Positions 1-64,000 of a stretch of DNA of 64,000 nucleotides are shown here, one piece after another. The notes below the pieces were generated by a model that saw only the letters and a list, made by a program, of their open reading frames with translations, ran no database searches and was not told the DNA's origin. Each line of letters opens with the position of its first letter. Position 1 is the first letter of the stretch. Origin of the DNA: a virus; the IMG/VR virus record IMGVR_UViG_3300032331_003094, positions 18,213 to 82,212 of that record; one strand, given 5' to 3'. The position numbers and the translations under genes are program-made.

Positions 1-198
1 GTCATTATCATGTAATGAGGCGCAGGCAATCTCATATCCACGACGCCAACGTGTCCAAGCTGATTCACGATCTAGTACTGAAATTGATCCTGGGACACCG
101 CCCTTGGAAAACTCAGTGCTAATTGTTTGTACACGAAAAGGATTTGGGTCTTGTGTTCGACCAAAAGATCCAAATACATCGCCTCCTCTGGGCGTCAT
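1..198 (-). CDS. Virion-associated protein, N-terminal part (runs off left edge)
   Basis: An open frame of 66 codons begins with ATG at 198-196 and stays open to base 1, so only the N-terminus is visible. It starts 3 nt after the stop of the preceding minus-strand gene, which fits one late virion operon. The visible protein has a polar start followed by a segment rich in Trp and Arg (AWTRWRRGYE). I do not recognise the family with certainty. Position among structural genes suggests a tail or head component, which is inference. Confidence 0.7.
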   Translation of the reverse strand, partial: MTPRGGDVFGSFGRTQDPNPFRVQTISTEFSKGGVPGSISVLDRESAWTRWRRGYEIACASLHDND

Positions 199-201
199 TT
201 T

Positions 202-981
202 TTAGTAGAAACCGCCTTGTGCATATACATGTACACCTGGGATGTAACCAGAGGAGTTGGGACCATCAGGGAATACACCAACGTAAATGCGGTCGCCACG
301 CTCCAGGTAAATACCTTTATTGCGTAGTGGTGCGGTAGTACCCAAGCCACTGGTGTTACCTGCAGCAGGCATTGGCACAGAAACGACGGGCATTACGTCA
401 GAGCAATCAACACTCTGAGTATTAGCTGGGACTGTTTTAGCGAACAGTAAACGATAGTCGCCACTGCCGGGGATGGGTGTGGTGGTATTACGTGTTTGGT
501 AGAAGGCAAATGTTACGGGTTGTTGATAGCCGTAACCAACACCAAGAAAATTAAAGCCACTAGAGAGGCCGCCGGAATAATTAAGTGCGCCAAGTTTACC
601 CGTAATGGTTGCCGAACCAGTGTAAGTATAATAACCAACGCCACTTGCAGTGCCGGTATTCATGGCGCCCGTAGTAGTAATCGAAACAATCTGTCCGCTT
701 ACCAGGGATACCGCATTGCCTGACGTGGTGGTGTCAAGGGTGTAGTCCGCTGCACGGTAAGCATCATTACGGACAATAGTAATTGAATCAACCACGCCGC
801 CACTATTATTATCTTCGCTTAATGCAGCGTCCATATCCACCAGGATGGAAGGAGCTTGTCCACCTTGTACAAATAAAGTATTGACGGATGCGCTGCCGAC
901 AGTTTGGGTTGTAACTCGGACCGAATCAAATAATGGCCGATCAGTTAACAAGGGTTGCTTGTTTGTACTAGTTGACGACAA
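202..981 (-). CDS. Putative virion protein, beta-rich
   Basis: This 259-residue protein is rich in Thr, Ser, Gly and Val, with alternating hydrophobic and polar residues typical of beta-sandwich virion or adhesin proteins. The C-terminus carries a receptor-binding-like segment (GDRIYVGVF, then HVYAQGG). There is no signal peptide or membrane segment. It lies in the minus-strand structural operon, 3 nt upstream of the partial gene at the left edge. It could be a decoration, neck or fibre-tip protein; the exact role cannot be read from sequence. Confidence 0.75.
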   Translation of the reverse strand: MSSTSTNKQPLLTDRPLFDSVRVTTQTVGSASVNTLFVQGGQAPSILVDMDAALSEDNNSGGVVDSITIVRNDAYRAADYTLDTTTSGNAVSLVSGQIVSITTTGAMNTGTASGVGYYTYTGSATITGKLGALNYSGGLSSGFNFLGVGYGYQQPVTFAFYQTRNTTTPIPGSGDYRLLFAKTVPANTQSVDCSDVMPVVSVPMPAAGNTSGLGTTAPLRNKGIYLERGDRIYVGVFPDGPNSSGYIPGVHVYAQGGFY

Positions 982-1023
982 TGTCTTTACGCGGTTTTTT
1001 TCATTATAGCGGAATTATTATTT

Positions 1024-1290
1024 TTACTGAGCAAAGCTTGCTAGGTTGCCAAATGGCGTATTTGGTAAATTCACTTCTGCTTGAAATAATGCTTCAGGAT
1101 TGTTTTGCAGAGCTAAAAACCTCTGAAACATGTCAGATTGTGGTTCATTGGCTGAGTCGTCTTTCATCTTATTTAATAAAGCAATGCGTTTTTTAAGTGT
1201 ATAAACAGGGTTCGGCACCACATTGCCATAGAGATATTGACTGGCTTCACTGGGTGAATAAGAGTCTAGATAATCGATACGTGAAGACAT
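1024..1290 (-). CDS. Hypothetical protein, 88 aa
   Basis: A short, probably helical protein in the structural operon. It has a basic central stretch (TLKKRIALLNKMKDD) and an acidic/Gln-rich second half. It begins 11 nt after the stop of the 242-residue gene upstream and is followed by about 40 nt before the next gene. I do not recognise a family; context suggests a minor virion or assembly factor. Confidence 0.65.
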   Translation of the reverse strand: MSSRIDYLDSYSPSEASQYLYGNVVPNPVYTLKKRIALLNKMKDDSANEPQSDMFQRFLALQNNPEALFQAEVNLPNTPFGNLASFAQ

Positions 1291-1301
1291 TATTAAATTC
1301 C

Positions 1302-2030
1302 TCAGGCAATAGGTGACGAGCCAAGTCCAGACAAAATCCCCTCAGGGAATAAACTTTCAATTGCGCTACGTTTGTATTCATCTAGTAAACTTTGTGCAAT
1401 TGTCTGAGACGTAGACGGCTGTGTAACATCTTGTCCCAGTGCAGCCGATAATGTTTCGCCTACACCTGGCTGCTGTTCACCAGGTAAGGCAGATTGTAGC
1501 TGACCGGGCATAAGCTGTTTCCACCATTGCTTAGTTGGTGGTCTCTTAGTTTCATTGAAGAAAGTGTTTTCACTAAGGTCGGGTTTCGCACCATACTGCC
1601 TTAGTTGTTGCGGCGTTAAAAACCGTCTTTCTCCTTGAACAACAGCAGGAATTAAATTTGTCCCGTACTTAAGCAAATTACCTGTATCTTGTAGATACTT
1701 TGTACTACGAAAATCGGTGACACCACCAAGTTGGCTGGCAACATTTGCTAATTCTTGTTGGCCTTCTGGCGTGCTGTAATAAGCTTGTGCCTTAGCAATA
1801 CCAGGATTTTTGGGATTAAAACCGCCACCTTGAAGAACAGCATATTGACCAGGATTAAGCCAGCTGCCACTAGATCCAAATACTGGATTATGAAAACGAT
1901 TAATTAAAGACGCCAGGGTTCCTGGCTTGACGCCACGTTGCGGATCATATGCTTCCCGCGAGCCCACATCAAATAGTTTGGGGAGAAGCGTAGAGGTTAC
2001 GCCAAACATTGATGGGAGTTGTGGTGCCAT
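1302..2030 (-). CDS. Putative virion protein, 242 aa
   Basis: Pro-, Gly- and Gln-rich protein with no clear catalytic motif. The start ATG at 2030 is preceded by a good ribosome site (AAGGAG about 7 nt upstream). The composition (many NP, GG and LNPGQ turns) resembles the other low-complexity virion proteins of this operon. The gene sits between a 237-nt non-coding gap and the 88-residue gene. No family recognised. Confidence 0.7.
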   Translation of the reverse strand: MAPQLPSMFGVTSTLLPKLFDVGSREAYDPQRGVKPGTLASLINRFHNPVFGSSGSWLNPGQYAVLQGGGFNPKNPGIAKAQAYYSTPEGQQELANVASQLGGVTDFRSTKYLQDTGNLLKYGTNLIPAVVQGERRFLTPQQLRQYGAKPDLSENTFFNETKRPPTKQWWKQLMPGQLQSALPGEQQPGVGETLSAALGQDVTQPSTSQTIAQSLLDEYKRSAIESLFPEGILSGLGSSPIA

Positions 2031-2267
2031 ACTGATGGTCTCCTTATGCTCCTACCCAGTTTGAATCAGCTTTGAGACCAGGGACAAAAACGGTTTGGCA
2101 TGCAAGCACAAGCGTTAATTTGGTCAGGATGCTTTTAACAAACTTAGGGCAAAGAATCATTGGTTTAATGCGGGAACACTGGCCTCCATGAATACAGAAG
2201 TATTCGTTATCCAGTAGGTGGACTTACCCACTGATGTGGTGCCAAGTAACTTTAGTTTACCAAAGGT
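2031..2267. other. Non-coding gap in structural operon, possible gene remnant
   Basis: I see no intact gene of normal length here. Reading minus-strand directly through the UAA of the next gene, the same frame stays open for 36 codons and contains a Walker A-like string (GTTSVGKST at about 2250-2224). This may be a decayed P-loop gene end, a readthrough extension, or chance. No terminator or tRNA was seen. Confidence 0.35.
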
Positions 2268-3266
2268 TTATTTGAGGCCTTGTTGCATGTATGCTTGCCG
2301 CAGGAATGCACTATCTTTGGCTACCTTGGCAAAGTCTGGTGCCGAGAAAAGCTGTTGGCCATACGATGCTTTGATCATACCTTCAGATAAAGGTTGTTGT
2401 ACGGCACCAGGATTGAAGACTTGGGGTGTTGTGGACACCATGCCAACACCTGGGATGGGAGTACCAAATGTCTGTTGGTAGTCCATGGTCATCGGTGTTG
2501 AGACCGCGCTAGTGGCATCAAATTGATTTGTGGGCATTGGTAAACCACCTAAGGGAGAACCGCCTGCATTAGACATGCCAGGAGCGGTGCGTGATTCTGC
2601 GTACCCCATTTGACCGGACTTAAGTTTAGCGGCCAGTAACGGATTAGTTTGCGCCCAGATTTCTAAACCAATGCGTTGTTTTTCAGCAGGGCTAGCGGCA
2701 GTGTTGTACTGCTTGGTTAAGTCAGCAACTTGATATTTTTGAAATAAAGGATTTTGTGCGGTTTGTTGAGCAATACGAGCTTTTTCTACTTCGTAATTAC
2801 GATCTAAAACTGCATTATCTCTTGTATTTTTTTGTGGAAAATATTTACTAACTGCTTGAGCACTTTGCACTAAATCTGCGCCCGTAACAGGTTGGTTTGG
2901 ATTAAATCCAGGGGGGTTGTATTGCTCCAGCCTTGTGCCACCTGCTGCTGTTGGTAAAGGGTTATGTCCACCTAAAAGCGAATTCATAAAACGCCCTGGA
3001 GCCGAAAGTGTTTCACCAACACGATCAGTAAAGAGTTGCCCTTGAGGAGTTTTGCGGAATCCGGTCCAGGCTTCGGCACCAGCTTGAATTACAGGTGCTA
3101 AGACACTTGCGGTACCAAGACTGCCCAGAATACTACCAACTCCTCCAATACGGCTTACTGGTCTATTTGGAATTGCCCTTCCTGCAGGGCCAGACTGTGC
3201 TCTTAGTTGTTCCATGCGAATATCGTATGGCGTGGGAGCATTTCGACCGAATGTTACATTAGCCAT
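2268..3266 (-). CDS. Putative virion protein with hydrophobic segment, 332 aa
   Basis: The start is taken as ATG 3266-3264, which overlaps the UAA of the upstream gene (UAAUG), so the two are probably translationally coupled; a TTG 9 nt earlier is less likely. Residues about 45-70 form a Gly/Ala/Val-rich segment (GSILGSLGTASVLAPVIQAG) like those of DNA-ejection proteins. The rest is Gln-, Pro- and Asn-rich. The next gene is separated by a 237-nt gap. Function is inferred only from composition and position. Confidence 0.7.
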   Translation of the reverse strand: MANVTFGRNAPTPYDIRMEQLRAQSGPAGRAIPNRPVSRIGGVGSILGSLGTASVLAPVIQAGAEAWTGFRKTPQGQLFTDRVGETLSAPGRFMNSLLGGHNPLPTAAGGTRLEQYNPPGFNPNQPVTGADLVQSAQAVSKYFPQKNTRDNAVLDRNYEVEKARIAQQTAQNPLFQKYQVADLTKQYNTAASPAEKQRIGLEIWAQTNPLLAAKLKSGQMGYAESRTAPGMSNAGGSPLGGLPMPTNQFDATSAVSTPMTMDYQQTFGTPIPGVGMVSTTPQVFNPGAVQQPLSEGMIKASYGQQLFSAPDFAKVAKDSAFLRQAYMQQGLK

Positions 3267-3727
3267 TACCGCCAAACCTCATGAAGATAGATACGTGATC
3301 CGACTGCTGTGTCGGCTGGCCCAGGTAAGGCCTGGATAAATTCAGCACCAGAGCGTTCATACCGATAACGCGCCTGGTATTCGTCTTTGTAGTTAGGTAC
3401 AAACAAGATACTGGCCAGACGATTGGTTTCGTACAAATAAATTTGATTCCAAACCTTTAATGCTTCTGCAGCATTGCTGGAACGGATTGTGCGATCAACG
3501 TCACCAATGATGCTTTCCAACCTGGTATTAGGGTTAGAAGCAACCTCTGTTTTCTTTTCGGCCGTATCACAACGACCGATTTGAATAACAATCTTGTCGT
3601 AGAAGTACGAATCTGGGACGGTGTTTAATGCTTCTTCGAGCCGACTGTAATCGCCAGCTGGCACAGAAACAGTAAAGTACCCCAGGTGGTACCTGACCCT
3701 GCTTTTATCGAAGTCAGATAACTGCAC
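3266..3727 (-). CDS. Conserved-type virion protein, 153 aa (connector-like by position)
   Basis: A soluble mixed alpha/beta protein starting with MQLSDFDKSRVRYHLGY. It has a run of charged residues and aromatic repeats (DEYQARYRYERSG) near the C-terminus and no low-complexity tract, so it looks like a folded head-tail joining or neck protein. Its stop overlaps the start of the next gene. I cannot assign it to a named family; head completion or tail adaptor is a guess from size and place. Confidence 0.7.
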   Translation of the reverse strand: MQLSDFDKSRVRYHLGYFTVSVPAGDYSRLEEALNTVPDSYFYDKIVIQIGRCDTAEKKTEVASNPNTRLESIIGDVDRTIRSSNAAEALKVWNQIYLYETNRLASILFVPNYKDEYQARYRYERSGAEFIQALPGPADTAVGSRIYLHEVWR

Positions 3728-3766
3728 TAACTTAAGACATTATTTTCAATTATAAGAGTTAGAAAC

Positions 3767-4474
3767 TCAACCCCAGATAGCCTTTGTATATTCTTCCGGC
3801 AAACCTGTTGGTGTTTGTAATCCGGCACCTGGATTTAAAGCTTGGTTCAATAAAGAAGCAGTGACTTGCTCCTTCATTGCATCCAAGAAAGATTGAGGTT
3901 TTTTTGCTCGCTCTCTTGATTCCGCATTGTATTGTGTGCCATATAAAAATGCTTCAAGTAAATCTTGGGTTCTTTGATTTGCTTGATCGTAATTTTGTGG
4001 TGCATTAATTGGGGGTGTTTGACTTGCAGTGGCGCCCCCCAAAGATGCTAGGTGGCCAAGACCAATTTCATATTTGTTATCACCGGTTTTAAATGTACCA
4101 AGATTTCCGAATCCTCCTTGATTGGCAAGGGGTGTATAAGCCCCCTCTCCCACATATTTCAACTGTGTGCCAGCTGGCAATGCAAGATCTTCTCCTTGGT
4201 GAAAAGTACTCGCACCAGCAGTTGGCGCAGAACGTCCACCAAATCCAGACGTGACTTGAATACCAGACTGTGGGTTGACTACAATTTTTCCAGATGCGTC
4301 TTTGATGAATGCAGGAATTTCCCCTTCACCAACACGTAATCCCATAAGGGGACTACGAATTGTACTTGGATTAATGTATTGATTTGTTGCTAAATCTTTA
4401 ACGTACAAATGTGCATGGGGACCAGTAGCTGTCCCTGTTTGACCAACTGTACCTAAGAATGTTTTTGTTGCCAT
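3767..4474 (-). CDS. M23 (lysostaphin-like) peptidase-related virion protein with permuted motifs
   Basis: M23 metallopeptidases normally show HxxxD first and a GPHLHFEV-like HxH motif last. Here residues 9-25 carry the HxH part (GTATGPHAHLYV), while the HxGxDL part (FHQGEDLALP) comes later, near residue 92, followed by a GLGHL segment near 139. All metal-ligand motifs are visible but in rotated order. The C-terminal 80 residues are Gln/Asn-rich and not peptidase-like. A virion-associated wall-degrading or structural role is likely. It follows a strong terminator, so it should have its own promoter or depend on readthrough. Confidence 0.6.
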   Translation of the reverse strand: MATKTFLGTVGQTGTATGPHAHLYVKDLATNQYINPSTIRSPLMGLRVGEGEIPAFIKDASGKIVVNPQSGIQVTSGFGGRSAPTAGASTFHQGEDLALPAGTQLKYVGEGAYTPLANQGGFGNLGTFKTGDNKYEIGLGHLASLGGATASQTPPINAPQNYDQANQRTQDLLEAFLYGTQYNAESRERAKKPQSFLDAMKEQVTASLLNQALNPGAGLQTPTGLPEEYTKAIWG

Positions 4475-4501
4475 GTTCCTTTACCCTTATCTGTATTTTA
4501 A

Positions 4502-4530
4502 AATAAAAAACCCCGCATTTCTGCGGGGCA
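4502..4530 (-). terminator. Rho-independent terminator (GAAA tetraloop)
   Basis: On the minus strand a perfect 7-bp stem CCCCGCA/TGCGGGG closes a GAAA loop and is followed by TTTTTT and further T-rich sequence. It lies between the HhH gene (ends 4552) and the M23-like gene (starts 4474), so it ends the capsid-decoration-HhH transcript. Confidence 0.9.
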
Positions 4531-4551
4531 ATAAAGGAGATGAGTTGGTAA

Positions 4552-4962
4552 CTAAACCCTGATCAAGTTAGCTGCCATAACGGCATCCCAATCAACACGT
4601 TTAATCCTTTTAAGCTGCTCAAGATTGTTAAACCTTTCACCCGATAATGACATCTGGAGATCTTTAATCTCACGGGCAGTCTTAAGACCAATTCCCTTAA
4701 TATGATCTGCGATCATCTGCGGAGTGGCACTATTGATATTTAAACGAGTATCGGGCGGAAAAACACGAGGTTCTTCTTTTGATGCTTTGTCCTTTACTTG
4801 AAGTGTTTGGACTTTTTTAGTCGCTACTTCATCAGGATTTAATTCAGATTTGTAAGCGGTAAAAAGGCGACCATCTTGGTCTTCGACCATGAACCAGTCG
4901 CCATTATCAAACTCGCTAACAATTTTGACGCGTGCGCCAGTTTTTTTGTGCTGATAAAGCAT
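4552..4962 (-). CDS. Helix-hairpin-helix (ComEA-like) DNA-binding protein
   Basis: The 136-residue protein has an N-terminal small beta domain (residues 1-45, GARVKIVSEFDNGDWFMVED) and a C-terminal helix-hairpin-helix region. The latter has the typical start LNINSATPQMI, the hairpin IKGIGLKTAREI and a second helical pair ending in the last residues. ComEA-type HhH domains bind DNA without sequence preference. The gene stands between the decoration protein and a terminator. Role in the virion or in host DNA handling is unknown. Confidence 0.75.
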   Translation of the reverse strand: MLYQHKKTGARVKIVSEFDNGDWFMVEDQDGRLFTAYKSELNPDEVATKKVQTLQVKDKASKEEPRVFPPDTRLNINSATPQMIADHIKGIGLKTAREIKDLQMSLSGERFNNLEQLKRIKRVDWDAVMAANLIRV

Positions 4963-4999
4963 AGGTACCAGGAGTTATCTGGTACCTACTTTAGCCTAA

Positions 5000-5830
5000 T
5001 CAGCCGCTAGTGACGGTACGACCGGTCAGATATCCATCGATATCTTCATAGCCAGGAGCATCATCCGGACGGATGTAGCACACTTCGACAACCAGGTAGC
5101 CAGTGCGGCCAGCAGCCACGTCAGCATCCGAGATGTACACACCACCAGAGGCAGTGGTGGCGTTAGCGGAACCCTTGGCAAACACGCCGAGAAGGGTGGA
5201 AGCAGTGGCTTGGTAATAAACGTTGGTATTGGTAACGCCAGTAGCGCCGGTAGCGGTAAGGAAAGGATCAGTACCGAAGGCTTGGCTACCACCAGAGAAG
5301 TAAATCTTGGTGGATGCATCACCAGAGACCGTGGAGGTCAGGTTGGCCTGAATCACGTTTTCGCCAACGCCAGAAGCAGCAGTACCGGTGGCGGCAACAG
5401 CAGTACCGGTGTTGCGACCGAAGGAGATCACGTTACCAGTAGAAGCATAAACACCAGAGGCGGCACGGCCATCCCAACCAGAAGCCACGGAAATCGCAGC
5501 GCGATACACGTAGGCAGCTTGGGTGGAGTTACCAGAGATCACCATACCGGTGATATCGGTGCGGGTGTCGTCATTCCGATAGGGGGAAGGAACGATCACG
5601 CTCATGTACTGACCGCTGGCGGTAGCGGAGCCAGATGCCCAGGTGATGGGCACATAACCACGTTGTTGGAAATAACGATAGCCAGGAACAGCCAACACAG
5701 AAGTGGGGCCTGCTTTGGAGGCGTTATAGCTGGTACCACCTTGAGCAGTGGTATCAATATTTTTGTACCAACCGTTCAGGGGCTCTGCCCAGTTACCTGG
5801 GTAGATTTTTTTAGCAGACAAGTAAGTCAT
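5000..5830 (-). CDS. Putative capsid decoration or minor capsid protein
   Basis: A 276-residue Gly/Ala/Thr/Ser-rich beta protein directly downstream of the major capsid gene, with strong ribosome site (AAGGAG) before ATG 5830. Like the capsid and scaffold genes it uses GC-rich, highly biased codons, a sign of high expression. Long antisense frames over it are a consequence of that codon bias. The position right after the capsid gene is typical of cement or head-fibre proteins. No family name can be given from sequence alone. Confidence 0.65.
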   Translation of the reverse strand: MTYLSAKKIYPGNWAEPLNGWYKNIDTTAQGGTSYNASKAGPTSVLAVPGYRYFQQRGYVPITWASGSATASGQYMSVIVPSPYRNDDTRTDITGMVISGNSTQAAYVYRAAISVASGWDGRAASGVYASTGNVISFGRNTGTAVAATGTAASGVGENVIQANLTSTVSGDASTKIYFSGGSQAFGTDPFLTATGATGVTNTNVYYQATASTLLGVFAKGSANATTASGGVYISDADVAAGRTGYLVVEVCYIRPDDAPGYEDIDGYLTGRTVTSG

Positions 5831-5861
5831 CTATTTCTCCTTGAGATTTTATTTATGGTTA

Positions 5862-6881
5862 TCAAACGATGCCGTCATCTTGGATGAAGCTAAAGCCGGT
5901 GGTAACGAAATCTTTGTTCAGGATTTCAAAACCAGCGTACAATTGCCAAATCAGGATGATGAAGCGGCTGAAGTCATCGTTGTTGTTGATCAACACCTGG
6001 GCGTTAGGACCGCCGATGCCGACGCCGATGGCTTGGGGACCGAAGAAGTAACCTTGAGCAACTTCTTGGGTGGAGTAGTTGGAACCACCGTCAAAAGATG
6101 CACTCAGGGTCTTGGTGGGGAAGTTGGTCGATTCGAAGAACTTCACACCTTCAAACTGCACGCCGGTAGGCATAACAGGTTCACCAGCCAGGAAATAACC
6201 TTGGCCAGCTTGGGGACCCATGTAGAAGCTGGAGTTGTTGGGCATCGCAGGGTTGCCCATGTACATCCCCTGACCGGGATTACCAGCGTAACGAGCGATC
6301 TCACGGAAGTCAGGATCACGCCGCAGGTGCAGCATGAAAGTAGGATCGCAGATGCAACGATACAGACCATCGGAATAGGTCGGCACGTTACGCTTGCGCA
6401 AGTCTTTAACAACGTTCAGTAAGTCAGTACGGACTTGGAACTGTTGAACTTGAGCACCATATTCAGTGGAAGTGTAGGAAACACGACCGGAAGAATCTTT
6501 AGCTTTGTTACCAGCGAAGTAGTAACCACCTTGGGTGGTAGAAGCTTGGCCATTGGCTTCAGCTTTGGACAGTTCGTCAATGAAGACGCGGTCACGCCAC
6601 CGACGATAGTCATCCAGCAGGGTGAGGCTACCGATGGACTGGTGGAACATATTCAGGTTACCGGTATCCAGCAGCAGACGCTGGGCGGTAATCAGGGTTT
6701 CACGAGCAATCTTGAAGGTCGAAGGCTGGGTCGGATCGCCCGGGTCCGCAGGACCGGTGTATTCCTTAAGCACCACCAGGACTTTCTCCTTGGTGATGTT
6801 ACGGCTATTGGCGGTACCGATGGTTTGGTCGGCAATACGCTCGCGGCTATCCTTCGTACCAGGGGTTCCCCAGAACTTGTA
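5862..6881 (-). CDS. Major capsid protein, exon 3 (C-terminal 339 residues)
   Basis: This frame encodes the bulk of the major capsid protein. It reads from YKFWGTPGTKD at 6881 through TGPADPGDPTQPSTFKI to the stop at 5862. No start codon of its own is needed: it joins exon 2 at 7773 so that a CGT codon (Arg) is followed by TAC (Tyr). An internal GTG at 6776 is only an apparent start. The exon follows portal and scaffold in gene order and has the biased codon use of an abundant protein. Capsid assignment rests on gene order, expression bias and family resemblance. Confidence 0.85.
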   Translation of the reverse strand, partial: YKFWGTPGTKDSRERIADQTIGTANSRNITKEKVLVVLKEYTGPADPGDPTQPSTFKIARETLITAQRLLLDTGNLNMFHQSIGSLTLLDDYRRWRDRVFIDELSKAEANGQASTTQGGYYFAGNKAKDSSGRVSYTSTEYGAQVQQFQVRTDLLNVVKDLRKRNVPTYSDGLYRCICDPTFMLHLRRDPDFREIARYAGNPGQGMYMGNPAMPNNSSFYMGPQAGQGYFLAGEPVMPTGVQFEGVKFFESTNFPTKTLSASFDGGSNYSTQEVAQGYFFGPQAIGVGIGGPNAQVLINNNDDFSRFIILIWQLYAGFEILNKDFVTTGFSFIQDDGIV

Positions 6882-7772
6882 CAGGTGTTATCCCAAAGGC
6901 TCTTTATCCTTTGGTTCTTACGGTTTATCATCCCGTAAGTTCAGACTATATCATCAAACAATTACTGATTGTTTGTCCTGCGCTCGTGCCCTCTTATCGT
7001 CTTCATCTGCAAAAGCAATGTTAAGACTCGCTGCGTATGTTTCAGAATTTTTAGTTCTGTTTTTATAACGCAGGGTCACTTTATTTTGTAACGTTGAGTG
7101 CATGTGGGGCTTTAGTAACGTTACAAAATCAGGCATCTCTCCACTTAATATTCTTAAACGATAGTGCGCTCTATCTAAATAGAGTTTTGGATTTACGTTG
7201 GCAATATCATGAATCCAAGAGGCAATTATTTTTGCTTCTTGTTCCATGCAGTAAGTAGCAAGTAGGCCAACATTGTTGGAACTAACCACGCAACCGTCAT
7301 CCATCCAAAAAACAGCTAACGCTTCCAGTCCTAAATCACATAAGTAATCTTTGGAAAAAAGTTTTTTACCTTTTGGATAAAACTGTTCCCTCAATGGAAC
7401 CAGTAATTTACTGGTAACCATAGACTGGCAAGAATAATAAGTTTTCAAGGTGCGCTTATCGTAAACCTCTCTTGAATTTACTTTTCCGTTTGTACCAAGT
7501 TCTTGATTAATTTTGGTCATTTTCCACTCTAAAAACTGTTTTTGTTTTTGAGAGTGTGTAAAAGATAAGTAACAAGTGTTCTTACCTTTTGGATAACCTA
7601 AACACCCGTCGCCAAGAGTACAGGCTTTGGAAAAGGAGAGGCTCACTGTGTGACCAAGGGTAGTCGTTGGACCTTCCGACCATTTCTGGGCGGCTTGGCT
7701 GCTGATTGCCCAATGCTAACGCATCGAAGGGTTTCCAGCAATTCACAGGATTTAAAGACCGCTACAAACTCA
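6882..7772 (-). other. Group I intron in the major capsid gene (intron 2)
   Basis: The minus-strand exon ends GACCGT and the intron begins TGAGTTTGTA followed by GCGGTC. GCGGTC pairs with GACCGT to form P1, with a U-G wobble exactly at the splice site. The preceding TTTGTA pairs with the first bases of exon 3 (TACAAG) as P10. Core landmarks follow: a TGGAAACCC P4-like segment, GGTCCAACGACTA (P7) and GATATAGTC near the 3' end, then P9-like hairpins. The intron ends in G (6882). Its 891 nt contain a LAGLIDADG gene. Splicing restores one continuous capsid frame. Confidence 0.93.
6954..7646 (-). CDS. LAGLIDADG homing endonuclease (intron-encoded)
   Basis: A 230-residue protein inside intron 2, same strand as the intron. 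Two LAGLIDADG-type helices are visible: CTLGDGCLGY near residues 10-20 and ALAVFWMDDGCV near 109-120. The second has the WMDDG form of the single-chain LAGLIDADG_2 family. Such enzymes cut an intronless allele and promote intron homing. The codon use is AT-rich compared with the surrounding capsid exons. The ATG at 7646 lies within the intron, after the conserved P7 sequence. Confidence 0.9.
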   Translation of the reverse strand: MSLSFSKACTLGDGCLGYPKGKNTCYLSFTHSQKQKQFLEWKMTKINQELGTNGKVNSREVYDKRTLKTYYSCQSMVTSKLLVPLREQFYPKGKKLFSKDYLCDLGLEALAVFWMDDGCVVSSNNVGLLATYCMEQEAKIIASWIHDIANVNPKLYLDRAHYRLRILSGEMPDFVTLLKPHMHSTLQNKVTLRYKNRTKNSETYAASLNIAFADEDDKRARAQDKQSVIV

Positions 7773-7907
7773 ACGGTCTAATTGAACGGTTTGACCAGGC
7801 TGGCGGGTGAAGTCGTGGACAACCACGGGCTCTACTGCCATTTCGGCAATGTAGGCGGGGTGGGGACGATAGAGTTCCGCACCCAAGATTTTTGGAAAAT
7901 CGTTCTC
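7773..7907 (-). CDS. Major capsid protein, exon 2 (45 residues)
   Basis: Minus-strand frame reading ENDFPKILGAELYRPHPAY through VHDFTRQPGQTVQLDR. It ends at 7773 with CGT at the 5' splice site of intron 2 and joins exon 3 in phase. Its upstream end is set at 7907 because the group I core of intron 1 would then end in G at 7908. The exact 3' splice site of intron 1 could shift by a few bases. The segment between the introns has no other in-frame start that makes sense. Confidence 0.85.
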
Positions 7908-8110
7908 CTGGTCTCTAGTTTCTTAGAGGGGTGGACTATCTCTTCATCCCTGTGGGATGCCGGACGCTAAATCTGGTATTACGTAACAAGTGCGTGTTAC
8001 ACCCAGTAGTCTCTGCACGTTCCAATCACGGTCTTGATTGGCTTCGCTCAGGATTACCCTCGGCTTTACGTTAGGGCTTCCCTGAATTCATCCGGTTTGC
8101 ACTCATCAAT
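7908..8110 (-). other. Group I intron core (intron 1 of the major capsid gene)
   Basis: Minus-strand sequence shows classical group I landmarks: CCGGATGAATTCAGGG (P3/P4 side), GGTAATCCTGAGCGAAGCC (P6/P5 side), GTGCAGAGACTACTGG (P7), a CATCCC/GGGATG hairpin (P8), GATAGTCC (P7 3' strand) and a CTCTA/TAGAG hairpin (P9) just before exon 2. P3 can form between CCGGA and TCCGG. The 5' boundary is not resolved. It may lie near 8120, or the intron may reach back to about 8733 and include the HNH gene in antisense. Confidence 0.85.
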
Positions 8111-8167
8111 TGCTCGATGAGGTGACAACGTTGAGCGTTCAGTTGAGGCATGCTATGCTTTGGAAAA

Positions 8168-8185
8168 ATGTTGATAAACAACATG
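8168..8185 (+). promoter_or_regulatory. Hairpin ending in the HNH start codon
   Basis: ATGTTG and CAACAT form a perfect 6-bp stem with loop ATAAA, and the last two stem bases are the AU of the AUG at 8183. Translation of the nuclease may be limited by this structure. There is no Shine-Dalgarno sequence. Confidence 0.55.
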
Positions 8186-8728
8186 GAACCAAAACTTGTA
8201 CCTGGGTTTGGTAACCTTTACTTAACGGAAGACGGTCGAGCTTTCAAGAAGAAACTTAATGAACAGGATCAAGAAGAACTTGAAGAACTTCCTATTAGTT
8301 CGACCAGTGTTTATGACAGGGTTTCAGTTCTTGTAGATGGAAGAAAGAAACGCTTTCACTTACACGTGTTAATGGCAATTGCTTTTCTTGGGTTAGACCT
8401 AAGAGCCCATGGCAATCATAATTTTTCTCTTCAGGTAAATCATTTAGATAACAACAAGCGAAATAATCGACTTGATAATCTGGAAATCGTTACCAAACAA
8501 GAGAACTTAACGAAGGCTTGGGAATCTGGTTGTTACCAAAATAATGGTTTTGCCAGTAAAGGGAAACCGAAGAAGTCTTTAAGAAAGTTTTCTTCGGAAG
8601 ACGTGATGCAAATTAAAGCTTTGAAGGAGGCTGGGCTTTCATATCGAAAGATTGCCGAAAAGTTCAACTGCAATCACGGAGCTATTTACCAAATCCTAAA
8701 AGGGCATACCTACCAGGATCTGAACTAG
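8183..8728 (+). CDS. HNH homing endonuclease with C-terminal helix-turn-helix
   Basis: A plus-strand gene of 181 residues, opposite to the capsid gene. It has an N-terminal strand region (PGFGNLYLTEDGRAFK), the HNH core (HLHVLMAIAFLG, then VNHLDNNKRNNRLDNLEIVT) and a C-terminal helix-turn-helix (GLSYRKIAEKFNCNHGAIYQIL), a layout typical of phage homing nucleases. The start MEPKLVPG is preferred to an upstream ATG at 8150 because a hairpin ends in it and homologues of this type begin near that sequence. It lies next to or inside intron 1. Whether it mobilises that intron is inference. Confidence 0.85.
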   Translation: MEPKLVPGFGNLYLTEDGRAFKKKLNEQDQEELEELPISSTSVYDRVSVLVDGRKKRFHLHVLMAIAFLGLDLRAHGNHNFSLQVNHLDNNKRNNRLDNLEIVTKQENLTKAWESGCYQNNGFASKGKPKKSLRKFSSEDVMQIKALKEAGLSYRKIAEKFNCNHGAIYQILKGHTYQDLN

Positions 8729-8739
8729 CTATCAATAAA

Positions 8740-8757
8740 CACTTTGGTTTATCCTCC
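8740..8757 (-). promoter_or_regulatory. Strong ribosome site with GTG, possible capsid exon 1
   Basis: On the minus strand GGAGG (8757-8753) stands 10 nt before GTG (8742-8740), which reads GTG TTT ATT GAT AGC before a stop. It follows a promoter and a 5' hairpin and precedes the capsid exons by 830 nt. It could be the true capsid start, with an exon of only three or four codons spliced to exon 2. A competing candidate is an ATG near 8147 reading MPQLNAQR, which lacks a ribosome site. Confidence 0.35.
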
Positions 8758-8781
8758 AGTGTCTTGTTTTTATTCGGGTGA

Positions 8782-8805
8782 AAGAACGGACCGAAGTCCT
8801 TTCTT
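8782..8805 (-). promoter_or_regulatory. UUCG hairpin at predicted capsid mRNA 5' end
   Basis: Minus strand AAGAAAGGAC and GTCCGTTCTT pair (10 positions, one A-G mismatch) around a TTCG tetraloop, starting one base after the predicted transcription start near 8806. A 5'-terminal stem-loop of this kind often stabilises abundant phage mRNAs. On the plus strand the same sequence may act as a weak terminator for the HNH gene. Confidence 0.55.
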
Positions 8806-8812
8806 ATCTAAA

Positions 8813-8841
8813 ATTTTAGCAGTTGATAATTTATGTGTGAA
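8813..8841 (-). promoter_or_regulatory. Sigma70-like promoter toward the major capsid gene
   Basis: TTCACA (8841-8836) and TAAAAT (8818-8813) are separated by exactly 17 nt on the minus strand, each matching 5 of 6 consensus positions. The promoter sits directly after the scaffold terminator and upstream of the UUCG hairpin and GGAGG, so it would give the capsid gene its own transcript. Confidence 0.6.
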
Positions 8842-8849
8842 TACATACT

Positions 8850-8883
8850 AAAAACCAGGCAGTAAATAAATACCACCTGGTTT
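8850..8883 (-). terminator. Terminator after the scaffold gene
   Basis: AAACCAGG and CCTGGTTT pair (8 bp) on the minus strand with a 16-nt loop, followed by a short T run. It lies 13-46 nt after the scaffold stop and separates portal-scaffold from the capsid transcription unit. Confidence 0.7.
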
Positions 8884-8895
8884 AAAGTTTGAATA

Positions 8896-9918
8896 TCACT
8901 CCATTACAAACAGTTTGTTTGCAACGGTTCCGGGTTGAGCTTGATTCAGAACACGCCAGGCGTTCTGGGGATCACGGTTCATCACTTCACTGAAACTACC
9001 CCAGAAGTTTTCGGGTTGCTGGGGGCCAGCAGCGTTGGGGGGAGCCGGAAGATTGGCAATACCACCATTGATGGGCTGAGTGCGATAACCACGGGATTCG
9101 AGGTCGGCTTCGCTTTCGTACACGGGGTACGGACCTTCAGGACCAAAGAAACGCAGCGTGTAATCGCTGAGAACATCAGGATTGGTCAGGATTTCGTTAT
9201 AAGCCAGATTCTCTTGGTGCTCATTGACCGAGAAGCTGGCAAAACGTGCCATCACATCATTGGCTTGGGTGCCCCAGGCCACTGCGCTATCCAGCATCCC
9301 TTCAAGTTGAAGGGCGTAATTATTTAGAATTGCCGGAGCTTCTACCCCGAACGCGTCGAACACCTGACGGCTTTCGTTGCTCAGGTTGTAGTAATCCGCG
9401 ATTGCCCGGTCCGTTGCCAGGGCTTGCTCCTCCGACGAAAGCGTCGAAGAGGTTTGGGAATAGCTGGGAGAGTATGCCGGGTTGAGATATGAGGTCGGCA
9501 TCCCCGATTGTTGCGTAGCTGGGGCGCTTGGAGTCCCAAAGTTGGCCGGGGCGTACTGAGGAGTCGTCGTCGACGGTTGACCCTGGAAGGGGGATTGGAC
9601 TGGTGAGCTCAGCAGGCCCACTACCTTGTTGAACGCCGATTCCCAAGGGTTGCTCACTGGTGCTTCCGCTGGCGCCGCCACCGAATAGTTCGGTTGGGAT
9701 TGGGGGGCGTACTGAATAGGGGCGGATTGGTAGCTGGTAGTCGCTTGAGGTATCGCTTGGGGGTAGCTGGTACCCACCTGATACGCCACCGGAGCCGCCT
9801 GCTGGTAGCTCGGGGCTGGTGCTGCCACTGGTGCCGGAGCTGCCATCACGTAGCTGCTGGGTGCTACTGACGGTGCTTGGCTCGTCTGTGGGGTCGATTG
9901 GACGGTAGCGTCCTGCAT
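8896..9918 (-). CDS. Scaffold (capsid assembly) protein
   Basis: A 340-residue protein between portal and major capsid, the usual place of the scaffold. Residues 1-155 are low-complexity and rich in Pro, Gln, Ala and Ser. Residues about 160-340 look folded and helical, including acidic stretches (YPVYESEADLES), as expected of scaffolds. The ATG at 9918 has an excellent ribosome site (AAGGAG, 7 nt). The first 200 codons overlap the portal gene in the +1 frame. Codon use is GC-rich like the capsid genes. Confidence 0.8.
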   Translation of the reverse strand: MQDATVQSTPQTSQAPSVAPSSYVMAAPAPVAAPAPSYQQAAPVAYQVGTSYPQAIPQATTSYQSAPIQYAPQSQPNYSVAAPAEAPVSNPWESAFNKVVGLLSSPVQSPFQGQPSTTTPQYAPANFGTPSAPATQQSGMPTSYLNPAYSPSYSQTSSTLSSEEQALATDRAIADYYNLSNESRQVFDAFGVEAPAILNNYALQLEGMLDSAVAWGTQANDVMARFASFSVNEHQENLAYNEILTNPDVLSDYTLRFFGPEGPYPVYESEADLESRGYRTQPINGGIANLPAPPNAAGPQQPENFWGSFSEVMNRDPQNAWRVLNQAQPGTVANKLFVME

Positions 9919-11668
9919 AACTCATCTCCTTTTGTAATGCTTCTAAGGTTCGATACAGATAGGGTGTAAGGTCCAGCCTTGGATCTGCAGCCATCGGAAG
10001 ATCCGGTGACTCTGGGTGGGGGGTCTGCATCATTCCACCCACCAGGCGAGCAAACTGCGAGAACGCATTCTGCAATTCGCCTACCATCCTGAACGGGAAA
10101 CCGCTTAACATAGCGGCTCGTTCTTCATCCGTCTTAGACGGAAATAAGAACTTCAGTGCTTCAATGCTATCAACACCTAATTCTTGTAGGTTTCTTACAA
10201 CGATAGAGTTGTTTAAAACGTCTTGAGTTGACTCTTCATAAACAGGTCCAGTCCAACGCCACAAGACGGTTAAGTCCCCATCGGGAATAAGGCCTGTTAC
10301 TCCGGGGGGAATAATTTTTGTCTGCATGCAGGCCATCATGATTTGCTTGACCCTTTCGTCAAAACCAATCATTGCTTGCTTGTACAAATCATTTTCTTCT
10401 GGCGGTGCATCTTCTGGCGGTTCAATTGGTTCTTCCAGGCCGGATGCTTTGGCTAAGGTTGCGCGGAACAAACGTTCCTCTTGGAAAATAATTAACTCAA
10501 GACAACGTGCAATACCGTAAGAATAAATGGCAGTTGCTTTTTTCTTTGCTGTGGCTGATACACGACCAAATAATGATTTGTATTCAGTTGCAGTTACGCC
10601 AGCTGAAATGGATAGTTCATCGACACCACCAAGAGCTGTACGAATCTCTTCTCGAAATTGGCGAGCAAATGCGTTTTGATCACCAGTGATAGCATCTGGA
10701 ACAATGTAACCAACACGGTCGTTTGGCTCCAGGTTTGCAATAACGCGTGGTACACGAATCTGACCATCGATTCCGCGACCGATTGGATCTTGTTTAAATG
10801 TTGACCTACTTAAAGAAGACAAGCTGCCAAACCCTGAGTTGGCTGCAATCGATGGACGTTGAACTGTAGTGTCTGCCCCGGACTCCATAAGGTCTGTTTT
10901 GGGACGAGATGAAAGAAGGGTTGGATTACCAAAGAACTGAACGTTTTTGCGCATGGTGCGAACCAATTCGTCGTGCACGACGATGTGGCTGGCCATGGCG
11001 TCAAATTCGCCAGTACCTTCAGTTGAAAACCCTTTGGGGTTGTTAAAGATTTCAACGCAAGGAATAAAGCCCAAGCTGTTTTTAAATGTTTTGGTTTTAC
11101 CAAGGGCTGTATAGTTTGGTAAATCAAACGACATCTCACTTTCCGAGTGAGTTTCTTCAATGGTACGTCGTTTAATTGAAAGCCTAATAAAACGTTTGGC
11201 GCCTTGGCTGCCAAGTGTTGCAGTCCCGGTAAGATTGGAAACATTTACATTGTCACCAAAGCCATTACCTTGTTTGACTTTATAGCTGTAGATGATTACA
11301 ACTTCATCTAACTCACCATCTACGTTGTAGTAGCTGCGATATTCGTGACTACGGAAGTAATACAGGCGGTAATTTGATTTGGTTGGACGAATATAAAAAA
11401 TGCCTTTGCCGTCACATAGGAAATAATCCCAGATTGAATCCAGGCGCACATCAAGTTGGTTATATTTGATTACACGGTCGAGAAAGTCTTTGCGCTGGTT
11501 GCCAAAGTTATCTTGAGTTGGAAAAAATTCCACACCTTGACGAATCCCAAACATTTTCATTTGGGAAAGATGTGACCCCACAATCATGGTGTCAACATGA
11601 GAACTAGGATCTTTCTCGACTGCCGCGTCGATAATTTCTTTTAAACGCGCCTTGGTATCAACAGCCAT
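9320..11668 (-). CDS. Portal protein with long disordered C-terminal extension
   Basis: A 782-residue protein between large terminase and scaffold. Residues 1-580 look like a folded portal, with alternating helices and strands (FGIRQGVEFFPTQDNFGN near 40, VDSIEALKFLFPSK near 500). From about residue 585 to the end the chain is Ser/Gly/Pro-rich and probably disordered, ending in a basic segment (RKPSGVRRVRGRSSGNSK). The last 200 codons share DNA with the scaffold gene in another frame. The ATG overlaps the stop of a 48-residue gene (UAAUG). Portal identity rests on size, gene order and fold-like pattern. Confidence 0.8.
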   Translation of the reverse strand: MAVDTKARLKEIIDAAVEKDPSSHVDTMIVGSHLSQMKMFGIRQGVEFFPTQDNFGNQRKDFLDRVIKYNQLDVRLDSIWDYFLCDGKGIFYIRPTKSNYRLYYFRSHEYRSYYNVDGELDEVVIIYSYKVKQGNGFGDNVNVSNLTGTATLGSQGAKRFIRLSIKRRTIEETHSESEMSFDLPNYTALGKTKTFKNSLGFIPCVEIFNNPKGFSTEGTGEFDAMASHIVVHDELVRTMRKNVQFFGNPTLLSSRPKTDLMESGADTTVQRPSIAANSGFGSLSSLSRSTFKQDPIGRGIDGQIRVPRVIANLEPNDRVGYIVPDAITGDQNAFARQFREEIRTALGGVDELSISAGVTATEYKSLFGRVSATAKKKATAIYSYGIARCLELIIFQEERLFRATLAKASGLEEPIEPPEDAPPEENDLYKQAMIGFDERVKQIMMACMQTKIIPPGVTGLIPDGDLTVLWRWTGPVYEESTQDVLNNSIVVRNLQELGVDSIEALKFLFPSKTDEERAAMLSGFPFRMVGELQNAFSQFARLVGGMMQTPHPESPDLPMAADPRLDLTPYLYRTLEALQKEMSYAGRYRPIDPTDEPSTVSSTQQLRDGSSGTSGSTSPELPAGGSGGVSGGYQLPPSDTSSDYQLPIRPYSVRPPIPTELFGGGASGSTSEQPLGIGVQQGSGPAELTSPIPLPGSTVDDDSSVRPGQLWDSKRPSYATIGDADLISQPGILSQLFPNLFDAFVGGASPGNGPGNRGLLQPEQRKPSGVRRVRGRSSGNSK

Positions 11669-11814
11669 TAATCTTTAACCTGTTCTTTTTGAATCTTAGC
11701 AGCTTTGCGTTCCTTTCTATGTTTTAACCAGGTGCGAAAAAAAGCCAATTCACCAAACGTATACAGCCAGGGCTTCTTTAGTGCTTCTTTAACTAATTTT
11801 CTTTTTTTGGTCAT
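11668..11814 (-). CDS. Small basic protein, 48 aa
   Basis: Starts at 11814 with ATG overlapping the stop of the preceding gene (ATGA) and ends with TAA overlapping the portal ATG (TAATG), so it is coupled on both sides. The protein is strongly basic with a Trp/Phe-rich middle (KKPWLYTFGELAFFRTWL) and a Lys/Arg-rich tail. Possibly a DNA- or portal-binding factor; no family recognised. Confidence 0.75.
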   Translation of the reverse strand: MTKKRKLVKEALKKPWLYTFGELAFFRTWLKHRKERKAAKIQKEQVKD

Positions 11815-12170
11815 GACACAATTTTATTTTGGAAACCAGCAGGAACAGCTTGACCTAATTGTGGTCCAGCATAAAAACCAGCGTTACCCATAGGCGCCAT
11901 ACCTGGAAGCCCCTGAACCAAGGGAAGTTGGGGACCTGCACCAGGCATCAAGCCGCGTTTGATAAGCTCTTCGTTGAGTTGCTGGTTTTGTTGCGTACCA
12001 CCTTGGTACAAACGCTGAAGTTGTTCGCCCGAACGCTTGCCCAATGGACCTTGTCCTTGTGGAATATCAAAACTAGGGCCACCAGCAATTAAAGGACTGT
12101 AGCCAACAGAAGGAAAAAAGCCAGGGTTACCAGGGGCGCCTGGTACGTTTGCTGCTCCGCCGTAATACAT
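11811..12170 (-). CDS. Hypothetical Gly/Pro-rich protein, 119 aa
   Basis: Low-complexity protein of Gly, Pro and Gln with repeated PG turns and one helical segment (GEQLQRLYQGGTQQNQQLNEELIKRG). Its stop overlaps the start of the 48-residue basic gene. Such glycine-proline-rich small proteins occur several times in this operon and are likely virion or assembly components. No known domain. Confidence 0.7.
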   Translation of the reverse strand: MYYGGAANVPGAPGNPGFFPSVGYSPLIAGGPSFDIPQGQGPLGKRSGEQLQRLYQGGTQQNQQLNEELIKRGLMPGAGPQLPLVQGLPGMAPMGNAGFYAGPQLGQAVPAGFQNKIVS

Positions 12171-12194
12171 TTTATTATTTCCGTTCTTTTTATT

Positions 12195-12377
12195 TTACTC
12201 CTCTAATACCACATACCCAGCAGGATCATTTAATTTGCTGAGAATAAATCCTTCGCCTTTTACTTTCCAATCAAGGACATCACCTTCATGCCAACCAAGA
12301 TCTTCAAGTACTTCTTCGGGAAGAATGATAAACGATTCACCGTTTTCGTCTTCTTGGACTTCGAGAACGTAACTCAT
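12195..12377 (-). CDS. AbrB/MazE-like (SpoVT-AbrB) swapped-hairpin protein, 60 aa
   Basis: The pattern of two short strands, a helix and further strands is AbrB-like: EVQEDENGESFIILPEEV, LEDLGWHEGDVLDWKV, EGFILSKL. The LPEEVLEDLGWHEGD segment matches the conserved core of transcription factors and antitoxins of this fold. The C-terminus is acidic. It sits between terminase and portal genes, so it may regulate late transcription or bind DNA. It lies 5 nt downstream of the preceding gene. Confidence 0.65.
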   Translation of the reverse strand: MSYVLEVQEDENGESFIILPEEVLEDLGWHEGDVLDWKVKGEGFILSKLNDPAGYVVLEE

Positions 12378-12382
12378 GAAAC

Positions 12383-12652
12383 TTAAAGTTTTTCAATAAG
12401 TTTATCAAGCTTTGCATTAATCTGCTTAAAGTTGTCGTGCATTTGTTGTAATTCCCTAAGGAAGTCAACTTTTAATACGTACTCCAATGGCATTCGATTA
12501 ATCTGCTCTTGGAGGTTGTCAACCTTTCTTTCGTTTTCTAGAATGCGGTCGTATAACGCATGCAGACGATCCTGATGACGACCCCAAAAGTTAGCCGAAA
12601 GTGGTGACACGGAAGTAGATGTATTTTCTTTTATTTTACGATTAGTAATCAA
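12383..12652 (-). CDS. Coiled-coil protein, 89 aa
   Basis: Residues about 28-89 form a probable coiled coil (heptads in LHALYDRILENERKVDNLQE and LQQMHDNFKQINAKLDKLI). The gene overlaps the 3' end of the large terminase gene by 11 nt. A small terminase subunit usually precedes TerL; this gene follows it, so a small-terminase role is possible but unsupported. Otherwise unknown. Confidence 0.7.
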   Translation of the reverse strand: MITNRKIKENTSTSVSPLSANFWGRHQDRLHALYDRILENERKVDNLQEQINRMPLEYVLKVDFLRELQQMHDNFKQINAKLDKLIEKL

Positions 12653-14168
12653 GATGTAAATTGCCTTTTCTCATAAGGCCTGTCACAAGCCATACTAATG
12701 CATCGACCGTATCGTCATGACCACTTACGCCGAAGTTTGTGAGTTCCTCGAAGAGATTTGTGAAGTTTCGGAAACGATTAAAGATAATTTTTCGATCTTC
12801 AAACATACCAATGATACCCCGGAACCGTGCGAGCTTGTCAGCACGGAACCCTTTGACTGGGTGCCAAATCAAATTGTAGAGACCTTCGTCATTCAGGCAA
12901 ACCCGCTTAAAGTCAGCTTCGAGGGAGGCTTGGTACTGGACGGCTTCTGACCAAACATCACATGTTGAGTAAGTAGGGAAATAATTTTTGTTTTCATCTT
13001 GTCCAATAATGGACCAATCATTAAGCAATTCTTTAAGAGCATCTAGTTTTTCCAGGTTCCCCATGACGCGAATACGTCGATAATCAATAATATGGATACG
13101 ATCTTCAATCCGACCACCCAGTACAAACACCGTGTAATCATTCTTTTCTTTAATGCCAGCAGACAGGTCAACACCAATCCCCAAGGCATCAAATTCTGTT
13201 GCAATTTCTGCCTTGACAATAAGTTCTGGCGCCAATGAAAGTTCATTTTGCCTGACAATTTGATTCATGTACTGAAAGGAAAAAGCAATGGGTGCTTGCC
13301 TTTTCTTTTCTTTCAGGTACTCTAGCGACCACATATCGGGCCAGTACGATTCCTCCTCACCGGTCTTCGGATCGTTTTGAATTGCTGACAAAACAATTTG
13401 AGTCCAGTTGTTCTGTTCGTTGAATGTGGTGGCGTGAATGTCATCGTGCCTGAATCGGGTACCAAGACAAATCGCCCTGGCACCCTCAAACATCGTTGGT
13501 GCAATCACCGCATTCCAGTTATCCTGCATTGTCTTACGAATGTCAGGATTGCCAATATCAGCAGCAGACTTAATAGCGTCATCGATCATTACCAGGTGCG
13601 AACGTTTAGAGGTCACTGAACCTTTAAGGCCAGCGGCGCAGAGGGTAAATTGTTCATCACCTGTTACATCAATACCAGCAAATTTATGATCAATAGACCA
13701 ATACTCATTACTGGTAACGTTTTTAAGAAGACGTACTTTGGGAAATACTTCTTGATATCGCTTGCTTTCAATAATGCGTTTAATGGTTGCTGATTTAGAA
13801 CGTGCAATATCAACCGTATAGGAAAGATAAAGAATCTGCAGTGGAAGCTTGGCTTCAGTGTGAATGCCAATTGCCCATGCCGTCAGCAAACCCAAGACTG
13901 TTGATTTGGCCGACCCACGAGGGGCAAGTAAGTCTACGTTGGGACCTGCAATTTTAATTAGACATTGACTATCTTCACCCGTTACAAAGTGACGATGCCA
14001 TTGTTTATGGTGTTCAGCAGGAGGTTTATCCGCTACATAATCACAAAAATATCCAAAGTCTTCACGTGCAAGTTTTGCTTGCTCGTAATTTTTAACCTCT
14101 TTGACTTGATGATTTTTTGCCGCCGCACGTGCATTACGCCGATACGCGAGATGAACGTAAGAAGGCAT
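12642..14168 (-). CDS. terL: Terminase large subunit
   Basis: A 508-residue DNA-packaging motor. The ATPase half shows a Walker A (LLAPRGSAKSTVLGLL, near residue 82) and a Walker B (HLVMIDDAI, near 186). The nuclease half has a GVDLSAG motif near residue 337 with the first acidic residue, followed by an acidic cluster near the end (GHDDTVDALVW). It cuts concatemeric DNA and pumps it into proheads through the portal. Length is normal for the family. Gene order TerL, small genes, portal, scaffold, capsid is standard. Confidence 0.95.
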   Translation of the reverse strand: MPSYVHLAYRRNARAAAKNHQVKEVKNYEQAKLAREDFGYFCDYVADKPPAEHHKQWHRHFVTGEDSQCLIKIAGPNVDLLAPRGSAKSTVLGLLTAWAIGIHTEAKLPLQILYLSYTVDIARSKSATIKRIIESKRYQEVFPKVRLLKNVTSNEYWSIDHKFAGIDVTGDEQFTLCAAGLKGSVTSKRSHLVMIDDAIKSAADIGNPDIRKTMQDNWNAVIAPTMFEGARAICLGTRFRHDDIHATTFNEQNNWTQIVLSAIQNDPKTGEEESYWPDMWSLEYLKEKKRQAPIAFSFQYMNQIVRQNELSLAPELIVKAEIATEFDALGIGVDLSAGIKEKNDYTVFVLGGRIEDRIHIIDYRRIRVMGNLEKLDALKELLNDWSIIGQDENKNYFPTYSTCDVWSEAVQYQASLEADFKRVCLNDEGLYNLIWHPVKGFRADKLARFRGIIGMFEDRKIIFNRFRNFTNLFEELTNFGVSGHDDTVDALVWLVTGLMRKGNLHLDY

Positions 14169-14199
14169 GAGTTAGTACCAGGTATTACTGAATACTAAC

Positions 14200-14358
14200 T
14201 CATTTCTTTTTCTTTTGTTTTTGTTGTTGATATTGACGTGCTTTATCCAAGGCAGCTTTCCGCTTGTCTTGATCAGACATCTCGGTACCATCTTCGTTTG
14301 TTGCCTCTTTCTTTTTGAAATGAGCAACGAGTGCCGGTGGCATTTTGGAATCAGACAT
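14200..14358 (-). CDS. Small Lys-rich protein, 52 aa
   Basis: Starts at ATG 14358, overlapping the previous stop (TGATG), and ends 31 nt before the terminase start. The C-terminal half is helical and very basic, ending QQQKQKKKK. One of several tiny Lys-tailed proteins in the virion block, perhaps DNA-binding; no family recognised. Confidence 0.65.
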   Translation of the reverse strand: MSDSKMPPALVAHFKKKEATNEDGTEMSDQDKRKAALDKARQYQQQKQKKKK

Positions 14359-14840
14359 CAATCAAATTCGCGGCTTGCGTATCCACCACCCATGGTAATT
14401 CCTTTGCGGCGTGGTCGACCTTGTTGATTCCCTTGGGCAGCACCAGTGGATGCCATGCGTTGTTGATCTGTCGGTGCACCGCGTCCACCAAATTGTTGTG
14501 CCATTTCACCAGGGGTTTCCGATTGTTGCGGACGTGCACCAGGGATGCCTACCCCACCGGAACGCTGCATATAAGTTTCATATGCCTGAGAATATTGATC
14601 GTCTGGTGAAGTACCCGCTGCCTGTAAGTTAGGGGCCGGGCTGCCAGTGGAAGTTTGTGCTGGTTGATTAAGAAAAGATGGTTCTGGACGATTGGGGGTC
14701 GTTCCAGGTTGTGCTTGCGCTGCTTGTGTTGCAGGCACATTAGCAACTGCTTGCTTTTGTTGATTTAATGCATTTTGATAAAAACCAGATCCACCTGCGC
14801 CAGGTGCACCGGATGTTGGTCGTTGAGCAGTAGCACCCAT
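14358..14840 (-). CDS. Low-complexity virion-operon protein, 160 aa
   Basis: Almost entirely Gln, Ala, Pro, Gly, Ser and Thr, so probably intrinsically disordered. A short ordered-looking stretch is DDQYSQAYETYMQRSGG. It ends with a basic segment (GRPRRKGITMGGG). It overlaps the next small gene by one base. Function unknown; disordered proteins next to terminase may assist packaging. Confidence 0.65.
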   Translation of the reverse strand: MGATAQRPTSGAPGAGGSGFYQNALNQQKQAVANVPATQAAQAQPGTTPNRPEPSFLNQPAQTSTGSPAPNLQAAGTSPDDQYSQAYETYMQRSGGVGIPGARPQQSETPGEMAQQFGGRGAPTDQQRMASTGAAQGNQQGRPRRKGITMGGGYASREFD

Positions 14841-14853
14841 GGTGAATACCTAA

Positions 14854-15009
14854 TTACTTTTTCTTTTTATTTTGCATTTCCCGCAGACGAGCCATTTTGT
14901 CTTTGGGGCTCTCCTTGGGGGGAACTGCTTTGCCAGCAGCTGGCTTACCTTTGGGGGGCACAGCTTTACCGGCAGCGGGCTTGCCTTTGGGGGGAACTGG
15001 AGCGGGCAT
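14854..15009 (-). CDS. Small basic repeat protein (PPKGKPAAGKA repeats), 51 aa
   Basis: The start is taken as ATG 15009, because longer readings run into the upstream gene. Residues 4-30 consist of two exact 12-residue repeats with the unit VPPKGKPAAGKA and a third partial copy, followed by a helix and a KKKK tail. The DNA carries matching 36-bp tandem repeats. Composition resembles histone-H1-like tails, suggesting DNA condensation or binding (inference). Confidence 0.65.
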   Translation of the reverse strand: MPAPVPPKGKPAAGKAVPPKGKPAAGKAVPPKESPKDKMARLREMQNKKKK

Positions 15010-15056
15010 GATATTTATGCTGTTGTTCTTATTATACGAGAAGTGCTGCTTTATTT

Positions 15057-15641
15057 TTATTCTTCTAATTGCATACGAGACCAAACGCTCATCGATGCTT
15101 CTTGTAAAGGTGATTCAATTGGATCATCTTTAAAAATAAACATTAACTCACGAATGGCGCGATCAGCACCAGCCATTAAAAGACCTTTGCGATCTTTGTT
15201 GGAAGTAAACTGTTCAACCTGTGCAATTGTGCCACGCAATTCTTTTTGCATGCTGGCAATACGAGCAACGCCTGCGTCTCGCTTGACGGAACAGTTTTCA
15301 ATATCTTCACGCAATTTTCGAATATCTTCTTGCATTTCTGCAATTTCAAGAAGAAGAATCTTGCGGTGATCTGGTTTTTTGTAATTGGCTTTAATCCATT
15401 CTTCACACGAAACAATGCTCCCTGTATAACCAAGAAACTTGGCATACAGAAAACATTCAATTATGGAGTAATTATCTTCGGAAAATGAACAAAAAGACTC
15501 TTGGGTAGCGGAGTCAAGATTATCGATCCAGGTATCAAACAGCTCAATACTTATAAGCTTGTTGTGCCTGTCGATAGTCTCGGGCTTCGTCGCTTTCGCT
15601 GTATTTTTGCTTTTGGGCGGCAAGAGCTTCTTGTTGAGCAC
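15057..15641 (-). CDS. Coiled-coil protein, 194 aa
   Basis: Reads from a GTG at 15641 with GAGG 6 nt upstream. It overlaps the preceding gene by 98 nt, so a later unusual start near 15545 cannot be excluded. Residues about 95-150 are a charged coiled coil (MQEDIRKLREDIENCSVKRD, then MQKELRGTIAQVEQF). The N-terminal 40 residues are basic. Size and coiled-coil content are like small terminase subunits or head assembly factors, but there is no diagnostic motif. Confidence 0.6.
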   Translation of the reverse strand: MLNKKLLPPKSKNTAKATKPETIDRHNKLISIELFDTWIDNLDSATQESFCSFSEDNYSIIECFLYAKFLGYTGSIVSCEEWIKANYKKPDHRKILLLEIAEMQEDIRKLREDIENCSVKRDAGVARIASMQKELRGTIAQVEQFTSNKDRKGLLMAGADRAIRELMFIFKDDPIESPLQEASMSVWSRMQLEE

Positions 15642-15807
15642 GGGTGTCCTCTAGTTTTTTCTTGGAATATTCGTAGGCAACACCTGCGGCTTTTTTATAC
15701 GTTTCTAAAGGAAACGCAGCTGCTGCGTCAGCGGAAGAAGTATCTCCAAACGGATCAGCTTCTTGCCAAGCCCCAGAATCGTCTTTATAGCCCCAGGTAG
15801 TTGCCAC
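15544..15807 (-). CDS. Hypothetical helical protein, 87 aa
   Basis: Begins with MATTWGYKDDSGAWQEADPF and continues as a long charged helix rich in Ala, Gln, Lys and Glu (SKKKLEDTRAQQEALAAQKQ). Likely a small coiled-coil virion or assembly protein. It overlaps the following gene by 98 nt in another frame. No family recognised. Confidence 0.65.
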   Translation of the reverse strand: MATTWGYKDDSGAWQEADPFGDTSSADAAAAFPLETYKKAAGVAYEYSKKKLEDTRAQQEALAAQKQKYSESDEARDYRQAQQAYKY

Positions 15808-15822
15808 GGTTATTACCTAATT

Positions 15823-16059
15823 CTAGAAGTTGCTCATCATTTGAGCAAGGCCTTGTGCATAGATGTTGGGACGAGCCGAAACATCCTTGGCTTGCTGTTG
15901 ACGAATTTTAGATTGTTCTAAACGGCCCAGGAGAGTTTGGAAATCGCCCAGTGAAGCGGCACCCATGCCACCATACTGTTGCTGGAACTGTTGTTTATCA
16001 ATAATGGCCTTATCTTCGGCAGACATGCCTTGATAAATGGGATCGTCTCTGTAAGCCAT
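15823..16059 (-). CDS. Hypothetical protein, 78 aa
   Basis: Helical, Gln-rich protein (DKQQFQQQYGGMG, then LGRLEQSKIRQQQAKD). It lies 15 nt upstream of the 87-residue gene in the same operon. No motif; probably a minor virion or assembly component. Confidence 0.65.
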   Translation of the reverse strand: MAYRDDPIYQGMSAEDKAIIDKQQFQQQYGGMGAASLGDFQTLLGRLEQSKIRQQQAKDVSARPNIYAQGLAQMMSNF

Positions 16060-16103
16060 GTTAATTCTTTAAACGAACTTTTTAAATTATAGCAAGGTTA
16101 GTT

Positions 16104-17000
16104 TTAGGACCAGAACCCTGCTGTCAAGTTGGATAACAATTGTCCTTGTGTGCCAATACGTGCGACTTCTTTGCTGCCTTCATTTTTAATTTTTTGGGTA
16201 TCTTTATCAATTTGACCTTGAAGATTTGTCAAGCCAGCATTAAACATAAAGTCGCGGTTCTGACGCATCCTTGCTTGAAAGTCTTCAATTTCTTTAGTTG
16301 TACCAGTAAATGAACTGGGACCTTTTGCTAATTCAATATTGGTTGCATTTTTAAGATCACCAGCATATGTCGGATCATACTCTGAGCCGTACTTGAATGT
16401 ACGAACATCTCTTGCTAATCCTTTTTCGTCCGTTTCAGTTGTTTTTGCCCCATACATTGTGTCAAGATAATTATCTAAGTAACTTTTATTAAATTTTTTA
16501 TTGTATTCATCACTGCCTTTAAGCGAACTAGCAAGATCAGATAACTTATATCCGGCATCTTTTTGTAAGTTGGTAAATTTAGTCAGTTCTTCTGCGGTTG
16601 CTTCACGTCCCAAAACATCTTTATAAGCCTGTCCAGCAAGAAGTAAGTTTCTTTGTGGGGCCTTAGTAGTTTCTTCACCCTCTAAAGTATTGAGATCGGT
16701 TTGAATTTTGGTATTTTGCGTTTCATCTTTATCTAAGCTATACTGTGTTCGATAATCTTCAAGTCCTTTTTTAGCTGTATTGTAATCAATAAGGCCGGAA
16801 GTGTATTGATTTAAGATATTTTGCTTGTGTCCTTCATAGCCAGAAATACCAGTATTTCTAAGGCCAGTCATCCTGGTTTGCTCTGCTGTACGCTCTGCCT
16901 CCTCTTGCGCTTGAACTTTTTGCGCATGTGATGTCATGAACGCAAAATATGCCTTCTCTTCTGCACTGGGTTCAGGAAATTTAATACTACCTTTTCCCAT
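16104..17000 (-). CDS. Virion protein with DUF4214-like segment, 298 aa
   Basis: Mostly helical and charged. Residues about 128-170 (AYKDVLGREATAEELTKF, then SSLKGSDEYNKKF) match the pattern of DUF4214-type domains: Y-x-x-VLGR, a spacer, and a final S-x-E-Y. That domain occurs in surface and virion proteins of cyanobacteria and phages. An N-terminal coiled coil (SHAQKVQAQEEAERTAEQ) precedes it. Probably an internal or ejection virion protein. Confidence 0.65.
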   Translation of the reverse strand: MGKGSIKFPEPSAEEKAYFAFMTSHAQKVQAQEEAERTAEQTRMTGLRNTGISGYEGHKQNILNQYTSGLIDYNTAKKGLEDYRTQYSLDKDETQNTKIQTDLNTLEGEETTKAPQRNLLLAGQAYKDVLGREATAEELTKFTNLQKDAGYKLSDLASSLKGSDEYNKKFNKSYLDNYLDTMYGAKTTETDEKGLARDVRTFKYGSEYDPTYAGDLKNATNIELAKGPSSFTGTTKEIEDFQARMRQNRDFMFNAGLTNLQGQIDKDTQKIKNEGSKEVARIGTQGQLLSNLTAGFWS

Positions 17001-17048
17001 GATTATTCTCCTAGTTGTTTACAAATTTGAACATTTATTTCTTTTATT

Positions 17049-17630
17049 TTAACCGAATGAAGTTGTTGCATAGCTTGGCATGCGTCCATAAGAATATGGA
17101 TTTTCTTGGATTGGGCCAAACATTGCATCTGTACGGGCTCTTTGTTCAGAAAGTGTTCTGTTTAATTGATCTGCATTTTGTTGCCAACGAAGTTTTTGTG
17201 CGCCAGGGGACAATGCATCTGCAATACCCGTCTGCCGTTCTTGGGAAGCAAGTTGTATTTTCCGAGGTTCCAAGAAAGCAAGTTGGTAATCAGCTGCTTT
17301 TTTTTGTAAATCTGCTTGGAATTGACTTCCGCCTGTTGCGGCCCACACACCACTGAAACCATTTAATGCTGCTGCTCTTCCTTGTTGTTGAGCATTAATA
17401 GCCGCAGCTTGAATCTGTGCATTGGCTTGTGAGTTAGCACCAAATGCAGAACCAATTCCACCAATAGCAGAAAGACCAGCTGACAGTAGTATGTCGTCAA
17501 TCCCAAAAGCCATATTTTTTTTACCGCTATTAGAAGTATTAGAACTATTATACTGTGTAGTTTGATTCCAATCATATGGATTGGCATAAACATTACCAAA
17601 ACCAAAAGTTGGCAGGTTAGAGCCAGCCAT
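17049..17630 (-). CDS. Putative internal virion (ejection) protein, 193 aa
   Basis: Residues about 45-65 form a Gly/Ala-rich hydrophobic segment (LSAGLSAIGGIGSAFGANSQ) able to enter membranes, followed by a long Ala/Gln-rich helix. This layout resembles small internal core proteins of short-tailed phages, such as T7 gp14, by composition only. It overlaps nothing and is 2 nt from the next gene. Confidence 0.6.
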   Translation of the reverse strand: MAGSNLPTFGFGNVYANPYDWNQTTQYNSSNTSNSGKKNMAFGIDDILLSAGLSAIGGIGSAFGANSQANAQIQAAAINAQQQGRAAALNGFSGVWAATGGSQFQADLQKKAADYQLAFLEPRKIQLASQERQTGIADALSPGAQKLRWQQNADQLNRTLSEQRARTDAMFGPIQENPYSYGRMPSYATTSFG

Positions 17631-17632
17631 TA

Positions 17633-18151
17633 TTAAATGTTGTAATACTGCCTACTTGGAATAGTTGAAGCAATTTGTGATAAACCAGCACTAGACCTGG
17701 CACCCTCTGCAAATCCACCAGCGAGCATATTGGCAATGACAGTGGGATCTTGATATTTAGTTAAGCCCCGTTCAATGCCTGTTTGAAGGGCAGTCAAGCC
17801 ACGATTAATTAAGTTATATTTCATTTGTTGATCGCCTTGCGTTTTGTAAAACGCGGCGGCATCTTCTAAGTTTTGCTTACGTTCGGCTGCTCTGGCTTCT
17901 GGTGTATTTTGTTCATATTGATTTAATGCAATTTGTAAAAAGGCTGCTCCTGAGGGATCTCTCTTGGCAATTTCTTCAAAAGCTTGAGGACTTAATAAGC
18001 CTGAAAACTTACCAGCAATAGGAGTGCTTTGAATGCCACCCCCCAAAATATTAGAGGATCCTTCGGCAGGTACATAACTGTATGCGCCCCTAGTGTTAAA
18101 GCTTGTTCCAGCTCCTGGGGTAAAGTTTTTATTTAAATCAGAAATCGGCAT
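17633..18151 (-). CDS. Putative virion protein, 172 aa
   Basis: N-terminal third is Gly/Ser-rich, the rest helical (AFEEIAKRDPSGAAFLQIAL, then PEARAAERKQNLEDAAAFY). It is packed between two probable ejection proteins with 2-nt spacings, suggesting coordinated expression. No known domain. Confidence 0.65.
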   Translation of the reverse strand: MPISDLNKNFTPGAGTSFNTRGAYSYVPAEGSSNILGGGIQSTPIAGKFSGLLSPQAFEEIAKRDPSGAAFLQIALNQYEQNTPEARAAERKQNLEDAAAFYKTQGDQQMKYNLINRGLTALQTGIERGLTKYQDPTVIANMLAGGFAEGARSSAGLSQIASTIPSRQYYNI

Positions 18152-18153
18152 GA

Positions 18154-19023
18154 TCAGATACCGCGAACGCCACCGGTTTGTAATACGGAAGCAGCATAAG
18201 GATTAGAAGTCAAGATGTCACGGGTAGTAGCACCAGCTTGTTGTTGGGCGCCCGACGCTAATTGACCAGCAATGATCTGTTGGTTTAATTGACCCATTAA
18301 CTGAGCATTTTGTTGATTCAGTTGCATTTGACGAGTCTTATCTGCGTCTTTATATTTTTGTAAAATTTGATAATTTTGAGTTAGATACTGACCAGGGATG
18401 TTAACTCCCATTTCCCTAGCCATTTGTAAATATTGTGCTTGTGCTTTGTCAGAAACCGTGCCGGGTTCAGCCCCTGTACCAGCAGCTTGTCCTGATTCAC
18501 GTTGTGCACCCGCTACGGCACTCACGACACCTTGCGTAGCAGCTTGAGCACCACCAATAAGTTGATTACCCAATGCAGAAACACCTTTACCTAACTGACT
18601 GGCGATTGGAGCGGCAAGTAAACCACCTGCGAGTTGTACGGCGCCACGTACCAAGGGTCCACCAGGGACCATTGCACTTAAGTTTTGAATTCCTTTACCA
18701 CCTAAAGCAGTAAGGCCAAGGGTTGCTAACCCGGCCATAGGATCTGTTGGAAATTGTTGAAGGGCGGCTGCAGCGCCAGGACCATAGCGAGCGGTTCTAG
18801 ATGCTAAGGTACGTGCGCCACCAGGGATTCCTTCAGCTGTTTGAGTTAGGTTTGAAACATTTTGAAGCAGCCCATCAAACGGACCAGCAGGATTAACAGG
18901 CGAAACAATATCAGCTACTGTACGATTTCTAGGATCAAGAACAGTATTTTTTGCACTAATACGATCAATAGGAGATGATGGTCCCATCATCGGATCTACT
19001 GGAAAAGCGTAAGAACCTGCCAT
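18154..19023 (-). CDS. Putative DNA-ejection protein, 289 aa
   Basis: Contains long Ala/Gly/Leu-rich hydrophobic stretches (GLATLGLTALGGKG near residue 97; VRGAVQLAGGLLAAPIASQLG near 125) with amphipathic character, then Gln-rich helices (QMQLNQQNAQLMGQLNQQII). Such proteins often line the ejection channel. No signal peptide or catalytic motif. Confidence 0.6.
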   Translation of the reverse strand: MAGSYAFPVDPMMGPSSPIDRISAKNTVLDPRNRTVADIVSPVNPAGPFDGLLQNVSNLTQTAEGIPGGARTLASRTARYGPGAAAALQQFPTDPMAGLATLGLTALGGKGIQNLSAMVPGGPLVRGAVQLAGGLLAAPIASQLGKGVSALGNQLIGGAQAATQGVVSAVAGAQRESGQAAGTGAEPGTVSDKAQAQYLQMAREMGVNIPGQYLTQNYQILQKYKDADKTRQMQLNQQNAQLMGQLNQQIIAGQLASGAQQQAGATTRDILTSNPYAASVLQTGGVRGI

Positions 19024-19053
19024 GTTTTTGGTCTTCTATATGATTTAATTTTA

Positions 19054-20073
19054 TCAGCCTATATTTTGTTGTGTTGGATCCAAGGGAACTGTACTGTATT
19101 GTTCTTGATAGTCATGTAGATCAGGAAGCCTAGGGCGGTTAGCCATCGCAATAACTTCGTTCACCACATTACCAATTGCAGCGCCGCCAACAGAACCTGC
19201 AAGCCCTGCCAAGATAGTGCGATTAGGGCTAACGCCACGCCTGCCTGCCATGGCAAGTCCAGTCGCTGCACCAGCTGTTGCAGCAGCCGATGGGATGGTA
19301 ATAGGAAAACCAAGGAGACGTGCTTCCGGCACACCTTGAAGATTTTCTGTGGTTGCTTTTAAAACACCAAGATTTAATAAACCTTTATCTTGGTAATAAG
19401 TTCGCATAAAATTACCGTACCTTTGAGGTGTTAAATCAGGAATATCTTGTTTTGCTGTCTCGTATTTAAGTGGTTGTCCTTGACGTTGTAAAAAGAAACG
19501 CTCAAACAATTCTTCCGCAGGTTGGGTAGTTTCACGACGATCTTCTGAACCAGGTTCTGCATACTGTTGAGCAAAACCCTTTGGCCTAAACAACTCACCT
19601 GGATTGGTAATATCATAAATACCCATTGATGCAGCAACAGGTGTCATCGTTGCAAGACCTAACAAACCCTTCTGGGTTGGTGTCATTTGTGAAACCTGTT
19701 CACCAACTTTGCCTGCTTTAGCAATTAATTGTTGAGAAATAGCTAGTGGGTTATTGTATTTCCACCAATAACGACGAGATTGATCAGTACCAAGATCAGT
19801 GATTACCCTGGCGGCATAAGCTCCAGCAAACTCTGCGGGATTGGCTTTAGCCGTAATTGGCTCGCGCCCAGGTTGTTGAACGGGTCTGGGAACACCATCT
19901 ACATCTTGAATGACTTTTTTACCAGAAGCTCCTGCTGTCAATGCTTTATTAAATGCTGGATTAAAAATACTATGTACAGCGGTATCACCCGCTTCTTGCA
20001 TAATTTGTTCACCAGTTTTATAACCTCTTTTTAAAGCTTGGCCAAACTCAATAATGCTTTGTGGTAATTGCAT
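19054..20073 (-). CDS. Putative DNA-ejection protein with membrane segments, 339 aa
   Basis: Three membrane-compatible segments are visible: GLLGLATMTPVAASMGI (about 135-151), SAAATAGAATGLAMAG (about 262-277) and TILAGLAGSVGGAAIGNVVN (about 286-305). The rest is soluble and charged. The start overlaps the stop of the upstream gene by one base. Ejection role is inferred from composition and neighbours. Confidence 0.6.
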   Translation of the reverse strand: MQLPQSIIEFGQALKRGYKTGEQIMQEAGDTAVHSIFNPAFNKALTAGASGKKVIQDVDGVPRPVQQPGREPITAKANPAEFAGAYAARVITDLGTDQSRRYWWKYNNPLAISQQLIAKAGKVGEQVSQMTPTQKGLLGLATMTPVAASMGIYDITNPGELFRPKGFAQQYAEPGSEDRRETTQPAEELFERFFLQRQGQPLKYETAKQDIPDLTPQRYGNFMRTYYQDKGLLNLGVLKATTENLQGVPEARLLGFPITIPSAAATAGAATGLAMAGRRGVSPNRTILAGLAGSVGGAAIGNVVNEVIAMANRPRLPDLHDYQEQYSTVPLDPTQQNIG

Positions 20074-20693
20074 TAGATCACACCCCGTCCATAACCATAG
20101 GGATCAGCCATATTTGCCATTAACGTGCTTGGATCAATCGTTTGTTCTAATCCTTGCATTTGGAATTGAGTACCAGGGGACAAGGCTTGTGCTTGCAAAC
20201 CATTAACCAGTTCCCGTTGCAATGCTTGTTGTTGCATTGAAACAGTTTGATCTATGTCTTCTTGTTGTTTTTGAATTAAAGAATTTTGAATCATTGGCAT
20301 TGCTGCCAGGCTGGAAATAATGGGCGAGACGCCTTGAACAAGTCCTTGAGCCCTTGATGGCATAAATTCTGGCCTGGTAACTGTCTTTCCATCTTGTTGA
20401 TATGACAGTGTCCCCATCCTTCCAGGGGAAAGCCTACCTGCAAGCTTCATGCCACCGTAATTGATGCCAAGATCCATTGCACCAGCGGCAAGGGAGGTCA
20501 TTGGATCGACACCACCAAGCATGTTAAACCCAGCTACCATAATGGCACCAGGTACTGAACTGCCCAAAAGAGATTTATTAATGGCTTGTTTTTCTGCTTG
20601 CTGGGCAGCAGAAAGCATACCGGTTTGGCCCAAGCGTCCTGCAAGGTTTCTAAGACTACTTCCTAATCCTTTTGTAGCAGCGTTGGGTGCCAT
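20073..20693 (-). CDS. Putative DNA-ejection protein, 206 aa
   Basis: Hydrophobic Gly/Ala/Met-rich N-terminal half (PGAIMVAGFNMLGGVDP, then SLAAGAMDLGINYGGMK) followed by a Gln-rich helical half (QKQQEDIDQTVSMQQQALQR). It belongs to the run of similar proteins at 17-24.5 kb. No recognised domain. Confidence 0.6.
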   Translation of the reverse strand: MAPNAATKGLGSSLRNLAGRLGQTGMLSAAQQAEKQAINKSLLGSSVPGAIMVAGFNMLGGVDPMTSLAAGAMDLGINYGGMKLAGRLSPGRMGTLSYQQDGKTVTRPEFMPSRAQGLVQGVSPIISSLAAMPMIQNSLIQKQQEDIDQTVSMQQQALQRELVNGLQAQALSPGTQFQMQGLEQTIDPSTLMANMADPYGYGRGVI

Positions 20694-20729
20694 ATATCAA
20701 CACTTTTCTTTAATTATATTTCAGATAAC

Positions 20730-21332
20730 CTAAGCATTTTGTGATTTAAACACTTCTTTTGGGTCTTCGGTATTAAGTTCTTTTTCGAGTATTGGTTTTT
20801 TAGATTTAGAAAGAAGACCGGCGACAGAAGGTTGTGGATCAACTGTATCTTCTGCTTGCGATTGTGCCATTTGCATGATGTATCCATGTGGATCGGGGTT
20901 GGATGCTTTGGGCATAGGACTTTTTGCTCTTTTACCAGGGGGTATGGTAGGGCTGATTTTGTACGCATCCAACCAAATAGGATTGAAATCTGGGTTTTCC
21001 TGTGGTTTATGTTCAGTGTTTGGCTGTCCTGTTTTAAAGTCATAATCGGTATGACGCACAAAACGACCAAGGCCAATAAATAACTGTGCTTCTAAAGGCG
21101 CATCTGGATCTACTGAACCTAGATGAGCATTCAACGTGCGCTTACGGGCTTGAACGCGATTAAGAATGTCAGACGTATTAAAACGTCCTGGGTCCCAAGG
21201 ATACTGACCTCCTATGCCAGAATTTGCATCAACTCTAAATTGATCAGAAAATGTTGTTTTTGTTTTGTTTTTGGGATCTTTAACAGCGCCAATATATTTG
21301 TTTAAATCAAGACGATCATCTGTGCCTTGCAT
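20730..21332 (-). CDS. Hypothetical virion-operon protein, 200 aa
   Basis: Soluble, charged, Pro-rich protein. A folded-looking region is near residues 50-110 (FNTSDILNRVQARKRTLNAH, FIGLGRFVRHTDYDF). The C-terminal third is disordered and Lys/Glu-rich. It directly follows the 72-residue Lys-rich gene (its start is one base from that gene's stop). No family recognised. Confidence 0.65.
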   Translation of the reverse strand: MQGTDDRLDLNKYIGAVKDPKNKTKTTFSDQFRVDANSGIGGQYPWDPGRFNTSDILNRVQARKRTLNAHLGSVDPDAPLEAQLFIGLGRFVRHTDYDFKTGQPNTEHKPQENPDFNPIWLDAYKISPTIPPGKRAKSPMPKASNPDPHGYIMQMAQSQAEDTVDPQPSVAGLLSKSKKPILEKELNTEDPKEVFKSQNA

Positions 21333-21551
21333 TTAGCTTTCACCTTTTTTCTTCTTATGTAATCCTACAAGTGTTTGACGCAAGCGTGCTTGTTTAACAG
21401 TTTTATCATCATATTTTTCTGGATCAGCAAGAACATTTTCTTGTAATTGAGCAGAAGTAATACCTTTCTTTTTAGCTTTAGCCGTAAAGGCACCTTCTTT
21501 CATATCCATGTCTTGGATCCATTTCTTATCTTTTTTCTTATCGTTTGCCAT
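21333..21551 (-). CDS. Small Lys-rich conserved-type phage protein, 72 aa
   Basis: Contains KKWIQDMDMKEGAFTAKAKKKG near the start and KQARLRQTLVGLHKKKKGES at the end. This matches the pattern of a short phage protein family beginning with KKWI-x-x-x-x-KxGA and ending in QARLAxTL. The function of that family is unknown to me. Strong positive charge suggests binding to DNA or RNA. Confidence 0.65.
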   Translation of the reverse strand: MANDKKKDKKWIQDMDMKEGAFTAKAKKKGITSAQLQENVLADPEKYDDKTVKQARLRQTLVGLHKKKKGES

Positions 21552-21553
21552 GA

Positions 21554-24523
21554 TTAAAACAACGTCGGTTGAATTCGCACTTGAGAAGTTAACGGTGTTG
21601 TTCGCCCTCTTTGAAGTTTACTCATGTAAGCTTCAAGTTGTTGAGCGGCTACATCTGCTGGAGTAGTGCGAACCCTAGCAGCAGCTGTAGTTGAAGGAAC
21701 AATATCAGAAGGAAGATTTAACTGGATAGACGGTTGAGGACTAGCTTCTTTTGGAAAGTTAATACGCACCGGCCTAGCCAAAACACTAGATGGATATGGT
21801 CCCATATTAGCTTGTGGATATTTTACACGGCCCAGACGTATGTCTTCAGTGAGGCGTGAAGGTGTGGTTTGTACACGAGGCGTAAAGAATGCAACGCCAG
21901 TGCCTTCAGCAACGGCTTGGCTGGCGTCTTCGAACTGCATTGGGTCTGCACCACTCAAACCAAGTTGACGATGCAAGCCTGGCAGCTGTTGCGTTGGATA
22001 ACCTGCACCTTCTACCCAGTTACGCCCATAGCGTCCATAGTTAAGTGGATCTTGAGTTTTCTTTTGAATTTCCCCAGTATATGGTGAACCATAAATTTTG
22101 CGTTCAGCAGTGACATTAGTTACATCACCAACAAATTGATGTTTAGCTGAAGGATCTTGGAGAACAGGTAAATCAATTTTTTGTGTATCTAATAAGTGTT
22201 GATGTAGTTGATCAGCAACGTAACCAGTATGGTGATATGCCTCACCAAGTTTGTTGGGATCTGTTGCATCACGACGAACGGCAACAGCTTTATTTACAGT
22301 TTGTCCATTTGAATAACGTTGTTCAATAACTTCATAACCATGGTCTGCCAGATAATTTAAGTCTCCTTCATTACCGGTATTAGCCAAATAATCCAACTTG
22401 GTTTGACCCAGGTTGTTCCATTTGGATGAAGCTACTTCTGCAGCGTTTTGAATCGCAGCAATGTCAACCGTTGTTGGTTTTAAACCTTCAGAGGTACGCT
22501 CCATAAGCGGACCATAAACTGGTTTTGATACAACAAAATCCTGGCCTTGGTGTGTGACCAAGTCACCAACCATGTAAGGTTGAATGCTTAAAGTCTGACT
22601 ACCAGGCTGATGTGCGCCTTCTGCTGGTAAATATTTAATTTGATCTAAACGATTAACAGGAAAGTTTTCAGTTTGTGTTTTAACAACCGGCACCATTTGG
22701 CCGTTTTCTTTAATGTGAATTTGAATATCGGGACGTTTGCCAGCAACGGCAGGACCTGTTAAGAAATGTGGAGTTGCTTCTGGAAGCTCATAGCCACCAA
22801 TAAGTTTTGTACTCGTAACTGGCTCGGTAACTAAAGTAAATGGATTTTCAGGATCAGTAGTGCCCTCAACTCCGGTGCTTTGTTCACCAAGTAGATTAGA
22901 ACGTGGAAATAAAACACCTTCTTTAGTGCGTTCTTGACGAACAGAAGCAGCAGGAATACCTTTAGCTTCTTGTACCTCACCAGGCATAAACGTTGTGCCG
23001 GTATTAGTTTGTTCTTTAAATCCTAAAGTTTCAACAAGCGGTTGGCCAAGGTTTTCTTGTAAGATAGTTGGCGAAACATCTTGCATGCCAAGCGCTTTTC
23101 CATGTTTGTAAAGATAAAGTCCAGTTCCAGCTTTATCCCAGTCTTCATCAATTTGTTGTTCTAAACCTTTACGTTCCATAAAGGTCATATTTGAATGCAT
23201 ACGCTCTGGATCTAATCCATAACGTTTAACATCTTCTGCCGTAACGGTTGTATTGCGTGGATGTAAAAATCCAGATTCAGGATTTGTTTTAATTAACTGC
23301 CCTTCTGAATAATAACCTTCTGCTGAATTTGCATCCCAATGAGGAATAAAATGATTAAAAAGTAAATTTTCATATTCTGGATTATTTACTTCACGAATAC
23401 CAGTAACAGTACCGGCAGTGCCAAGACGTTGTTCTAAAAACTTTTGCGCGACCTCAGGACCTGCTTGTTCTTGTAAACGACGTGCAGCAAAATTTTCAAA
23501 GTCAGTTGGACCCATTTGACCATAGGTCCGCATCTCCATAGTTGGATTAACTCCTGCAGTGGTACCTAATAAATGCCGTACTTTTTCAGTTGGAACATTA
23601 GGGTTTAATAGCAATTGAGCTTCACCAGGAGAAGCACTGCCTGCTGCCATGATGCGATCACGCACTTCAGTATTGGTTAAGCCGTAACTAGAAGGAAGGG
23701 CACTTTCTGCATATGAAATTCCCCTTGTTCTACCAGGGACTTGAATAAGTCCTGTAAGATCTTCTGCGGTATAAACTTTGGCTGGATTTCTAACAGCTTG
23801 TAATGCTTGTGAACGTTGGCCTAATTGCTCCAACATTTCTTCATGTGCCCACATCATATGTGCGGCATCTTGAAGATTTTTATTGCGTGCAGTAATAACT
23901 GATGCATCTTTACTAAATGCACCAAAACCACTCAAGTCAACTTGTGGGTTACGACGCAATTGTTGCACTGTATGTTGTGTAACTTGATCTTCTGCCGCAC
24001 CAAGAGCATTTAATGTTTGGCTTGTATGTAATGATTGTTGTGCATTGTGAAAATCAACTAATGTTGTTGTTTGCTTACTTAAATCAACAGTTGAAGGTTT
24101 AACAGCTGCTTCTGTAAACCAAGGAGCACTTGGGATATAACGTGAACTTGGCGGTTGGGGAACACTGCTTTGTCCCAAAGGATCCGCCATGGGTGCAGCA
24201 GCTGCCACACGACGTGCGTTTTGTACAGCTTGCTGTGGAATTTCTTCTGCTGCTACCTTTGCTGCGGCTTGACCTGCGCCACGCCCACGCATGGCACGCA
24301 CTAGAGCTGGAGCACCAAAATATGTACCAGTACCTATGCCTGCAAGTAGAGCTGCACCACCCAAGAAATCGAGTAACCCAGGTCCCTGCTTAGGTGCTTG
24401 TAAGCGATTTTGTTGAAATGCCAGGACTTCCGGGGCTTGTTTAGCGCGATCTTCTGGTGTATCCGCAACCGGTGCCCCTGTTGCACGGCTATAAGCGTAA
24501 AAATCAGCAGGTGACAGGGGCAT
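21554..24523 (-). CDS. Large virion protein, 989 aa
   Basis: The first gene of the minus-strand structural block and the longest in the window. Residues about 48-72 form one membrane-like segment (LLDFLGGAALLAGIGTGTYF). The rest is soluble with many QQ, PQ and TT runs and no catalytic motif that I can recognise (no lysozyme, polymerase or RHS signature). Length, leading position and one hydrophobic segment suit a large internal/ejection protein or a tail protein. It has no tape-measure-like heptad pattern. Confidence 0.65.
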   Translation of the reverse strand: MPLSPADFYAYSRATGAPVADTPEDRAKQAPEVLAFQQNRLQAPKQGPGLLDFLGGAALLAGIGTGTYFGAPALVRAMRGRGAGQAAAKVAAEEIPQQAVQNARRVAAAAPMADPLGQSSVPQPPSSRYIPSAPWFTEAAVKPSTVDLSKQTTTLVDFHNAQQSLHTSQTLNALGAAEDQVTQHTVQQLRRNPQVDLSGFGAFSKDASVITARNKNLQDAAHMMWAHEEMLEQLGQRSQALQAVRNPAKVYTAEDLTGLIQVPGRTRGISYAESALPSSYGLTNTEVRDRIMAAGSASPGEAQLLLNPNVPTEKVRHLLGTTAGVNPTMEMRTYGQMGPTDFENFAARRLQEQAGPEVAQKFLEQRLGTAGTVTGIREVNNPEYENLLFNHFIPHWDANSAEGYYSEGQLIKTNPESGFLHPRNTTVTAEDVKRYGLDPERMHSNMTFMERKGLEQQIDEDWDKAGTGLYLYKHGKALGMQDVSPTILQENLGQPLVETLGFKEQTNTGTTFMPGEVQEAKGIPAASVRQERTKEGVLFPRSNLLGEQSTGVEGTTDPENPFTLVTEPVTSTKLIGGYELPEATPHFLTGPAVAGKRPDIQIHIKENGQMVPVVKTQTENFPVNRLDQIKYLPAEGAHQPGSQTLSIQPYMVGDLVTHQGQDFVVSKPVYGPLMERTSEGLKPTTVDIAAIQNAAEVASSKWNNLGQTKLDYLANTGNEGDLNYLADHGYEVIEQRYSNGQTVNKAVAVRRDATDPNKLGEAYHHTGYVADQLHQHLLDTQKIDLPVLQDPSAKHQFVGDVTNVTAERKIYGSPYTGEIQKKTQDPLNYGRYGRNWVEGAGYPTQQLPGLHRQLGLSGADPMQFEDASQAVAEGTGVAFFTPRVQTTPSRLTEDIRLGRVKYPQANMGPYPSSVLARPVRINFPKEASPQPSIQLNLPSDIVPSTTAAARVRTTPADVAAQQLEAYMSKLQRGRTTPLTSQVRIQPTLF

Positions 24524-24633
24524 TGGACTTTATTGTAACTATTTAGCTCTTCATTACATTTTATACGGGATAATTTTTAAAAATACGGGTTGTATAGTAG
24601 GTAAATGCCCGATGTTTAGTAAAACATCAAGAA
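24524..24633. promoter_or_regulatory. Divergent intergenic region between late and early blocks
   Basis: The 110 nt separate minus-strand virion genes from plus-strand early genes and must carry promoters for both. A plus-strand TATAGT (24593-24598) could be a -10 box, but no convincing -35 is at the usual distance. A hairpin GATGTTT/AAAACATC (loop AGT) lies just before the first plus-strand gene. AT-rich sequence is at 24550-24590. Confidence 0.4.
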
Positions 24634-24858
24634 ATGGACGTACAACAACGCATTAATAAAGTTCAAGGCCTCCAGGCTGTCAAAGATCAAGCCATGAAGA
24701 TGGCTGATGAAGGAGCTGGCGCCCTTGAAGTGCGGCACTTTGTGAATGAAGGGGCCAAACGTGTGGCGTATGAACACCCAGACGAGGAAGCATTCCACAA
24801 AGCAGCCAGGGCAACACTGGCTTACAAGCAACAAAAAGAACAAGGATTAACTTTTTGA
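24634..24858 (+). CDS. Hypothetical helical protein, 74 aa
   Basis: First gene of the plus-strand early block. Charged and helical throughout (INKVQGLQAVKDQAMKMADE, then VRHFVNEGAKRVAYEHP). It starts right after a hairpin and is followed by a strong terminator, so it is its own short transcript. No family recognised. Confidence 0.65.
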   Translation: MDVQQRINKVQGLQAVKDQAMKMADEGAGALEVRHFVNEGAKRVAYEHPDEEAFHKAARATLAYKQQKEQGLTF

Positions 24859-24884
24859 CCGTAATTAGGAAATATTGGTAAATT

Positions 24885-24911
24885 ACCGGGGATTACACCC
24901 CGGTTTTTTTG
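24885..24911 (+). terminator. Rho-independent terminator
   Basis: ACCGGGG and CCCCGGT pair perfectly (7 bp) around ATTACA, followed by TTTTTTT. It lies 27 nt after the first early gene. Confidence 0.95.
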
Positions 24912-25372
24912 TGTAAATTCTTGGGCTAAGTGGGGTAAATACGTACAAAAATTAACTTTTACTTGAAAGTAAGGTTTTTGTACTTATAAAAGGGGTCAAT
25001 ATATCCCCAAATGGGGTAGAAAATTACCTGACGCTTCTCCACACACCCACCCGACATTAAATGTGGGGAGAAAAAAAGAAAGGTGTAAGGGGTTGAATTT
25101 TTGAGGGTCTGGGTGTTGGCGGCGAACACCCCTGCGGTGTGAGCCGAACCCCTAAGTTACGGGCGATACGGATTCGTATCACGCCGTAGCCTAAGCCCCG
25201 GTCCACCTAACATACCCTAATGTCAGCAAACGCTAACAATTGGGTAGCAATTGGTGCTCCGCCCGTCACAGCGGCGCGGTACAGAACGGTGGCTTTTATA
25301 GCACAGGGAGTTTACGGGGGATGCGCATCCGTTATCACGCATACATTCCACACTAACCGAAGGTTACTTTCA
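24912..25372. other. Non-coding, inverted-repeat-rich block (origin candidate)
   Basis: About 460 nt with no convincing gene. Structures seen: GTACAAAAA/TTTTTGTAC with inner TTACTT/AAGTAA; GGGG/CCCC/GGGG blocks near 24996-25016; GGGTGTT/AACACCC nested inside GGGGTT/AACCCC; and GATACG/CGTATC extended by TACGG-type pairs at 25158-25188. AT-rich and G-rich tracts alternate. It sits where the late and early halves meet. A frame from 25220 reads into the next gene but lacks a ribosome site. Origin, promoter or packaging functions are all possible. Confidence 0.5.
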
Positions 25373-25681
25373 ATGGCTATGCGTAAGTTCCTGGCTGACA
25401 AACTCCTGTCATTAGCTACAGCTATTGAACAGGACACAAGCAAGGAGAAGGTTCAGGCTGCAGTGATAGTTGGCCGACGCAAGTTGGCTGACTGGATCCA
25501 GCCTGAGACAAGAACAGTTACTGGTGAACAACTCTTTAAGTTCATGGGTACCTTTAGCAACAAGGACTTAGCTGATGCACAAACTATTGCTGAGCACGCT
25601 CACAAAGACTTAGGCAGAAGCTACAACCAGACATTGGTTGACGTGTTGCTTGAGATGCGTAAAGCAGAACTTGCAAGTTGA
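25373..25681 (+). CDS. Early protein with QLFKFMGTF repeat domain, 102 aa (copy 1)
   Basis: Start taken as ATG 25373 (AAGG 9 nt upstream). The C-terminal half (EQLFKFMGTFSNKDLADAQT, then LGRSYNQTLVDVLLEMRK) is repeated in the next gene. The N-terminal half (FLADKLLSLATAIEQDTSKE) is unique. All helical, probably a small regulatory or inhibitor protein. The pair looks like a tandem gene duplication. Confidence 0.7.
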   Translation: MAMRKFLADKLLSLATAIEQDTSKEKVQAAVIVGRRKLADWIQPETRTVTGEQLFKFMGTFSNKDLADAQTIAEHAHKDLGRSYNQTLVDVLLEMRKAELAS

Positions 25682-25750
25682 TCCGTACAAGCGGGTGACC
25701 AGGTGCAAACCCTGGTCCAACTATTGCCTACAGCGGAGATGGGCACCGCA
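25682..25750 (+). ncRNA. Structured intercistronic element, copy A
   Basis: Contains a CCGTACAAGCGG box, a 6-bp hairpin ACCAGG/CCTGGT (25698-25716) around TGCAAAC, then TATTGCC and a weaker second hairpin. It shares layout and key boxes with the element at 25980-26046, with compensating changes in the stem. Confidence 0.55.
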
Positions 25751-25763
25751 CAGCTCAAGTTCA

Positions 25764-25979
25764 ATGCAGCTTACGTACGATCAACTCTTTAAGTTTATGG
25801 GAACATTCAGTAACCAAGATTTAAATGATGCACAGACTATTGCTGAACATGTTTACCAAAGGTTAGGCAAAAGTTATAACCAATGTTTGGTTAACGTTTT
25901 GGTTGAGATGCGTATGCATCAAGATTCAGAAACGTATGATTCAGCGCCTGAATTAACTTGGCCTGAACTTTACAACTGA
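25764..25979 (+). CDS. Early protein with QLFKFMGTF repeat domain, 71 aa (copy 2)
   Basis: Start taken as ATG 25764. It repeats the second half of the previous gene: DQLFKFMGTFSNQDLNDAQT and LGKSYNQCLVNVLVEMR, about 70 percent identical over 45 residues by eye, then an acidic Trp-containing tail (LTWPELYN). The unique N-terminal half of copy 1 is missing. Function unknown. Confidence 0.7.
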   Translation: MQLTYDQLFKFMGTFSNQDLNDAQTIAEHVYQRLGKSYNQCLVNVLVEMRMHQDSETYDSAPELTWPELYN

Positions 25980-26046
25980 GTCCGTTAAAGCGGCATGCCT
26001 GGGTGCAAACCCCAGGCTCAGTATTGCCACACGCTGAGTGTGGCTT
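25980..26046 (+). ncRNA. Structured intercistronic element, copy B
   Basis: CCGTTAAAGCGG box, then hairpin GCCTGGG/CCCAGGC (25997-26017) around TGCAAAC, TATTGCC, and hairpin GCCACAC/GTGTGGC (26026-26044). The stem pairs differ from copy A but remain complementary. The first hairpin resembles a tRNA T-arm, though no full cloverleaf exists. Confidence 0.6.
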
Positions 26047-26056
26047 AATTCAAATC

Positions 26057-26257
26057 ATGTCACTTATTAAGAACGCATACGTATGTGTTGTGAATGGTGA
26101 ACCAGAACTATTCGAGACGCAGGCAGAAGCTATAGAACATGCTGCGGAACTTAGTTTCCAATGGCATAATTCAACAGCTGATGTACCTGCTCCACGACTG
26201 GCAGTCATGTCAGTTAATGGCTGGTTACAATTACAATCACAACTAGCACTCGTCTGA
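26057..26257 (+). CDS. Hypothetical early protein, 66 aa
   Basis: Start ATG 26057, preceded by an A/C/T-rich leader without a ribosome site. The sequence (YVCVVNGEPELFETQAEAIE, then VMSVNGWL) suggests a small alpha/beta fold. No family recognised. Confidence 0.65.
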   Translation: MSLIKNAYVCVVNGEPELFETQAEAIEHAAELSFQWHNSTADVPAPRLAVMSVNGWLQLQSQLALV

Positions 26258-26304
26258 TGTTTGCCCGGAGGACTTCGGTCCTCCCTGCAGACTTCACTGT
26301 CTGC
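26256..26304 (+). repeat. 49-bp direct repeat, copy 1 (two hairpins)
   Basis: Perfectly identical to 26738-26786. It folds into GGAGGAC/GTCCTCC closed by TTCG and GCAGAC/GTCTGC closed by TTCACT. It starts at the stop codon of one gene and precedes the ATG of the next by 24 nt. Confidence 0.9.
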
Positions 26305-26328
26305 GCTCAACTCAACTCAGTTCTAATC

Positions 26329-26586
26329 ATGAACGTTGCACAAGTTGAACATCTGTTAACCCACGATGCCAGACTGTTGGCTCGCAGGGATTCCAGTGCC
26401 GAGCTGCCTTGTATTGATTGGAACATCGAAGAGCGGCGTCAAGCTGCTCTCGAATTGTTCTATCAGTTTCAAGACGGCATGGCCAAGTTTGAAGACCTGT
26501 TGCCAATCTGTGGACTGCTTCAGAAGAAGGTTGACATCAACCGGATTGCTCTGAAGTGGGAACAGGAATATGGCATCGATGAGTGA
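26329..26586 (+). CDS. Hypothetical early protein, 85 aa
   Basis: Start ATG 26329 after the A/C-rich leader that follows the 49-bp repeat. A charged helical protein (LTHDARLLARRDSSAELPCI, then ALELFYQFQDGMAKFEDLLP). Its stop overlaps the next start (TGATG). No family recognised. Confidence 0.65.
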   Translation: MNVAQVEHLLTHDARLLARRDSSAELPCIDWNIEERRQAALELFYQFQDGMAKFEDLLPICGLLQKKVDINRIALKWEQEYGIDE

Positions 26587-26738
26587 TGGATAACGCATAC
26601 ACTGTTTGGCGCGTGTGGCATGACCAGTCAGTGATTGAGCTAATAGCTCGAACACGGACTGAAGCATTAGTCGCAGGCGCCGAACTACTCAACAAGAAGA
26701 TTGTTGATTTAAACGTGGTGCGAATCTACGACTGGTAG
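26586..26738 (+). CDS. Hypothetical early protein, 50 aa
   Basis: ATG overlaps the stop of the previous gene and the TAG is at 26736-26738, touching the second 49-bp repeat. The protein starts MDNAYTVWRVWHDQSVIELI and has a helical middle. Probably translated by coupling. Function unknown. Confidence 0.65.
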   Translation: MDNAYTVWRVWHDQSVIELIARTRTEALVAGAELLNKKIVDLNVVRIYDW

Positions 26739-26786
26739 ATGTTTGCCCGGAGGACTTCGGTCCTCCCTGCAGACTTCACTGTCTGC
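26738..26786 (+). repeat. 49-bp direct repeat, copy 2 (two hairpins)
   Basis: Identical to 26256-26304, 482 bp away. Here too it begins at a stop codon and leads to a similar A/C-rich leader (AACTCAACTCAGT) before the ATG at 26832. Confidence 0.9.
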
Positions 26787-26831
26787 CGTGGTACGTATGT
26801 ACTACGCCATTAACTCAACTCAGTACTAACC

Positions 26832-27221
26832 ATGACTGATCTTAAGAAGCTCCCTGACTTTCAGCATGTCACCTTCCATGGACGCATTGCTTACATGGAG
26901 AAAGCCGTGCATGAAGGCCAAGAATTCTTGGCAGTAACACTCATGCATACCATTAGTGAGAACACGGATGTCCGTGTGAAGTTCACTAATAGCAACGGTT
27001 TGCTGACTGCATTTATCAATGGCAACCTTGTCATTGGTCAGGAGCTGACCATTGGCGGAACTATCAAAGGCATTCGTTCTTTCTACATGAAAGACGATGT
27101 CCTCACTCCGCTCAAGAATCCAGAGTTCAATGTGCGTGTCATCAATTATGCCTTTGGTGCCAAGCCAAAGGCTGAACCTAAGATGGCACAAGTCACATTA
27201 GAAGAAGCTCTGGTTGCCTGA
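26832..27221 (+). CDS. Putative OB-fold-like early protein, 129 aa
   Basis: Alternating strands (HVTFHGRIAYMEKAVHEG, EFLAVTLMH, VRVKFTNSNG, ELTIGGTIKGIRSFY) suggest a five-strand barrel such as an OB fold, which would suit nucleic-acid binding. The last 25 residues are Lys-rich then acidic. No specific family; the SSB of this phage is a different gene at 38 kb. Leader lacks a ribosome site. Confidence 0.6.
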   Translation: MTDLKKLPDFQHVTFHGRIAYMEKAVHEGQEFLAVTLMHTISENTDVRVKFTNSNGLLTAFINGNLVIGQELTIGGTIKGIRSFYMKDDVLTPLKNPEFNVRVINYAFGAKPKAEPKMAQVTLEEALVA

Positions 27222-27222
27222 C

Positions 27223-27296
27223 GCCTGCACTTAACCCTGCCGTGTGATACGAATTCGTATTGCGCGGTGGGTTTTCTGCAGGCCTCAACACTGAGG
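27223..27296 (+). ncRNA. Intercistronic cruciform and hairpin
   Basis: GCCTGCA (27223-27229) pairs with TGCAGGC (27277-27283). Inside are AACCC-type pairs and the perfect 14-nt palindrome ATACGAATTCGTAT (27247-27260). A second hairpin CCTCA/TGAGG (loop ACAC) follows at once. The palindrome resembles GATACG/CGTATC at 25165-25180. It lies between two early genes. Confidence 0.55.
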
Positions 27297-27332
27297 TCTG
27301 TAACATAACTTAACATCACTCAGGAGGATTCA

Positions 27333-27542
27333 ATGAAACGCATCGTGTCACTTGGCAACAACCGTTACATCCACATGGATTCCTACCGTGGGACCACAGG
27401 GCCTTATCCGTTGGAACCATTCATTGTTGGATTCATTGTTGTTGCCATCAGTGCTATCACGGTTGGTGCATTACTTGGTACTGACATTACCAAAGCACCA
27501 ACTGTGCACATTCCATTCACTAAACCTGTTGCTGGTCACTAA
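27333..27542 (+). CDS. Small membrane protein, 69 aa
   Basis: One of the few early genes here with a strong ribosome site (CAGGAGG, 6 nt). Residues about 28-50 form one membrane helix (PFIVGFIVVAISAITVGALL) after a basic N-terminus. Possibly a host-membrane-targeting early protein; nothing points to a holin specifically. Confidence 0.7.
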   Translation: MKRIVSLGNNRYIHMDSYRGTTGPYPLEPFIVGFIVVAISAITVGALLGTDITKAPTVHIPFTKPVAGH

Positions 27543-27546
27543 TCAC

Positions 27547-27777
27547 ATGAATCAATTCGTTGCACTAATCACTGATGCAACCGGGTCTTATGCCACGGTT
27601 GTAGTCTCAGCTAATACCTGGAGTAATGCCGTCAACCAACTCGAAGATGTTGGTTGTGAGGTGATTGAAAATCAATCAGAAGATTATGAAGGGTATTGGG
27701 ATGAGGATTTGAAAGACGATGGTGTCCTTACGATTAATGAATTGTTAAGCAATTCAGACTTCGTGGCACACCCTTGA
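27547..27777 (+). CDS. Acidic hypothetical protein, 76 aa
   Basis: Start ATG 27547, five nt after the previous stop, leader CTAATCAC. The protein has a strand-helix-strand start (FVALITDATGSYATVVVSAN) and a very acidic second half (ENQSEDYEGYWDEDLKDDG). DNA mimicry is conceivable but not shown. Confidence 0.65.
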   Translation: MNQFVALITDATGSYATVVVSANTWSNAVNQLEDVGCEVIENQSEDYEGYWDEDLKDDGVLTINELLSNSDFVAHP

Positions 27778-27818
27778 CATCGCTTGTATACTGATCACGC
27801 AACCACAACTTAACTCAC

Positions 27819-27992
27819 ATGCTAGTCACTGATCAACTTGATTTCAGCAGCCCTGATCATGTAACGATATGTTCTAAGCATGATCGGTTGACTATCTACA
27901 TCCATGGCAACACTTCATCTGTGCGATTGACTTATCAATTGCAACAGGAAGACAATGGATGTACTCCCCCATTCCCCTTGCAGCAAACGTAG
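27819..27992 (+). CDS. Hypothetical early protein, 57 aa
   Basis: ATG 27819 after the leader AACTTAACTCAC, stop TAG 27990-27992. Starts MLVTDQLDFSSPDHVTIC and contains strands (RLTIYIHGNTSSVRLTYQL). No family recognised. A TTGACA and a TATACT lie at 27774-27793, but with wrong spacing for a standard promoter. Confidence 0.6.
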   Translation: MLVTDQLDFSSPDHVTICSKHDRLTIYIHGNTSSVRLTYQLQQEDNGCTPPFPLQQT

Positions 27993-28021
27993 CTGAAGCT
28001 AGTAGGGGTATGGGGTACCAA

Positions 28022-28076
28022 GGTGTAAGTAATTCTTACACGTTGAATGGACCTGAGCATGTCCTTAAACTGCTCA
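28022..28076 (+). promoter_or_regulatory. Hairpin plus H-type pseudoknot (copy 1)
   Basis: First a 7-bp hairpin GTGTAAG/CTTACAC, then the pseudoknot: stem 1 GGAC (28049-28052) with GTCC (28061-28064); stem 2 TGAGCA (28054-28059) with TGCTCA (28071-28076); linker TTAAAC. The next gene starts 78 nt downstream. One of six related elements. Confidence 0.75.
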
Positions 28077-28154
28077 ACACATAACCTATGTGTTATCAAC
28101 AATCTTAATAAGTGACAGTTATTGAGATTACAACTATCCCATTGCAATTCAACC

Positions 28155-28301
28155 ATGACTTACTCACAGCCAGAACTTGATCGCATCGAAAGTCAAGCCA
28201 CTGCTGATTACTTGGATGTAATGGCAGACTTGGCCTATGAGATGGCTAATGCATTACGTGAAGAATACGAGGATGATCACTATGAAGAAGCAGCAGGTTA
28301 A
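28155..28301 (+). CDS. Acidic helical protein, 48 aa
   Basis: ATG 28155 with leader AATTCAACC, stop TAA 28299-28301. Entirely helical and acidic (QATADYLDVMADLAYEMANA, then EEYEDDHYEEAAG). Its 3' end overlaps the start of a possible membrane protein frame. Function unknown. Confidence 0.6.
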   Translation: MTYSQPELDRIESQATADYLDVMADLAYEMANALREEYEDDHYEEAAG

Positions 28302-28722
28302 CTACGATACCGTCACAGTTATTGTGGCGGTTGTTTACATACTATTCACACTACTCATCCAGGCAATCCAATGGCTCTCTCAACTGAACAACAACTCATT
28401 GCTCAAGCAATCGGCTACGAACCAATCACTGGTGAAGAAGCTGAACAACAGTTCGAACCAGAAGTTAACTACGATCCAAAAGACGGAGGTGTCCCAAAGC
28501 CTGGTAGCATCTACCAGAACAAGCGTGGGACCTACCGTTATTACTGGAAGCCAAGCGGCGGTAACTACACCGCCAAAGACAAAGTTGAACTCGAAGGTTG
28601 GTACGACATCCCGTGCCTCGAAGACCTCGAAGAGTGGAGCTTCGACTCGTACGCGTTCACGCCAGGTGAAGACGAAGTCGAACCAGACCATCCCGACTCT
28701 TGGCTTCGGTTGCTCTACTTGA
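28282..28722 (+). CDS. Possible overprinted membrane protein, 146 aa
   Basis: The frame starts at ATG 28282 with a basic N-terminus and one good membrane helix (VTVIVAVVYILFTLLIQAI), all in DNA not used by the next gene. It then continues 350 nt out of frame over the 118-residue gene as a Ser/Thr/Lys-rich tail. The unique N-terminal helix argues for a real gene; the tail may be a by-product of codon bias. An antisense frame over the same stretch is also open, so openness alone proves little. Confidence 0.35.
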   Translation: MKKQQVNYDTVTVIVAVVYILFTLLIQAIQWLSQLNNNSLLKQSATNQSLVKKLNNSSNQKLTTIQKTEVSQSLVASTRTSVGPTVITGSQAAVTTPPKTKLNSKVGTTSRASKTSKSGASTRTRSRQVKTKSNQTIPTLGFGCST

Positions 28723-28727
28723 TTTGA
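28371..28727 (+). CDS. Acidic hypothetical protein, 118 aa
   Basis: A folded-looking core (PGSIYQNKRGTYRYYWKPSG, then VELEGWYDIPCLEDL) lies between acidic segments, including GEDEVEPDHPD near the end. Codon use matches the early genes. No family recognised. It overlaps a possible membrane-protein frame. Confidence 0.65.
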   Translation: MALSTEQQLIAQAIGYEPITGEEAEQQFEPEVNYDPKDGGVPKPGSIYQNKRGTYRYYWKPSGGNYTAKDKVELEGWYDIPCLEDLEEWSFDSYAFTPGEDEVEPDHPDSWLRLLYLI

Positions 28728-28893
28728 TTAAATATCGGGGGAAGATCGGATAACTTCCGATTATGTACCAGGGATCTGACAAATAAGTATTGTCCATCCC
28801 CCCAAACCCCCGCAACAGCCACTACCAGGAATAATCTTCTATATATAGAAGTTATTTCTTTAATTACACTTCAATCATTCACCAACTAATCAC
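28728..28893 (+). other. Intergenic region with hairpins
   Basis: The 166 nt contain ATCGG/CCGAT-type pairing near 28745-28760 and a long AT-rich hairpin TTCTATATATAGAA (28837-28850) extended by AATAA/TTATT. It may end the upstream transcript or regulate the next gene. No reading frame of note. Confidence 0.4.
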
Positions 28894-29145
28894 ATGACTA
28901 CTGCTGAATTACCTGATGATCTTAATGACTATTACAAGGATAAAGCTAGAGATTTACCAACACGTAAACGTAATAGTGTTGATGACTTGATGCATGTATT
29001 GGACTGTGCAGTCATCGATGCCTTAAACCATGGTGGTTCTAATGAAGCAATCCATGAGGCATTCGAAGCTGTGATCAATCATCCAGACAGCACCTGGTCA
29101 AGGGATGTCCTTAGCTATCGCATACGTCAAGTCCACTATCACTAA
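28894..29145 (+). CDS. Hypothetical early protein, 83 aa
   Basis: ATG 28894 with the A/C-rich leader CCAACTAATCAC. Mixed charge, mainly helical (DVKARDLPTRKRN-type start, then LMHVLDCAVIDALNHGGSNE). Followed by two structured RNA-like segments. No family recognised. Confidence 0.65.
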   Translation: MTTAELPDDLNDYYKDKARDLPTRKRNSVDDLMHVLDCAVIDALNHGGSNEAIHEAFEAVINHPDSTWSRDVLSYRIRQVHYH

Positions 29146-29167
29146 CGTATACGGCAAGGTTAAGAAC

Positions 29168-29244
29168 AGGTTGAGCATGGGATTGGTTCACATTAGAACC
29201 TTGGTCTGGTGCGGCCAGACATCCCATGCTTGATCCATCAACCT
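29168..29244 (+). ncRNA. Candidate structured RNA, four helices
   Basis: AGGTTGA (29168-29174) pairs with TCAACCT (29238-29244). GCATGGGAT (29175-29183) pairs with ATCCCATGC (29221-29229). Two hairpins sit inside: GGTTC/GAACC and GTCTGG/CCAGAC. Nearly every base of the 77 nt is in a helix or short loop. It is not a tRNA. A small RNA or an RNase-processed intercistronic element are possible. Confidence 0.6.
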
Positions 29245-29293
29245 GAATGATGGAACCCAAAGTAAACGCAATCATTGACGAGGATGATTGCAC

Positions 29294-29357
29294 CAGTGGC
29301 CACTGGGTCTTGCAAGACTCGGTCATCGTAACATTTGTTACATGCTCATGGCCACTG
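29294..29357 (+). ncRNA. Candidate structured RNA, three-way junction
   Basis: CAGTGGCCA (29294-29302) pairs perfectly with TGGCCACTG (29349-29357). Inside are GTCT/AGAC (loop TGCA) and GTAAC/GTTAC (loop ATTT). A frame from 29247 to 29480 crosses this segment but is probably not a gene. Confidence 0.5.
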
Positions 29358-29401
29358 CTTGACAACACTGTTAAACTAACCACGCACTCACATTCAAATC
29401 A

Positions 29402-29620
29402 ATGTCCAAACTTAATGACGCACCTAAGCCACGCATCCCTGATGCCGTGGATCAACGCAGGCTTGAAGCTATGCAATTAGTTGCAAAGATGAAAGAGTCT
29501 GCCGATAAGCACGGCATTGGATTTGTTGGTGGATTTATTACACCAGACGGAGAGAAGTTTGTTATGACCAATATGGATGACACTGATACCAAAGCACTCA
29601 TGCCGGAGGATCTTAAATGA
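29402..29620 (+). CDS. Hypothetical early protein, 72 aa
   Basis: ATG 29402 after the leader ACATTCAAATCA. Basic N-terminus, then a helix (LEAMQLVAKMKESADKHGIG) and strands (GFVGGFITPDGEKFVMTN). Its end overlaps the next start (ATGA). No family recognised. Confidence 0.7.
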   Translation: MSKLNDAPKPRIPDAVDQRRLEAMQLVAKMKESADKHGIGFVGGFITPDGEKFVMTNMDDTDTKALMPEDLK

Positions 29621-29814
29621 CTAAGAAATCTATTGTTAACTTTGATAAAACAATCTGTGGTATCAACATCACAGAACGTGGTATCAAATCGTTTACCAAA
29701 TCAATCAAGCTTGGACCGTTTCAACTAACGTTGAACGCCCGTGACTCCGGTATCCGTGGATCGATTTCGATCCCGGGCACTGGGTTGTCCAAGCGCAACA
29801 TTCGACTATTCTGA
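29617..29814 (+). CDS. DUF4236-like protein, 65 aa
   Basis: The C-terminal 45 residues follow the DUF4236 pattern: FTKSIKLGPFQLTLN, a glycine-containing turn, and the signature end SIPGTGLSKR. DUF4236 is a short beta domain of unknown function found in bacteria and phages. It overlaps the preceding gene by 4 nt. Confidence 0.65.
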   Translation: MTKKSIVNFDKTICGINITERGIKSFTKSIKLGPFQLTLNARDSGIRGSISIPGTGLSKRNIRLF

Positions 29815-29824
29815 ACTAACTCAC

Positions 29825-30022
29825 ATGAACTCAACTGAATTCCGCAACATGATCATGGTCATGGACCAGTATGGTGGCTCGTTTGTGTCATCAATTGCAC
29901 AAGCTTTGCGCTTTGCAGATCCGGTCAATCGTCAACGGTTGATCGATGCATTCCCAGATCTTGTTGCAAAGTATGGTCCTAATACCAAGTTCACACAAAT
30001 CAAACAACCTGTGGAGGTTTAA
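29825..30022 (+). CDS. Hypothetical early protein, 65 aa
   Basis: ATG 29825 with leader AACTAACTCAC. Starts MNSTEFRNMIMVMDQYGGSF and is helical, with RFADPVNRQRLIDAFPDLV. Followed after 3 nt by the next gene. No family recognised. Confidence 0.65.
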   Translation: MNSTEFRNMIMVMDQYGGSFVSSIAQALRFADPVNRQRLIDAFPDLVAKYGPNTKFTQIKQPVEV

Positions 30023-30025
30023 CTT

Positions 30026-30286
30026 ATGTCCGTACTAGCCGTTCACGACTTTCGTATAGCAGATGACTATTGCACAGTTGAAGCAGTGGTTGAAGATGCA
30101 GTTCTACTCCATCTCCCAATGGACTATGAACCTGCTGAATTTGGCCCTGGACTTTGTACAGCAAAGTTTAGTGTGGATCCAAAAGAATCAATCCCTGTTA
30201 ATGAAGCTGACTTCTGTAGCTATCTTGATTCACTCAATCTCGATTGGCGACTGGTCGAAGCTGATAACTCCGATCTAGACAATTGA
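30026..30286 (+). CDS. Acidic hypothetical protein, 86 aa
   Basis: Starts MSVLAVHDFRIADDYCTVEA and stays acidic to the end (LVEADNSDLDN). GTGGAGG lies a few bases before the start, so it has a ribosome site unlike many neighbours. Six nt after its stop a pseudoknot begins. Function unknown. Confidence 0.65.
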   Translation: MSVLAVHDFRIADDYCTVEAVVEDAVLLHLPMDYEPAEFGPGLCTAKFSVDPKESIPVNEADFCSYLDSLNLDWRLVEADNSDLDN

Positions 30287-30291
30287 TTAAC

Positions 30292-30319
30292 CGTCCTGAG
30301 CATGACGTTAAACTGCTCA
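30292..30319 (+). promoter_or_regulatory. H-type pseudoknot (copy 2)
   Basis: Stem 1 CGTC (30292-30295) with GACG (30304-30307); stem 2 TGAGCA (30297-30302) with TGCTCA (30314-30319); linker TTAAAC. Compared with copy 1, stem 1 changed on both sides from GGAC/GTCC to CGTC/GACG. The PcfJ-like gene starts 27 nt downstream. Confidence 0.8.
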
Positions 30320-30346
30320 ACACTACTAACTCACTACGAATTTACT

Positions 30347-32173
30347 ATGCAGTTTCAGCTACCTACTAACTTGCAGATTGAGTTACTAGCTTACGATCCA
30401 ACGCTGAAGAAGTTGGCTCGCACTAATAACTCAAAGACCAAATCAACTAAGTCTAAGTTTCCACTGGGTCAACCTATTGACATCATCCCACAAGATGTGT
30501 TGCGCACATCGTTAGTGCAAGATGCCATTGATGCAATCAACAGTTGCCCAGTGCCACAACGTGTACATGAATTCAAACGCATGAATGGTTTTGCAAAGAC
30601 CATGACATGCGCTGTGTTGTATCACTATGAATCTTGTTGGTATGCCGCATGGCTGCCACCCAAGGGACAGGAACAGGATTATGTTTATGGTTATAGCTTT
30701 GCATACAAAGATAACAAGACTTCAAGGAACATGGTTCCATTCAAAGTTACAACTACGGAAGATACACAGATTGTTAAGTATGGTAGATCTGATTTTATTA
30801 CATACTCACGACTTGTAACCAAGCAAAATATCATTGATGGGAACAGCGGTCACAATTGGGTTTTGCCAAGTATTACTTGGGGCAAAGGTCAAGGCATTCG
30901 TGAAGTTATTCGACGCTTTGAAGAATCACTAAAGGAAACCATCCCTGTATGGGATGATGCCCGTGGTGGTATGTTTGCCAGGCTTAAGAATTCAAACTTT
31001 GTTTCATTACTTGAACTGGAAAACATCATTGATAAAGAGTTGAAGGATACATGGAAGCCATCAGTTGATAATTTGTTTCACATCATTGATGAGTCTGTAT
31101 TGTTTCCTAGTGATTATCATTATGGTGTTTATAGAAGCTACAAATGTATTCGTCACATCATTGACAAACCATTTTTTCGTAGATGGATTCAAACAAAGTG
31201 TGATGAAACCATAGAACGCTTGAGTGATAATGACAATCGCTCAGAGCGTTACGTTAAACAACCATGGAATCAAATTAAGCATTTGTTTCGCATGATGTTG
31301 TACATAAATAATATCTGGCCTGATTGTCCTATTGATTATTATCAAACACACATTGACAATCTATTGGCTATATATAATTTGCATTCCAATACAGATAACA
31401 CGCGTGTATCTACGTGGTTAAACAAGCATATGCCTGTTGCATCTTTCTTTACGATTGTAGAAAAAGTTGTAACAAATCCAGATAAAAGACTTGGTACTTG
31501 TACCACAGATTCTATGACTGGACTTAATCAATACTATATTTCAGATTGGGTTGATACTGTAAACATGCTTTGTGATATATTGGCTGACAAAGAATCTAAG
31601 AATGAAACGTTAGCGCCACCAAAACGGTGGAGACTAACTGAGTTTCATGATTACATCCAAGGTGAAGCTTGGAAGGTTAAACATGTCAACAATGCATTAC
31701 CTCAGGATTTGTTCCCTGAACCTATCAAGGTACAAGTTGAACATACAGAAAAAGTAAATGCAACGTCAACATCTGACAAAATGATTTACAACATTAACGA
31801 CAATTTAAATTATGGTAGACCAATCCTTGATCTTATAGATGGTCATTATAAAACAACACCAGTTAACTATACATTTTTCCAACCTATTGATACCCATCAA
31901 CTGGCGGCATGGGGCCAGGCTGTACGCAACTGCGTTGGTAATGCATCCAACTATGCAGATGGTGTACGCAAGAAGAAACATTTCATTGTCTTAGCAATGC
32001 TTGACAACAAGCCAACGTTTACTATCCAATTGGAAGTCGACATGGGCATGATGTCCGTCAAACAGATTGTTGGCATATCAAATGCCAGGCTTACCAGTGA
32101 CCAAAAAGATTCCTACACCAAAGCTTTTTCGCAAGCGTTGAAGCTTCAAGAATCTAAGCTACAATCTGCGTAG
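30347..32173 (+). CDS. PcfJ-like protein, 608 aa
   Basis: Start taken as ATG 30347, because an earlier ATG at 30302 lies inside the pseudoknot. The C-terminal domain (about residues 510-600) has the PcfJ pattern: HQLAAWGQAVRNCVGNA, NYADGVRKKKHFIVLAM, PTFTIQLEV, VKQIVGISNARL. PcfJ proteins are known from conjugative plasmids and phages with unclear function. The N-terminal 450 residues are mixed alpha/beta, aromatic-rich and unassigned. Lys/Ser-rich residues 28-42 may bind nucleic acid. Confidence 0.75.
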   Translation: MQFQLPTNLQIELLAYDPTLKKLARTNNSKTKSTKSKFPLGQPIDIIPQDVLRTSLVQDAIDAINSCPVPQRVHEFKRMNGFAKTMTCAVLYHYESCWYAAWLPPKGQEQDYVYGYSFAYKDNKTSRNMVPFKVTTTEDTQIVKYGRSDFITYSRLVTKQNIIDGNSGHNWVLPSITWGKGQGIREVIRRFEESLKETIPVWDDARGGMFARLKNSNFVSLLELENIIDKELKDTWKPSVDNLFHIIDESVLFPSDYHYGVYRSYKCIRHIIDKPFFRRWIQTKCDETIERLSDNDNRSERYVKQPWNQIKHLFRMMLYINNIWPDCPIDYYQTHIDNLLAIYNLHSNTDNTRVSTWLNKHMPVASFFTIVEKVVTNPDKRLGTCTTDSMTGLNQYYISDWVDTVNMLCDILADKESKNETLAPPKRWRLTEFHDYIQGEAWKVKHVNNALPQDLFPEPIKVQVEHTEKVNATSTSDKMIYNINDNLNYGRPILDLIDGHYKTTPVNYTFFQPIDTHQLAAWGQAVRNCVGNASNYADGVRKKKHFIVLAMLDNKPTFTIQLEVDMGMMSVKQIVGISNARLTSDQKDSYTKAFSQALKLQESKLQSA

Positions 32174-32223
32174 TCCCCACAGACTTGCCAGCCTTAGCCT
32201 CGTAACTAGGGCTGGCACCAATC

Positions 32224-32442
32224 ATGACTGACTACACTGATGAGCAACTACTTGCTATGGCCATGGCCAATCTTGGTGAGTACATTCATGACAACTCACC
32301 GCATTACGTTTTAATGCAAAATGATCCTCGCAACGAGGATGACTACGATAGTTGGCAGTACGGAATGGAAGTATTGCCTCATGATCACACTTGGCAACAC
32401 ACATCTATTGATGTGAGTGTAAGTCCAAGTGAGCCCGAGTAG
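32224..32442 (+). CDS. Acidic hypothetical protein, 72 aa
   Basis: Starts MTDYTDEQLLAMAMANLGEY and is acidic throughout. The last 10 bases, including the stop TAG, are the first bases of the tRNA gene, so mRNA and tRNA compete or the tRNA is cut from the transcript. No family recognised. Confidence 0.65.
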   Translation: MTDYTDEQLLAMAMANLGEYIHDNSPHYVLMQNDPRNEDDYDSWQYGMEVLPHDHTWQHTSIDVSVSPSEPE

Positions 32443-32508
32443 CCCAGCGGAAGAGGCAAACGACTTAAAATCGTTCCAGCGTGAGTTCGAATCTCACCTC
32501 GGGTACCA
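32433..32508 (+). tRNA. tRNA with UAA anticodon (Leu, UUA codon), encoded CCA
   Basis: A complete 76-nt cloverleaf: acceptor GCCCGAG/CTCGGGT, D-stem GCC/GGC with GG in the loop, anticodon arm AACGA/TCGTT with loop CTTAAAA (anticodon TAA), variable region of only 5 nt (CCAGC), T-arm GTGAG/CTCAC with loop TTCGAAT, then A73 and CCA. By codon it should be leucine. Bacterial leucine tRNAs normally have a long variable arm, which is missing here. It would help read the AT-rich UUA codons of phage genes. Confidence 0.93.
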
Positions 32509-32530
32509 ATTTTAAAACACAAATCAAATC

Positions 32531-32833
32531 ATGTATTACGCTTTGCCAACCTATTGTCCAGAACATCCCGCAGATCCATTTACTCCTAAAGCAAGTGGTG
32601 CTGTAAAAACAACAAGAGAACAAAGAATGTATGTATATCGACAACGTAAGAAAGGTAAAACATACAAAGAATTAGCTAGCAAGGTTAGCCTTACTACTCA
32701 AGGAGCAATTAATGTATGTAAAAGAATAGATCGAAAAATTGAATGGTTAAAACATGCAATAAGAAATGAATACAAAGCAGCTAAAAGATTGAACCTTAGT
32801 ATATGGGAATATAGAAAAGCTTATACACAATAA
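32531..32833 (+). CDS. HTH protein, 100 aa
   Basis: Residues about 42-70 form a helix-turn-helix of sigma-region-4 or resolvase type (GKTYKELASKVSLTTQGAIN followed by a basic recognition helix). The flanks are basic, and a Cys/His pair near the N-terminus (CPEHPADPF) may not be a full metal site. Likely an early transcription regulator; target unknown. It follows the tRNA by 22 nt. Confidence 0.7.
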   Translation: MYYALPTYCPEHPADPFTPKASGAVKTTREQRMYVYRQRKKGKTYKELASKVSLTTQGAINVCKRIDRKIEWLKHAIRNEYKAAKRLNLSIWEYRKAYTQ

Positions 32834-32837
32834 ATAA

Positions 32838-32874
32838 CTGGGCATTGTTTACATGTAAGTCCCAGCTTTAACAA
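32838..32874 (+). promoter_or_regulatory. Possible larger-loop pseudoknot
   Basis: CTGGG (32838-32842) pairs with CCCAG (32861-32865), and TTGTT (32845-32849) in its loop can pair with AACAA (32870-32874). The loop is longer than in the six core elements, so this may be a plain hairpin. The next gene starts 22 nt downstream. Confidence 0.4.
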
Positions 32875-32896
32875 CAACTAACACACATTTAATTCA

Positions 32897-33259
32897 ATGG
32901 AAATTCTTGCTTGTTTCAAACATCTAATTCCAACTGTACATGCTTATCAAGATGATGAGCAACGTTACAACCTGGGTGCTACATGGACTGCTGCCGATGG
33001 CTTGCAGGATTACCACAACATCGAACTTAAGTACGTTCGTAACTCAGAACGTCTTGCTCTCCAAGGTGATCCACAACCTGATGGCAGCTGGAAGTATGTA
33101 GAAGCTAATGGCACCGTTCATACCATCACGGCTGAACGCGCCAATAACTTCATGAAGACAACCAGTGACCATGCTACGCTGATGTGTCAGATGCTGGACC
33201 GCCTGCAACAAGCAGGAATCACCGGTCCAACAGTTGACACCCAAGCGTCGGCTGCTTAA
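32897..33259 (+). CDS. Hypothetical early protein, 120 aa
   Basis: Starts MEILACFKHLIPTVHAYQDD. Mixed alpha/beta with a C-terminal helix (LMCQMLDRLQQAGITG). Its codon use is more GC-biased than its neighbours, suggesting good expression. It is followed by a terminator. No family recognised. Confidence 0.7.
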   Translation: MEILACFKHLIPTVHAYQDDEQRYNLGATWTAADGLQDYHNIELKYVRNSERLALQGDPQPDGSWKYVEANGTVHTITAERANNFMKTTSDHATLMCQMLDRLQQAGITGPTVDTQASAA

Positions 33260-33280
33260 ACTACCAACGGAATGTCTGCG

Positions 33281-33308
33281 GAGCCTGGCGCAAGCTGGGC
33301 TCTTTTCT
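33281..33308 (+). terminator. Rho-independent terminator (GCAA tetraloop)
   Basis: GAGCCTGGC and GCTGGGCTC form a 9-bp stem with two G-T pairs around GCAA-type loop bases, then TTTTCTT. The U tract runs directly into the ATG at 33310, so the next gene needs readthrough or its own start. Confidence 0.85.
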
Positions 33309-33309
33309 T

Positions 33310-33648
33310 ATGACTAACACTGATCAAACCAATCAAGTTGACCAAGCTGTTGTGGATGAAGTTGTAAGACGGATTCCAGAACATACTTGGGATGATGTTA
33401 AAGCAACATTGATTACACACATTGTGGATTCAATGCCAAGTGACGTTATGCTTCGGCTGACTAATGATCCGGAAGGATTTGAAGAAGCTGAAAACATTTT
33501 GTATAACTACTATGAAGATCCTAAGCGTCATTGGAATTTAATCAATGATGCATTCCAATTGTTTGGTGATGAATATGTCTTAGTGCTACTTGATTCAATG
33601 CAACTTGACAAAATTCAAAATGCAAACACTGACTCTCAATTGCCCTGA
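33310..33648 (+). CDS. Acidic hypothetical protein, 112 aa
   Basis: Helical, acidic protein (VVDEVVRRIPEHTWDDVKAT, then EEAENILYNYYEDPKRHWNL). It overlaps the next gene by 26 nt. The ATG immediately follows a terminator U tract and has no ribosome site. Function unknown. Confidence 0.65.
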   Translation: MTNTDQTNQVDQAVVDEVVRRIPEHTWDDVKATLITHIVDSMPSDVMLRLTNDPEGFEEAENILYNYYEDPKRHWNLINDAFQLFGDEYVLVLLDSMQLDKIQNANTDSQLP

Positions 33649-34102
33649 CTGTAACAAAATCAATCCATTACTTCTTGAATCACGAATGACAGTTCGTGGT
33701 GTAAGACGTAGGCGTTATGAATGTAAAGGGTGTCGTCATCGTTGGACTTTGTTTACCAAAGAAAACGAGGGGCGCCCTTACAAACCAAATGGATGGGATG
33801 TCTACAAGGGAAGGATGGATGAATGGCGTTCATTATCAAGAACGCAAGCTAAAGCAATAATATTATCTAATAAACCACAACGTGAACTTGCTGAAGATTA
33901 TGGTATCTCACGTCAAGCAATTTCATTAATTCAAACCGGTAGGATCTATAAAGATATTTATGAAGAAATACATCCACCGCGCACAGGTCCAATGATTTAT
34001 TGTGCCAGTTGTACACACTGGAGTCGTGATCGTTGTGGTTTTGAATTTCCAGATGCTGGTGATACCTTTGCCACTGAGTGTTCTGTTTACCAATCTAAAT
34101 AA
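33623..34102 (+). CDS. NrdR-type zinc ribbon plus helix-turn-helix protein, 159 aa
   Basis: Residues 8-45 match the zinc ribbon of the NrdR repressor: CPDC, then ESRMTVRGVRRRRYECKGC and RHRWTLF. The ATP-cone of NrdR is absent. Residues about 85-105 form an HTH (PQRELAEDYGISRQAISLI). The C-terminus adds a second Cys cluster (YCASCTHW, RCGFEF, ECSVYQSK). A DNA-binding regulator is likely; target unknown. Start ATG 33623 overlaps the previous gene. Confidence 0.7.
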   Translation, partial: QTLTLNCPDCNKINPLLLESRMTVRGVRRRRYECKGCRHRWTLFTKENEGRPYKPNGWDVYKGRMDEWRSLSRTQAKAIILSNKPQRELAEDYGISRQAISLIQTGRIYKDIYEEIHPPRTGPMIYCASCTHWSRDRCGFEFPDAGDTFATECSVYQSK

Positions 34103-34104
34103 CA

Positions 34105-34407
34105 ATGAATTATGAACGGCTTGCTGTGATGAAACGCGTTAACAAAACGTTTCGTGAAACGGAACTATTGAATGAACCACCTGTCGTTCATCCCTTAATT
34201 GAAAAAGTTGCACGCGCTATTAGCGATTGGCAATCTGAACGAGACTGGTTGTTTCATACCGACCAGGCTATTCGTGTTATCGAAACCATTGCCGAACAAC
34301 TTGGCAAAGAAGGTTATGATATGCCACAAGATTATTTGCGTCGTGCAATTTGGAAAGAAGAACCCAAGCCCAGGCAATCAGGCATAAAGGGTGGGGCCAC
34401 ACCGTGA
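34105..34407 (+). CDS. Hypothetical early protein, 100 aa
   Basis: Two nt after the zinc-ribbon gene. Helical (HPLIEKVARAISDWQSERDW, then AIRVIETIAEQLGKEGYDMP) with a basic, Gly/Pro-rich tail. The ISDWQSE core resembles short proteins seen in several phages, without known function. Confidence 0.65.
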   Translation: MNYERLAVMKRVNKTFRETELLNEPPVVHPLIEKVARAISDWQSERDWLFHTDQAIRVIETIAEQLGKEGYDMPQDYLRRAIWKEEPKPRQSGIKGGATP

Positions 34408-34432
34408 TCAGTGGCATGGCCCTTCAGTTACC

Positions 34433-34537
34433 AATCAGAGGAGACAGCAAAAACTCTGATTCCCTTGGATAATGAGGCTGACGCTGTCCTTCTTCGCCTC
34501 ATTAATACTGTAATACAAATAGCTATTCCCGTACGGG
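34433..34537 (+). ncRNA. Intercistronic hairpin series
   Basis: AATCAGAG/CTCTGATT (8 bp, 34433-34461), AATGAGGC/GCCTCATT (8 bp, 34471-34503) and the palindrome CCCGTACGGG (34528-34537) follow each other, and a pseudoknot comes 6 nt later. No reading frame of note in the 189-nt gap. Confidence 0.55.
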
Positions 34538-34542
34538 ATTAT

Positions 34543-34566
34543 GGACCTGAGATGTCCTAAAACTCA
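34543..34566 (+). promoter_or_regulatory. H-type pseudoknot (copy 3)
   Basis: Stem 1 GGAC (34543-34546) with GTCC (34554-34557); stem 2 TGAG (34548-34551) with CTCA (34563-34566); linker TAAAA. The GP88-like gene starts 30 nt downstream. Confidence 0.7.
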
Positions 34567-34596
34567 TTCATTAATTTAACTTATCATTCAACTCAA

Positions 34597-35379
34597 ATGA
34601 AATTACTCAAGTTTTCAACTGGCAATGCCAAGCTTGTTAAACGTTTAATCTTTTCGTTGCCAGCTGGATATTCATGTCCACATGCTGGCGTTTGTAAAAC
34701 ATTTGCAGATCGAACCACTGGTGAAATTACTGATCTACCTCAACGCAATGGGACTATTGCTCCTGAGTTTCGTTGTTTTGCAGCCATGTCAGAAGTTAGA
34801 CCTAATGTGCGGGAAGCTCGTTGGCATAACTGGGACTTGCTGCGTGAAGTAATCTACTCAACTGATTCCGATACCAAAAAACAATTACAAGCTTTAACAG
34901 AACTTATTGAACTATCCATTGCTGTACAACCTGCCAGGGACTTGGTTCGTATTCATGAATCAGGTGATTACTGGACTGAGTTGTACATGCATGCATGGGC
35001 CAATGCTGCCAGAAACTACAGCCGTATGACGTTTTACAGTTTCACCAAATCTTTAGGTATGTGGTACAACTTGCGCAAGGTTCTGCCAAAGAACATGTAT
35101 CTAACTGCATCATATGGCGGTGTGCTTGACGCAATGATTACCAAATATCCCAGGACATTCAAACGTTCTGCTCGTGTTGTGTACACAGAACAAGAAGCAG
35201 CTGACCTTGGTCTTGAGATTGATCACGATGACAGTCACTGCTTGGGTGACAAGCCATTTGCACTATTGGTGCATGGCAGCCAACGTGCTGATTCTGCTGC
35301 ATCCAAGGCGTTGTCTCAACGCAAGAAGGAAGGTGGATTTGTTGGATACAACAAAGCAAACCAAAAGGTTGCGTTGTGA
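34597..35379 (+). CDS. GP88-like protein, 260 aa
   Basis: Matches the pattern of the mycobacteriophage gp88 family: GNAKLVKRLIFSLPAGYSCP near the start, a Cys pair (CPHAGVCKTF), then RCFAAMSEVRPNVREARWHN and R-x-HESGDYWTELYM. Residues SRMTFYSFTKSL follow. The family is common in phages and of unknown function; the conserved Cys, His and Asp residues suggest a metal-dependent enzyme. Leader CATTCAACTCAA has no ribosome site. Confidence 0.75.
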   Translation: MKLLKFSTGNAKLVKRLIFSLPAGYSCPHAGVCKTFADRTTGEITDLPQRNGTIAPEFRCFAAMSEVRPNVREARWHNWDLLREVIYSTDSDTKKQLQALTELIELSIAVQPARDLVRIHESGDYWTELYMHAWANAARNYSRMTFYSFTKSLGMWYNLRKVLPKNMYLTASYGGVLDAMITKYPRTFKRSARVVYTEQEAADLGLEIDHDDSHCLGDKPFALLVHGSQRADSAASKALSQRKKEGGFVGYNKANQKVAL

Positions 35380-35417
35380 ATTAAATGCAGTAGCATTTGA
35401 CCGTCTTCCACAAGATT

Positions 35418-35651
35418 ATGTCTTACGTTATTGCAACCTATAAAGATGGTCGGCCATATGCTGTTCAAGCATGTGGCCAAACCAATTCATTCCAGCTTGT
35501 TGCGTTAGACTCTGACGTAGCATTAAACAAGATTTTTTCACATCCCTACAGGGCTGGTGCATTTCAAATCTTGTCATGGATTGAAAAGAATGACCACGAA
35601 CTTGCTAGTGAAGAACTCGATGTTTACGATGAAGCCAAATTCCGCAAATGA
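35418..35651 (+). CDS. Hypothetical protein upstream of DNA polymerase, 77 aa
   Basis: Start taken as ATG 35418 (MSYVIATYKDGRPYAVQACG). A small alpha/beta protein that overlaps the polymerase start by 23 nt, suggesting coupled translation. A hairpin AAATGC/GCATTT lies just upstream. Function unknown. Confidence 0.65.
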   Translation: MSYVIATYKDGRPYAVQACGQTNSFQLVALDSDVALNKIFSHPYRAGAFQILSWIEKNDHELASEELDVYDEAKFRK

Positions 35652-37452
35652 ATCTTGGCTTACATTCGACATCGAGACCGATGGACTGTATGATCAAGCC
35701 ACCAAAATTCATTGCATTGTTATTTATGATGTCAACCGCCAACTCACTTCTAGCTACGGGCCTGATCGCATTGGGGATGCTATTGAGCATCTGCGTAGTG
35801 CTGATGTTCTTATTGGCCACAACATTCTCTTTTACGACATCCCTGTAATTCAAAAATTAACGCAAGCAATTTTTAATGCACGTGTTATTGACACGCTCAT
35901 TTGTACCAGATTGATCTGGCCCAAAGAATTACTCTATGAACTTGACACTGAACAATATCCGCAGGTTCCATCGAAGCTACGTGGTTCTGCCGGACTCAAA
36001 GCATGGGGCTATCGACTGGCTGACAACAAAATTGAATTCAAAGACTTCTCAGAATATTCCCAAGAAATGTTGGACTACTGCATCCAAGATGTGGAAGTCA
36101 CCAAAAAATTATGGGAACACATTGTTAAACAAAACTATGCACAGCCGTCGCTTAAGCTGGAGCATGACTTTGCTTTTGCAATTAATCGGCAAATTAGATC
36201 AGGTGTTCCTTTTGATTTGGATGCAGCTCTTGATCTGGTGGATGATCTCCGAGCAAAACAAACAGAACTTGAAACACAATTAAAAGAATTGTTCCCACCA
36301 ATTAAACAAGAGGAATGGTTTACACCCAAAGTAAATAATACTAAGCGTGGCTATGTCAAGGGTGTGCCATTTCGCAAGGTAATTGTCGAAGAGTTTAATC
36401 CTGGATCCAGGCAACAAATTGCTGATCGTTTACGCAACAAGTATGGATGGACTCCAGAAAAAACAACTGAAAAAGGCAATCCAGTTCTTGATGATGATGT
36501 ACTTGAAAAGTTACCGTATCCCGAAGCCAAAACGTTAGCAGAGTATATGCTAATTAAGAAACGTCTTGGACAAATTGCTGAAGGAAACAATGCTTGGACA
36601 AAGCTTGTTAATAATAATGATCTCCGTATGCACGGTGACGTTGTTACAAATGGTTGCATTACAGGCCGTTGCGCACATCGAAACCCCAACATGGGTCAAG
36701 TGCCCGCAGGATACTCGCCCTATGGAAAAGAATGCCGCTCGTTGTTCCATGCTCCTAACGGCTGGGACCTTATTGGTATTGACGCTAAAGCATTGGAGCT
36801 TCGTTGCCTCGCTGGATATCTTGCTTACTGGGATAATGGGGAATATGCTTCTCTTGTTATTAATCCTGAAGTAGATATTCATACCTATAACCAACAACAG
36901 TTTGGTGTGGAAACCAGGGACATCAGCAAACGTTTGTTGTATGGAATGTTGTATGGCTGTGGTGCAGTTAAGGCTGGAACAATTATTGATCCTAATGAAA
37001 AGGATGAATATAAACTTAAAACCTTGGGGCGTAATGCTATTGATGGTTTTATGAAAGGTGTGCCAGCACTTAAGAAATTAAAACAACAAATTGATGAAGC
37101 AATTAGTGAACGCAATTACCTCATTGGTTTAGATCGACGTGCATTGCATTGCCGTTCTGCATTTAAAGGATTGAATGTTTTGTTGCAATCAGCTGGTGCC
37201 ATCATCATGAAGCAAGTCGTTGTAACCATTCATAACAACATTGAACAAAACCTTGGTTTGGTTTACGGCAAGGATTGGGAACAGCTTTTGATGGTTCATG
37301 ATGAAATAGAAATTGCATGTTATCCCGCATACACTGAGGCGGTTAAAGAACAAGCTATTATGGCTTTCCCCCAAGCTCAACAAGCTTTTAACTTCCGTTG
37401 TGAAATTGAAGGTGATGCAAAAGTTGGTTTTAATTGGTATGAGGTACACTAA
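35629..37452 (+). CDS. DNA polymerase, family A (T7-like)
   Basis: 607 residues from ATG 35629. The 3'-5' exonuclease is intact: exo I FDIETDG (residue 13 on), exo II GHNILFYD and exo III DYCIQDVEV (Y-x-x-x-D). The polymerase shows motif A GIDAKALELRC, motif B (O helix) KRLLYGMLYG and motif C MVHDEIEI. Motif A and B read like T7 gp5, but the chain is about 100 residues shorter, and a clear thioredoxin-binding loop is not visible. It replicates the phage genome together with SSB and the primase-helicase at 53 kb. It is followed at once by a homing endonuclease gene. Confidence 0.95.
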   Translation: MKPNSANESWLTFDIETDGLYDQATKIHCIVIYDVNRQLTSSYGPDRIGDAIEHLRSADVLIGHNILFYDIPVIQKLTQAIFNARVIDTLICTRLIWPKELLYELDTEQYPQVPSKLRGSAGLKAWGYRLADNKIEFKDFSEYSQEMLDYCIQDVEVTKKLWEHIVKQNYAQPSLKLEHDFAFAINRQIRSGVPFDLDAALDLVDDLRAKQTELETQLKELFPPIKQEEWFTPKVNNTKRGYVKGVPFRKVIVEEFNPGSRQQIADRLRNKYGWTPEKTTEKGNPVLDDDVLEKLPYPEAKTLAEYMLIKKRLGQIAEGNNAWTKLVNNNDLRMHGDVVTNGCITGRCAHRNPNMGQVPAGYSPYGKECRSLFHAPNGWDLIGIDAKALELRCLAGYLAYWDNGEYASLVINPEVDIHTYNQQQFGVETRDISKRLLYGMLYGCGAVKAGTIIDPNEKDEYKLKTLGRNAIDGFMKGVPALKKLKQQIDEAISERNYLIGLDRRALHCRSAFKGLNVLLQSAGAIIMKQVVVTIHNNIEQNLGLVYGKDWEQLLMVHDEIEIACYPAYTEAVKEQAIMAFPQAQQAFNFRCEIEGDAKVGFNWYEVH

Positions 37453-37959
37453 ATGGATTTTTTAAAATTAAAACCAATACCAAGCAAAAATGAATTGCAA
37501 GTTTTATTAAGATATGAAACAGAAACCGGGTTTTTATTTTGGAAAAAAACTAATAAAAGAGCCGGCAGTATGCCTAAATGTACTGATCTTAAACATTGTC
37601 AATACAGAAGAATAACGGTGTCTCGCGTTGGATATGTAGAACACAGAATTATTTATCAATTGCATTATGGTGACTTAACAACGCAAGATGCAATTGATCA
37701 TATTGATAGAGATAAAACAAATAACAAAATTGAAAACCTTAGAAAAGCTGATGTTTATTTAAACAATCAAAATCAAGGAGATAGAAAAAACAATACATCT
37801 GGATACAAAGGTGTTTCATGGTCAAAACAACGTCAACAATGGCGTGCCACAATAACCGTAAAGAATAAACATAAACACATTGGATTTTTTATTTGTAAAG
37901 AAAAAGCTTATGCGGCGTACTTGGATGCTCGCGTCAAGTACTATGGATTTGCTTGTTGA
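37453..37959 (+). CDS. HNH homing endonuclease with AP2 domain
   Basis: 168 residues starting directly after the polymerase stop with no spacer. The N-terminal half has the HNH core (EHRIIYQLHYG, AIDHIDRDKTNNKIENLR). The C-terminal half has an AP2-type DNA-binding domain (GYKGVSWSKQRQQWRATITV, HIGFFICKEKAYAAYLDARV). AT-rich codon use differs from its neighbours, a sign of recent arrival. A free-standing homing nuclease, perhaps targeting the polymerase gene of related phages. Confidence 0.9.
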   Translation: MDFLKLKPIPSKNELQVLLRYETETGFLFWKKTNKRAGSMPKCTDLKHCQYRRITVSRVGYVEHRIIYQLHYGDLTTQDAIDHIDRDKTNNKIENLRKADVYLNNQNQGDRKNNTSGYKGVSWSKQRQQWRATITVKNKHKHIGFFICKEKAYAAYLDARVKYYGFAC

Positions 37960-37961
37960 CT

Positions 37962-37988
37962 CGTCCCAAGTAAGACGTTAAACTGCTT
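37962..37988 (+). promoter_or_regulatory. H-type pseudoknot upstream of SSB (copy 4)
   Basis: Stem 1 CGTC (37962-37965) with GACG (37974-37977); stem 2 AAGTA (37968-37972) with TGCTT (37984-37988), one T-G pair; linker TTAAAC. Stem 2 differs completely from copies 1 and 2 but still pairs. It lies 20 nt before the SSB start, a place comparable to the T4 gene 32 pseudoknot. Confidence 0.8.
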
Positions 37989-38008
37989 TCCACCAACCAT
38001 CGGAACCA

Positions 38009-38815
38009 ATGAACTTTGTGACGGTGTGTGCCCAGGCGACTGAGGTACCACGTGAGGTTTATACCTCAGCTACTTCCACGGCATTACGCTGTAATCTTTT
38101 GTTACCTCCTGTAGGTAATAAAGCACCAACCCCAATTGAAATCAATGTGTATGGCAAAAGTACAGAACGTTTTCAACGCACCACTAAAGGAGAACTTCTG
38201 TACATTCACGGCGCCAAGCTACGTTACGACCTGGAATCCAGGACGCATTCGTTACATGGAGGAATTATTACTCCGGTTACGGAAGCATTCCCAATCTTTA
38301 ATACAGTCATCCTTGCAGGACGTTGCGTTAAAGACATCGACAAAGATGATGCTCGCGCCTTTAAAACCATGGCGAATGGGTTGATGAGTTGCAGCCAAAC
38401 ACTCTCAGTTAATACTGGGCGTAATCAAGCTGACTTGTTTAACTTCTACGCACTTAATTCCGTAGAAGATAAATTAAATAATGCCGAACTTTTGGTTAAC
38501 TTTACCAGGAAGGGTACTGGCCTTACCTTGCAAGGTCGGTTAATTACTGATGCCTGGGTTGATAAGGAGACCAAGGAAAAACGGACATCAACCAAGATTC
38601 AGTTGACATCTATGACCTTGGCACCCAAGGCATCAACCCCTGCAGCACCAGAGATCAAGCCACACACAACTGTTGCAAATCATGAAGTTGCTGGGTTGTG
38701 GGGCGGTAAGACCGCCGATGATGTAGCAGAACCCTGGGGGTTAAACGTAGGTAGCAACCTGCCTGAACTCCCAGGTCAATTTGATCACAACGATTTAACC
38801 AACGCACCTTTTTAA
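38009..38815 (+). CDS. Single-stranded DNA-binding protein
   Basis: 268 residues with two OB-fold-like halves. The first is about 3-85 (NFVTVCAQATEV, TPIEINVYGKSTE, LLYIHGAKLRYD). The second is about 95-210 (FNTVILAGRCVKDI, LFNFYALNSVEDKLNNAELL, GLTLQGRLITDAWVDKETKE). The last residues, after a Pro/Gly-rich linker, end in NDLTNAPF, like the partner-binding PF tip of bacterial SSB. It should coat replication-fork DNA for the polymerase and helicase. A pseudoknot precedes its start. Confidence 0.8.
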   Translation: MNFVTVCAQATEVPREVYTSATSTALRCNLLLPPVGNKAPTPIEINVYGKSTERFQRTTKGELLYIHGAKLRYDLESRTHSLHGGIITPVTEAFPIFNTVILAGRCVKDIDKDDARAFKTMANGLMSCSQTLSVNTGRNQADLFNFYALNSVEDKLNNAELLVNFTRKGTGLTLQGRLITDAWVDKETKEKRTSTKIQLTSMTLAPKASTPAAPEIKPHTTVANHEVAGLWGGKTADDVAEPWGLNVGSNLPELPGQFDHNDLTNAPF

Positions 38816-38819
38816 AATC

Positions 38820-39062
38820 ATGACACTCACAACAAAAATTATTGATCCAACGCTTACGTTGGAGGATGCAATTGCCTATGAGTTTTTCATGGACAATTTG
38901 CCAAACATAATAGGTGATTCACTGGGGAATCTTGAAGCTACGGAGGAAGAAATTGATCAAATAGTTGATGGCATTAGTTTGTTGGCTTTAATGTCTTACA
39001 GGATTGCACAACGTTTTGAATGTGCACGCGAAGCAATGAAAATAGTTAATGAAAAAAATTAA
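38820..39062 (+). CDS. Acidic helical protein, 80 aa
   Basis: Four nt after SSB, so probably co-translated with it. Acidic and helical (DAIAYEFFMDNLPNIIGDSL, then EEEIDQIVDGISLLALMSY). May act with SSB or the next gene. No family recognised. Confidence 0.7.
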   Translation: MTLTTKIIDPTLTLEDAIAYEFFMDNLPNIIGDSLGNLEATEEEIDQIVDGISLLALMSYRIAQRFECAREAMKIVNEKN

Positions 39063-39069
39063 TTAGTAA

Positions 39070-39094
39070 TGGACCTGGGATGTCCATAAACTCA
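39070..39094 (+). promoter_or_regulatory. H-type pseudoknot (copy 5)
   Basis: Stem 1 TGGAC (39070-39074) with GTCCA (39082-39086); stem 2 TGGG (39076-39079) with CTCA (39091-39094), one G-T pair; linker is A-rich. The next ATG is 16 or 22 nt downstream. Confidence 0.65.
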
Positions 39095-39110
39095 TCCGTA
39101 CTTAACCTAA

Positions 39111-40184
39111 ATGATCATGAGCGACACACTCATCGACTCTGTTACTGACACCCCACCTTCTCTGAGCACCCTTAAGAAAATGACCGTTAAGAAAACCTCC
39201 GCACTTGCAACACGTGGACTTGATTCATTCCGGATGTTTCAATCCAAAGAATTCGTCTCTGGATACCAAAACCTTGTCACAATCCAACCACTCAACAAAT
39301 CAAAAACACGAGGTTGGTTCGTACGGAAGTCAGACCTGGATACTTGCGGATGGAGCGCAAGTGAAGATCAGTTTGCTAAAGGTTCAGTTATCTGGAACTA
39401 CAAGCAGACTTTTGGTATGGCTCCCAACACTTCAATTGAAGAGGGGCTTAATTTCACTGAGCCTCGTTTGCAAATCCTTTTACGTTCTCCCCTCATGGTT
39501 GAGGAAACCACAGGGATGAGGCAGACGATTGGCACCTTTGAAAATCCCGATGTCAAAGAACTTTGGGAAGCTGACAAGATTGCATCTGATCTTGCCAACA
39601 GCAAAGGTGAAATGTACAAACGCAAGTACAGCGTGCGTACCAAGTACCTGGTCTACATTTTGACCCAGGACAACAAACGTGCCCACAAGATCCCCATGGT
39701 TCTAACTTTGAAAGGATTGAACGGTACGGATGTTTCCGAAAAGGTTAAGATGTATGAAAAGGAAATGTCCAAGTGCTTGAGCAAAGCACTGGATGCTGAA
39801 GTTCCTTTGTCCTTTAATGAAAAGTTCTACGCCACTACCGTTTTTGCTCCGATACTTGCCAATGAAATGCGCGGCGCCAACAACGTTGAGATCTGCGCAA
39901 TTGAATCTTTTGACATCCCTGATTACAACGACCAAGAATCTGCGATTGAATCCCTGAGTCGCTTGTCGATTCCTGATGAAGATCGTGAATCAACTTGGAA
40001 GTTCCAGGACTTGTTTGGAGATTACATCAACCAGCATGCTCGGCAAGATGCTGAGAAGCTTGGTGGTGCATACGGTATCAAGTCCGGTGTAGAAATTCTT
40101 CCTGCATCCAGGGGAGTTTCGGAACTTGAAGTGAAGGCATTGCCTGCACGCGATGAACTGACCGGAGAGGACACTTCGTTCTGA
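39111..40184 (+). CDS. DUF5895-like protein, 357 aa
   Basis: ATG codons at 39111 and 39117 are both possible starts. The core (GWFVRKSDLDTCGWSASEDQ, GSVIWNYKQTFG, NFTEPRLQILLRSPL) resembles DUF5895, a family I associate with cyanobacterial plasmids and phages, function unknown. The gene follows SSB and ends in an acidic tail closing with GEDTSF, which looks like an SSB-type C-terminal tip. Mostly alpha/beta and soluble. A role in replication or recombination is inference. Confidence 0.65.
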   Translation: MIMSDTLIDSVTDTPPSLSTLKKMTVKKTSALATRGLDSFRMFQSKEFVSGYQNLVTIQPLNKSKTRGWFVRKSDLDTCGWSASEDQFAKGSVIWNYKQTFGMAPNTSIEEGLNFTEPRLQILLRSPLMVEETTGMRQTIGTFENPDVKELWEADKIASDLANSKGEMYKRKYSVRTKYLVYILTQDNKRAHKIPMVLTLKGLNGTDVSEKVKMYEKEMSKCLSKALDAEVPLSFNEKFYATTVFAPILANEMRGANNVEICAIESFDIPDYNDQESAIESLSRLSIPDEDRESTWKFQDLFGDYINQHARQDAEKLGGAYGIKSGVEILPASRGVSELEVKALPARDELTGEDTSF

Positions 40185-40206
40185 TCCGTTTAGTACGTTA
40201 AGATTA

Positions 40207-40233
40207 GGCCCTGCATCAGCGGGGCCTTTTGTT
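40207..40233 (+). terminator. Rho-independent terminator
   Basis: GGCCCTGC and GCGGGGCC form an 8-bp stem (one T-G pair) around ATCA, followed by TTTTGTTT. It ends the SSB to DUF5895-like transcript. Confidence 0.9.
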
Positions 40234-40280
40234 TGGCATCATCGTGTTTTATTGGATTGTCTTTATTCTCCAGGGTTTGC

Positions 40281-40541
40281 CTATTCTTTTTTTGGTAACT
40301 CTGGGTTTCCTAATTGCTCGCCTTCTACTACCACATTGTTAAAACAAAACATGTCTTGAACTAAACCACGAATGATTCCCTGACGTTGTGTTGCAATGGT
40401 CGCCAACAAAGTTGCCATCTCTTGCAACTGACTAACTGAATTACATTCTTTAATGGATCGATTTATTTTCTCTTGCCAAAACTTATCATCGAGCGTTGGT
40501 TCGATTTGAAACTTGGTAAGTGGAACGTATTTGATTTCCAT
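40281..40541 (-). CDS. Hypothetical protein, 86 aa (lone minus-strand gene)
   Basis: The only minus-strand gene inside the plus-strand early block. Helical and charged (QEKINRSIKECNSVSQLQEM, then TQRQGIIRGLVQDM). It converges on the terminator at 40207. Its promoter would lie in the 78-nt gap before 40620. No family recognised. Confidence 0.6.
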   Translation of the reverse strand: MEIKYVPLTKFQIEPTLDDKFWQEKINRSIKECNSVSQLQEMATLLATIATQRQGIIRGLVQDMFCFNNVVVEGEQLGNPELPKKE

Positions 40542-40619
40542 TTGTTTAAAACCGTTAACTTATTTTACTGTTACAGTCAAATCTTAACTTGAATTTCACA
40601 TTGTATTCACAAACACACT

Positions 40620-40820
40620 ATGGACAATGCTGAGAAGTCTGCGCTAAAAACAGGTGGCATCTTTGGTGCCATCACCGCCCTTGCAGTTGCTCCCTTTGCT
40701 ACGCCTGTCATTTGGGCAGCTGTGGCATATGGAACCTACAGGGTTGCACGCAACGCCTATCGCAATGCTAAACTCGATGAGGCCCCCAGGGGCAAGCCGG
40801 ATGACAACCTCTTTATCTGA
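40620..40820 (+). CDS. Small hydrophobic protein, 66 aa
   Basis: Residues about 12-40 are hydrophobic (GGIFGAITALAVAPFATPVI, then WAAVAYG), followed by a basic helix (TYRVARNAYRNAK). Probably one or two membrane segments or a colicin-like hairpin. Away from the lysis genes, so a holin role is unlikely. No family recognised. Confidence 0.65.
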   Translation: MDNAEKSALKTGGIFGAITALAVAPFATPVIWAAVAYGTYRVARNAYRNAKLDEAPRGKPDDNLFI

Positions 40821-40856
40821 GGTTAAACTTCCTCAACTCAACTTAAAACAAAATCA

Positions 40857-41804
40857 ATGTCGAACCAAACGCAAACCAGTCTCACTACAACGCAAGCTTC
40901 TATTTATTCTCGGACTAACATCCGCCGCGCCTTCTCGGACTTTGACGACACTGATGTCGCCGGTATTTATCTCCGAGATGATTCTTGCGTCGTGGCTTAC
41001 CATCATGGTGGTGAACTTAGTTACCCACGGGAAGTAATCAAGACTGCTTTCCAGAACTATACTTATCGTCTCAAAGATTTCTTTTCGTATCTTGGTCCCA
41101 ATTATCGTGGCCCTAGTGTATGGCATAACAATGCTTACATTATGTTTAAGGGCTGGCACTACAACCACCAACTCGGACACCTGACTTCCAATGCCGTACT
41201 CCAAAAAGAATGGGCAGACAAGTTTATCCACCTCACAGACGCCAACAAACTCACAGCTTTACTGCAATCGGATCAAACCGATATTGGGCATCTGGTGGCG
41301 CCGGACGGGATTCGGATTCCGAACGGGCCCGTTGACTTGGAGTCTGACTTGGGGGATGAGACCACAAGCGTATCGCCCGTCAATACTGAACCTTATTGCT
41401 CATGTGGGTCCTTTCAGCGTCAGCTTCTTAATGTTTCAAGTTTTCAGGAGGAGATCCAAGGATTCAAACCCTGGTGCATCCACCTGACTTGGTTTCATAA
41501 GTATCGGGAACTACTGGTTAAACGCGCCCAGGTGCGTAATGAAGCGCGGGGTGGTGCACCTATGAACTGTGTGGCATGGTGGTATGCACCGCCATCTGAT
41601 CACAGCAGTGACGGACGGTTTGTTTTGTTGTATACCAAGTATGGATCCATGGCTCCTCTTAGCCATTGGCGTACGTACAAACCTCAAGAAACCTTTACCC
41701 AACACAATGCATGGGATTTGTTTTTCAATATGATGGAAGCTGGTTACGTTCCGTTTCCTGGTAGTTCACTTCCACAACTTGCTAATGCAACCAAAAAGAA
41801 ATGA
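40857..41804 (+). CDS. SWIM-type zinc-finger protein, 315 aa
   Basis: A SWIM finger (C-x-C-x(n)-C-x-H) is clear near residues 183-215: YCSCGSFQRQLL, then KPWCIHLTWFHK. SWIM domains bind DNA or proteins. The flanks are aromatic-rich alpha/beta sequence without another known domain. The leader CTCAACTCAACTT is A/C-rich. It overlaps the next gene by 4 nt. Probably an early DNA-binding or regulatory factor. Confidence 0.75.
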   Translation: MSNQTQTSLTTTQASIYSRTNIRRAFSDFDDTDVAGIYLRDDSCVVAYHHGGELSYPREVIKTAFQNYTYRLKDFFSYLGPNYRGPSVWHNNAYIMFKGWHYNHQLGHLTSNAVLQKEWADKFIHLTDANKLTALLQSDQTDIGHLVAPDGIRIPNGPVDLESDLGDETTSVSPVNTEPYCSCGSFQRQLLNVSSFQEEIQGFKPWCIHLTWFHKYRELLVKRAQVRNEARGGAPMNCVAWWYAPPSDHSSDGRFVLLYTKYGSMAPLSHWRTYKPQETFTQHNAWDLFFNMMEAGYVPFPGSSLPQLANATKKK

Positions 41805-42172
41805 CTAAGACACAACTATTTGTTATCGATCCTCACCCTGCCATTCCACCTTCTGATCAACTAAAAGAATGGGAAGACAAATGGTTTGATGAGGCAGAAC
41901 ATCCTGATGTCCTGTTGATCCAAGCATTTCAAGCAGGCGCCGACCAGGAGCTGGAGGCGTGTTGTGAGTGGCTGGTTAGCGAAGGATGGTTCAAATACGA
42001 ACACAAGGTTGTGGAAGATCTCCGCGCTGCCCGCCGCCCCACGCCGCCAAGTTTGAAGGAGCAGGCGCTGACTGCGCTTTACGCTATTGCAACAGGTGCT
42101 AATGACACTCGTGAGCAACACCAAGACTTCGACACCATCCGCCGCGCACTGGAGGCATTGCCCAATGACTGA
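41801..42172 (+). CDS. Cyanophage-type small protein (ADQELEACCEW family), 123 aa
   Basis: Contains GADQELEACCEWLVSEGW, a signature of short proteins repeated in marine cyanophage genomes, followed by a helical tail (EQALTALYAIATGANDTREQ). Function unknown. First of seven small overlapping genes to 43364, with GC-rich codon use unlike the early genes on either side, which suggests a separately acquired cassette. Confidence 0.75.
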   Translation: MTKTQLFVIDPHPAIPPSDQLKEWEDKWFDEAEHPDVLLIQAFQAGADQELEACCEWLVSEGWFKYEHKVVEDLRAARRPTPPSLKEQALTALYAIATGANDTREQHQDFDTIRRALEALPND

Positions 42173-42419
42173 CTTCCGCGCCCTGTGCGAAGAGCTTAAC
42201 GGGCTACTGGAATACATTTCTGATATAAGTCCCCATCTTTGTGAAGACGAAATTAACAACCTGACAAACAGCGCACGCGCCGCCCTGGCTGAGCAGCCGG
42301 TAGGGCCCACGGATGAAGAGCTGTGGGAGGCATGGGGGTGTTTCGAGCACGAGCCTTTCAGCAAGGGGGACACCATTATGCAGTTGCGTGAGTTCCTTGC
42401 CCGCTGGGGGCAGTCATGA
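42165..42419 (+). CDS. Cyanophage-type small protein, 84 aa
   Basis: ATG 42165 overlaps the previous gene by 8 nt. The pattern FRALCEELNGLLEYI, ARAALAEQP and GPTDEELWEAWG is typical of small cyanophage proteins that share exchangeable segments. Function unknown. Confidence 0.7.
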   Translation: MTDFRALCEELNGLLEYISDISPHLCEDEINNLTNSARAALAEQPVGPTDEELWEAWGCFEHEPFSKGDTIMQLREFLARWGQS

Positions 42420-42610
42420 CTGATCTCTCCCCCGCCGCGCAGGCAGTGTTGGATGCTGCTGCTGACGTTTATTGGGACTGGTCCGACATGTCGCCTGCGT
42501 CTTCCTCGACAATTGCCGCCGCTGTTCTGCGAGCTGTTGTACACGGTGATTACATTACCTCCGAGGCAATCCTCGCCATCGCCGCCGAGCTGGAGGAACT
42601 CGATGACTGA
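42416..42610 (+). CDS. LSPAAQAV-family cyanophage protein, 64 aa (copy 1)
   Basis: Starts MTDLSPAAQAVLDAAADVYW and ends ILAIAAELEELDD. A second copy of the same family is at 42950. These short proteins are common in Synechococcus phages, function unknown. It overlaps both neighbours by a few bases. Confidence 0.7.
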   Translation: MTDLSPAAQAVLDAAADVYWDWSDMSPASSSTIAAAVLRAVVHGDYITSEAILAIAAELEELDD

Positions 42611-42764
42611 CTCCCCCGCTTATGTAAATATACTTGTGCCTCCTGCCTACGCGGGGTGTTGGCAACTCACTGATACCTACCGCATTTCAGTAACTAAAAA
42701 ACCCAACGCCTTTCACCGTTTTATGACAACTTTGTTACTTGGCTGGGAGTGGGTTGATGGCTGA
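42603..42764 (+). CDS. Hypothetical protein, 53 aa
   Basis: ATG 42603 inside the end of the previous gene. Starts MTDSPAYVNILVPPAYAGCW. Small, possibly beta-rich, with an aromatic C-terminus (LLGWEWVDG). No family recognised. Confidence 0.55.
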   Translation: MTDSPAYVNILVPPAYAGCWQLTDTYRISVTKKPNAFHRFMTTLLLGWEWVDG

Positions 42765-42957
42765 CCTAACTCCACGCCAGCAACTAATTGAAGAACTCAA
42801 CGAAAAACTTAGTGACGCTTTTCAGAGTGACTTTGAGCACGGTGTCAAAGCTCTTAACATTGCTGCTGCTGAAGAATTCCATCAAAAGTATCCAGCTTTA
42901 GTTGAAGTACTTGAGTGGATTGCATTTCTTTTTTACGAGGAACTTCCAATTGACTAA
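42757..42957 (+). CDS. Hypothetical helical protein, 66 aa
   Basis: ATG 42757 overlaps the previous end. Starts MADLTPRQQLIEELNEKLSD; helical with a hydrophobic C-terminus (LEWIAFLFYEELPID). Part of the same small-gene cassette. Confidence 0.65.
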   Translation: MADLTPRQQLIEELNEKLSDAFQSDFEHGVKALNIAAAEEFHQKYPALVEVLEWIAFLFYEELPID

Positions 42958-43168
42958 CCTCTCCCCCGCCGCGCAGGCGGTGCGTGACGCATTTGACATT
43001 GCCAGTATTGATACTGCGATCTTTGGTGACCCAGACCGGCGCCTTGCTGCCGCTCTGCGAGCTGCTGCGGATCAACTTAGTTTTCAACTTCCATTTGAAG
43101 ATTCACGCTGTGTAGCAGTTCTTGATCTTCTCGCCATCGCCGCTGAGCTAGAGGGTGCTAATGACTAA
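42950..43168 (+). CDS. LSPAAQAV-family cyanophage protein, 72 aa (copy 2)
   Basis: Start taken as TTG 42950 (reads MTNLSPAAQAVRDAF), with GAGG 10 nt upstream. The end LDLLAIAAELEG matches copy 1 at 42416, while the middle differs. Function unknown. Confidence 0.65.
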   Translation: MTNLSPAAQAVRDAFDIASIDTAIFGDPDRRLAAALRAAADQLSFQLPFEDSRCVAVLDLLAIAAELEGAND

Positions 43169-43364
43169 AGTACTAATTCCATTTGACAAAATGACTATTA
43201 CTTACACAGAAGAACAAGACGATGGTGCATGCATCACATTTAATTGGGATGAGACAGACCCTGATCTTGCTTATTGGACATCCATGTCAGAAGATGAACA
43301 GCGTAGTTTTGTGTTGACTTCTTTACGAGATAGTCTTAAAGAACAACTTGATGAAGCGTCCTAG
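43161..43364 (+). CDS. Acidic hypothetical protein, 67 aa
   Basis: ATG 43161 overlaps the previous gene. Strand-rich start (VLIPFDKMTITYTEEQDDG) and acidic helical end (SLRDSLKEQLDEAS). Its last codons lie inside pseudoknot copy 6, so translation termination could unfold that structure. Confidence 0.65.
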   Translation: MTKVLIPFDKMTITYTEEQDDGACITFNWDETDPDLAYWTSMSEDEQRSFVLTSLRDSLKEQLDEAS

Positions 43365-43382
43365 GAACGACGTTAAACTTCC
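43357..43382 (+). promoter_or_regulatory. H-type pseudoknot (copy 6)
   Basis: Stem 1 CGTC (43357-43360) with GACG (43369-43372); stem 2 GGAA (43364-43367) with TTCC (43379-43382); linker TTAAAC. Stem 2 is again a different but complementary pair. The next ATG is 21 nt downstream. Confidence 0.75.
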
Positions 43383-43403
43383 CATCCAACACAAAACAAA
43401 CTC

Positions 43404-43529
43404 ATGTTTCATTTCATTGCATCTGTCGTTGTTCCTCAACTTACCAACACATTAAGGGACCTTGCCCTGGCAGCATGCGCAGCATTGCTGACATGGGCTA
43501 TCAACAAAGTTCAATCCCAATTCATCTGA
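43404..43529 (+). CDS. Small hydrophobic peptide, 41 aa
   Basis: ATG 43404 after the leader ACAAAACAAACTC, stop TGA 43527-43529. Residues 1-33 are mostly hydrophobic (HFIASVVVPQL, then LALAACAALLTWAI). A small membrane peptide whose expression would be controlled by the pseudoknot just upstream. No family recognised. Confidence 0.55.
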   Translation: MFHFIASVVVPQLTNTLRDLALAACAALLTWAINKVQSQFI

Positions 43530-43534
43530 ACGCA

Positions 43535-44248
43535 ATGACTCAAATCACTCACGTCAAACTTCAAGACCTAAACGTCTTAAAGCTTTACGAACACTATGGT
43601 GCCCTGGAACGCAGTCTTCCTCTTCTTACTCCTGAATCTCAAGAGCTGGCCAAAGCAGAACTTGAAACTTGCGCCAACATACGGTCTGAAAAAATTGATC
43701 GTATTTATTACGCCATGGCGTCACATGAAGATGCGTTGGCACGCATCAAACAAGAAGGGGAGCTGATCACCCAGGCTAAGCGGCACCACGAATCTCAACT
43801 CAAGCAACTCAAAGGGTTGTTGAATTGGTTGCGGCGGTCTGCTCCGCTGCAAACCAACAAGATTACTGGCCGTAACTACGAGTTTGTTCTGGTCAAGAAG
43901 AAAGATCTTACTGTTGAGATCAGTTCCAATCTAGAAGATTGGGACGAGGGGGAACAAAACCAATTCTGCATCCAGCAGGAAACCACCACCACAAAACAAA
44001 CTGTGGTACGTTCTATGGATGGTACGGTTCTTGAAGAAAGGACTGAACCCAAAATTACAACCGAAACTCTTCCCTCTCTAAATGCCCTCCGCAATGCGTA
44101 TCAAGCCGGTCAGCACCTCCCCAGCGGAGTCAAAATCTTCCAAGAGTACAGCATCCGTAGTAAACGTATCTACACCGACAAGCCATTGGATCTGGAAGCA
44201 TCCGAATATTTCGGAAACGTTTTACCAGAAGTTGGAACCCCCGACTGA
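43535..44248 (+). CDS. Siphovirus Gp157-like protein, 237 aa
   Basis: Start taken as ATG 43535. The helical N-terminal part follows the Gp157 pattern: LETCANIRSEKIDRIYYAMA, a Lys/Gln-rich coil (RIKQEGELITQAKRHHESQL) and KGLLNWLRRSA. Gp157 proteins accompany SSB or recombination genes in siphoviruses; one member was linked to phage resistance in Streptococcus thermophilus (recalled, not checked). The C-terminal half is beta-rich. It overlaps the next frame slightly. Confidence 0.7.
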   Translation: MTQITHVKLQDLNVLKLYEHYGALERSLPLLTPESQELAKAELETCANIRSEKIDRIYYAMASHEDALARIKQEGELITQAKRHHESQLKQLKGLLNWLRRSAPLQTNKITGRNYEFVLVKKKDLTVEISSNLEDWDEGEQNQFCIQQETTTTKQTVVRSMDGTVLEERTEPKITTETLPSLNALRNAYQAGQHLPSGVKIFQEYSIRSKRIYTDKPLDLEASEYFGNVLPEVGTPD

Positions 44249-44489
44249 CCTGGAAGATGCACACATCCGCATGAGTTGTCATCAACATTCAATTGATGAC
44301 TTCCAGCTGCAAATTGAGATGTGTGAAATTGAAATGTCCATGCTGTGCGATGGGGAGGCAGTGCTTCCCTATCAATCAGAAAAGATGGATGAGCTGGAGC
44401 AAAAGAAACTAAAGCTTTTTGCTGGCAAACGGTTCCATCAGAATGCACGTCATGCGTACTGGTATTACACCGTTAAAGCGGAAAAATAA
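44232..44489 (+). CDS. Coiled-coil protein, 85 aa
   Basis: The exact start is uncertain: TTG 44232 (overlapping the previous gene by 17 nt) or ATG 44271. The body is helical with His, Cys and Met residues (MSCHQHSIDDFQLQIEMCEI, then DELEQKKLKLFAGKRFHQNA). Function unknown. Confidence 0.55.
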   Translation: MEPPTDLEDAHIRMSCHQHSIDDFQLQIEMCEIEMSMLCDGEAVLPYQSEKMDELEQKKLKLFAGKRFHQNARHAYWYYTVKAEK

Positions 44490-44519
44490 TTAACGTACAA
44501 TAAAGAATAAGTACGTTAA
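44490..44519 (+). promoter_or_regulatory. 9-bp hairpin upstream of 44528
   Basis: TTAACGTAC (44490-44498) pairs perfectly with GTACGTTAA (44511-44519), loop AATAAAGAATAA. It begins at the stop of one gene and ends 8 nt before the next ATG. No U tract follows, so it is probably not a terminator. Confidence 0.6.
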
Positions 44520-44527
44520 CGGGTGTC

Positions 44528-44797
44528 ATGTCTGCTAAAGAAGATAAGCTGGTTGAAATACTGGCTGGCTTCACAGCAGATGGGACACCCCTTTCTGCTA
44601 TTACCGGTAGTAAAAAAGAATGGCAGGTGACCATCCTTACGGCTGCCATGCTTGCTAATGAGAACTTGGCATCAAGCATGCATGCGGAAGAAATGGTAGA
44701 CGCTGCAATCAACTACAGCAACATCATCGAAGAACGGCTTGGTTATTACCAGCAGAATCAAGTTCATAACCTGGAGAGGTTAATGAACAATGGATGA
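44528..44797 (+). CDS. Hypothetical helical protein, 89 aa
   Basis: Starts MSAKEDKLVEILAGFTADGT. Helical with Met-rich middle (ILTAAMLANENLASSMHAEE). It overlaps the DUF1003-like membrane gene by 8 nt, so the two are probably coupled. No family recognised. Confidence 0.7.
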   Translation: MSAKEDKLVEILAGFTADGTPLSAITGSKKEWQVTILTAAMLANENLASSMHAEEMVDAAINYSNIIEERLGYYQQNQVHNLERLMNNG

Positions 44798-45179
44798 CAT
44801 GAGCTTTGGGCAGCGCGTTGCGGATCGCGTTGCTAGTACCGTTGGCTCTTGGCCTTTTATTATTGGTCAGTCATTGCTTCTTTGCTTTTGGATTACATGG
44901 AATACCCATGCACCAAAGCGATATAAATTTGATCCGGCACCATTTATCCTAATGAATTTGGTGTTGTCGACCCAGGCTGCATTTGCAACTCCGTTGATTC
45001 TGATGTCGCAAAAACGACAATCAGAAATTGATCGGCAACGTGATATTGAAACGCATGCTCACGCCAGAAATACACTGGTTGGTACTGTGCAAATCATTGA
45101 AGAGTTGGAAGCATTAGAAGAAAAACTTCACATGATGGAATCTGAAATCAATATGGTTGAAGAGTTGAGGGACAATTAA
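44790..45179 (+). CDS. DUF1003-like membrane protein, 129 aa
   Basis: Follows the DUF1003 pattern: RVADRVASTVGSWPFIIGQS, then a first membrane helix, then FDPAPFILMNLVLSTQAAFA (second helix), TPLILMSQKRQSEIDRQRD and a coiled-coil tail. DUF1003 proteins are small bacterial inner-membrane proteins of unknown function. In the phage it may alter the host membrane. Confidence 0.8.
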   Translation: MDDMSFGQRVADRVASTVGSWPFIIGQSLLLCFWITWNTHAPKRYKFDPAPFILMNLVLSTQAAFATPLILMSQKRQSEIDRQRDIETHAHARNTLVGTVQIIEELEALEEKLHMMESEINMVEELRDN

Positions 45180-45214
45180 AACCTGCTAAGGTACTGAGGT
45201 CCTTCTGTATAAAA

Positions 45215-45412
45215 ATGGATCCAGTCATTGTGCCTAAGTTGACCGTATCATTTGCAGTAGACCTTGATCTTGAATACGATTCATACCAAGGTCGCACACC
45301 TAGTGATGTTGCCCTTGCCTTGCAAGACACGTTGGATGATTTGTTGTTTGAGGCAAGTCCTAACGTAGTTGGCGTCTACACCAGCATTACTGCAATCAAT
45401 AACAATGACTGA
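45215..45412 (+). CDS. Hypothetical protein, 65 aa
   Basis: Starts MDPVIVPKLTVSFAVDLDLE; strand-rich start and a helical middle (ALALQDTLDDLLFEA). Overlaps the next gene by 8 nt. No family recognised. Confidence 0.65.
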   Translation: MDPVIVPKLTVSFAVDLDLEYDSYQGRTPSDVALALQDTLDDLLFEASPNVVGVYTSITAINNND

Positions 45413-45701
45413 TCTATCTACGGAAGAACTGATTAAAAAACTTAATACAACCGGAGCTTTTGATACCGATTGGCTCAAGGATCAGCTTCAGAATTGGGAT
45501 GTTGTTGAGCAACAAAAACGTGCTGATTTTATGGAGCACATCTACCAGTGCTATCAACCTGGTAACAGTTGCTATACCGGGTTATGGGAGCGGTTCTGCT
45601 TGACGGAAGCGGGTCCTTACTGCAGAGAAAAATATTTTGATATGCAGAAAGCCGTTCGTATGTTTGAAGAAGGAAAACTTCAGGCTGAACCAATGGTTTG
45701 A
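45405..45701 (+). CDS. Hypothetical protein, 98 aa
   Basis: ATG 45405. Helical with two Cys and several aromatics (LKDQLQNWDVVEQQKRADF, HIYQCYQPGNSCYTGLWERF). Followed by a strong terminator. No family recognised. Confidence 0.7.
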   Translation: MTDLSTEELIKKLNTTGAFDTDWLKDQLQNWDVVEQQKRADFMEHIYQCYQPGNSCYTGLWERFCLTEAGPYCREKYFDMQKAVRMFEEGKLQAEPMV

Positions 45702-45715
45702 TTTTGACCTATACT

Positions 45716-45752
45716 TGGGGGCACACCACGCAAGTGGGGTCGCCCCTTTTTT
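45716..45752 (+). terminator. Rho-independent terminator with nested hairpin
   Basis: GGGGGC pairs with GCCCCT; inside is CCAC/GTGG around GCAA. TTTTTT follows and runs to the next ATG at 45754. Confidence 0.9.
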
Positions 45753-45753
45753 A

Positions 45754-46170
45754 ATGACTACTCAATTCCCAGAGGATCCCTTGACTCATATTGAATCATG
45801 GCAAGCCAAGTTAAAAGAACACAAAAAACAATGTGGAGTTGCTGAGATGAATGAACCAGGAGTGACTAAAGATTCACGCGAAACTTTGCATGACACCAGT
45901 AATGCAACAGATACAATCAAAGACTGGCGTACTTTTTGGTCTGAGGTATTAGATGAGTCCAACTGGGAGTCGGACCTAGCCTGTGTTAACGATTTATCTT
46001 ATGATAAACAAGAAACTGTCAGTGATTTTGCAGATACTATTTGCTGTGCATTAGAAAAAATGAGCGGCAAAGAAGTCTTTGAATGTTTTGCTAAAGCTGC
46101 TCAAGAACATTTTGAATACACACAAAAAGAATACGAAAAGGCTTGTGAATTAATGGATGAAATCAAATGA
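45754..46170 (+). CDS. Acidic hypothetical protein, 138 aa
   Basis: Start taken as ATG 45754, just after the terminator. Acidic and helical (KDWRTFWSEVLDESNWESDL, then ECFAKAAQEHFEYTQKEYEK). Overlaps the zinc-ribbon gene by 4 nt. No family recognised. Confidence 0.65.
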   Translation: MTTQFPEDPLTHIESWQAKLKEHKKQCGVAEMNEPGVTKDSRETLHDTSNATDTIKDWRTFWSEVLDESNWESDLACVNDLSYDKQETVSDFADTICCALEKMSGKEVFECFAKAAQEHFEYTQKEYEKACELMDEIK

Positions 46171-46415
46171 AAAAACCATATCCAGCCTGGGTCTGTAACG
46201 ACTGTGGTACCAAGTTTGGCGCCTGGTATGAAGATGGTGAATACCTGGGACCGTCTCATCACAATGCCACATATCATTACGATACCTGTGATGTGTGTGG
46301 TACGCATGAAGTCCCTTGCACTGAGCCAAGGGACTATGGCCACTTGCGTTCCGATTGGGAACTACTGTGCCGCAATGGCAAACGTAACAACCGCAGCTGT
46401 GCCGCCACTCTCTGA
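46167..46415 (+). CDS. Zinc-ribbon protein, 82 aa
   Basis: Two CxxC pairs (VCNDCGTKFG and TCDVCGTHEVPC) separated by about 30 residues with an HH and a Tyr-rich stretch, then TEPRDYGHL. This small zinc-ribbon layout ending in TEPRD occurs in many phages. Likely nucleic-acid or protein binding. Its last 54 nt overlap, tail to tail, a minus-strand gene. Confidence 0.75.
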   Translation: MKKPYPAWVCNDCGTKFGAWYEDGEYLGPSHHNATYHYDTCDVCGTHEVPCTEPRDYGHLRSDWELLCRNGKRNNRSCAATL

Positions 46416-46703
46416 CACAAAGACTGGTTGAATGTTTTTCAATGGGGTATTCTGTAACCCATAGAAATACGTGCCATTACCAGTGATCGTTTGACCCGTA
46501 ATCACTGGTGCAAAGTTGGTGCCATCAACAGAACCATCTAAGCGCACTACAACGTTGGTGTTAATGCTGGTAACCGTTACCAACATTGAATAGTTAAGGG
46601 GGGCAGAACGGTTTGGAAAATCAACCGTATATGAAAGCCCACTGCCTGGTGCCGTCAAACCTGTCGATGTAACGTACAGATTTTTCTGCAAATAATATGC
46701 CAC
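46362..46703 (-). CDS. Putative virion beta protein, 113 aa
   Basis: Minus-strand gene between early and virion genes. Strand-rich (LYVTSTGLTAPGSG, VVVRLDGSVDGTNFAPVITG, AAVVTFAIAAQ), consistent with a jelly-roll decoration or fibre protein. It converges on the zinc-ribbon gene. The promoter must lie in the 66-nt gap before 46770. Confidence 0.65.
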   Translation of the reverse strand: MAYYLQKNLYVTSTGLTAPGSGLSYTVDFPNRSAPLNYSMLVTVTSINTNVVVRLDGSVDGTNFAPVITGQTITGNGTYFYGLQNTPLKNIQPVFVSESGGTAAVVTFAIAAQ

Positions 46704-46769
46704 TGTTGTAATACTTGTTTGTACTTATTTTAACAGGAGTAGAATAAATAAAACGGTTAAAAGAATACA

Positions 46770-48080
46770 GTGCCTAACTACAGAGACCCGCAACGTAAAT
46801 CAAATTTGTATCCTGTTGTCAAGGTTCAAACTTGTAGTGGGCAACCACTAGAAGTTACTACTACTAGTGGATATGTAACTTATGTTCAACCAGCAGGTGT
46901 AGCTGCTGATGCTTTTGGTCGGTTGCGTGTTGTTAATCCTCTAACTTTATTTGATTCAAGCCATCGTTACCACGACAATGGTTTGTGGACTACATCTAGT
47001 GGTACTGGTGGTACTACATCATTTGATGCTAATGCTGGCCTGGTCACAATGAATGTGACTACCACATCTGGTTCTGAAGTGATTAGGGAAACAACTAAGT
47101 GTTTCTCTTACCAGCCAGGGAAGTCACTGCTGACAATGTCGACATTCGTGATGAATGCGGCAAAAACCGGTCTTCGGCAACGCGTTGGTTATTACGGTGC
47201 CAGCAATGGCATGTACCTGGAGCTAAGTGGTACAACCTTATCGTTTGTTGAACGCAGTTCATCGACTGGTTCATTAGTTGAAACTAAGGTTGCTCAGGCC
47301 AACTGGAACGTTGATAAATTAGATGGCACTGGTAGCTCTGGAATAACCTTGGATATGACCAAGGCTCAAATCCTGTGGATGGATATTGAGTGGCTTGGCC
47401 TAGGTACTGTGCGTCTTGGATTTGTAATCAATGGTGTATTCATTCACTGTCATTCATTCCATCATGCAAACTTTATCACTTCAACCTATATCACTACAGC
47501 TTCTTTGCCTTTGCGTTATGAGATTACTAACACTGCAACGACTGCAAGCAGCAGCACGCTGAAACAAGTTTGTTCTACCGTATTGTCGGAAGGCGGATAT
47601 GAACTGCGTGGGCTCCAGCAATCAATTGGCACTTCAATTACATCACCATATAGCTTAACTACTGGTGGTACTTTTTATCCGGTGGTTTCACTTCGTCTTA
47701 AAGCGACCGCATTAGATGCCATTGTTATTCTTACTGCTCTTTCCTTGCTTGGTGTTAGCAGCACTAACTATATTTGGCGCGTGGTTGCCAGTGCCACAAC
47801 TACCGGTGGTTCTTGGGTAAGTGCTGGTAGCCTTTCTAGTGTTGAATACAATTTAACTGGAACCGCCACATCAGGAGGAAGAGTTCTTGCGCAAGGATAT
47901 TTTGCTTCTAGTAACCAAACCACTGCCACTATTGACATTCTTAAGGAAGCCTTGTTCAAATTTCAATTAGAACGAGATGGTTTAACAAGCACACCATATG
48001 AACTAAGCCTTGTTATCAGTGCAGCTGCTGGCACATCTACCGCCCATGCTTCTATGGACTGGGAAGAAATCTCCAGGTAA
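46770..48080 (+). CDS. Virion structural protein, 436 aa
   Basis: Reads from GTG 46770. A large beta-rich protein (AFGRLRVVNPLTLFDSSHRY, NGLWTTSSGTGGTTSFDANA, TTKCFSYQPGKSLLTMS) of a kind I know as a conserved virion protein in marine phages, probably with a lectin-like sandwich. Further repeats of short strands follow to the end. No enzymatic motif. It may be a head fibre or tail surface protein. Confidence 0.7.
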   Translation: MPNYRDPQRKSNLYPVVKVQTCSGQPLEVTTTSGYVTYVQPAGVAADAFGRLRVVNPLTLFDSSHRYHDNGLWTTSSGTGGTTSFDANAGLVTMNVTTTSGSEVIRETTKCFSYQPGKSLLTMSTFVMNAAKTGLRQRVGYYGASNGMYLELSGTTLSFVERSSSTGSLVETKVAQANWNVDKLDGTGSSGITLDMTKAQILWMDIEWLGLGTVRLGFVINGVFIHCHSFHHANFITSTYITTASLPLRYEITNTATTASSSTLKQVCSTVLSEGGYELRGLQQSIGTSITSPYSLTTGGTFYPVVSLRLKATALDAIVILTALSLLGVSSTNYIWRVVASATTTGGSWVSAGSLSSVEYNLTGTATSGGRVLAQGYFASSNQTTATIDILKEALFKFQLERDGLTSTPYELSLVISAAAGTSTAHASMDWEEISR

Positions 48081-48114
48081 GTTTTGTTAGACTTGATAAA
48101 CAAGGTATTTGATT

Positions 48115-48666
48115 ATGTTTAGTCCTGCTCCTCAACCTGCAGCTGCCCCTCAACCTGAAGTGCAGTTGCCACAACCCCAGGACAAACCAAAGGTTCCTGC
48201 AAAAGCTAAATCTCCTGGCGGTGATATTGGTTCTTTCATCCAGCAGCTGATTGCACTGTCGTCTTATGTTAAGGAACTTGAGACGCAGTCCCATTTGATT
48301 CACCTCAACTATGAGGGGTCAAACTTCTTGGGTGTTCATGCATTCCTTAAAGATCAATACGAAGCACACCTGGAACAATTTGATACCCTCGCTGAGTTTG
48401 TTCGCAGCATGGATTATCTGATGCCCATGTGCAACACCGGTCTTCGGGACTTGATGCCACCAGTGCATGAAGTTAGTTCCTACAAAGGTAACGACATGTT
48501 GTCGGTCTATTACAAAAACCTTGAGGAGCTTGGCATGAAGGCTAAGAAATTAGAGCCTATTGCACAGAAGGTTGGTGCTATTGATATTGCCAACTACATG
48601 GCCGACCTTGTTGGTATGGCATTTAAAGCTGCTTGGTTTGTTAAGGCAACTTTAAGGAACAGCTAA
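48115..48666 (+). CDS. Dps/ferritin-like protein, 183 aa
   Basis: Start taken as ATG 48115 with AAGG 9 nt upstream. Residues 1-35 are Pro/Gln/Lys-rich. From about residue 60 the Dps pattern is visible: LIHLNYEGSNFLGVHAFLKD and then FDTLAEFVRS. Aligned to E. coli Dps, ligands equivalent to H51, H63, D78 and E82 are present, while D67 is Lys with Asp next to it. The C-terminal helices are also Dps-like. Dps proteins bind DNA and oxidise iron using peroxide. It lies between two virion-type genes. Confidence 0.7.
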   Translation: MFSPAPQPAAAPQPEVQLPQPQDKPKVPAKAKSPGGDIGSFIQQLIALSSYVKELETQSHLIHLNYEGSNFLGVHAFLKDQYEAHLEQFDTLAEFVRSMDYLMPMCNTGLRDLMPPVHEVSSYKGNDMLSVYYKNLEELGMKAKKLEPIAQKVGAIDIANYMADLVGMAFKAAWFVKATLRNS

Positions 48667-49910
48667 TGGACAACTCTTGGTTTGGTAAATTTTTAAATAA
48701 GGTTGGCCAGACCTATGGTCAAGTAGATAAAAATGTTTTTGGTGGGTTATTGCCTGGGGGTGCTGCTACGCCTATTGGAAGCATTATGCCGCGTTACCAA
48801 CAAGGTACGATAGTACCAGGCTTTCAAGATAAATCTCCTACAAGTCGTCTTGTATCTGCAATACCATCTGCATTAAATGTAGTAGCAAATCCAGTCGGGA
48901 CTCTTGGCCTTACAGCTGCTGCTAAACAATGGCCAAATTTAATTAATGTTTCGGGAAATGAAAATACTAGGCCTGCATTTGTACCAGGTCCTAATGCATT
49001 TTTAAAATTACCAAAAGGATTTAAACCAACAATTGGAGCGGATCCGGTCACATTAAAAACTTCTGAGTTAATTGATTCTGCTGCTTCTGGTGTAGCTGCT
49101 GCTCAACCATTCATTTCGAGCACACTTAATAACGCTCCTCAATTTGTACAACAAGGTGTTGAGTCCGGGTTAAATAAACTTCCTATTAGTGCAAATTTAT
49201 TTTTACGTTATTACACTGGATTAAAGGATAAAGGGTTAGAGCTACCTAAAGATTTTACTAATCAAATTTCAACTGGCATTGGGCAATCTCAAAAAAACCT
49301 TCCATACACAAAACAAATAGTTAGTTCTAATATTAAAGAACTTTCATCTGAATTAAATAATATTAATGACGCTTTAAAATCGGGGCAAAACTATGAAATA
49401 AAGCAGATGGGCCCGCTGGGTCCGGGGATGTCAATGGGAGTTGGCAAATCAATTGGTGGATCTGCTCTTCAAAGTTTTAGAAACCGAATTAATAATCAAC
49501 TTGCTGAAGCAAAATCAAATCAAAATACTTTAAATCAAGGAGGGATACCTGTAATTCCTTATGGTACTGGATCAAATAATCCAATGAGTTCTATATCAAC
49601 TTCATTAGGGAGAGCTGTTTTTTATCCTAAGCCTGGTGGTGGTTATGGTACAAATGAAACTTATGATTTTTTCTACGGAAATGCAGATAAAAAAACAGGG
49701 CCAGATGTTTTATTTACCCCCACGGGGGACAGAATAAGATTAGATTTTAGCAACTCACAAGCAATGGCACAGGCTGTTGCAGGATCTTTATTAAATCCGG
49801 GCTTCACATCTGACGCAACAATGGCAGCTCCTACAAATTTTGGACGTGCAATTGTATCTAAATTGCCTGAGCTTGGTTACAAATATAATATTAATATTCC
49901 AGCACGTTAA
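48666..49910 (+). CDS. Hypothetical virion-type protein, 414 aa
   Basis: Overlaps the Dps-like gene by one base. Residues 1-40 start MDNSWFGKFLNKVGQTYGQV, then a Gly/Ala-rich hydrophobic part (SALNVVANPVGTLGLTAAA) like the ejection proteins at 17-24 kb. The C-terminal part is alpha/beta with several aromatic strands. AT-rich codon use. It ends tail to tail with an HNH gene (4 nt overlap). Confidence 0.65.
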   Translation: MDNSWFGKFLNKVGQTYGQVDKNVFGGLLPGGAATPIGSIMPRYQQGTIVPGFQDKSPTSRLVSAIPSALNVVANPVGTLGLTAAAKQWPNLINVSGNENTRPAFVPGPNAFLKLPKGFKPTIGADPVTLKTSELIDSAASGVAAAQPFISSTLNNAPQFVQQGVESGLNKLPISANLFLRYYTGLKDKGLELPKDFTNQISTGIGQSQKNLPYTKQIVSSNIKELSSELNNINDALKSGQNYEIKQMGPLGPGMSMGVGKSIGGSALQSFRNRINNQLAEAKSNQNTLNQGGIPVIPYGTGSNNPMSSISTSLGRAVFYPKPGGGYGTNETYDFFYGNADKKTGPDVLFTPTGDRIRLDFSNSQAMAQAVAGSLLNPGFTSDATMAAPTNFGRAIVSKLPELGYKYNINIPAR

Positions 49911-50161
49911 TCTACCCAGTGCTCTAGCCTGTGGCAGTTGCAGCACAGCGGAATACATTTCTCAATTTCTTCTTGGATACGGCGCCAGCTGTATCCATGA
50001 TTGACCATTTTAGATACGTTTAAATCCTTGTCACCTACATGGTGAAACTCAAGGACTCGATGGTCGGATAACTCACAGTGGTCGCAACTTAAAGTTTTTT
50101 TGTACGCAAGAAACCGCTGACGATTCTTTTCGATACGTTTACGATTTTGGGTCCAGGTCAT
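49907..50161 (-). CDS. Small HNH endonuclease, 84 aa
   Basis: Classic zinc-containing HNH: LSCDHCELSDHRVLEFHHVG, then IPLCCNCHRLEHW. The basic N-terminus (NRKRIEKNRQRFLAYKK) would contact DNA. Small HNH proteins act as homing nucleases or packaging nicking enzymes; here no terminase is adjacent. It reads away from the methyltransferase group. Confidence 0.85.
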   Translation of the reverse strand: MTWTQNRKRIEKNRQRFLAYKKTLSCDHCELSDHRVLEFHHVGDKDLNVSKMVNHGYSWRRIQEEIEKCIPLCCNCHRLEHWVD

Positions 50162-50253
50162 TTAAAAATATTTTGGGACCTCCTTCTAGGCTATCTGCCT
50201 AACGAGTATCCCCGGCCCGATACTAATACATAACGGGTGCACAGTTAGTATAA

Positions 50254-50280
50254 CAAAAAACCCCGGTTCAAGCCAGGGTA
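50254..50280 (-). terminator. Rho-independent terminator
   Basis: Minus strand CCCTGG/CCGGGG (6 bp, one T-G pair) around CTTGAA, followed by TTTTTTG. It ends the minus-strand operon that starts at 51741. Confidence 0.85.
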
Positions 50281-50328
50281 AGTAAACAATCCATACCCGC
50301 CCCTTCGAGGGGTGGACAGTTAATTTTA

Positions 50329-50493
50329 CTATTTCTTTTTATTTTTGGATTGGGAATCCTTTAATGCTTTGGCGGTTGGTGCACCCTTAGCACCAGGCTT
50401 ACGCATCTTTTCGCCACTACCTTTTTCAATCCGTTCGCGCTTGGCACGGATGTTGTCCCACAATCCGGGATCACCTGGTTTCTTTTGAGGCAT
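50329..50493 (-). CDS. Small basic conserved-type phage protein, 54 aa
   Basis: Carries GDPGLWDNIRAKRERIEKGS, then GEKMRKPGAKGAPTAKALKD and a KNKKK tail. The pattern LW-x-NI-x-AKR-x-RI-x-x-GSGE-x-MRKPG-x-KGAPT is a short family found in many phages, without assigned function. It overlaps the previous gene by 23 nt. Confidence 0.75.
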   Translation of the reverse strand: MPQKKPGDPGLWDNIRAKRERIEKGSGEKMRKPGAKGAPTAKALKDSQSKNKKK

Positions 50494-50668
50494 TGGCTTG
50501 GTTACGTTCTTTTAAAATTTTAGCCCACTTACATGGAGTTGTTTCAATAAGAATCATCTCTGCTTTTGTGGGCCTTGGCATCCAGCTTTGTAGAGACTCC
50601 AGGAATCCTTGGAGGCGTTCTTCATCAGAAGGTAAATGTCTGTCCCTTTTCTTCTGGTGGTTTTCCAA
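50471..50668 (-). CDS. Hypothetical protein, 65 aa
   Basis: Basic, helical (DEERLQGFLESLQSWMPRPT, then CKWAKILKERNQANASKE). Overlaps both neighbours (44 nt upstream, 23 nt downstream), typical of compact phage operons. No family recognised. Confidence 0.55.
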   Translation of the reverse strand: MENHQKKRDRHLPSDEERLQGFLESLQSWMPRPTKAEMILIETTPCKWAKILKERNQANASKETR

Positions 50669-50837
50669 GTCTTTCCATAATGCTATCCATACATTCTAAA
50701 GATTCAAGACGCATGAGAATATCTGCAATCGTATTGATTGTGATTGGATGTTCAGCGCGTGCAGCAAATGCCAATGCATCACGCAATGCATCGGTTGCTT
50801 GCTTGACTGATTCTTTGACCTGATTAGAAAGGGCCAT
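50625..50837 (-). CDS. Hypothetical helical protein, 70 aa
   Basis: Start taken as ATG 50837 (MALSNQVKESVKQATDALRD), since upstream extension runs through unlikely coding sequence. Helical (AFAARAEHPITINTIADILM). No family recognised. The 139 nt between this start and the methyltransferase stop hold no other gene. Confidence 0.6.
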   Translation of the reverse strand: MALSNQVKESVKQATDALRDALAFAARAEHPITINTIADILMRLESLECMDSIMERLGKPPEEKGQTFTF

Positions 50838-50976
50838 TTCAGATTGTTTGGGTGTTCTCAGTATAGGGCTGACAATTAACATCTGTATCCTGTAGGCTAC
50901 ACTTATTGTGACATGAGGGTGTTCAGGGTATTCGCTATTTGCGGATAGAGAATACCCTATAAATCTGTAGTGTTTA

Positions 50977-51576
50977 CTAGAGTTCTTGCCAGATCCAACC
51001 GACTTGGTAGTCGTCAAAATACGGTTCAATATCCAGGGATTCCATTAATTCATAGATGAGGCGCCCCTTGCCAAGGCGTTGACCGTTAGGTGTTTTGATG
51101 TTGTCATCCACTACGATCAAGGTACCATCCTTGATGCAGTTCTTAGCTGCAAACAATTCCTTTAAATGGTGAGAGGCTGGGGCCCAGTCGTTGTTCCAAT
51201 CTTGGATGTTGTAAGAATCCAAGTAGAGAAGATCAACTTTACCGTCTAGGGTGCCAAGGAATTCAACTGAGTCGGATTCATAGACTTCAGTAAAGACGGT
51301 ATTGGCCTGGGCAAGTTTGCATGCCTTGGGATCAATGTCCACAGACAGGACGCTGCCGCCGTGGTAATCCACGAACATATCAAACAAAAGCGTGGAGCAG
51401 CCATCGCCTTCGTAATTGTTTTCCTCTCGGTAGGTACCGGTCTCTACAATGATTGGATTCTTGCGGTCGGATAGGAAATCAAAAATTTTTTGAAATCCTT
51501 CTTTGCGATTATTAAGGCGGGGCTTGATGCCAGAGAAGTATTCTTCCCAGGATGCCGGAGGATTAGCTAGTCTCAT
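50977..51576 (-). CDS. Class I SAM-dependent methyltransferase, 199 aa
   Basis: Rossmann-type pattern of the Methyltransf_24 kind: motif I IVETGTYREENNYEGDGCST, motif II GSVLSVDIDPKACKLAQ, motif III KVDLLYLDS, and IKDGTLIVVDDN. AdoMet binding is well supported; the substrate is unknown. With the glycosyltransferase at 56 kb it could modify sugars, or it may modify host or virion molecules. Confidence 0.8.
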   Translation of the reverse strand: MRLANPPASWEEYFSGIKPRLNNRKEGFQKIFDFLSDRKNPIIVETGTYREENNYEGDGCSTLLFDMFVDYHGGSVLSVDIDPKACKLAQANTVFTEVYESDSVEFLGTLDGKVDLLYLDSYNIQDWNNDWAPASHHLKELFAAKNCIKDGTLIVVDDNIKTPNGQRLGKGRLIYELMESLDIEPYFDDYQVGWIWQEL

Positions 51577-51588
51577 GTCAGGAAATGC

Positions 51589-51741
51589 TCACAGATCAAT
51601 ACGGATGTAGTCCAGGCCCTCGGCCTTGAGTTGTGCCTCATGTTCATCTGCGGCATTCTCGTCGTAATCATCAAATGCCATCTTGTTGAAGCCATCAGGG
51701 GTTTGTTCCCCGTAGTAAAAACGTACTAGTTTACAAGACAT
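51589..51741 (-). CDS. Acidic hypothetical protein, 50 aa
   Basis: ATG 51741, stop TGA 51591-51589. Starts MSCKLVRFYYGEQTPDGFNK and continues acidic (DDYDENAADEHEAQLKAEGL). It is the first gene of this minus-strand operon, 12 nt before the methyltransferase. No family recognised. Confidence 0.6.
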   Translation of the reverse strand: MSCKLVRFYYGEQTPDGFNKMAFDDYDENAADEHEAQLKAEGLDYIRIDL

Positions 51742-51853
51742 CCAGCAAGCATGGGTAGTTATGCACCAAGAATAGCAAGATTGTTTTACTTAGTGCTAAA
51801 TCTACGGTCTGTTGACATATGTATTAGAGTGTAAACAATATACAAAACCTGTA

Positions 51854-52657
51854 ATGGTTTACGACATGCGCGACCTTAACCGGTCGGCTGCCAGGATTAC
51901 ACTCAACGGGAAGCGGCATTACACTACACCGCTTGAAACGGGACCTGCACCTTCCGTTACCACAATCCTTTCGGAAACTGCATCAGAAGCCAACAAGAAA
52001 AAGTTGGAGATGTGGTCCAAGGCAAACCCTGGTGTTAAAGAGGCTGCTGCTGAGCGGGGTACAGCTATCCACTACGGGATGGAACAGTACCTAAAAGGGA
52101 ATAAAACCCCTGAGATCCATGAAGATTACGCAAACTTTTGGGCGGGTATGCCGTCGATATTGGACCAATTCACGGAGGTCCTTTGGGCGGAATCGCCGGT
52201 ACTTGACCGTTTTAATTTTACTGTTGGTGCCGATGACGTGGCTCGCGTGTGGGGTTGCGATGATGAAGGGCGGGCATGGGCTGGCGCTCCTGACATCATT
52301 GGGGTGGTTAATAACAAGCTCACTCTTGCTGATTTGAAAACCAGCGTCAAACCCTATAGTCGCAACTGGCCTAAGAACCTGGAGAAAGGTTCGCCTGAAT
52401 GGCGAGATCTGTTAGGGGGGCATATGAAATTTAAAAAAACCTTGAAGCAACTTGCAGCATATGACATTGGGATTGAACAGACCCTTGGGATGACGGTCCA
52501 GCAAGCAGCCATCTTGGTCTCTACCCCCCTACGCACTCAGATCTTTAAGATCTCCAGGAGGTTCCTTGATTCGTTGCGGAATGACTGGTATGCAATTGTT
52601 GAGGAATATTACAAACAGATTGAGAACTGTAACGTATATGATCCGGATTTGATTTAA
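51854..52657 (+). CDS. PD-(D/E)XK exonuclease (T7 gp6 / Cas4-like)
   Basis: The active-site pattern is GAPDIIGVVNNKLTLADLKT (D ... D-x-K), followed by QLAAYDIGIEQ, as in phage 5'-3' exonucleases of the Cas4/RecB fold. Start is set at ATG 51854 (a TTG at 51812 lies within a TTGACA promoter-like box; ATG 51866 is also possible). Likely degrades host DNA and supports recombination. It opens the right-hand plus-strand block. Confidence 0.8.
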   Translation: MVYDMRDLNRSAARITLNGKRHYTTPLETGPAPSVTTILSETASEANKKKLEMWSKANPGVKEAAAERGTAIHYGMEQYLKGNKTPEIHEDYANFWAGMPSILDQFTEVLWAESPVLDRFNFTVGADDVARVWGCDDEGRAWAGAPDIIGVVNNKLTLADLKTSVKPYSRNWPKNLEKGSPEWRDLLGGHMKFKKTLKQLAAYDIGIEQTLGMTVQQAAILVSTPLRTQIFKISRRFLDSLRNDWYAIVEEYYKQIENCNVYDPDLI

Positions 52658-52772
52658 AGCTAGTCGTGGACTGGGTTTTGAGTCTCATTGGTCCCATAAA
52701 TTTTAAAAATTTTAGAGTAATTTGATGGGTAAATCGGCGTAGGATAGATAAAGTCTCGGCCGCCACCCCCGT

Positions 52773-52964
52773 ATGATGGACATTTACATCAGTGTTGGGG
52801 AGTGGATCAATAGCCTACAAAGCCATATGAAAATGGCTGTGGATGGCACTTGTTTTCACTTGCCTACCCCCATGCACCTACATGCGTTTTGGCTTGTGAA
52901 GGATAGCTGTTTTCCTGATCGAAACTTTAAAGTGTTAGTAGAAACCACGGACGTAGCCAAATGA
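52773..52964 (+). CDS. Hypothetical protein, 63 aa
   Basis: Two adjacent ATG codons (52773, 52776). Starts MMDIYISVGEWINSLQSHMK; His-, Cys- and aromatic-rich. Overlaps the primase-helicase start (ATGA), so coupled to it. No family recognised. Confidence 0.65.
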   Translation: MMDIYISVGEWINSLQSHMKMAVDGTCFHLPTPMHLHAFWLVKDSCFPDRNFKVLVETTDVAK

Positions 52965-55609
52965 CCAGCAAAAATCAACAGGCCTTGAAGCCGGGGCAGA
53001 TTCGGCTCGACTTCATTTCAATGGATTGGCCACTGACACCTCTTGGTGCCAGGAAAGATCCCTACGTCCAGGGCTGGCAGATCAAACCGTTTAGCGTTAA
53101 GGAAATTGAAGAGGAAATTGTAAGTGGTGACTGCAAGGCTGTTGGTCTGATCAGTGGTCCGTGCTTCAACAATCCCTATGGGTTGGTATGGGTTGACGTT
53201 GATGGCCTAAGCGTCTACCCCTTGGTCAAGCAGCTGGCTGAAGAAACTGACTTCGATAAAGCCTTACCACCAACGCTGACGATTTGTAGTGGGAAGGCGG
53301 GACGCGAAAGGAAACTTTACAAATTAGCCAGGGATAAGCATAAGCATTTCGTTCGTAATAAGTACACCTGGCATGGGGAGGGCAATAAAGAGAAACTTGA
53401 AATTCTCTGGGCTAAGCACCAGGGTGTTCTCATGGGTTTGCATCCTGAGACTGATGGTTACTACACCGCAGAAGGCCAAGGTTTTGAGTGGGTTGATAAC
53501 CTGCCCGAACTCCCGGACTGGATATTGAATGGCATCATTAACAAAAATGTAAAGCAGGGGATTCCGGCGACGGAAGTTACCCGCATGGTTGGTCCGCATT
53601 TTGCGGTGCAAGCTGAAATTAACTTGGCTCGTGACATGCAACTGGCACAGGAAGCCATGTGGTCACTGCCTGTTGATGCCTGTGATGACTACGACATCTG
53701 GATCACAATTGGTCAGTCGCTTCACTCATTGGATGAATCCCTTCTTGATACTTGGGATGAATGGTCCAAGCAATCAGATAAGTACAGGGATGGTGAATGC
53801 CATAAGCGTTGGCTTTCCTTTAGTAAAGGTGGCGGTCGCGGTATGGGTTCATTGATGCACATCGCCAAGGAACATGGCTTTAAACCTTCCCAGGAATATC
53901 GCGCCATGAACGTTGATGATGAAACCCTTGATCATGCATCTCAGTTACTTGAACAACTTGAAGAGGAATTTGAAATGAATCCAGAAGTGTTGGAAGCTCA
54001 GGCCCCTGCATTGGAACATAAATCCAAGTCGTCGCGGCAATGGAAGGCATCACGGTCTGCAGCAAGGCAGCAGGAATCAGACAAAGAAAAAGGCGTGAAA
54101 AATCCAAAGGCCAGCACCATTACGGAAATGTTGCTGCAAATGTACCAGGGGCGCCTGGTCTTTAGTCAACCCCATGGACAGTTCTTTGCCTATGAGCTAG
54201 AAGCCAAGGGTCTCTGGTCACCGATGACCAAGATTGAAATGTTGGGTGACATCCGTGCCAGGTTCATCAGCCTGGGGGATTTCATACCGAATGGCTTTAG
54301 TAATAACCTGATTAATGATGTGTTCGCTCAGCTGCAATCCGTCGTCATCTTTGATGATTGGTACGAAGGTTCGGACTACTTACTGTTTACGAATGGTGTC
54401 TTGAATATTGAGACGCGTGAACTACTTCCCTTCAAGAGGGATATGTACTTCACCCAGCAAATGCCCTATGCCTATGATCCGCACGCAACATGTGATGACC
54501 TTATTAAATGGCTGAAGCATACGCAGCACGATAGCTGGGAACGTACGCAAGTATTAAGGGCTTGGCTGCGGGCAACCCTATTGGGGCGTTATGAACTACA
54601 AAAGTTTGTTGAGATTGTCGGCCCAGGGAAATCTGGGAAGTCGACCTATGCAAACCTGGCAGTCGCATTGGTAGGACGCAGTAATACATATAGCACTGAC
54701 TTTGAGAATCTGGAGAAGAATCGTTTTGAAGCAGCTGCTTACCTCGGTAAAAAACTATTGTTGTTCCAAGATGCTGATCGTTGGGGTGGCTCCGTATCAA
54801 AACTGAAGGCTATTACCGGTAACGATTGGATTCGTAGTGAACGCAAGTTTCAAGGCGAAAATCTTGACCCCTTCCAATACCACGGGGTTGTGATGATCAC
54901 AGCTAATGAAGCTATCCAATCAACTGACTACACCTCTGGATTGGCACGTCGGCGTCTCACTATTCCATTCGACCGGCCCTTCACTGGTAGCCAAGCAGAA
55001 CAGAAGGAGTTGATCGCCTTTAATTCCAAGGGGGAACCGCGTGGTGAATTTGCACCGATGTTGCCTGGTTTGGTGAATTGGCTCCTGGATATGGATGAAA
55101 ACACCATGCGTCAATACCTCATGGAAACCAGTGAGAAGGTGAAGTTCTTCCAGAAGTATGAGAAGATGCAAAACCTGCGTTCCAACCCAATCTTAGATTG
55201 GATGGAACACAAAATTATTTATGACCTTGGCGTCAGTTCTGCTATCGGTTTCCTTAAGAATGCACCTATGGGTTCATCCAACTTGTACTCCAACCATGAC
55301 AAATGGTTGTACGCAAGTTATGCCCAGTTCTGTCGGGAGTGTGGCGTTAACGTCATGTCGCGTGGACGATTTGAACCCCTACTGCTAGACATCTGTACAC
55401 ACCAATTAAAACTTAAGGTGTTCTCCAGGCGGAATACCAGGGGGTTGCGGATCTTTAATGTAATGATTCGTGAGTCCAGTCCTAAGTATGAAGGGTGGCC
55501 TTCCATCATTGAAGTCGCATCTGATAAGCAGCAATACAAAGAGTTTTATGGTATGGAATTAACTGCAGATAACAGTCTTACAATAGAGGATCAAGTTGAT
55601 ACTGAATGA
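52961..55609 (+). CDS. Primase-polymerase / SF3 helicase fusion
   Basis: 882 residues. The N-terminal part (1-190) looks like a primase-polymerase of the archaeo-eukaryotic type (GLVWVDVDGLSVYPLVKQL; GVLMGLHPETDGYY; WVDNLPELPDWI). Residues about 235-310 form a PriCT-like linker (DDYDIWITIGQSLHSLD; HKRWLSFSKGGG). The C-terminal part is an SF3/D5 helicase with Walker A GPGKSGKST (near 552), Walker B KLLLFQDADRW (near 600) and MITANE (near 645). It primes and unwinds DNA for the family A polymerase. Confidence 0.9.
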   Translation: MTSKNQQALKPGQIRLDFISMDWPLTPLGARKDPYVQGWQIKPFSVKEIEEEIVSGDCKAVGLISGPCFNNPYGLVWVDVDGLSVYPLVKQLAEETDFDKALPPTLTICSGKAGRERKLYKLARDKHKHFVRNKYTWHGEGNKEKLEILWAKHQGVLMGLHPETDGYYTAEGQGFEWVDNLPELPDWILNGIINKNVKQGIPATEVTRMVGPHFAVQAEINLARDMQLAQEAMWSLPVDACDDYDIWITIGQSLHSLDESLLDTWDEWSKQSDKYRDGECHKRWLSFSKGGGRGMGSLMHIAKEHGFKPSQEYRAMNVDDETLDHASQLLEQLEEEFEMNPEVLEAQAPALEHKSKSSRQWKASRSAARQQESDKEKGVKNPKASTITEMLLQMYQGRLVFSQPHGQFFAYELEAKGLWSPMTKIEMLGDIRARFISLGDFIPNGFSNNLINDVFAQLQSVVIFDDWYEGSDYLLFTNGVLNIETRELLPFKRDMYFTQQMPYAYDPHATCDDLIKWLKHTQHDSWERTQVLRAWLRATLLGRYELQKFVEIVGPGKSGKSTYANLAVALVGRSNTYSTDFENLEKNRFEAAAYLGKKLLLFQDADRWGGSVSKLKAITGNDWIRSERKFQGENLDPFQYHGVVMITANEAIQSTDYTSGLARRRLTIPFDRPFTGSQAEQKELIAFNSKGEPRGEFAPMLPGLVNWLLDMDENTMRQYLMETSEKVKFFQKYEKMQNLRSNPILDWMEHKIIYDLGVSSAIGFLKNAPMGSSNLYSNHDKWLYASYAQFCRECGVNVMSRGRFEPLLLDICTHQLKLKVFSRRNTRGLRIFNVMIRESSPKYEGWPSIIEVASDKQQYKEFYGMELTADNSLTIEDQVDTE

Positions 55610-55962
55610 TGAGCAATGGTCGACACCTGATTTTGGATTTGTATGATTGCAATCCCAAAATTCTTGATGACTATGATCAACTTGAATGGTACCTGCAAAT
55701 GGCATTGTCCATGGCGGGTGCCAAGGTGTTGAGGATGATTGGTGAAAAATTTGAACCGCAAGGTGTAACCCTGCTGGCATTATTGGCAGAATCCCATGCC
55801 AGTATTCATTCGTGGCCAGAGCTTGGATATGCGGCAGTTGATCTCTATACCTGTGGTGATACAACGAAAACTCACAAAGCCGCTGAGTTTCTGAAGAAAA
55901 AATTACAGTCCAAAACTGTAGAAGAAAAGGAAATTGTACGGTCCATTACTCCGCCTAATTAG
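55606..55962 (+). CDS. speD: S-adenosylmethionine decarboxylase
   Basis: 118 residues of the short bacterial type. GRHLILDLYDCNP starts the fold, and AESHASIHSWPELGYAAVDL holds the autocleavage site, where the Ser after SHA becomes the pyruvoyl group. The tail (FLKKKLQSKTVEEKEIVRS) is typical. It makes decarboxylated AdoMet for spermidine synthesis and is a known auxiliary metabolic gene of cyanophages. Its start overlaps the end of the primase-helicase. Confidence 0.93.
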   Translation: MMSNGRHLILDLYDCNPKILDDYDQLEWYLQMALSMAGAKVLRMIGEKFEPQGVTLLALLAESHASIHSWPELGYAAVDLYTCGDTTKTHKAAEFLKKKLQSKTVEEKEIVRSITPPN

Positions 55963-55964
55963 GT

Positions 55965-55995
55965 ATAGTTAAACGGAAAAGATCCGATTAACTAT
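55965..55995 (+). promoter_or_regulatory. Hairpin ending in the glycosyltransferase start codon
   Basis: ATAGTTAA pairs with TTAACTAT and, inside, CGGA pairs with TCCG (one A-A mismatch between). The last two stem bases are the AU of AUG 55994. No ribosome site is visible outside the stem. Confidence 0.7.
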
Positions 55996-57265
55996 GACTA
56001 AAAAACCAAAACTTCTTTGGTGTGGAGACTTGGTTGCCAAGACTGGGTTTAGCCGTGTCAGTGACGCGTTGCTTCCACGCCTACGGGACAAGTACGAAAT
56101 TGTTGTTATGGCTTCTAACTGGCATGGGGACCCCTGCCCAGACCAAAAGCTATACAAAATGTATCCTGCAAGTAACCGCTTCCAACAAGCGCCATTTGGC
56201 GAAGAACGTATTCGTGAAATTGTTGAGCTTGAAAAGCCTGATCTTATTTGTTCTTTGAATGATCCATGGATTGTTTCAGAGCAATATAGTCGAATTGAAG
56301 ATTTGCATAAGCAGGGTCGATTCCGTTTTGCTGGCTATCTCACCATGGATAGCTATAACTGGACTGGTGGTATCCATTCGCACATTAATGATTGGGATGC
56401 ATTAATTGCTTTTACTGAATTTGGTGCTCACGAATTTATTAAAGCGGGCGTTAACAGGGCTGTAGCGGTCATCCCCCACGGATTAGATCCAGATAGGTTC
56501 TACCCCATTGACAAAAAAGAAGCACGTAAACGCCTTAATTTAAAAGAAGATATTTTTGTGGTGCTGAACGCAAACCGTAATCAGTTTCGGAAACGACAGG
56601 ATATTACAATTGCGGCTTTTGCAAAATTTGCAAAGAATCGTCCAGATGCTCAGTTGTATATGCACTGCGGATTGAAAGATCAAGGTTGGGATTTGCTGCC
56701 TTTATTTGCCAGGGAAATGCAAAAACATGGACTTGATCCAAACGGTCGCATTATTTTAACTAATAACAACCAGGGGCCGCCTGATGTTTCTGTAGAAACT
56801 TTAAATCTGATTTACAACAGCGCCGATATTGGCGTCAATACATGCAAGGGAGGTGGATTTGAGTTGGTTAATTTTGAAAACGCCGCGTGTCAAGTGGCGC
56901 AAGTCGTGCCTGACCATACAAGCACAAAAGAAATTTTTCAGGGATATGGGCAACTGATCCGTTGTGATCACATTGATGTTGATACCAATTTCTCCAGGGA
57001 GCTTCCTTGCCCCTCCAGTGATCACCTCGCAGAGATTTTTTCTGATCTTTACGAAAACCGTGAAAAGCTAGATGCCACTGCAGAGCTTTGCTACCAACGT
57101 GTACTAGATCCCTGCTTTAGTTGGGACAATATCGCCGCCCAGTTTAATGGTGTTTTCGAAGATATGTTAAATGGGATTGATCATACAATAGAAGAGGAGC
57201 CTGCACCTAAAGAGAAAAAGAAGAAAAAAGAAAAACGTGAGAAGCGTCTGGTGGGTGCTGTATAG
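55994..57265 (+). CDS. Glycosyltransferase, GT4-type
   Basis: 423 residues with a GT-B pattern. The N-terminal half starts KLLWCGDLVAKTGFSRVSDA. The C-terminal half has AVIPHGLDPDRFYP, FVVLNANRNQFRKRQDITIA and GGGFELVNFENAA, the last at the place of the E-x7-E sugar-nucleotide motif. The tail is a Lys/Glu-rich, probably disordered extension (PKEKKKKKEKREKRL). It could decorate phage DNA, virion or host glycans; the acceptor is unknown. Confidence 0.85.
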   Translation: MTKKPKLLWCGDLVAKTGFSRVSDALLPRLRDKYEIVVMASNWHGDPCPDQKLYKMYPASNRFQQAPFGEERIREIVELEKPDLICSLNDPWIVSEQYSRIEDLHKQGRFRFAGYLTMDSYNWTGGIHSHINDWDALIAFTEFGAHEFIKAGVNRAVAVIPHGLDPDRFYPIDKKEARKRLNLKEDIFVVLNANRNQFRKRQDITIAAFAKFAKNRPDAQLYMHCGLKDQGWDLLPLFAREMQKHGLDPNGRIILTNNNQGPPDVSVETLNLIYNSADIGVNTCKGGGFELVNFENAACQVAQVVPDHTSTKEIFQGYGQLIRCDHIDVDTNFSRELPCPSSDHLAEIFSDLYENREKLDATAELCYQRVLDPCFSWDNIAAQFNGVFEDMLNGIDHTIEEEPAPKEKKKKKEKREKRLVGAV

Positions 57266-57289
57266 TTCCGGCGGACAGAAAGCCCATGA

Positions 57290-57316
57290 CCCCTGCCGCA
57301 AGGTGGGGGTTTTTTA
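57290..57316 (+). terminator. Rho-independent terminator (GCAA loop)
   Basis: CCCCTGCC pairs with GGTGGGGG (two G-T pairs) around GCAA, then TTTTTTT. It ends the nuclease to glycosyltransferase transcript. Confidence 0.9.
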
Positions 57317-57403
57317 TTGCCAGGGGTGTCTCAAGTTTGGACTCATTTGAGATTGGGGTGGGGCGGAGAGCAGAGCTGTGCAGACATAAACGTACAGTAC
57401 AAG

Positions 57404-57433
57404 TACTTTTATTTTCTATAGAGCAACTTTACA
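57404..57433 (+). repeat. 30-bp inverted repeat, left arm
   Basis: Begins TACTTTTATTTTC and ends GCAACTTTACA. It is the exact reverse complement of 57696-57725. The arms are separated by 262 nt. Confidence 0.95.
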
Positions 57434-57695
57434 GTTTGGGCAAAAGTGTACGGTTTAGTAGTACAGATGTTTTGGAATTGGGCTGCCAGGGGAGTACAGG
57501 TGTATTGGTTTGGGGGTTTTGGGTGCTCATTGTGAGTCTTAAATGAGATTAGGGTGAGATTGCTGGTTGTCTCATAGAGGGATGCTTCGGCTGCCTCCGG
57601 GGGGAAGGGGGGGGGCTCATGTCTCAAGCTAAGTCTTGATGAGACGTACTGGAAACATCTTATTCATGAACGAAATCGTACACTTTGGTCAAAAG

Positions 57696-57725
57696 TGTAA
57701 AGTTGCTCTATAGAAAATAAAAGTA
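57696..57725 (-). repeat. 30-bp inverted repeat, right arm
   Basis: Reverse complement of 57404-57433 without mismatch. Flanking bases on both sides also match the other arm at most positions. Confidence 0.95.
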
Positions 57726-57798
57726 TAGGTATTGTACATTTAACTCTGCATCGCCCTGCAAAAAGTGTGGTACTGTACGTTTGCAATGGTTGGTTCCC

Positions 57799-58137
57799 AT
57801 GCCACGGACCTACAGGCCCATGCCTCCCCTCTGGTACGTCCAGCAGAAGCTCAAGCTCTCTGATCGGTATCCCAGCGGCCTTGAGTGGGCCGAAACAACC
57901 AAGCGCCATGAAAAGGGTCAAATGGCGGGAAGGCTCGACCATGCGGGCACCCATTACACCGTCAGCCTGGGCGGCGAGAGGTTTGTGACCCACCGGCTGA
58001 TGTACTACTTGAAAACGGGAGACGACCCGGGTAGTTCAGATGTACTACTAAAGAGCGATGGAACATTTGAGCTTTACCAGCGGAGGGCAGTCCCCTCTCG
58101 CAGGCGTCGCAACAATCGCAAACAAGACTCACTCTGA
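57799..58137 (+). CDS. HNH-derived cyanophage-type protein, 112 aa
   Basis: Start taken as ATG 57799 (MPRTYRPMPPLWYVQQKLKL). The core (MAGRLDHAGTHYTVSLGGER, FVTHRLMYYLKTGDDPGSSD) follows the fold start of HNH_3-type nucleases common in cyanophages, but the second half of the active site (N and last H) is not evident. The tail is basic (RRRRNNRKQDSL). DNA binding is likely, catalysis doubtful. Confidence 0.65.
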   Translation: MPRTYRPMPPLWYVQQKLKLSDRYPSGLEWAETTKRHEKGQMAGRLDHAGTHYTVSLGGERFVTHRLMYYLKTGDDPGSSDVLLKSDGTFELYQRRAVPSRRRRNNRKQDSL

Positions 58138-58139
58138 GA

Positions 58140-58811
58140 ATGGCTAACTTAATTCCCGACCCCAACGCAACTTTTCGCTACATCAATCTCATTGATAATC
58201 TCAGTGAGTCTCAACTAAAAGAAAAAGGTTATTACCTTGGTTACCCATGCCCCCATGGTCATGTCATTCGGGACTCCACGGGTCATTGGTGCTACCACTG
58301 TGCCAACAAGATCCTTTCCAATGTCTGTGGTTTTGATGTCAACTACATGCACTTGGCATACAAATCAAAGTACGCAGGCCTCTGGAAGAAAGTTCAAATC
58401 GGGTTCCCAGAGGACTGTTGGCCTATCGCATCGCCAACCGGCACCTCACCCAAGAGAATTTGTTTGCCTTCCTATAGGTCAGAACACAGCAGACAACGTG
58501 TTGAAAACGTCAATGTTCACAAGGCTTTGTATCAGTGTGCCTGGGGGGATGTCGGTTCTTTAATCGTTACCAGGACATGCGGTAACACGAAGTGTGGCAA
58601 CCCACTGCACATGGTGTCCAGCTGGAATCGGGTGACGCCACCCCAGAAGATTCACCCATTTGATGTTGAATTTAAAGCTGAGAAGTTAATGTTGTATGCC
58701 CGTCAAATTAATACAGGCAGAAGCATACAACCTATTGTTGAAAGGGAGTACAAACATACCATTACGCATCCCTTGGATGTTAAGGAAGTGCCCGATTATG
58801 ATGAAGGGTGA
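58140..58811 (+). CDS. Zinc-finger / HNH-like endonuclease, 223 aa
   Basis: An N-terminal metal site (YPCPHGHVIRDSTGHWCYHC) and a C-terminal HNH-like box (RTCGNTKCGNPLHMV), both seen in a conserved cyanophage protein type. A basic middle region (VHKALYQCAWGDV) links them. Nuclease activity is likely but unproven; it may be a relic of a homing enzyme. It starts 2 nt after the previous gene. Confidence 0.7.
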   Translation: MANLIPDPNATFRYINLIDNLSESQLKEKGYYLGYPCPHGHVIRDSTGHWCYHCANKILSNVCGFDVNYMHLAYKSKYAGLWKKVQIGFPEDCWPIASPTGTSPKRICLPSYRSEHSRQRVENVNVHKALYQCAWGDVGSLIVTRTCGNTKCGNPLHMVSSWNRVTPPQKIHPFDVEFKAEKLMLYARQINTGRSIQPIVEREYKHTITHPLDVKEVPDYDEG

Positions 58812-58832
58812 TAACTATTAAGTAGATAAATA

Positions 58833-59750
58833 ATGCGTAACGGAACTGCCCAACGTCAACGCACTAAAGATAACCCACTAAACCTTGGTTCATTTGACCA
58901 AACGTCTTTGCGTTATCTGAGGGGAACCTTGGGTCCTGTATCAAAACCTATCGGGCGTGCCGACACTTGGGACACGTCTAATGGTGGATATGGCGGTGGT
59001 ACATACAACCATTGGTTTGTGATTAACCTATTGAGAAATGCATGGTTAATAACTGCCAAAGGACCGCCGCGTCCTAAGTATATTCAAGTGGCAGCGTACG
59101 ATTTAAATCAAAATCCAATTCAAGAACGTGCAATTTTTGATGCAGATAGCATTCCGGAATTAGTACAAGGAGAAGTTTATTACCCGTACGTTGGGCATGT
59201 AATGAATGCCCAATCAAATTTATATAATAATTTCAACCCCAACCGCCTTGATAAAGGTGATGATCGATACTTTGTATTGCCCCCAGGGTCTTACTTGTTA
59301 TGTGTATCAACAACACGTAATGAACCCCTTGCCTATGAACTGGGTTTGGTTATTGAAATCGAAGACCTAGAACCCGAGTTGTTACTGGAAACGGGCGGCA
59401 CAAATAAGTTTATTTATGAGAATGAACTAAGCACAGGTAATACGGTTACCATTGGACCTACGTTTAGTATCAACTACACATTGCCTTCTGGCTTTAATGC
59501 ATACACCAGTATTTTGGCCACAATTAATTCAAGCGCTACAGTTACAATACCTGATGATTCAACATGGCTTATTAGTGATGCATCTTTAACGGGTCCAGAA
59601 GATTTTATCTTATGTGACTTGACTCAAAACTATACGGGCGAAGATCAACACATGCATTCATTAGATGAATGGCAAACGGCTTGGCAACGGGAGCATCAAC
59701 AAGATAACCGCTTCCCAGACGTATTCCTCCCGCTGGTAACCACCCAATGA
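58833..59750 (+). CDS. Cyanophage-type virion protein, 305 aa
   Basis: Contains the conserved stretch TYNHWFVINLLRNAWLITAK, PRPKYIQVAAYDLNQNPIQE and RYFVLPPGSYLLCVSTTRNE, which I know from a virion protein widespread in marine cyanophages. Beta-rich, ending in a helical Gln/Trp-rich tail. Likely a tail or head surface protein. It is followed by small genes leading to the lysis region. Confidence 0.75.
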   Translation: MRNGTAQRQRTKDNPLNLGSFDQTSLRYLRGTLGPVSKPIGRADTWDTSNGGYGGGTYNHWFVINLLRNAWLITAKGPPRPKYIQVAAYDLNQNPIQERAIFDADSIPELVQGEVYYPYVGHVMNAQSNLYNNFNPNRLDKGDDRYFVLPPGSYLLCVSTTRNEPLAYELGLVIEIEDLEPELLLETGGTNKFIYENELSTGNTVTIGPTFSINYTLPSGFNAYTSILATINSSATVTIPDDSTWLISDASLTGPEDFILCDLTQNYTGEDQHMHSLDEWQTAWQREHQQDNRFPDVFLPLVTTQ

Positions 59751-59887
59751 TGTATTTTTACAATTGGTTAGTGTGTAAGCTATTTAAACGCTGTCATCTT
59801 GAAATATACACGACACCAGCAGAAGCGTTTAAGCGCTATTGTGATGAGAATCCCTGGGAGAAGGGATGCAAAATTCATGACAACTAA
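59747..59887 (+). CDS. Small protein with aromatic N-terminus, 46 aa
   Basis: ATG 59747 overlaps the previous stop; ends TAA 59887. Starts MMYFYNWLVCKLFKRCHLEI and continues TTPAEAFKRYCDENPWEKGC. Cys- and aromatic-rich. Similar tiny proteins (AEAFKFCNENPW-like) occur in cyanophages. Function unknown. Confidence 0.6.
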   Translation: MMYFYNWLVCKLFKRCHLEIYTTPAEAFKRYCDENPWEKGCKIHDN

Positions 59888-60108
59888 TGAATGACTTTCC
59901 GAATCAAAAAAAGAAAAAAAGTATTTACAAAGAATATTGGGAGGGGGTATCTCCTGAAAATGCATTTGATTCCGTGGATTGTCACAACAAAAGGATGTGT
60001 GTGGCTTGCCGGTTTAGCTGTGGCCAAAAGCAACCGACAGATCAACGATTGGATGAACAGACGAAGACGGTCCAGGGTCCGCCGTCTGGCTACGTCTTTG
60101 ACCGGTAA
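59887..60108 (+). CDS. Hypothetical Cys-containing protein, 73 aa
   Basis: ATG 59887 directly at the stop of the previous gene. Starts MNDFPNQKKKKSIYKEYWEG and has a Cys cluster (DCHNKRMCVACRFSCG) that could bind zinc. It overlaps the next gene by 149 nt in another frame, so one of the two may be spurious. Confidence 0.5.
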   Translation: MNDFPNQKKKKSIYKEYWEGVSPENAFDSVDCHNKRMCVACRFSCGQKQPTDQRLDEQTKTVQGPPSGYVFDR

Positions 60109-60322
60109 GATTGGTAACGGCGTCCAGGCTATTGCAATCCGTCAAGTTCGTAAGTGGGTTGATGAATTACCAAAGGGTCATTCATTGACAATGCGTTGTG
60201 AGTCTGCGTTACCTGAAAAACAATTTCGAGTGTGGAAGAAATGGTTTAAAACACATGAGGATATTAATTGGGAAATATCAGAAGAACACAAATCTTTTTT
60301 CTTTTACAAAAACCGCTGGTAA
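59960..60322 (+). CDS. Basic membrane-type protein, 120 aa
   Basis: Start taken as ATG 59960 (a GGAGGGGG box lies about 12 nt upstream; ATG 59891 is an alternative). Hydrophobic residues 4-24 (IPWIVTTKGCVWLAGLAVA) precede a very basic stretch (MNRRRRSRVRRLATSL). The C-terminus is aromatic. Just upstream of the lysis genes. Could be a holin- or spanin-like factor; unproven. Confidence 0.55.
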   Translation: MHLIPWIVTTKGCVWLAGLAVAKSNRQINDWMNRRRRSRVRRLATSLTGKIGNGVQAIAIRQVRKWVDELPKGHSLTMRCESALPEKQFRVWKKWFKTHEDINWEISEEHKSFFFYKNRW

Positions 60323-60348
60323 AATAAAGAAAACTACCTGGTTTAATC

Positions 60349-60510
60349 ATGGACATTTCTAAGTATGTTGAGACGGCTCTTACAATTCATGCAGCAGCTA
60401 GTGCAATTACTGCACTGACACCCACCCCTAAAGATGATAGTGCTGTTCGTAGGGCGTATCGCGTAATCGAATTACTTGCTTTGGTTACCAGCCGTACCAA
60501 GCAACGCTGA
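60349..60510 (+). CDS. Cyanophage-type small protein near lysis genes, 53 aa
   Basis: ATG 60349, stop TGA 60508-60510. Starts MDISKYVETALTIHAAASAI and continues LTPTPKDDSAVRRAYRVIEL. Similar short proteins with TALTPTP occur in cyanophages. It converges on the endolysin gene with 4 nt between stops. A weakly hydrophobic first helix is the only hint of function. Confidence 0.65.
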   Translation: MDISKYVETALTIHAAASAITALTPTPKDDSAVRRAYRVIELLALVTSRTKQR

Positions 60511-60514
60511 TTGC

Positions 60515-61609
60515 TTAAGCAATAATGCACCAGCCAGATTTTGGGCCTTCGACTAACCATCGGGGCTCAAAATTTTTGTAGCTGTAATGCAGTTTTTTAC
60601 CGTTGGTGGAATCATAGGTTCCAGATGTTAAGTTGCAGTCGCCCCAGGGATCATGCACCCAATAGCCCTCGGAATTGTATCCGATGATACAAAGATAGTG
60701 GCCACCGCCCTGTGGATTTTGGGCGGTGCCATGATGAAGAAATCCAGCTGGAACTGGTTTGCCTGAATCAATTTGTTTTTTAATTAGATCACGATTGCCG
60801 TTTTTAATGAATTTGGCATTCAAACCATAGTGTTTTAGGGCAGACAGCTGAGCGTTACTATCAGTGCTGTCGCCAAAGCTGAAGACAGTATGAAGGTACT
60901 CATCGTCACCGGAAATGGAGGTGGGGACGAGAAACTTTAACATCATTGCACAGCTTGAACTGAAGCATGTGCGGGAAGCATCACGATAATTGTCCCGCTG
61001 ACTCATGTAGATCACGGGGAGTGGATTTTGCTTTGGTATTGGTGCGCCCCCTGGCCTTTGTAATTTTTGATCCATGATCTGGATCAGTTTTGTTGCATAG
61101 CCAGGGTCCGTTGCATACCCCTGTGTGACTAGTGCTTGCGCACATTCGTTTCGATTATTGGTATTATTAACACCTTTGTAAACACCAAAGTCCTTGTACC
61201 AGTGGCTTACGAGGTAGTCAACACAGGCTTGAAGCCCTGGGAAATCAATGAACCCAGCATTGATTGTGATCCATTTACCATCAACAAACTCTTTGGTATC
61301 TACGTTGGTACCACTACCTTTAAGACCAAAGTAATTATTTTTACCAGAGGTAGCAGTACCACCGGCACTTTCTAGTTGCCACTGGGCAGCAACAACTTCT
61401 GGGAATTTGGCACCAGATTGTTTTGCTGCTTGTAGAACACCGTCCCATGTATTGGAAGGTTCTTTAGCTGCAGGATCTGCTTGACGATATTTAACAGCAA
61501 AAGACTCCAGGACATCAGGAGGAATCTGAGCCTGGAGCCATTTTAATGCGTTTGTTTGATGCGGAAGTTCTTTGTAAAACGTCGCTGCATCACATAAGTT
61601 AATTGACAT
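60515..61609 (-). CDS. Endolysin: glucosaminidase plus C39-like peptidase
   Basis: 364 residues. The N-terminal half (about 55-190) is a FlgJ/GH73-type glucosaminidase: VVAAQWQLESAGGTATSGKN, NYFGLKGSG, and repeats of YATDPGYATKLIQIMD. The C-terminal half (about 200-364) is papain-like (C39): the catalytic Cys in RTCFSSSCAMML, His in GGGHYLCIIGY and Asp in VHDPWGDC. Both would degrade peptidoglycan. The start codon and its AGG are hidden in a 9-bp hairpin. Confidence 0.85.
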   Translation of the reverse strand: MSINLCDAATFYKELPHQTNALKWLQAQIPPDVLESFAVKYRQADPAAKEPSNTWDGVLQAAKQSGAKFPEVVAAQWQLESAGGTATSGKNNYFGLKGSGTNVDTKEFVDGKWITINAGFIDFPGLQACVDYLVSHWYKDFGVYKGVNNTNNRNECAQALVTQGYATDPGYATKLIQIMDQKLQRPGGAPIPKQNPLPVIYMSQRDNYRDASRTCFSSSCAMMLKFLVPTSISGDDEYLHTVFSFGDSTDSNAQLSALKHYGLNAKFIKNGNRDLIKKQIDSGKPVPAGFLHHGTAQNPQGGGHYLCIIGYNSEGYWVHDPWGDCNLTSGTYDSTNGKKLHYSYKNFEPRWLVEGPKSGWCIIA

Positions 61610-61640
61610 GGACCTAAGTTTTTAATTTACTTTAGGTCCA
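61607..61640 (-). promoter_or_regulatory. Hairpin masking the endolysin ribosome site
   Basis: Minus strand TGGACCTAA pairs perfectly with TTAGGTCCA over a 14-nt loop. The 3' strand contains the only ribosome-site-like bases (AGG) and ends with the A of AUG 61609. Similar masking delays T4 lysozyme synthesis. Confidence 0.7.
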
Positions 61641-61646
61641 GTCTAT

Positions 61647-61826
61647 TCATTCAACTACTTCAGGTGTCACTTCAGTTGCTTCCGGCTCTTCCGATTCAAA
61701 TTCAAGGGTGTCAATAAGACCACCAATCATATTTGCCGCAAAGGCGATGAGATTACCGTCGCCAGAAGCGCGAGCAGAACCAAACGAATTCACGGCGGAG
61801 ATAAGCTCAGACTTTTTGCAGGCCAT
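61647..61826 (-). CDS. Cyanophage-type small protein, 59 aa
   Basis: ATG 61826, stop TGA 61649-61647. Starts MACKKSELISAVNSFGSARA and continues NLIAFAANMIGGLIDTLEFE with an acidic tail. This KKSEL-x-x-AINSF-x-SAR pattern is one I know from small cyanophage proteins beside endolysin or fibre genes. The hydrophobic middle might be membrane-active. Confidence 0.7.
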   Translation of the reverse strand: MACKKSELISAVNSFGSARASGDGNLIAFAANMIGGLIDTLEFESEEPEATEVTPEVVE

Positions 61827-61861
61827 GGTAAATAAACGACTTCAAAAAGTATAGCAACTAA

Positions 61862-62185
61862 TTACCAAGGAGTGCCAGAGGCTGAGGTGGAATGTAATTT
61901 TTGTTGAATTTGATTGTGTAATGATTCTTCAATAGAAACAACCTGGTCCACACCAAGGGCAGACAGTACCCAGCCAATAACCGTTTCTTTGGTTAATTGA
62001 TCGAAAGGTGTGAAGGAAGAAGGGTCGGGGTCACCAAGACCAATGCTGCCGTATGCACCGGCAGATTCACCATCTTCTTCTAGGTTTGCTGTCCAATGTA
62101 CCGTATAAACAGCACCGTCAGGGCATGTGTTGCCATCAGGAAGATGACGTTCCATGTTGACAATATCCCAAGTGGTGTTAGCCAT
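61862..62185 (-). CDS. Cyanophage-type hypothetical protein, 107 aa
   Basis: Starts MANTTWDIVNMERHLPDGNT and shows VYTVHWTANLEEDGESAGAY, a conserved beta segment of a short cyanophage protein family (DUF7936-like, from memory). Acidic. It lies directly after the tail fibre and may be a fibre-associated or attachment protein. Confidence 0.7.
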   Translation of the reverse strand: MANTTWDIVNMERHLPDGNTCPDGAVYTVHWTANLEEDGESAGAYGSIGLGDPDPSSFTPFDQLTKETVIGWVLSALGVDQVVSIEESLHNQIQQKLHSTSASGTPW

Positions 62186-62231
62186 AATTAAAAAGTTTTT
62201 TATATTCTACCAGGGATGTTAGTGAAGGTGT

Positions 62232-64000
62232 CTACGCGGACTCAAGGGCTGCAACTTTGGCTTCGAGGGTTTCGATGCGCTCCATTGCTTCTTGCAGAGC
62301 TTTGACTGCTTTCATGTACAGTACCGAATAATTGACTCTTTTGGTTACGGTACCAAGCTCAACTCCATCTTTATCAAGGTCGGGAGACTCGTTAACTAAA
62401 CCAGGAGAAACAAGTTCAACCTCTTGAGCAATAAGGCCAATTTGTGTATGTGTTTGGCCTTTTTTTAAATTGTAGTTACGAACTTGAAGCGCTTTTAAAT
62501 CATTCCATTGAGATTTGGCATCAACAATATTTTCTTTCAATTTAATGTCAGAAATTGCACCGTAACTGTTATTAGTATTGGCAACATTGCCATTGGCATA
62601 AACAATAAAAGTTCGAACTAAATTAATTGCGCCAATAAAATGTGTACCAGTTGCACCTGTTGCAAAATCAGACGTAAATCCTTCGACAGCACCGCCTAAA
62701 TTCGTGTTAGTTGCTTGTATTGTTAATCCATTTTGATCACTACGGAAGAAATGTTGTGAGTTTGTAGCGCGACTTCCTCCGCCAGCATCGGTGTACACCC
62801 CGGTGTTACTGGCTTTTACGTATCCACCACTCGTAATCCTCATCCGCTCCAATGGACTGGCCGAGCCAGATGGCGTAGTAAAAAATTCTAGACGACCTGG
62901 CATATTATTTGAACCAGGTGTTCCATCTACTCGAGCATGAAATTGCGCTGCGGGAATAGCATCAGTTCCATCTGAACCACGGAATTGTAGGCCTCCTAAG
63001 TAGTCATCACTTTGCACAATTGTCTGAGTTCCTAAAGTTGAACTTCTGGATTTTGCTAGGAATATAAACGGCCCGTTAGCAGAATTTTCATATCTTTGAA
63101 AATCTCCTACATCCAACTTTGTTTGTACTGAAAAGCCAGATGCAGAAGTACTTATTTGAAGTGGAGCATTGCTGCTGGTTGTAGACGTGCCAATTAAGAG
63201 CCTGCCGGAGCTGTCAATCCTCATCCGCTCCGTAGGACTAGCCGCGCCGTCTGGCGTAGTCCAGAACACTAGGCGGCCTGGCATGTCGTTGACGCCGGGG
63301 GTGCCGTCTACCTGACAAAGGATATACGCGGCTTGACTGTCTACGTCAGTTCCGTCTGCCCCGCCAAAAATTAAACCCCCTAAATCATCACCGGAAGCGA
63401 CTATTGTATTAGATCCAATGGTTGCGCCTCGGCTTTTGCCAAAATGTAAATAAGAACTGTAAACATCATTGCTGTTTCTACAAGAGCTAAAGCCTGTTGT
63501 GCTAAAGGAAGTGCCTTCGACTTGCACTACTGATTGCTGAGTGGCAACGCTGCGACTACTAGACGTGCCAACTAAAAGTTTTCCATCTGATGTCAGGCGG
63601 GCTTTTTCGCTGAGACTACTTGCTGAATTGGTTAGGAAAAGCAGCGCGCCTTTAGAGTCAGTTCCAAAATTGGTATAAGTGCCTTGAACCGCAGCAGAAG
63701 CGCCAACAAGATCACCGCCAATGCTTCCGTCAAAGACTAATTGGGTGGTTCCATTAGAAACAACACCTAGACCGATTGAACCGTTGGTGGTTAATTTATA
63801 GTTTGGGCTCGTAGTGCCAATCCCTACGTTGCCTGACGGATTAACAACAAGACGAGCAGTTTGCGAACCCGCTGCGGCATCTCCTGTGTAAAAGTAATGC
63901 CCACCAACGTTGCCAGTGCCTTGGGAAAAGTAACCAATGCCACCAGCGCCAGCGGCATTAGTGGTGCCATTCCACCGAGCAATACCGACGTTAAATGCGG
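62232..64000 (-). CDS. Tail fibre with S74 intramolecular chaperone (N-terminus beyond right edge)
   Basis: The frame is open from the right edge to 62232; a GTG at 63527 is only an internal codon. The last 115 residues carry the peptidase S74 chaperone: SDIKLKENIVDAKSQWNDL (autocleavage Ser), QIGLIAQEVE and a C-terminal coiled coil (MERIETLEAKVAALES). Upstream the chain has two related blocks of about 110 residues (around MRIDSSGRLLIGTSTTSS and MRITSGGYVKAS), each with DGTPG and MPGRL. The trimeric fibre would bind the host surface. Confidence 0.9.
   Translation of the reverse strand, partial: AFNVGIARWNGTTNAAGAGGIGYFSQGTGNVGGHYFYTGDAAAGSQTARLVVNPSGNVGIGTTSPNYKLTTNGSIGLGVVSNGTTQLVFDGSIGGDLVGASAAVQGTYTNFGTDSKGALLFLTNSASSLSEKARLTSDGKLLVGTSSSRSVATQQSVVQVEGTSFSTTGFSSCRNSNDVYSSYLHFGKSRGATIGSNTIVASGDDLGGLIFGGADGTDVDSQAAYILCQVDGTPGVNDMPGRLVFWTTPDGAASPTERMRIDSSGRLLIGTSTTSSNAPLQISTSASGFSVQTKLDVGDFQRYENSANGPFIFLAKSRSSTLGTQTIVQSDDYLGGLQFRGSDGTDAIPAAQFHARVDGTPGSNNMPGRLEFFTTPSGSASPLERMRITSGGYVKASNTGVYTDAGGGSRATNSQHFFRSDQNGLTIQATNTNLGGAVEGFTSDFATGATGTHFIGAINLVRTFIVYANGNVANTNNSYGAISDIKLKENIVDAKSQWNDLKALQVRNYNLKKGQTHTQIGLIAQEVELVSPGLVNESPDLDKDGVELGTVTKRVNYSVLYMKAVKALQEAMERIETLEAKVAALESA

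Follow-up and report, generated by a model that had tools for sequence, protein, structure and literature searches.

The stretch of DNA analyzed here (64,000 nt, hereafter the window) comes from a virus record of 82,212 nt and is a contig of an S-EIV1-like cyanophage; the Synechococcus phage S-EIV1 (74% at the nucleotide level) was its sole match among named phages. On the minus strand, the window carries 2 overlapping genes. The larger one, the portal gene (9320–11668, start at 11668 and end at 9320), is an ORF of 782 aa, in which codons 1–583 specify the core and codons 584–782 (9320–9919) specify a Ser/Gly/Pro-rich extension that overlaps the second gene. The second one, a probable scaffold gene (8896–9918), is an ORF of 340 aa. 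Since 1750 nt (3 × 583 + 1) separate the portal ATG from the second ATG, the second ORF lies in the +1 frame relative to the portal. Its Shine-Dalgarno sequence, AAGGAG, lies inside the portal gene at 9926–9931 (minus strand) and is followed by a 7-nt spacer and the ATG. An earlier note on this DNA, made from the letters alone, had described this arrangement. The 599-nt overlap (9320–9918, minus strand) with its 2 open frames, the +1 position of the second ORF, the perfect Shine-Dalgarno sequence, and the low complexity of both encoded segments (Ser/Gly/Pro in the portal extension and Pro/Gln/Ala in the N-terminal part of the second protein) were all borne out. Its figure of 200 shared portal codons was not, as the shared stretch comprises 199 portal codons plus the stop.

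The earlier note had also named the 2 genes portal and scaffold. For the larger gene, this assignment is supported by both PHROG and fold matches. The 782-aa protein matched phrog_20475 with 967 bits and, weakly, phrog_64 'portal protein' (4.5e-4), which was likewise matched by 19 of 31 members (best 6e-5). In a Foldseek search using an AF2 model of the portal, the first 24 matches were all portals or complexes containing them; because the model is of low confidence (pLDDT 37), we regard these fold matches as supporting evidence only. The same model renders the portal extension mostly as coil. Among other named phages, the portal core found no match beyond S-EIV1, even at an E value of 10. The name scaffold, in turn, is plausible only, resting on gene order and layout, as the second protein matched no family in PHROG, Pfam or PDB. 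In the intron-free relative L016, the second gene lies between the portal and major capsid genes, with one 182-aa gene separating it from the capsid gene. The second protein consists of the Pro/Gln/Ala-rich N-terminal part and an acidic C-terminal part that is helical in a low-confidence AF2 model.

S-EIV1 (KJ410740.1) possesses the same 2 genes, with a +1 overlap of 554 nt and the same Shine-Dalgarno and start block as the window. Both are annotated as 'hypothetical protein' (AHV82224.1 and AHV82225.1), and AHV82225.1 is placed at 59863–60264, past the portal stop at 59840. Because the annotation of the second gene is limited to these C-terminal 134 aa, the overlap is hidden in the record. 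The frame of the second gene is open and conserved from position 59287, which would give a protein of 325 aa, and we consider it probable from the sequence that the start was mis-annotated.

To place the overlap in its lineage, relatives were collected from IMG/VR, GTDB genomes and phage records, yielding 216 loci at which both genes could be seen. These are loci rather than independent genomes, as some contigs entered more than once with different flanks. Of these, 210 also contain the end of the portal gene, and 198, including the window, have both genes complete. The relatives span freshwater and marine sources, with portal identities as low as 65%; a scan of genome contigs for an outgroup returned 2 near relatives. 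The second gene occupied the +1 frame at every one of the 216 loci, which rules out a scaffold nested in frame as in lambda C/Nu3. The overlap was kept in 210 of the 210 relatives holding both ends, and its length to the first portal stop ranged from 506 to 668 nt (median 587) among the 198 loci with both genes complete. The block TACAAAAGGAGATGAGTT, directly followed by the ATG, was exact in 200 of 216 relatives and one base off in the other 16, and the N-terminal MQDA of the second protein, together with the ideal Shine-Dalgarno sequence, was invariant or nearly so. Portal-frame stops in close relatives had been named in the earlier note as the observation that would speak against a genuine extension. 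None of the 210 relatives has such a stop near codon 583; in ten the portal stops slightly before the end of the alignment, the earliest not before codon 752. The third frame was open through the overlap in 0 of 198 loci. When portal tails were randomized synonymously, the +1 frame stayed open in ~1–2% of trials per genome on average (1.5–4% for the tail of the window), while synonymous randomization of the N-terminal parts of the scaffold left the portal frame open in 0% of trials. Set against such rare openings, conservation in 210 of 210 relatives indicates that the overlap is more than chance.

Selection in the 2 frames was measured from single substitutions, each scored as synonymous or nonsynonymous in the portal and in the scaffold frame, using 50 disjoint sequence pairs after thinning to less than ~96% identity. 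Within the overlap, dN/dS was 0.20 [0.15–0.25] for the portal and 0.10 [0.08–0.13] for the scaffold; the corresponding values in an earlier analysis of 21 pairs were 0.20 and 0.11. Thus, purifying selection acts on both frames, and both products are selected for their sequence, with the exception of the final portal codons. When the overlap was divided into bins (0–25, 25–50, 50–75, 75–90 and 90–100%), portal dN/dS was 0.18, 0.23, 0.08, 0.47 and 0.59, while that of the scaffold was 0.04, 0.08, 0.12, 0.22 and 0.07. The frames therefore partly alternate in strictness, the scaffold being stricter in the first half and the portal in the third quarter. The last portal codons look relaxed, as the value for the final 10% (0.59 [0.17–1.59]) was indistinguishable from neutral. 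Variability at portal third positions fell from 0.48 in the core to 0.17 in the overlap, where these positions are the second positions of the other frame. Codon usage, which was tried as a guide to the relative age of the 2 frames, was atypical in both.

We weighed these findings against other readings of the overlap. According to one, which follows the GenBank annotation of S-EIV1 in starting the second gene (134 aa) after the portal stop, the overlapping frame is a chance opening in a GC-rich, low-complexity portal tail. Such tails contain few +1 stops, as the 1–4% of open randomizations in this genome illustrate, but a late start is at odds with the dN/dS of the scaffold frame in the overlap, lowest in its first quarter, with a frame that is open in all relatives, and with the near invariance of MQDA and the ideal Shine-Dalgarno sequence upstream of it; we consider it very improbable. 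The converse reading, that the portal ends near residue 583 and its extension is a by-product of scaffold coding, could draw on the low complexity and predicted coil of the extension and on its relaxed last codons. We consider it very improbable as well, given the lack of stops near codon 583 in all 210 relatives, a portal-frame dN/dS that drops to 0.08 in the third quarter, and the 0% of trials in which the scaffold sequence left a portal frame open by chance. The extension, which the earlier note had taken to be genuine and uninterrupted, is accordingly upheld by its open frame in relatives and by purifying selection.

The earlier note had further suggested that the overlap might give rise to a portal-scaffold frameshift product. 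Some three-quarters of relatives have a run of 6 C residues near +190 to +214, read as C CCC CCA in the portal frame, which could be taken as a slip site for such a programmed fusion. The run is absent from the remaining relatives, however, and a −1 shift there would enter the third frame, which no locus keeps open across the overlap. The run is also explained by dual coding of conserved residues. For a +1 shift there is no classical site, and no slip heptamer common to all genomes was found. In addition, scaffold-frame stops at portal codons 546 and 582 are invariant, the latter in all 46 representatives examined; since the stop at codon 582 falls just before the second ATG, the scaffold frame is not continued upstream. 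With a scaffold that has a strong start of its own, we hold a fusion to be very improbable, and the suggestion was not sustained.

Taken together, these results are very probably explained by 2 genuine, co-selected genes that overlap out of frame and specify a ~780-aa portal and an internally initiated second protein, most likely a scaffold. Judged from the open frames, the start site and selection, it is almost certain that both long proteins are produced. The last ~200 residues of the full-length portal would form a Ser/Gly/Pro-rich extension that is probably flexible and in most cases basic at its tip. The strong ribosome-binding site within the region of this extension would start the second protein (~320–340 aa) in the +1 frame. 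An overlap of this size is far too long for the usual coupling of termination and reinitiation, and internal initiation at the strong Shine-Dalgarno sequence inside the portal gene, independent of portal termination, is the best supported route to the second protein. The 2 low-complexity segments would share DNA by splitting strictness along the overlap, such that both stay functional, and we infer a function for the protein tails. The arrangement may also set the ratio of portal to scaffold.

Phages are known to carry out-of-frame overlaps, and the in-frame nesting of scaffold genes is known as well. In lambda C/Nu3 and herpesvirus UL26/UL26.5, the scaffold gene likewise lies within another head gene and has a start signal of its own; however, it is nested in frame, so that the scaffold is a fragment of the larger protein, whereas the second gene described here is read in a different frame from its partner, the portal gene. 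The lambda Rz/Rz1 spanins and the phiX174 D/E and A/B pairs resemble the present case in that 2 unrelated proteins are read from different frames, the second by internal initiation, but those pairs serve lysis or belong to a tiny genome, as opposed to 2 head genes of a ~80 kb dsDNA phage. The literature searched, which did not cover the S-EIV1 paper, yielded no description of portal and scaffold genes in a long out-of-frame overlap kept throughout a dsDNA phage lineage. Long out-of-frame overlaps are usually tied to small genomes or accessory genes, whereas here they involve 2 head-assembly genes of a dsDNA phage of ~80 kb, with ~590 nt shared in all members identified, freshwater and marine. 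The findings correct the annotation of S-EIV1, the only isolate, and predict a portal with a 200-residue low-complexity extension. They also provide a natural dual-coding system, with ~200 sequences, in which the division of constraint between overlapping genes can be tested.

Constraint extends beyond the overlap into the portal gene. Portal codons 496–583 (9920–10183, minus strand) are under strong synonymous constraint as measured by scaled synonymous heterozygosity, which in the freshwater relatives drops from ~0.8 to 0.2–0.55 at codon 496, ~264 nt before the scaffold start. A hidden ORF was rejected as its source, as the +1 and +2 frames and reverse frames 0 and 1 contain stops within the block that all 46 representatives share, and many representatives also have stops in reverse frame 2. 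A tentative explanation, which we hold to be possible but short of even odds, is that these codons form a cis-acting RNA or DNA element that controls scaffold expression in addition to the overlap. The onset of constraint is abrupt in both the freshwater and marine clades, in almost every one of 16 genomes the predicted folding of the block lies below that of its synonymous shuffles, and the freshwater sequences show some covariation. Under a composition-matched local shuffle, the z-scores shrink and the folding signal is weaker (−1.39 vs −0.41 to −0.85). The freshwater constraint could, however, partly stem from recombination, and neither an Rfam match within the block nor a sigma-70-like site near the scaffold start was found. 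Moreover, for the fold derived from freshwater sequences, the share of paired cells drops from 94% to 72% when it is applied to 18 held-out marine sequences, with several helices broken. A conserved RNA structure thus fits the freshwater clade and mostly fails in the marine one, and we do not claim it.

Sequence blocks common to both clades lie at about −258 to −233 and −41 to +30 relative to the second ATG. A promoter motif recurring elsewhere in the window was rejected: the 22-nt block was unique at ≤3 mismatches, and TATCTGTATCG had one other near-match in the window, close to chance. The conserved block GG.GTTGAT, upstream, and ATCGATCCC, just inside the scaffold gene (10168–10177 and 9889–9898, minus strand) could form a long-range helix of 8 bp in both clades; as predicted (−259 to −251 with +20 to +28), this helix shows neither a break nor a compensatory change among freshwater sequences. 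At +5 to +18, a GGACG/CGTCC hairpin shows almost no variation. It is conceivable, though on balance doubtful, that the lineage keeps, along with its 500–670 nt out-of-frame overlap, a cis-element ahead of it, within the portal coding region, by which scaffold initiation is set relative to the portal. Such an element would comprise the 2 common blocks, with the long-range helix perhaps closing ~280 nt around the scaffold start.

Downstream of the scaffold gene, the window contains 2 matches to group I introns (7502–7782 and 7912–8155, minus strand; 39 and 88 bits, the first below the Rfam cut-off). Both lie between the scaffold gene and a 304-aa C-terminal ORF of the major capsid protein (5862–6776), in the neighborhood of a probable LAGLIDADG-type ORF (6954–7646, minus strand) and a probable HNH-type ORF (8150–8728, plus strand), their types judged by eye. 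The capsid gene of L016 is uninterrupted (386 aa). The large terminase of S-EIV1 (KJ410740.1:54080–56620) has 846 aa, and the 508-aa terminase of the window matches it in 2 pieces, suggesting that the S-EIV1 protein carries a large insertion absent from the window, perhaps an intein.
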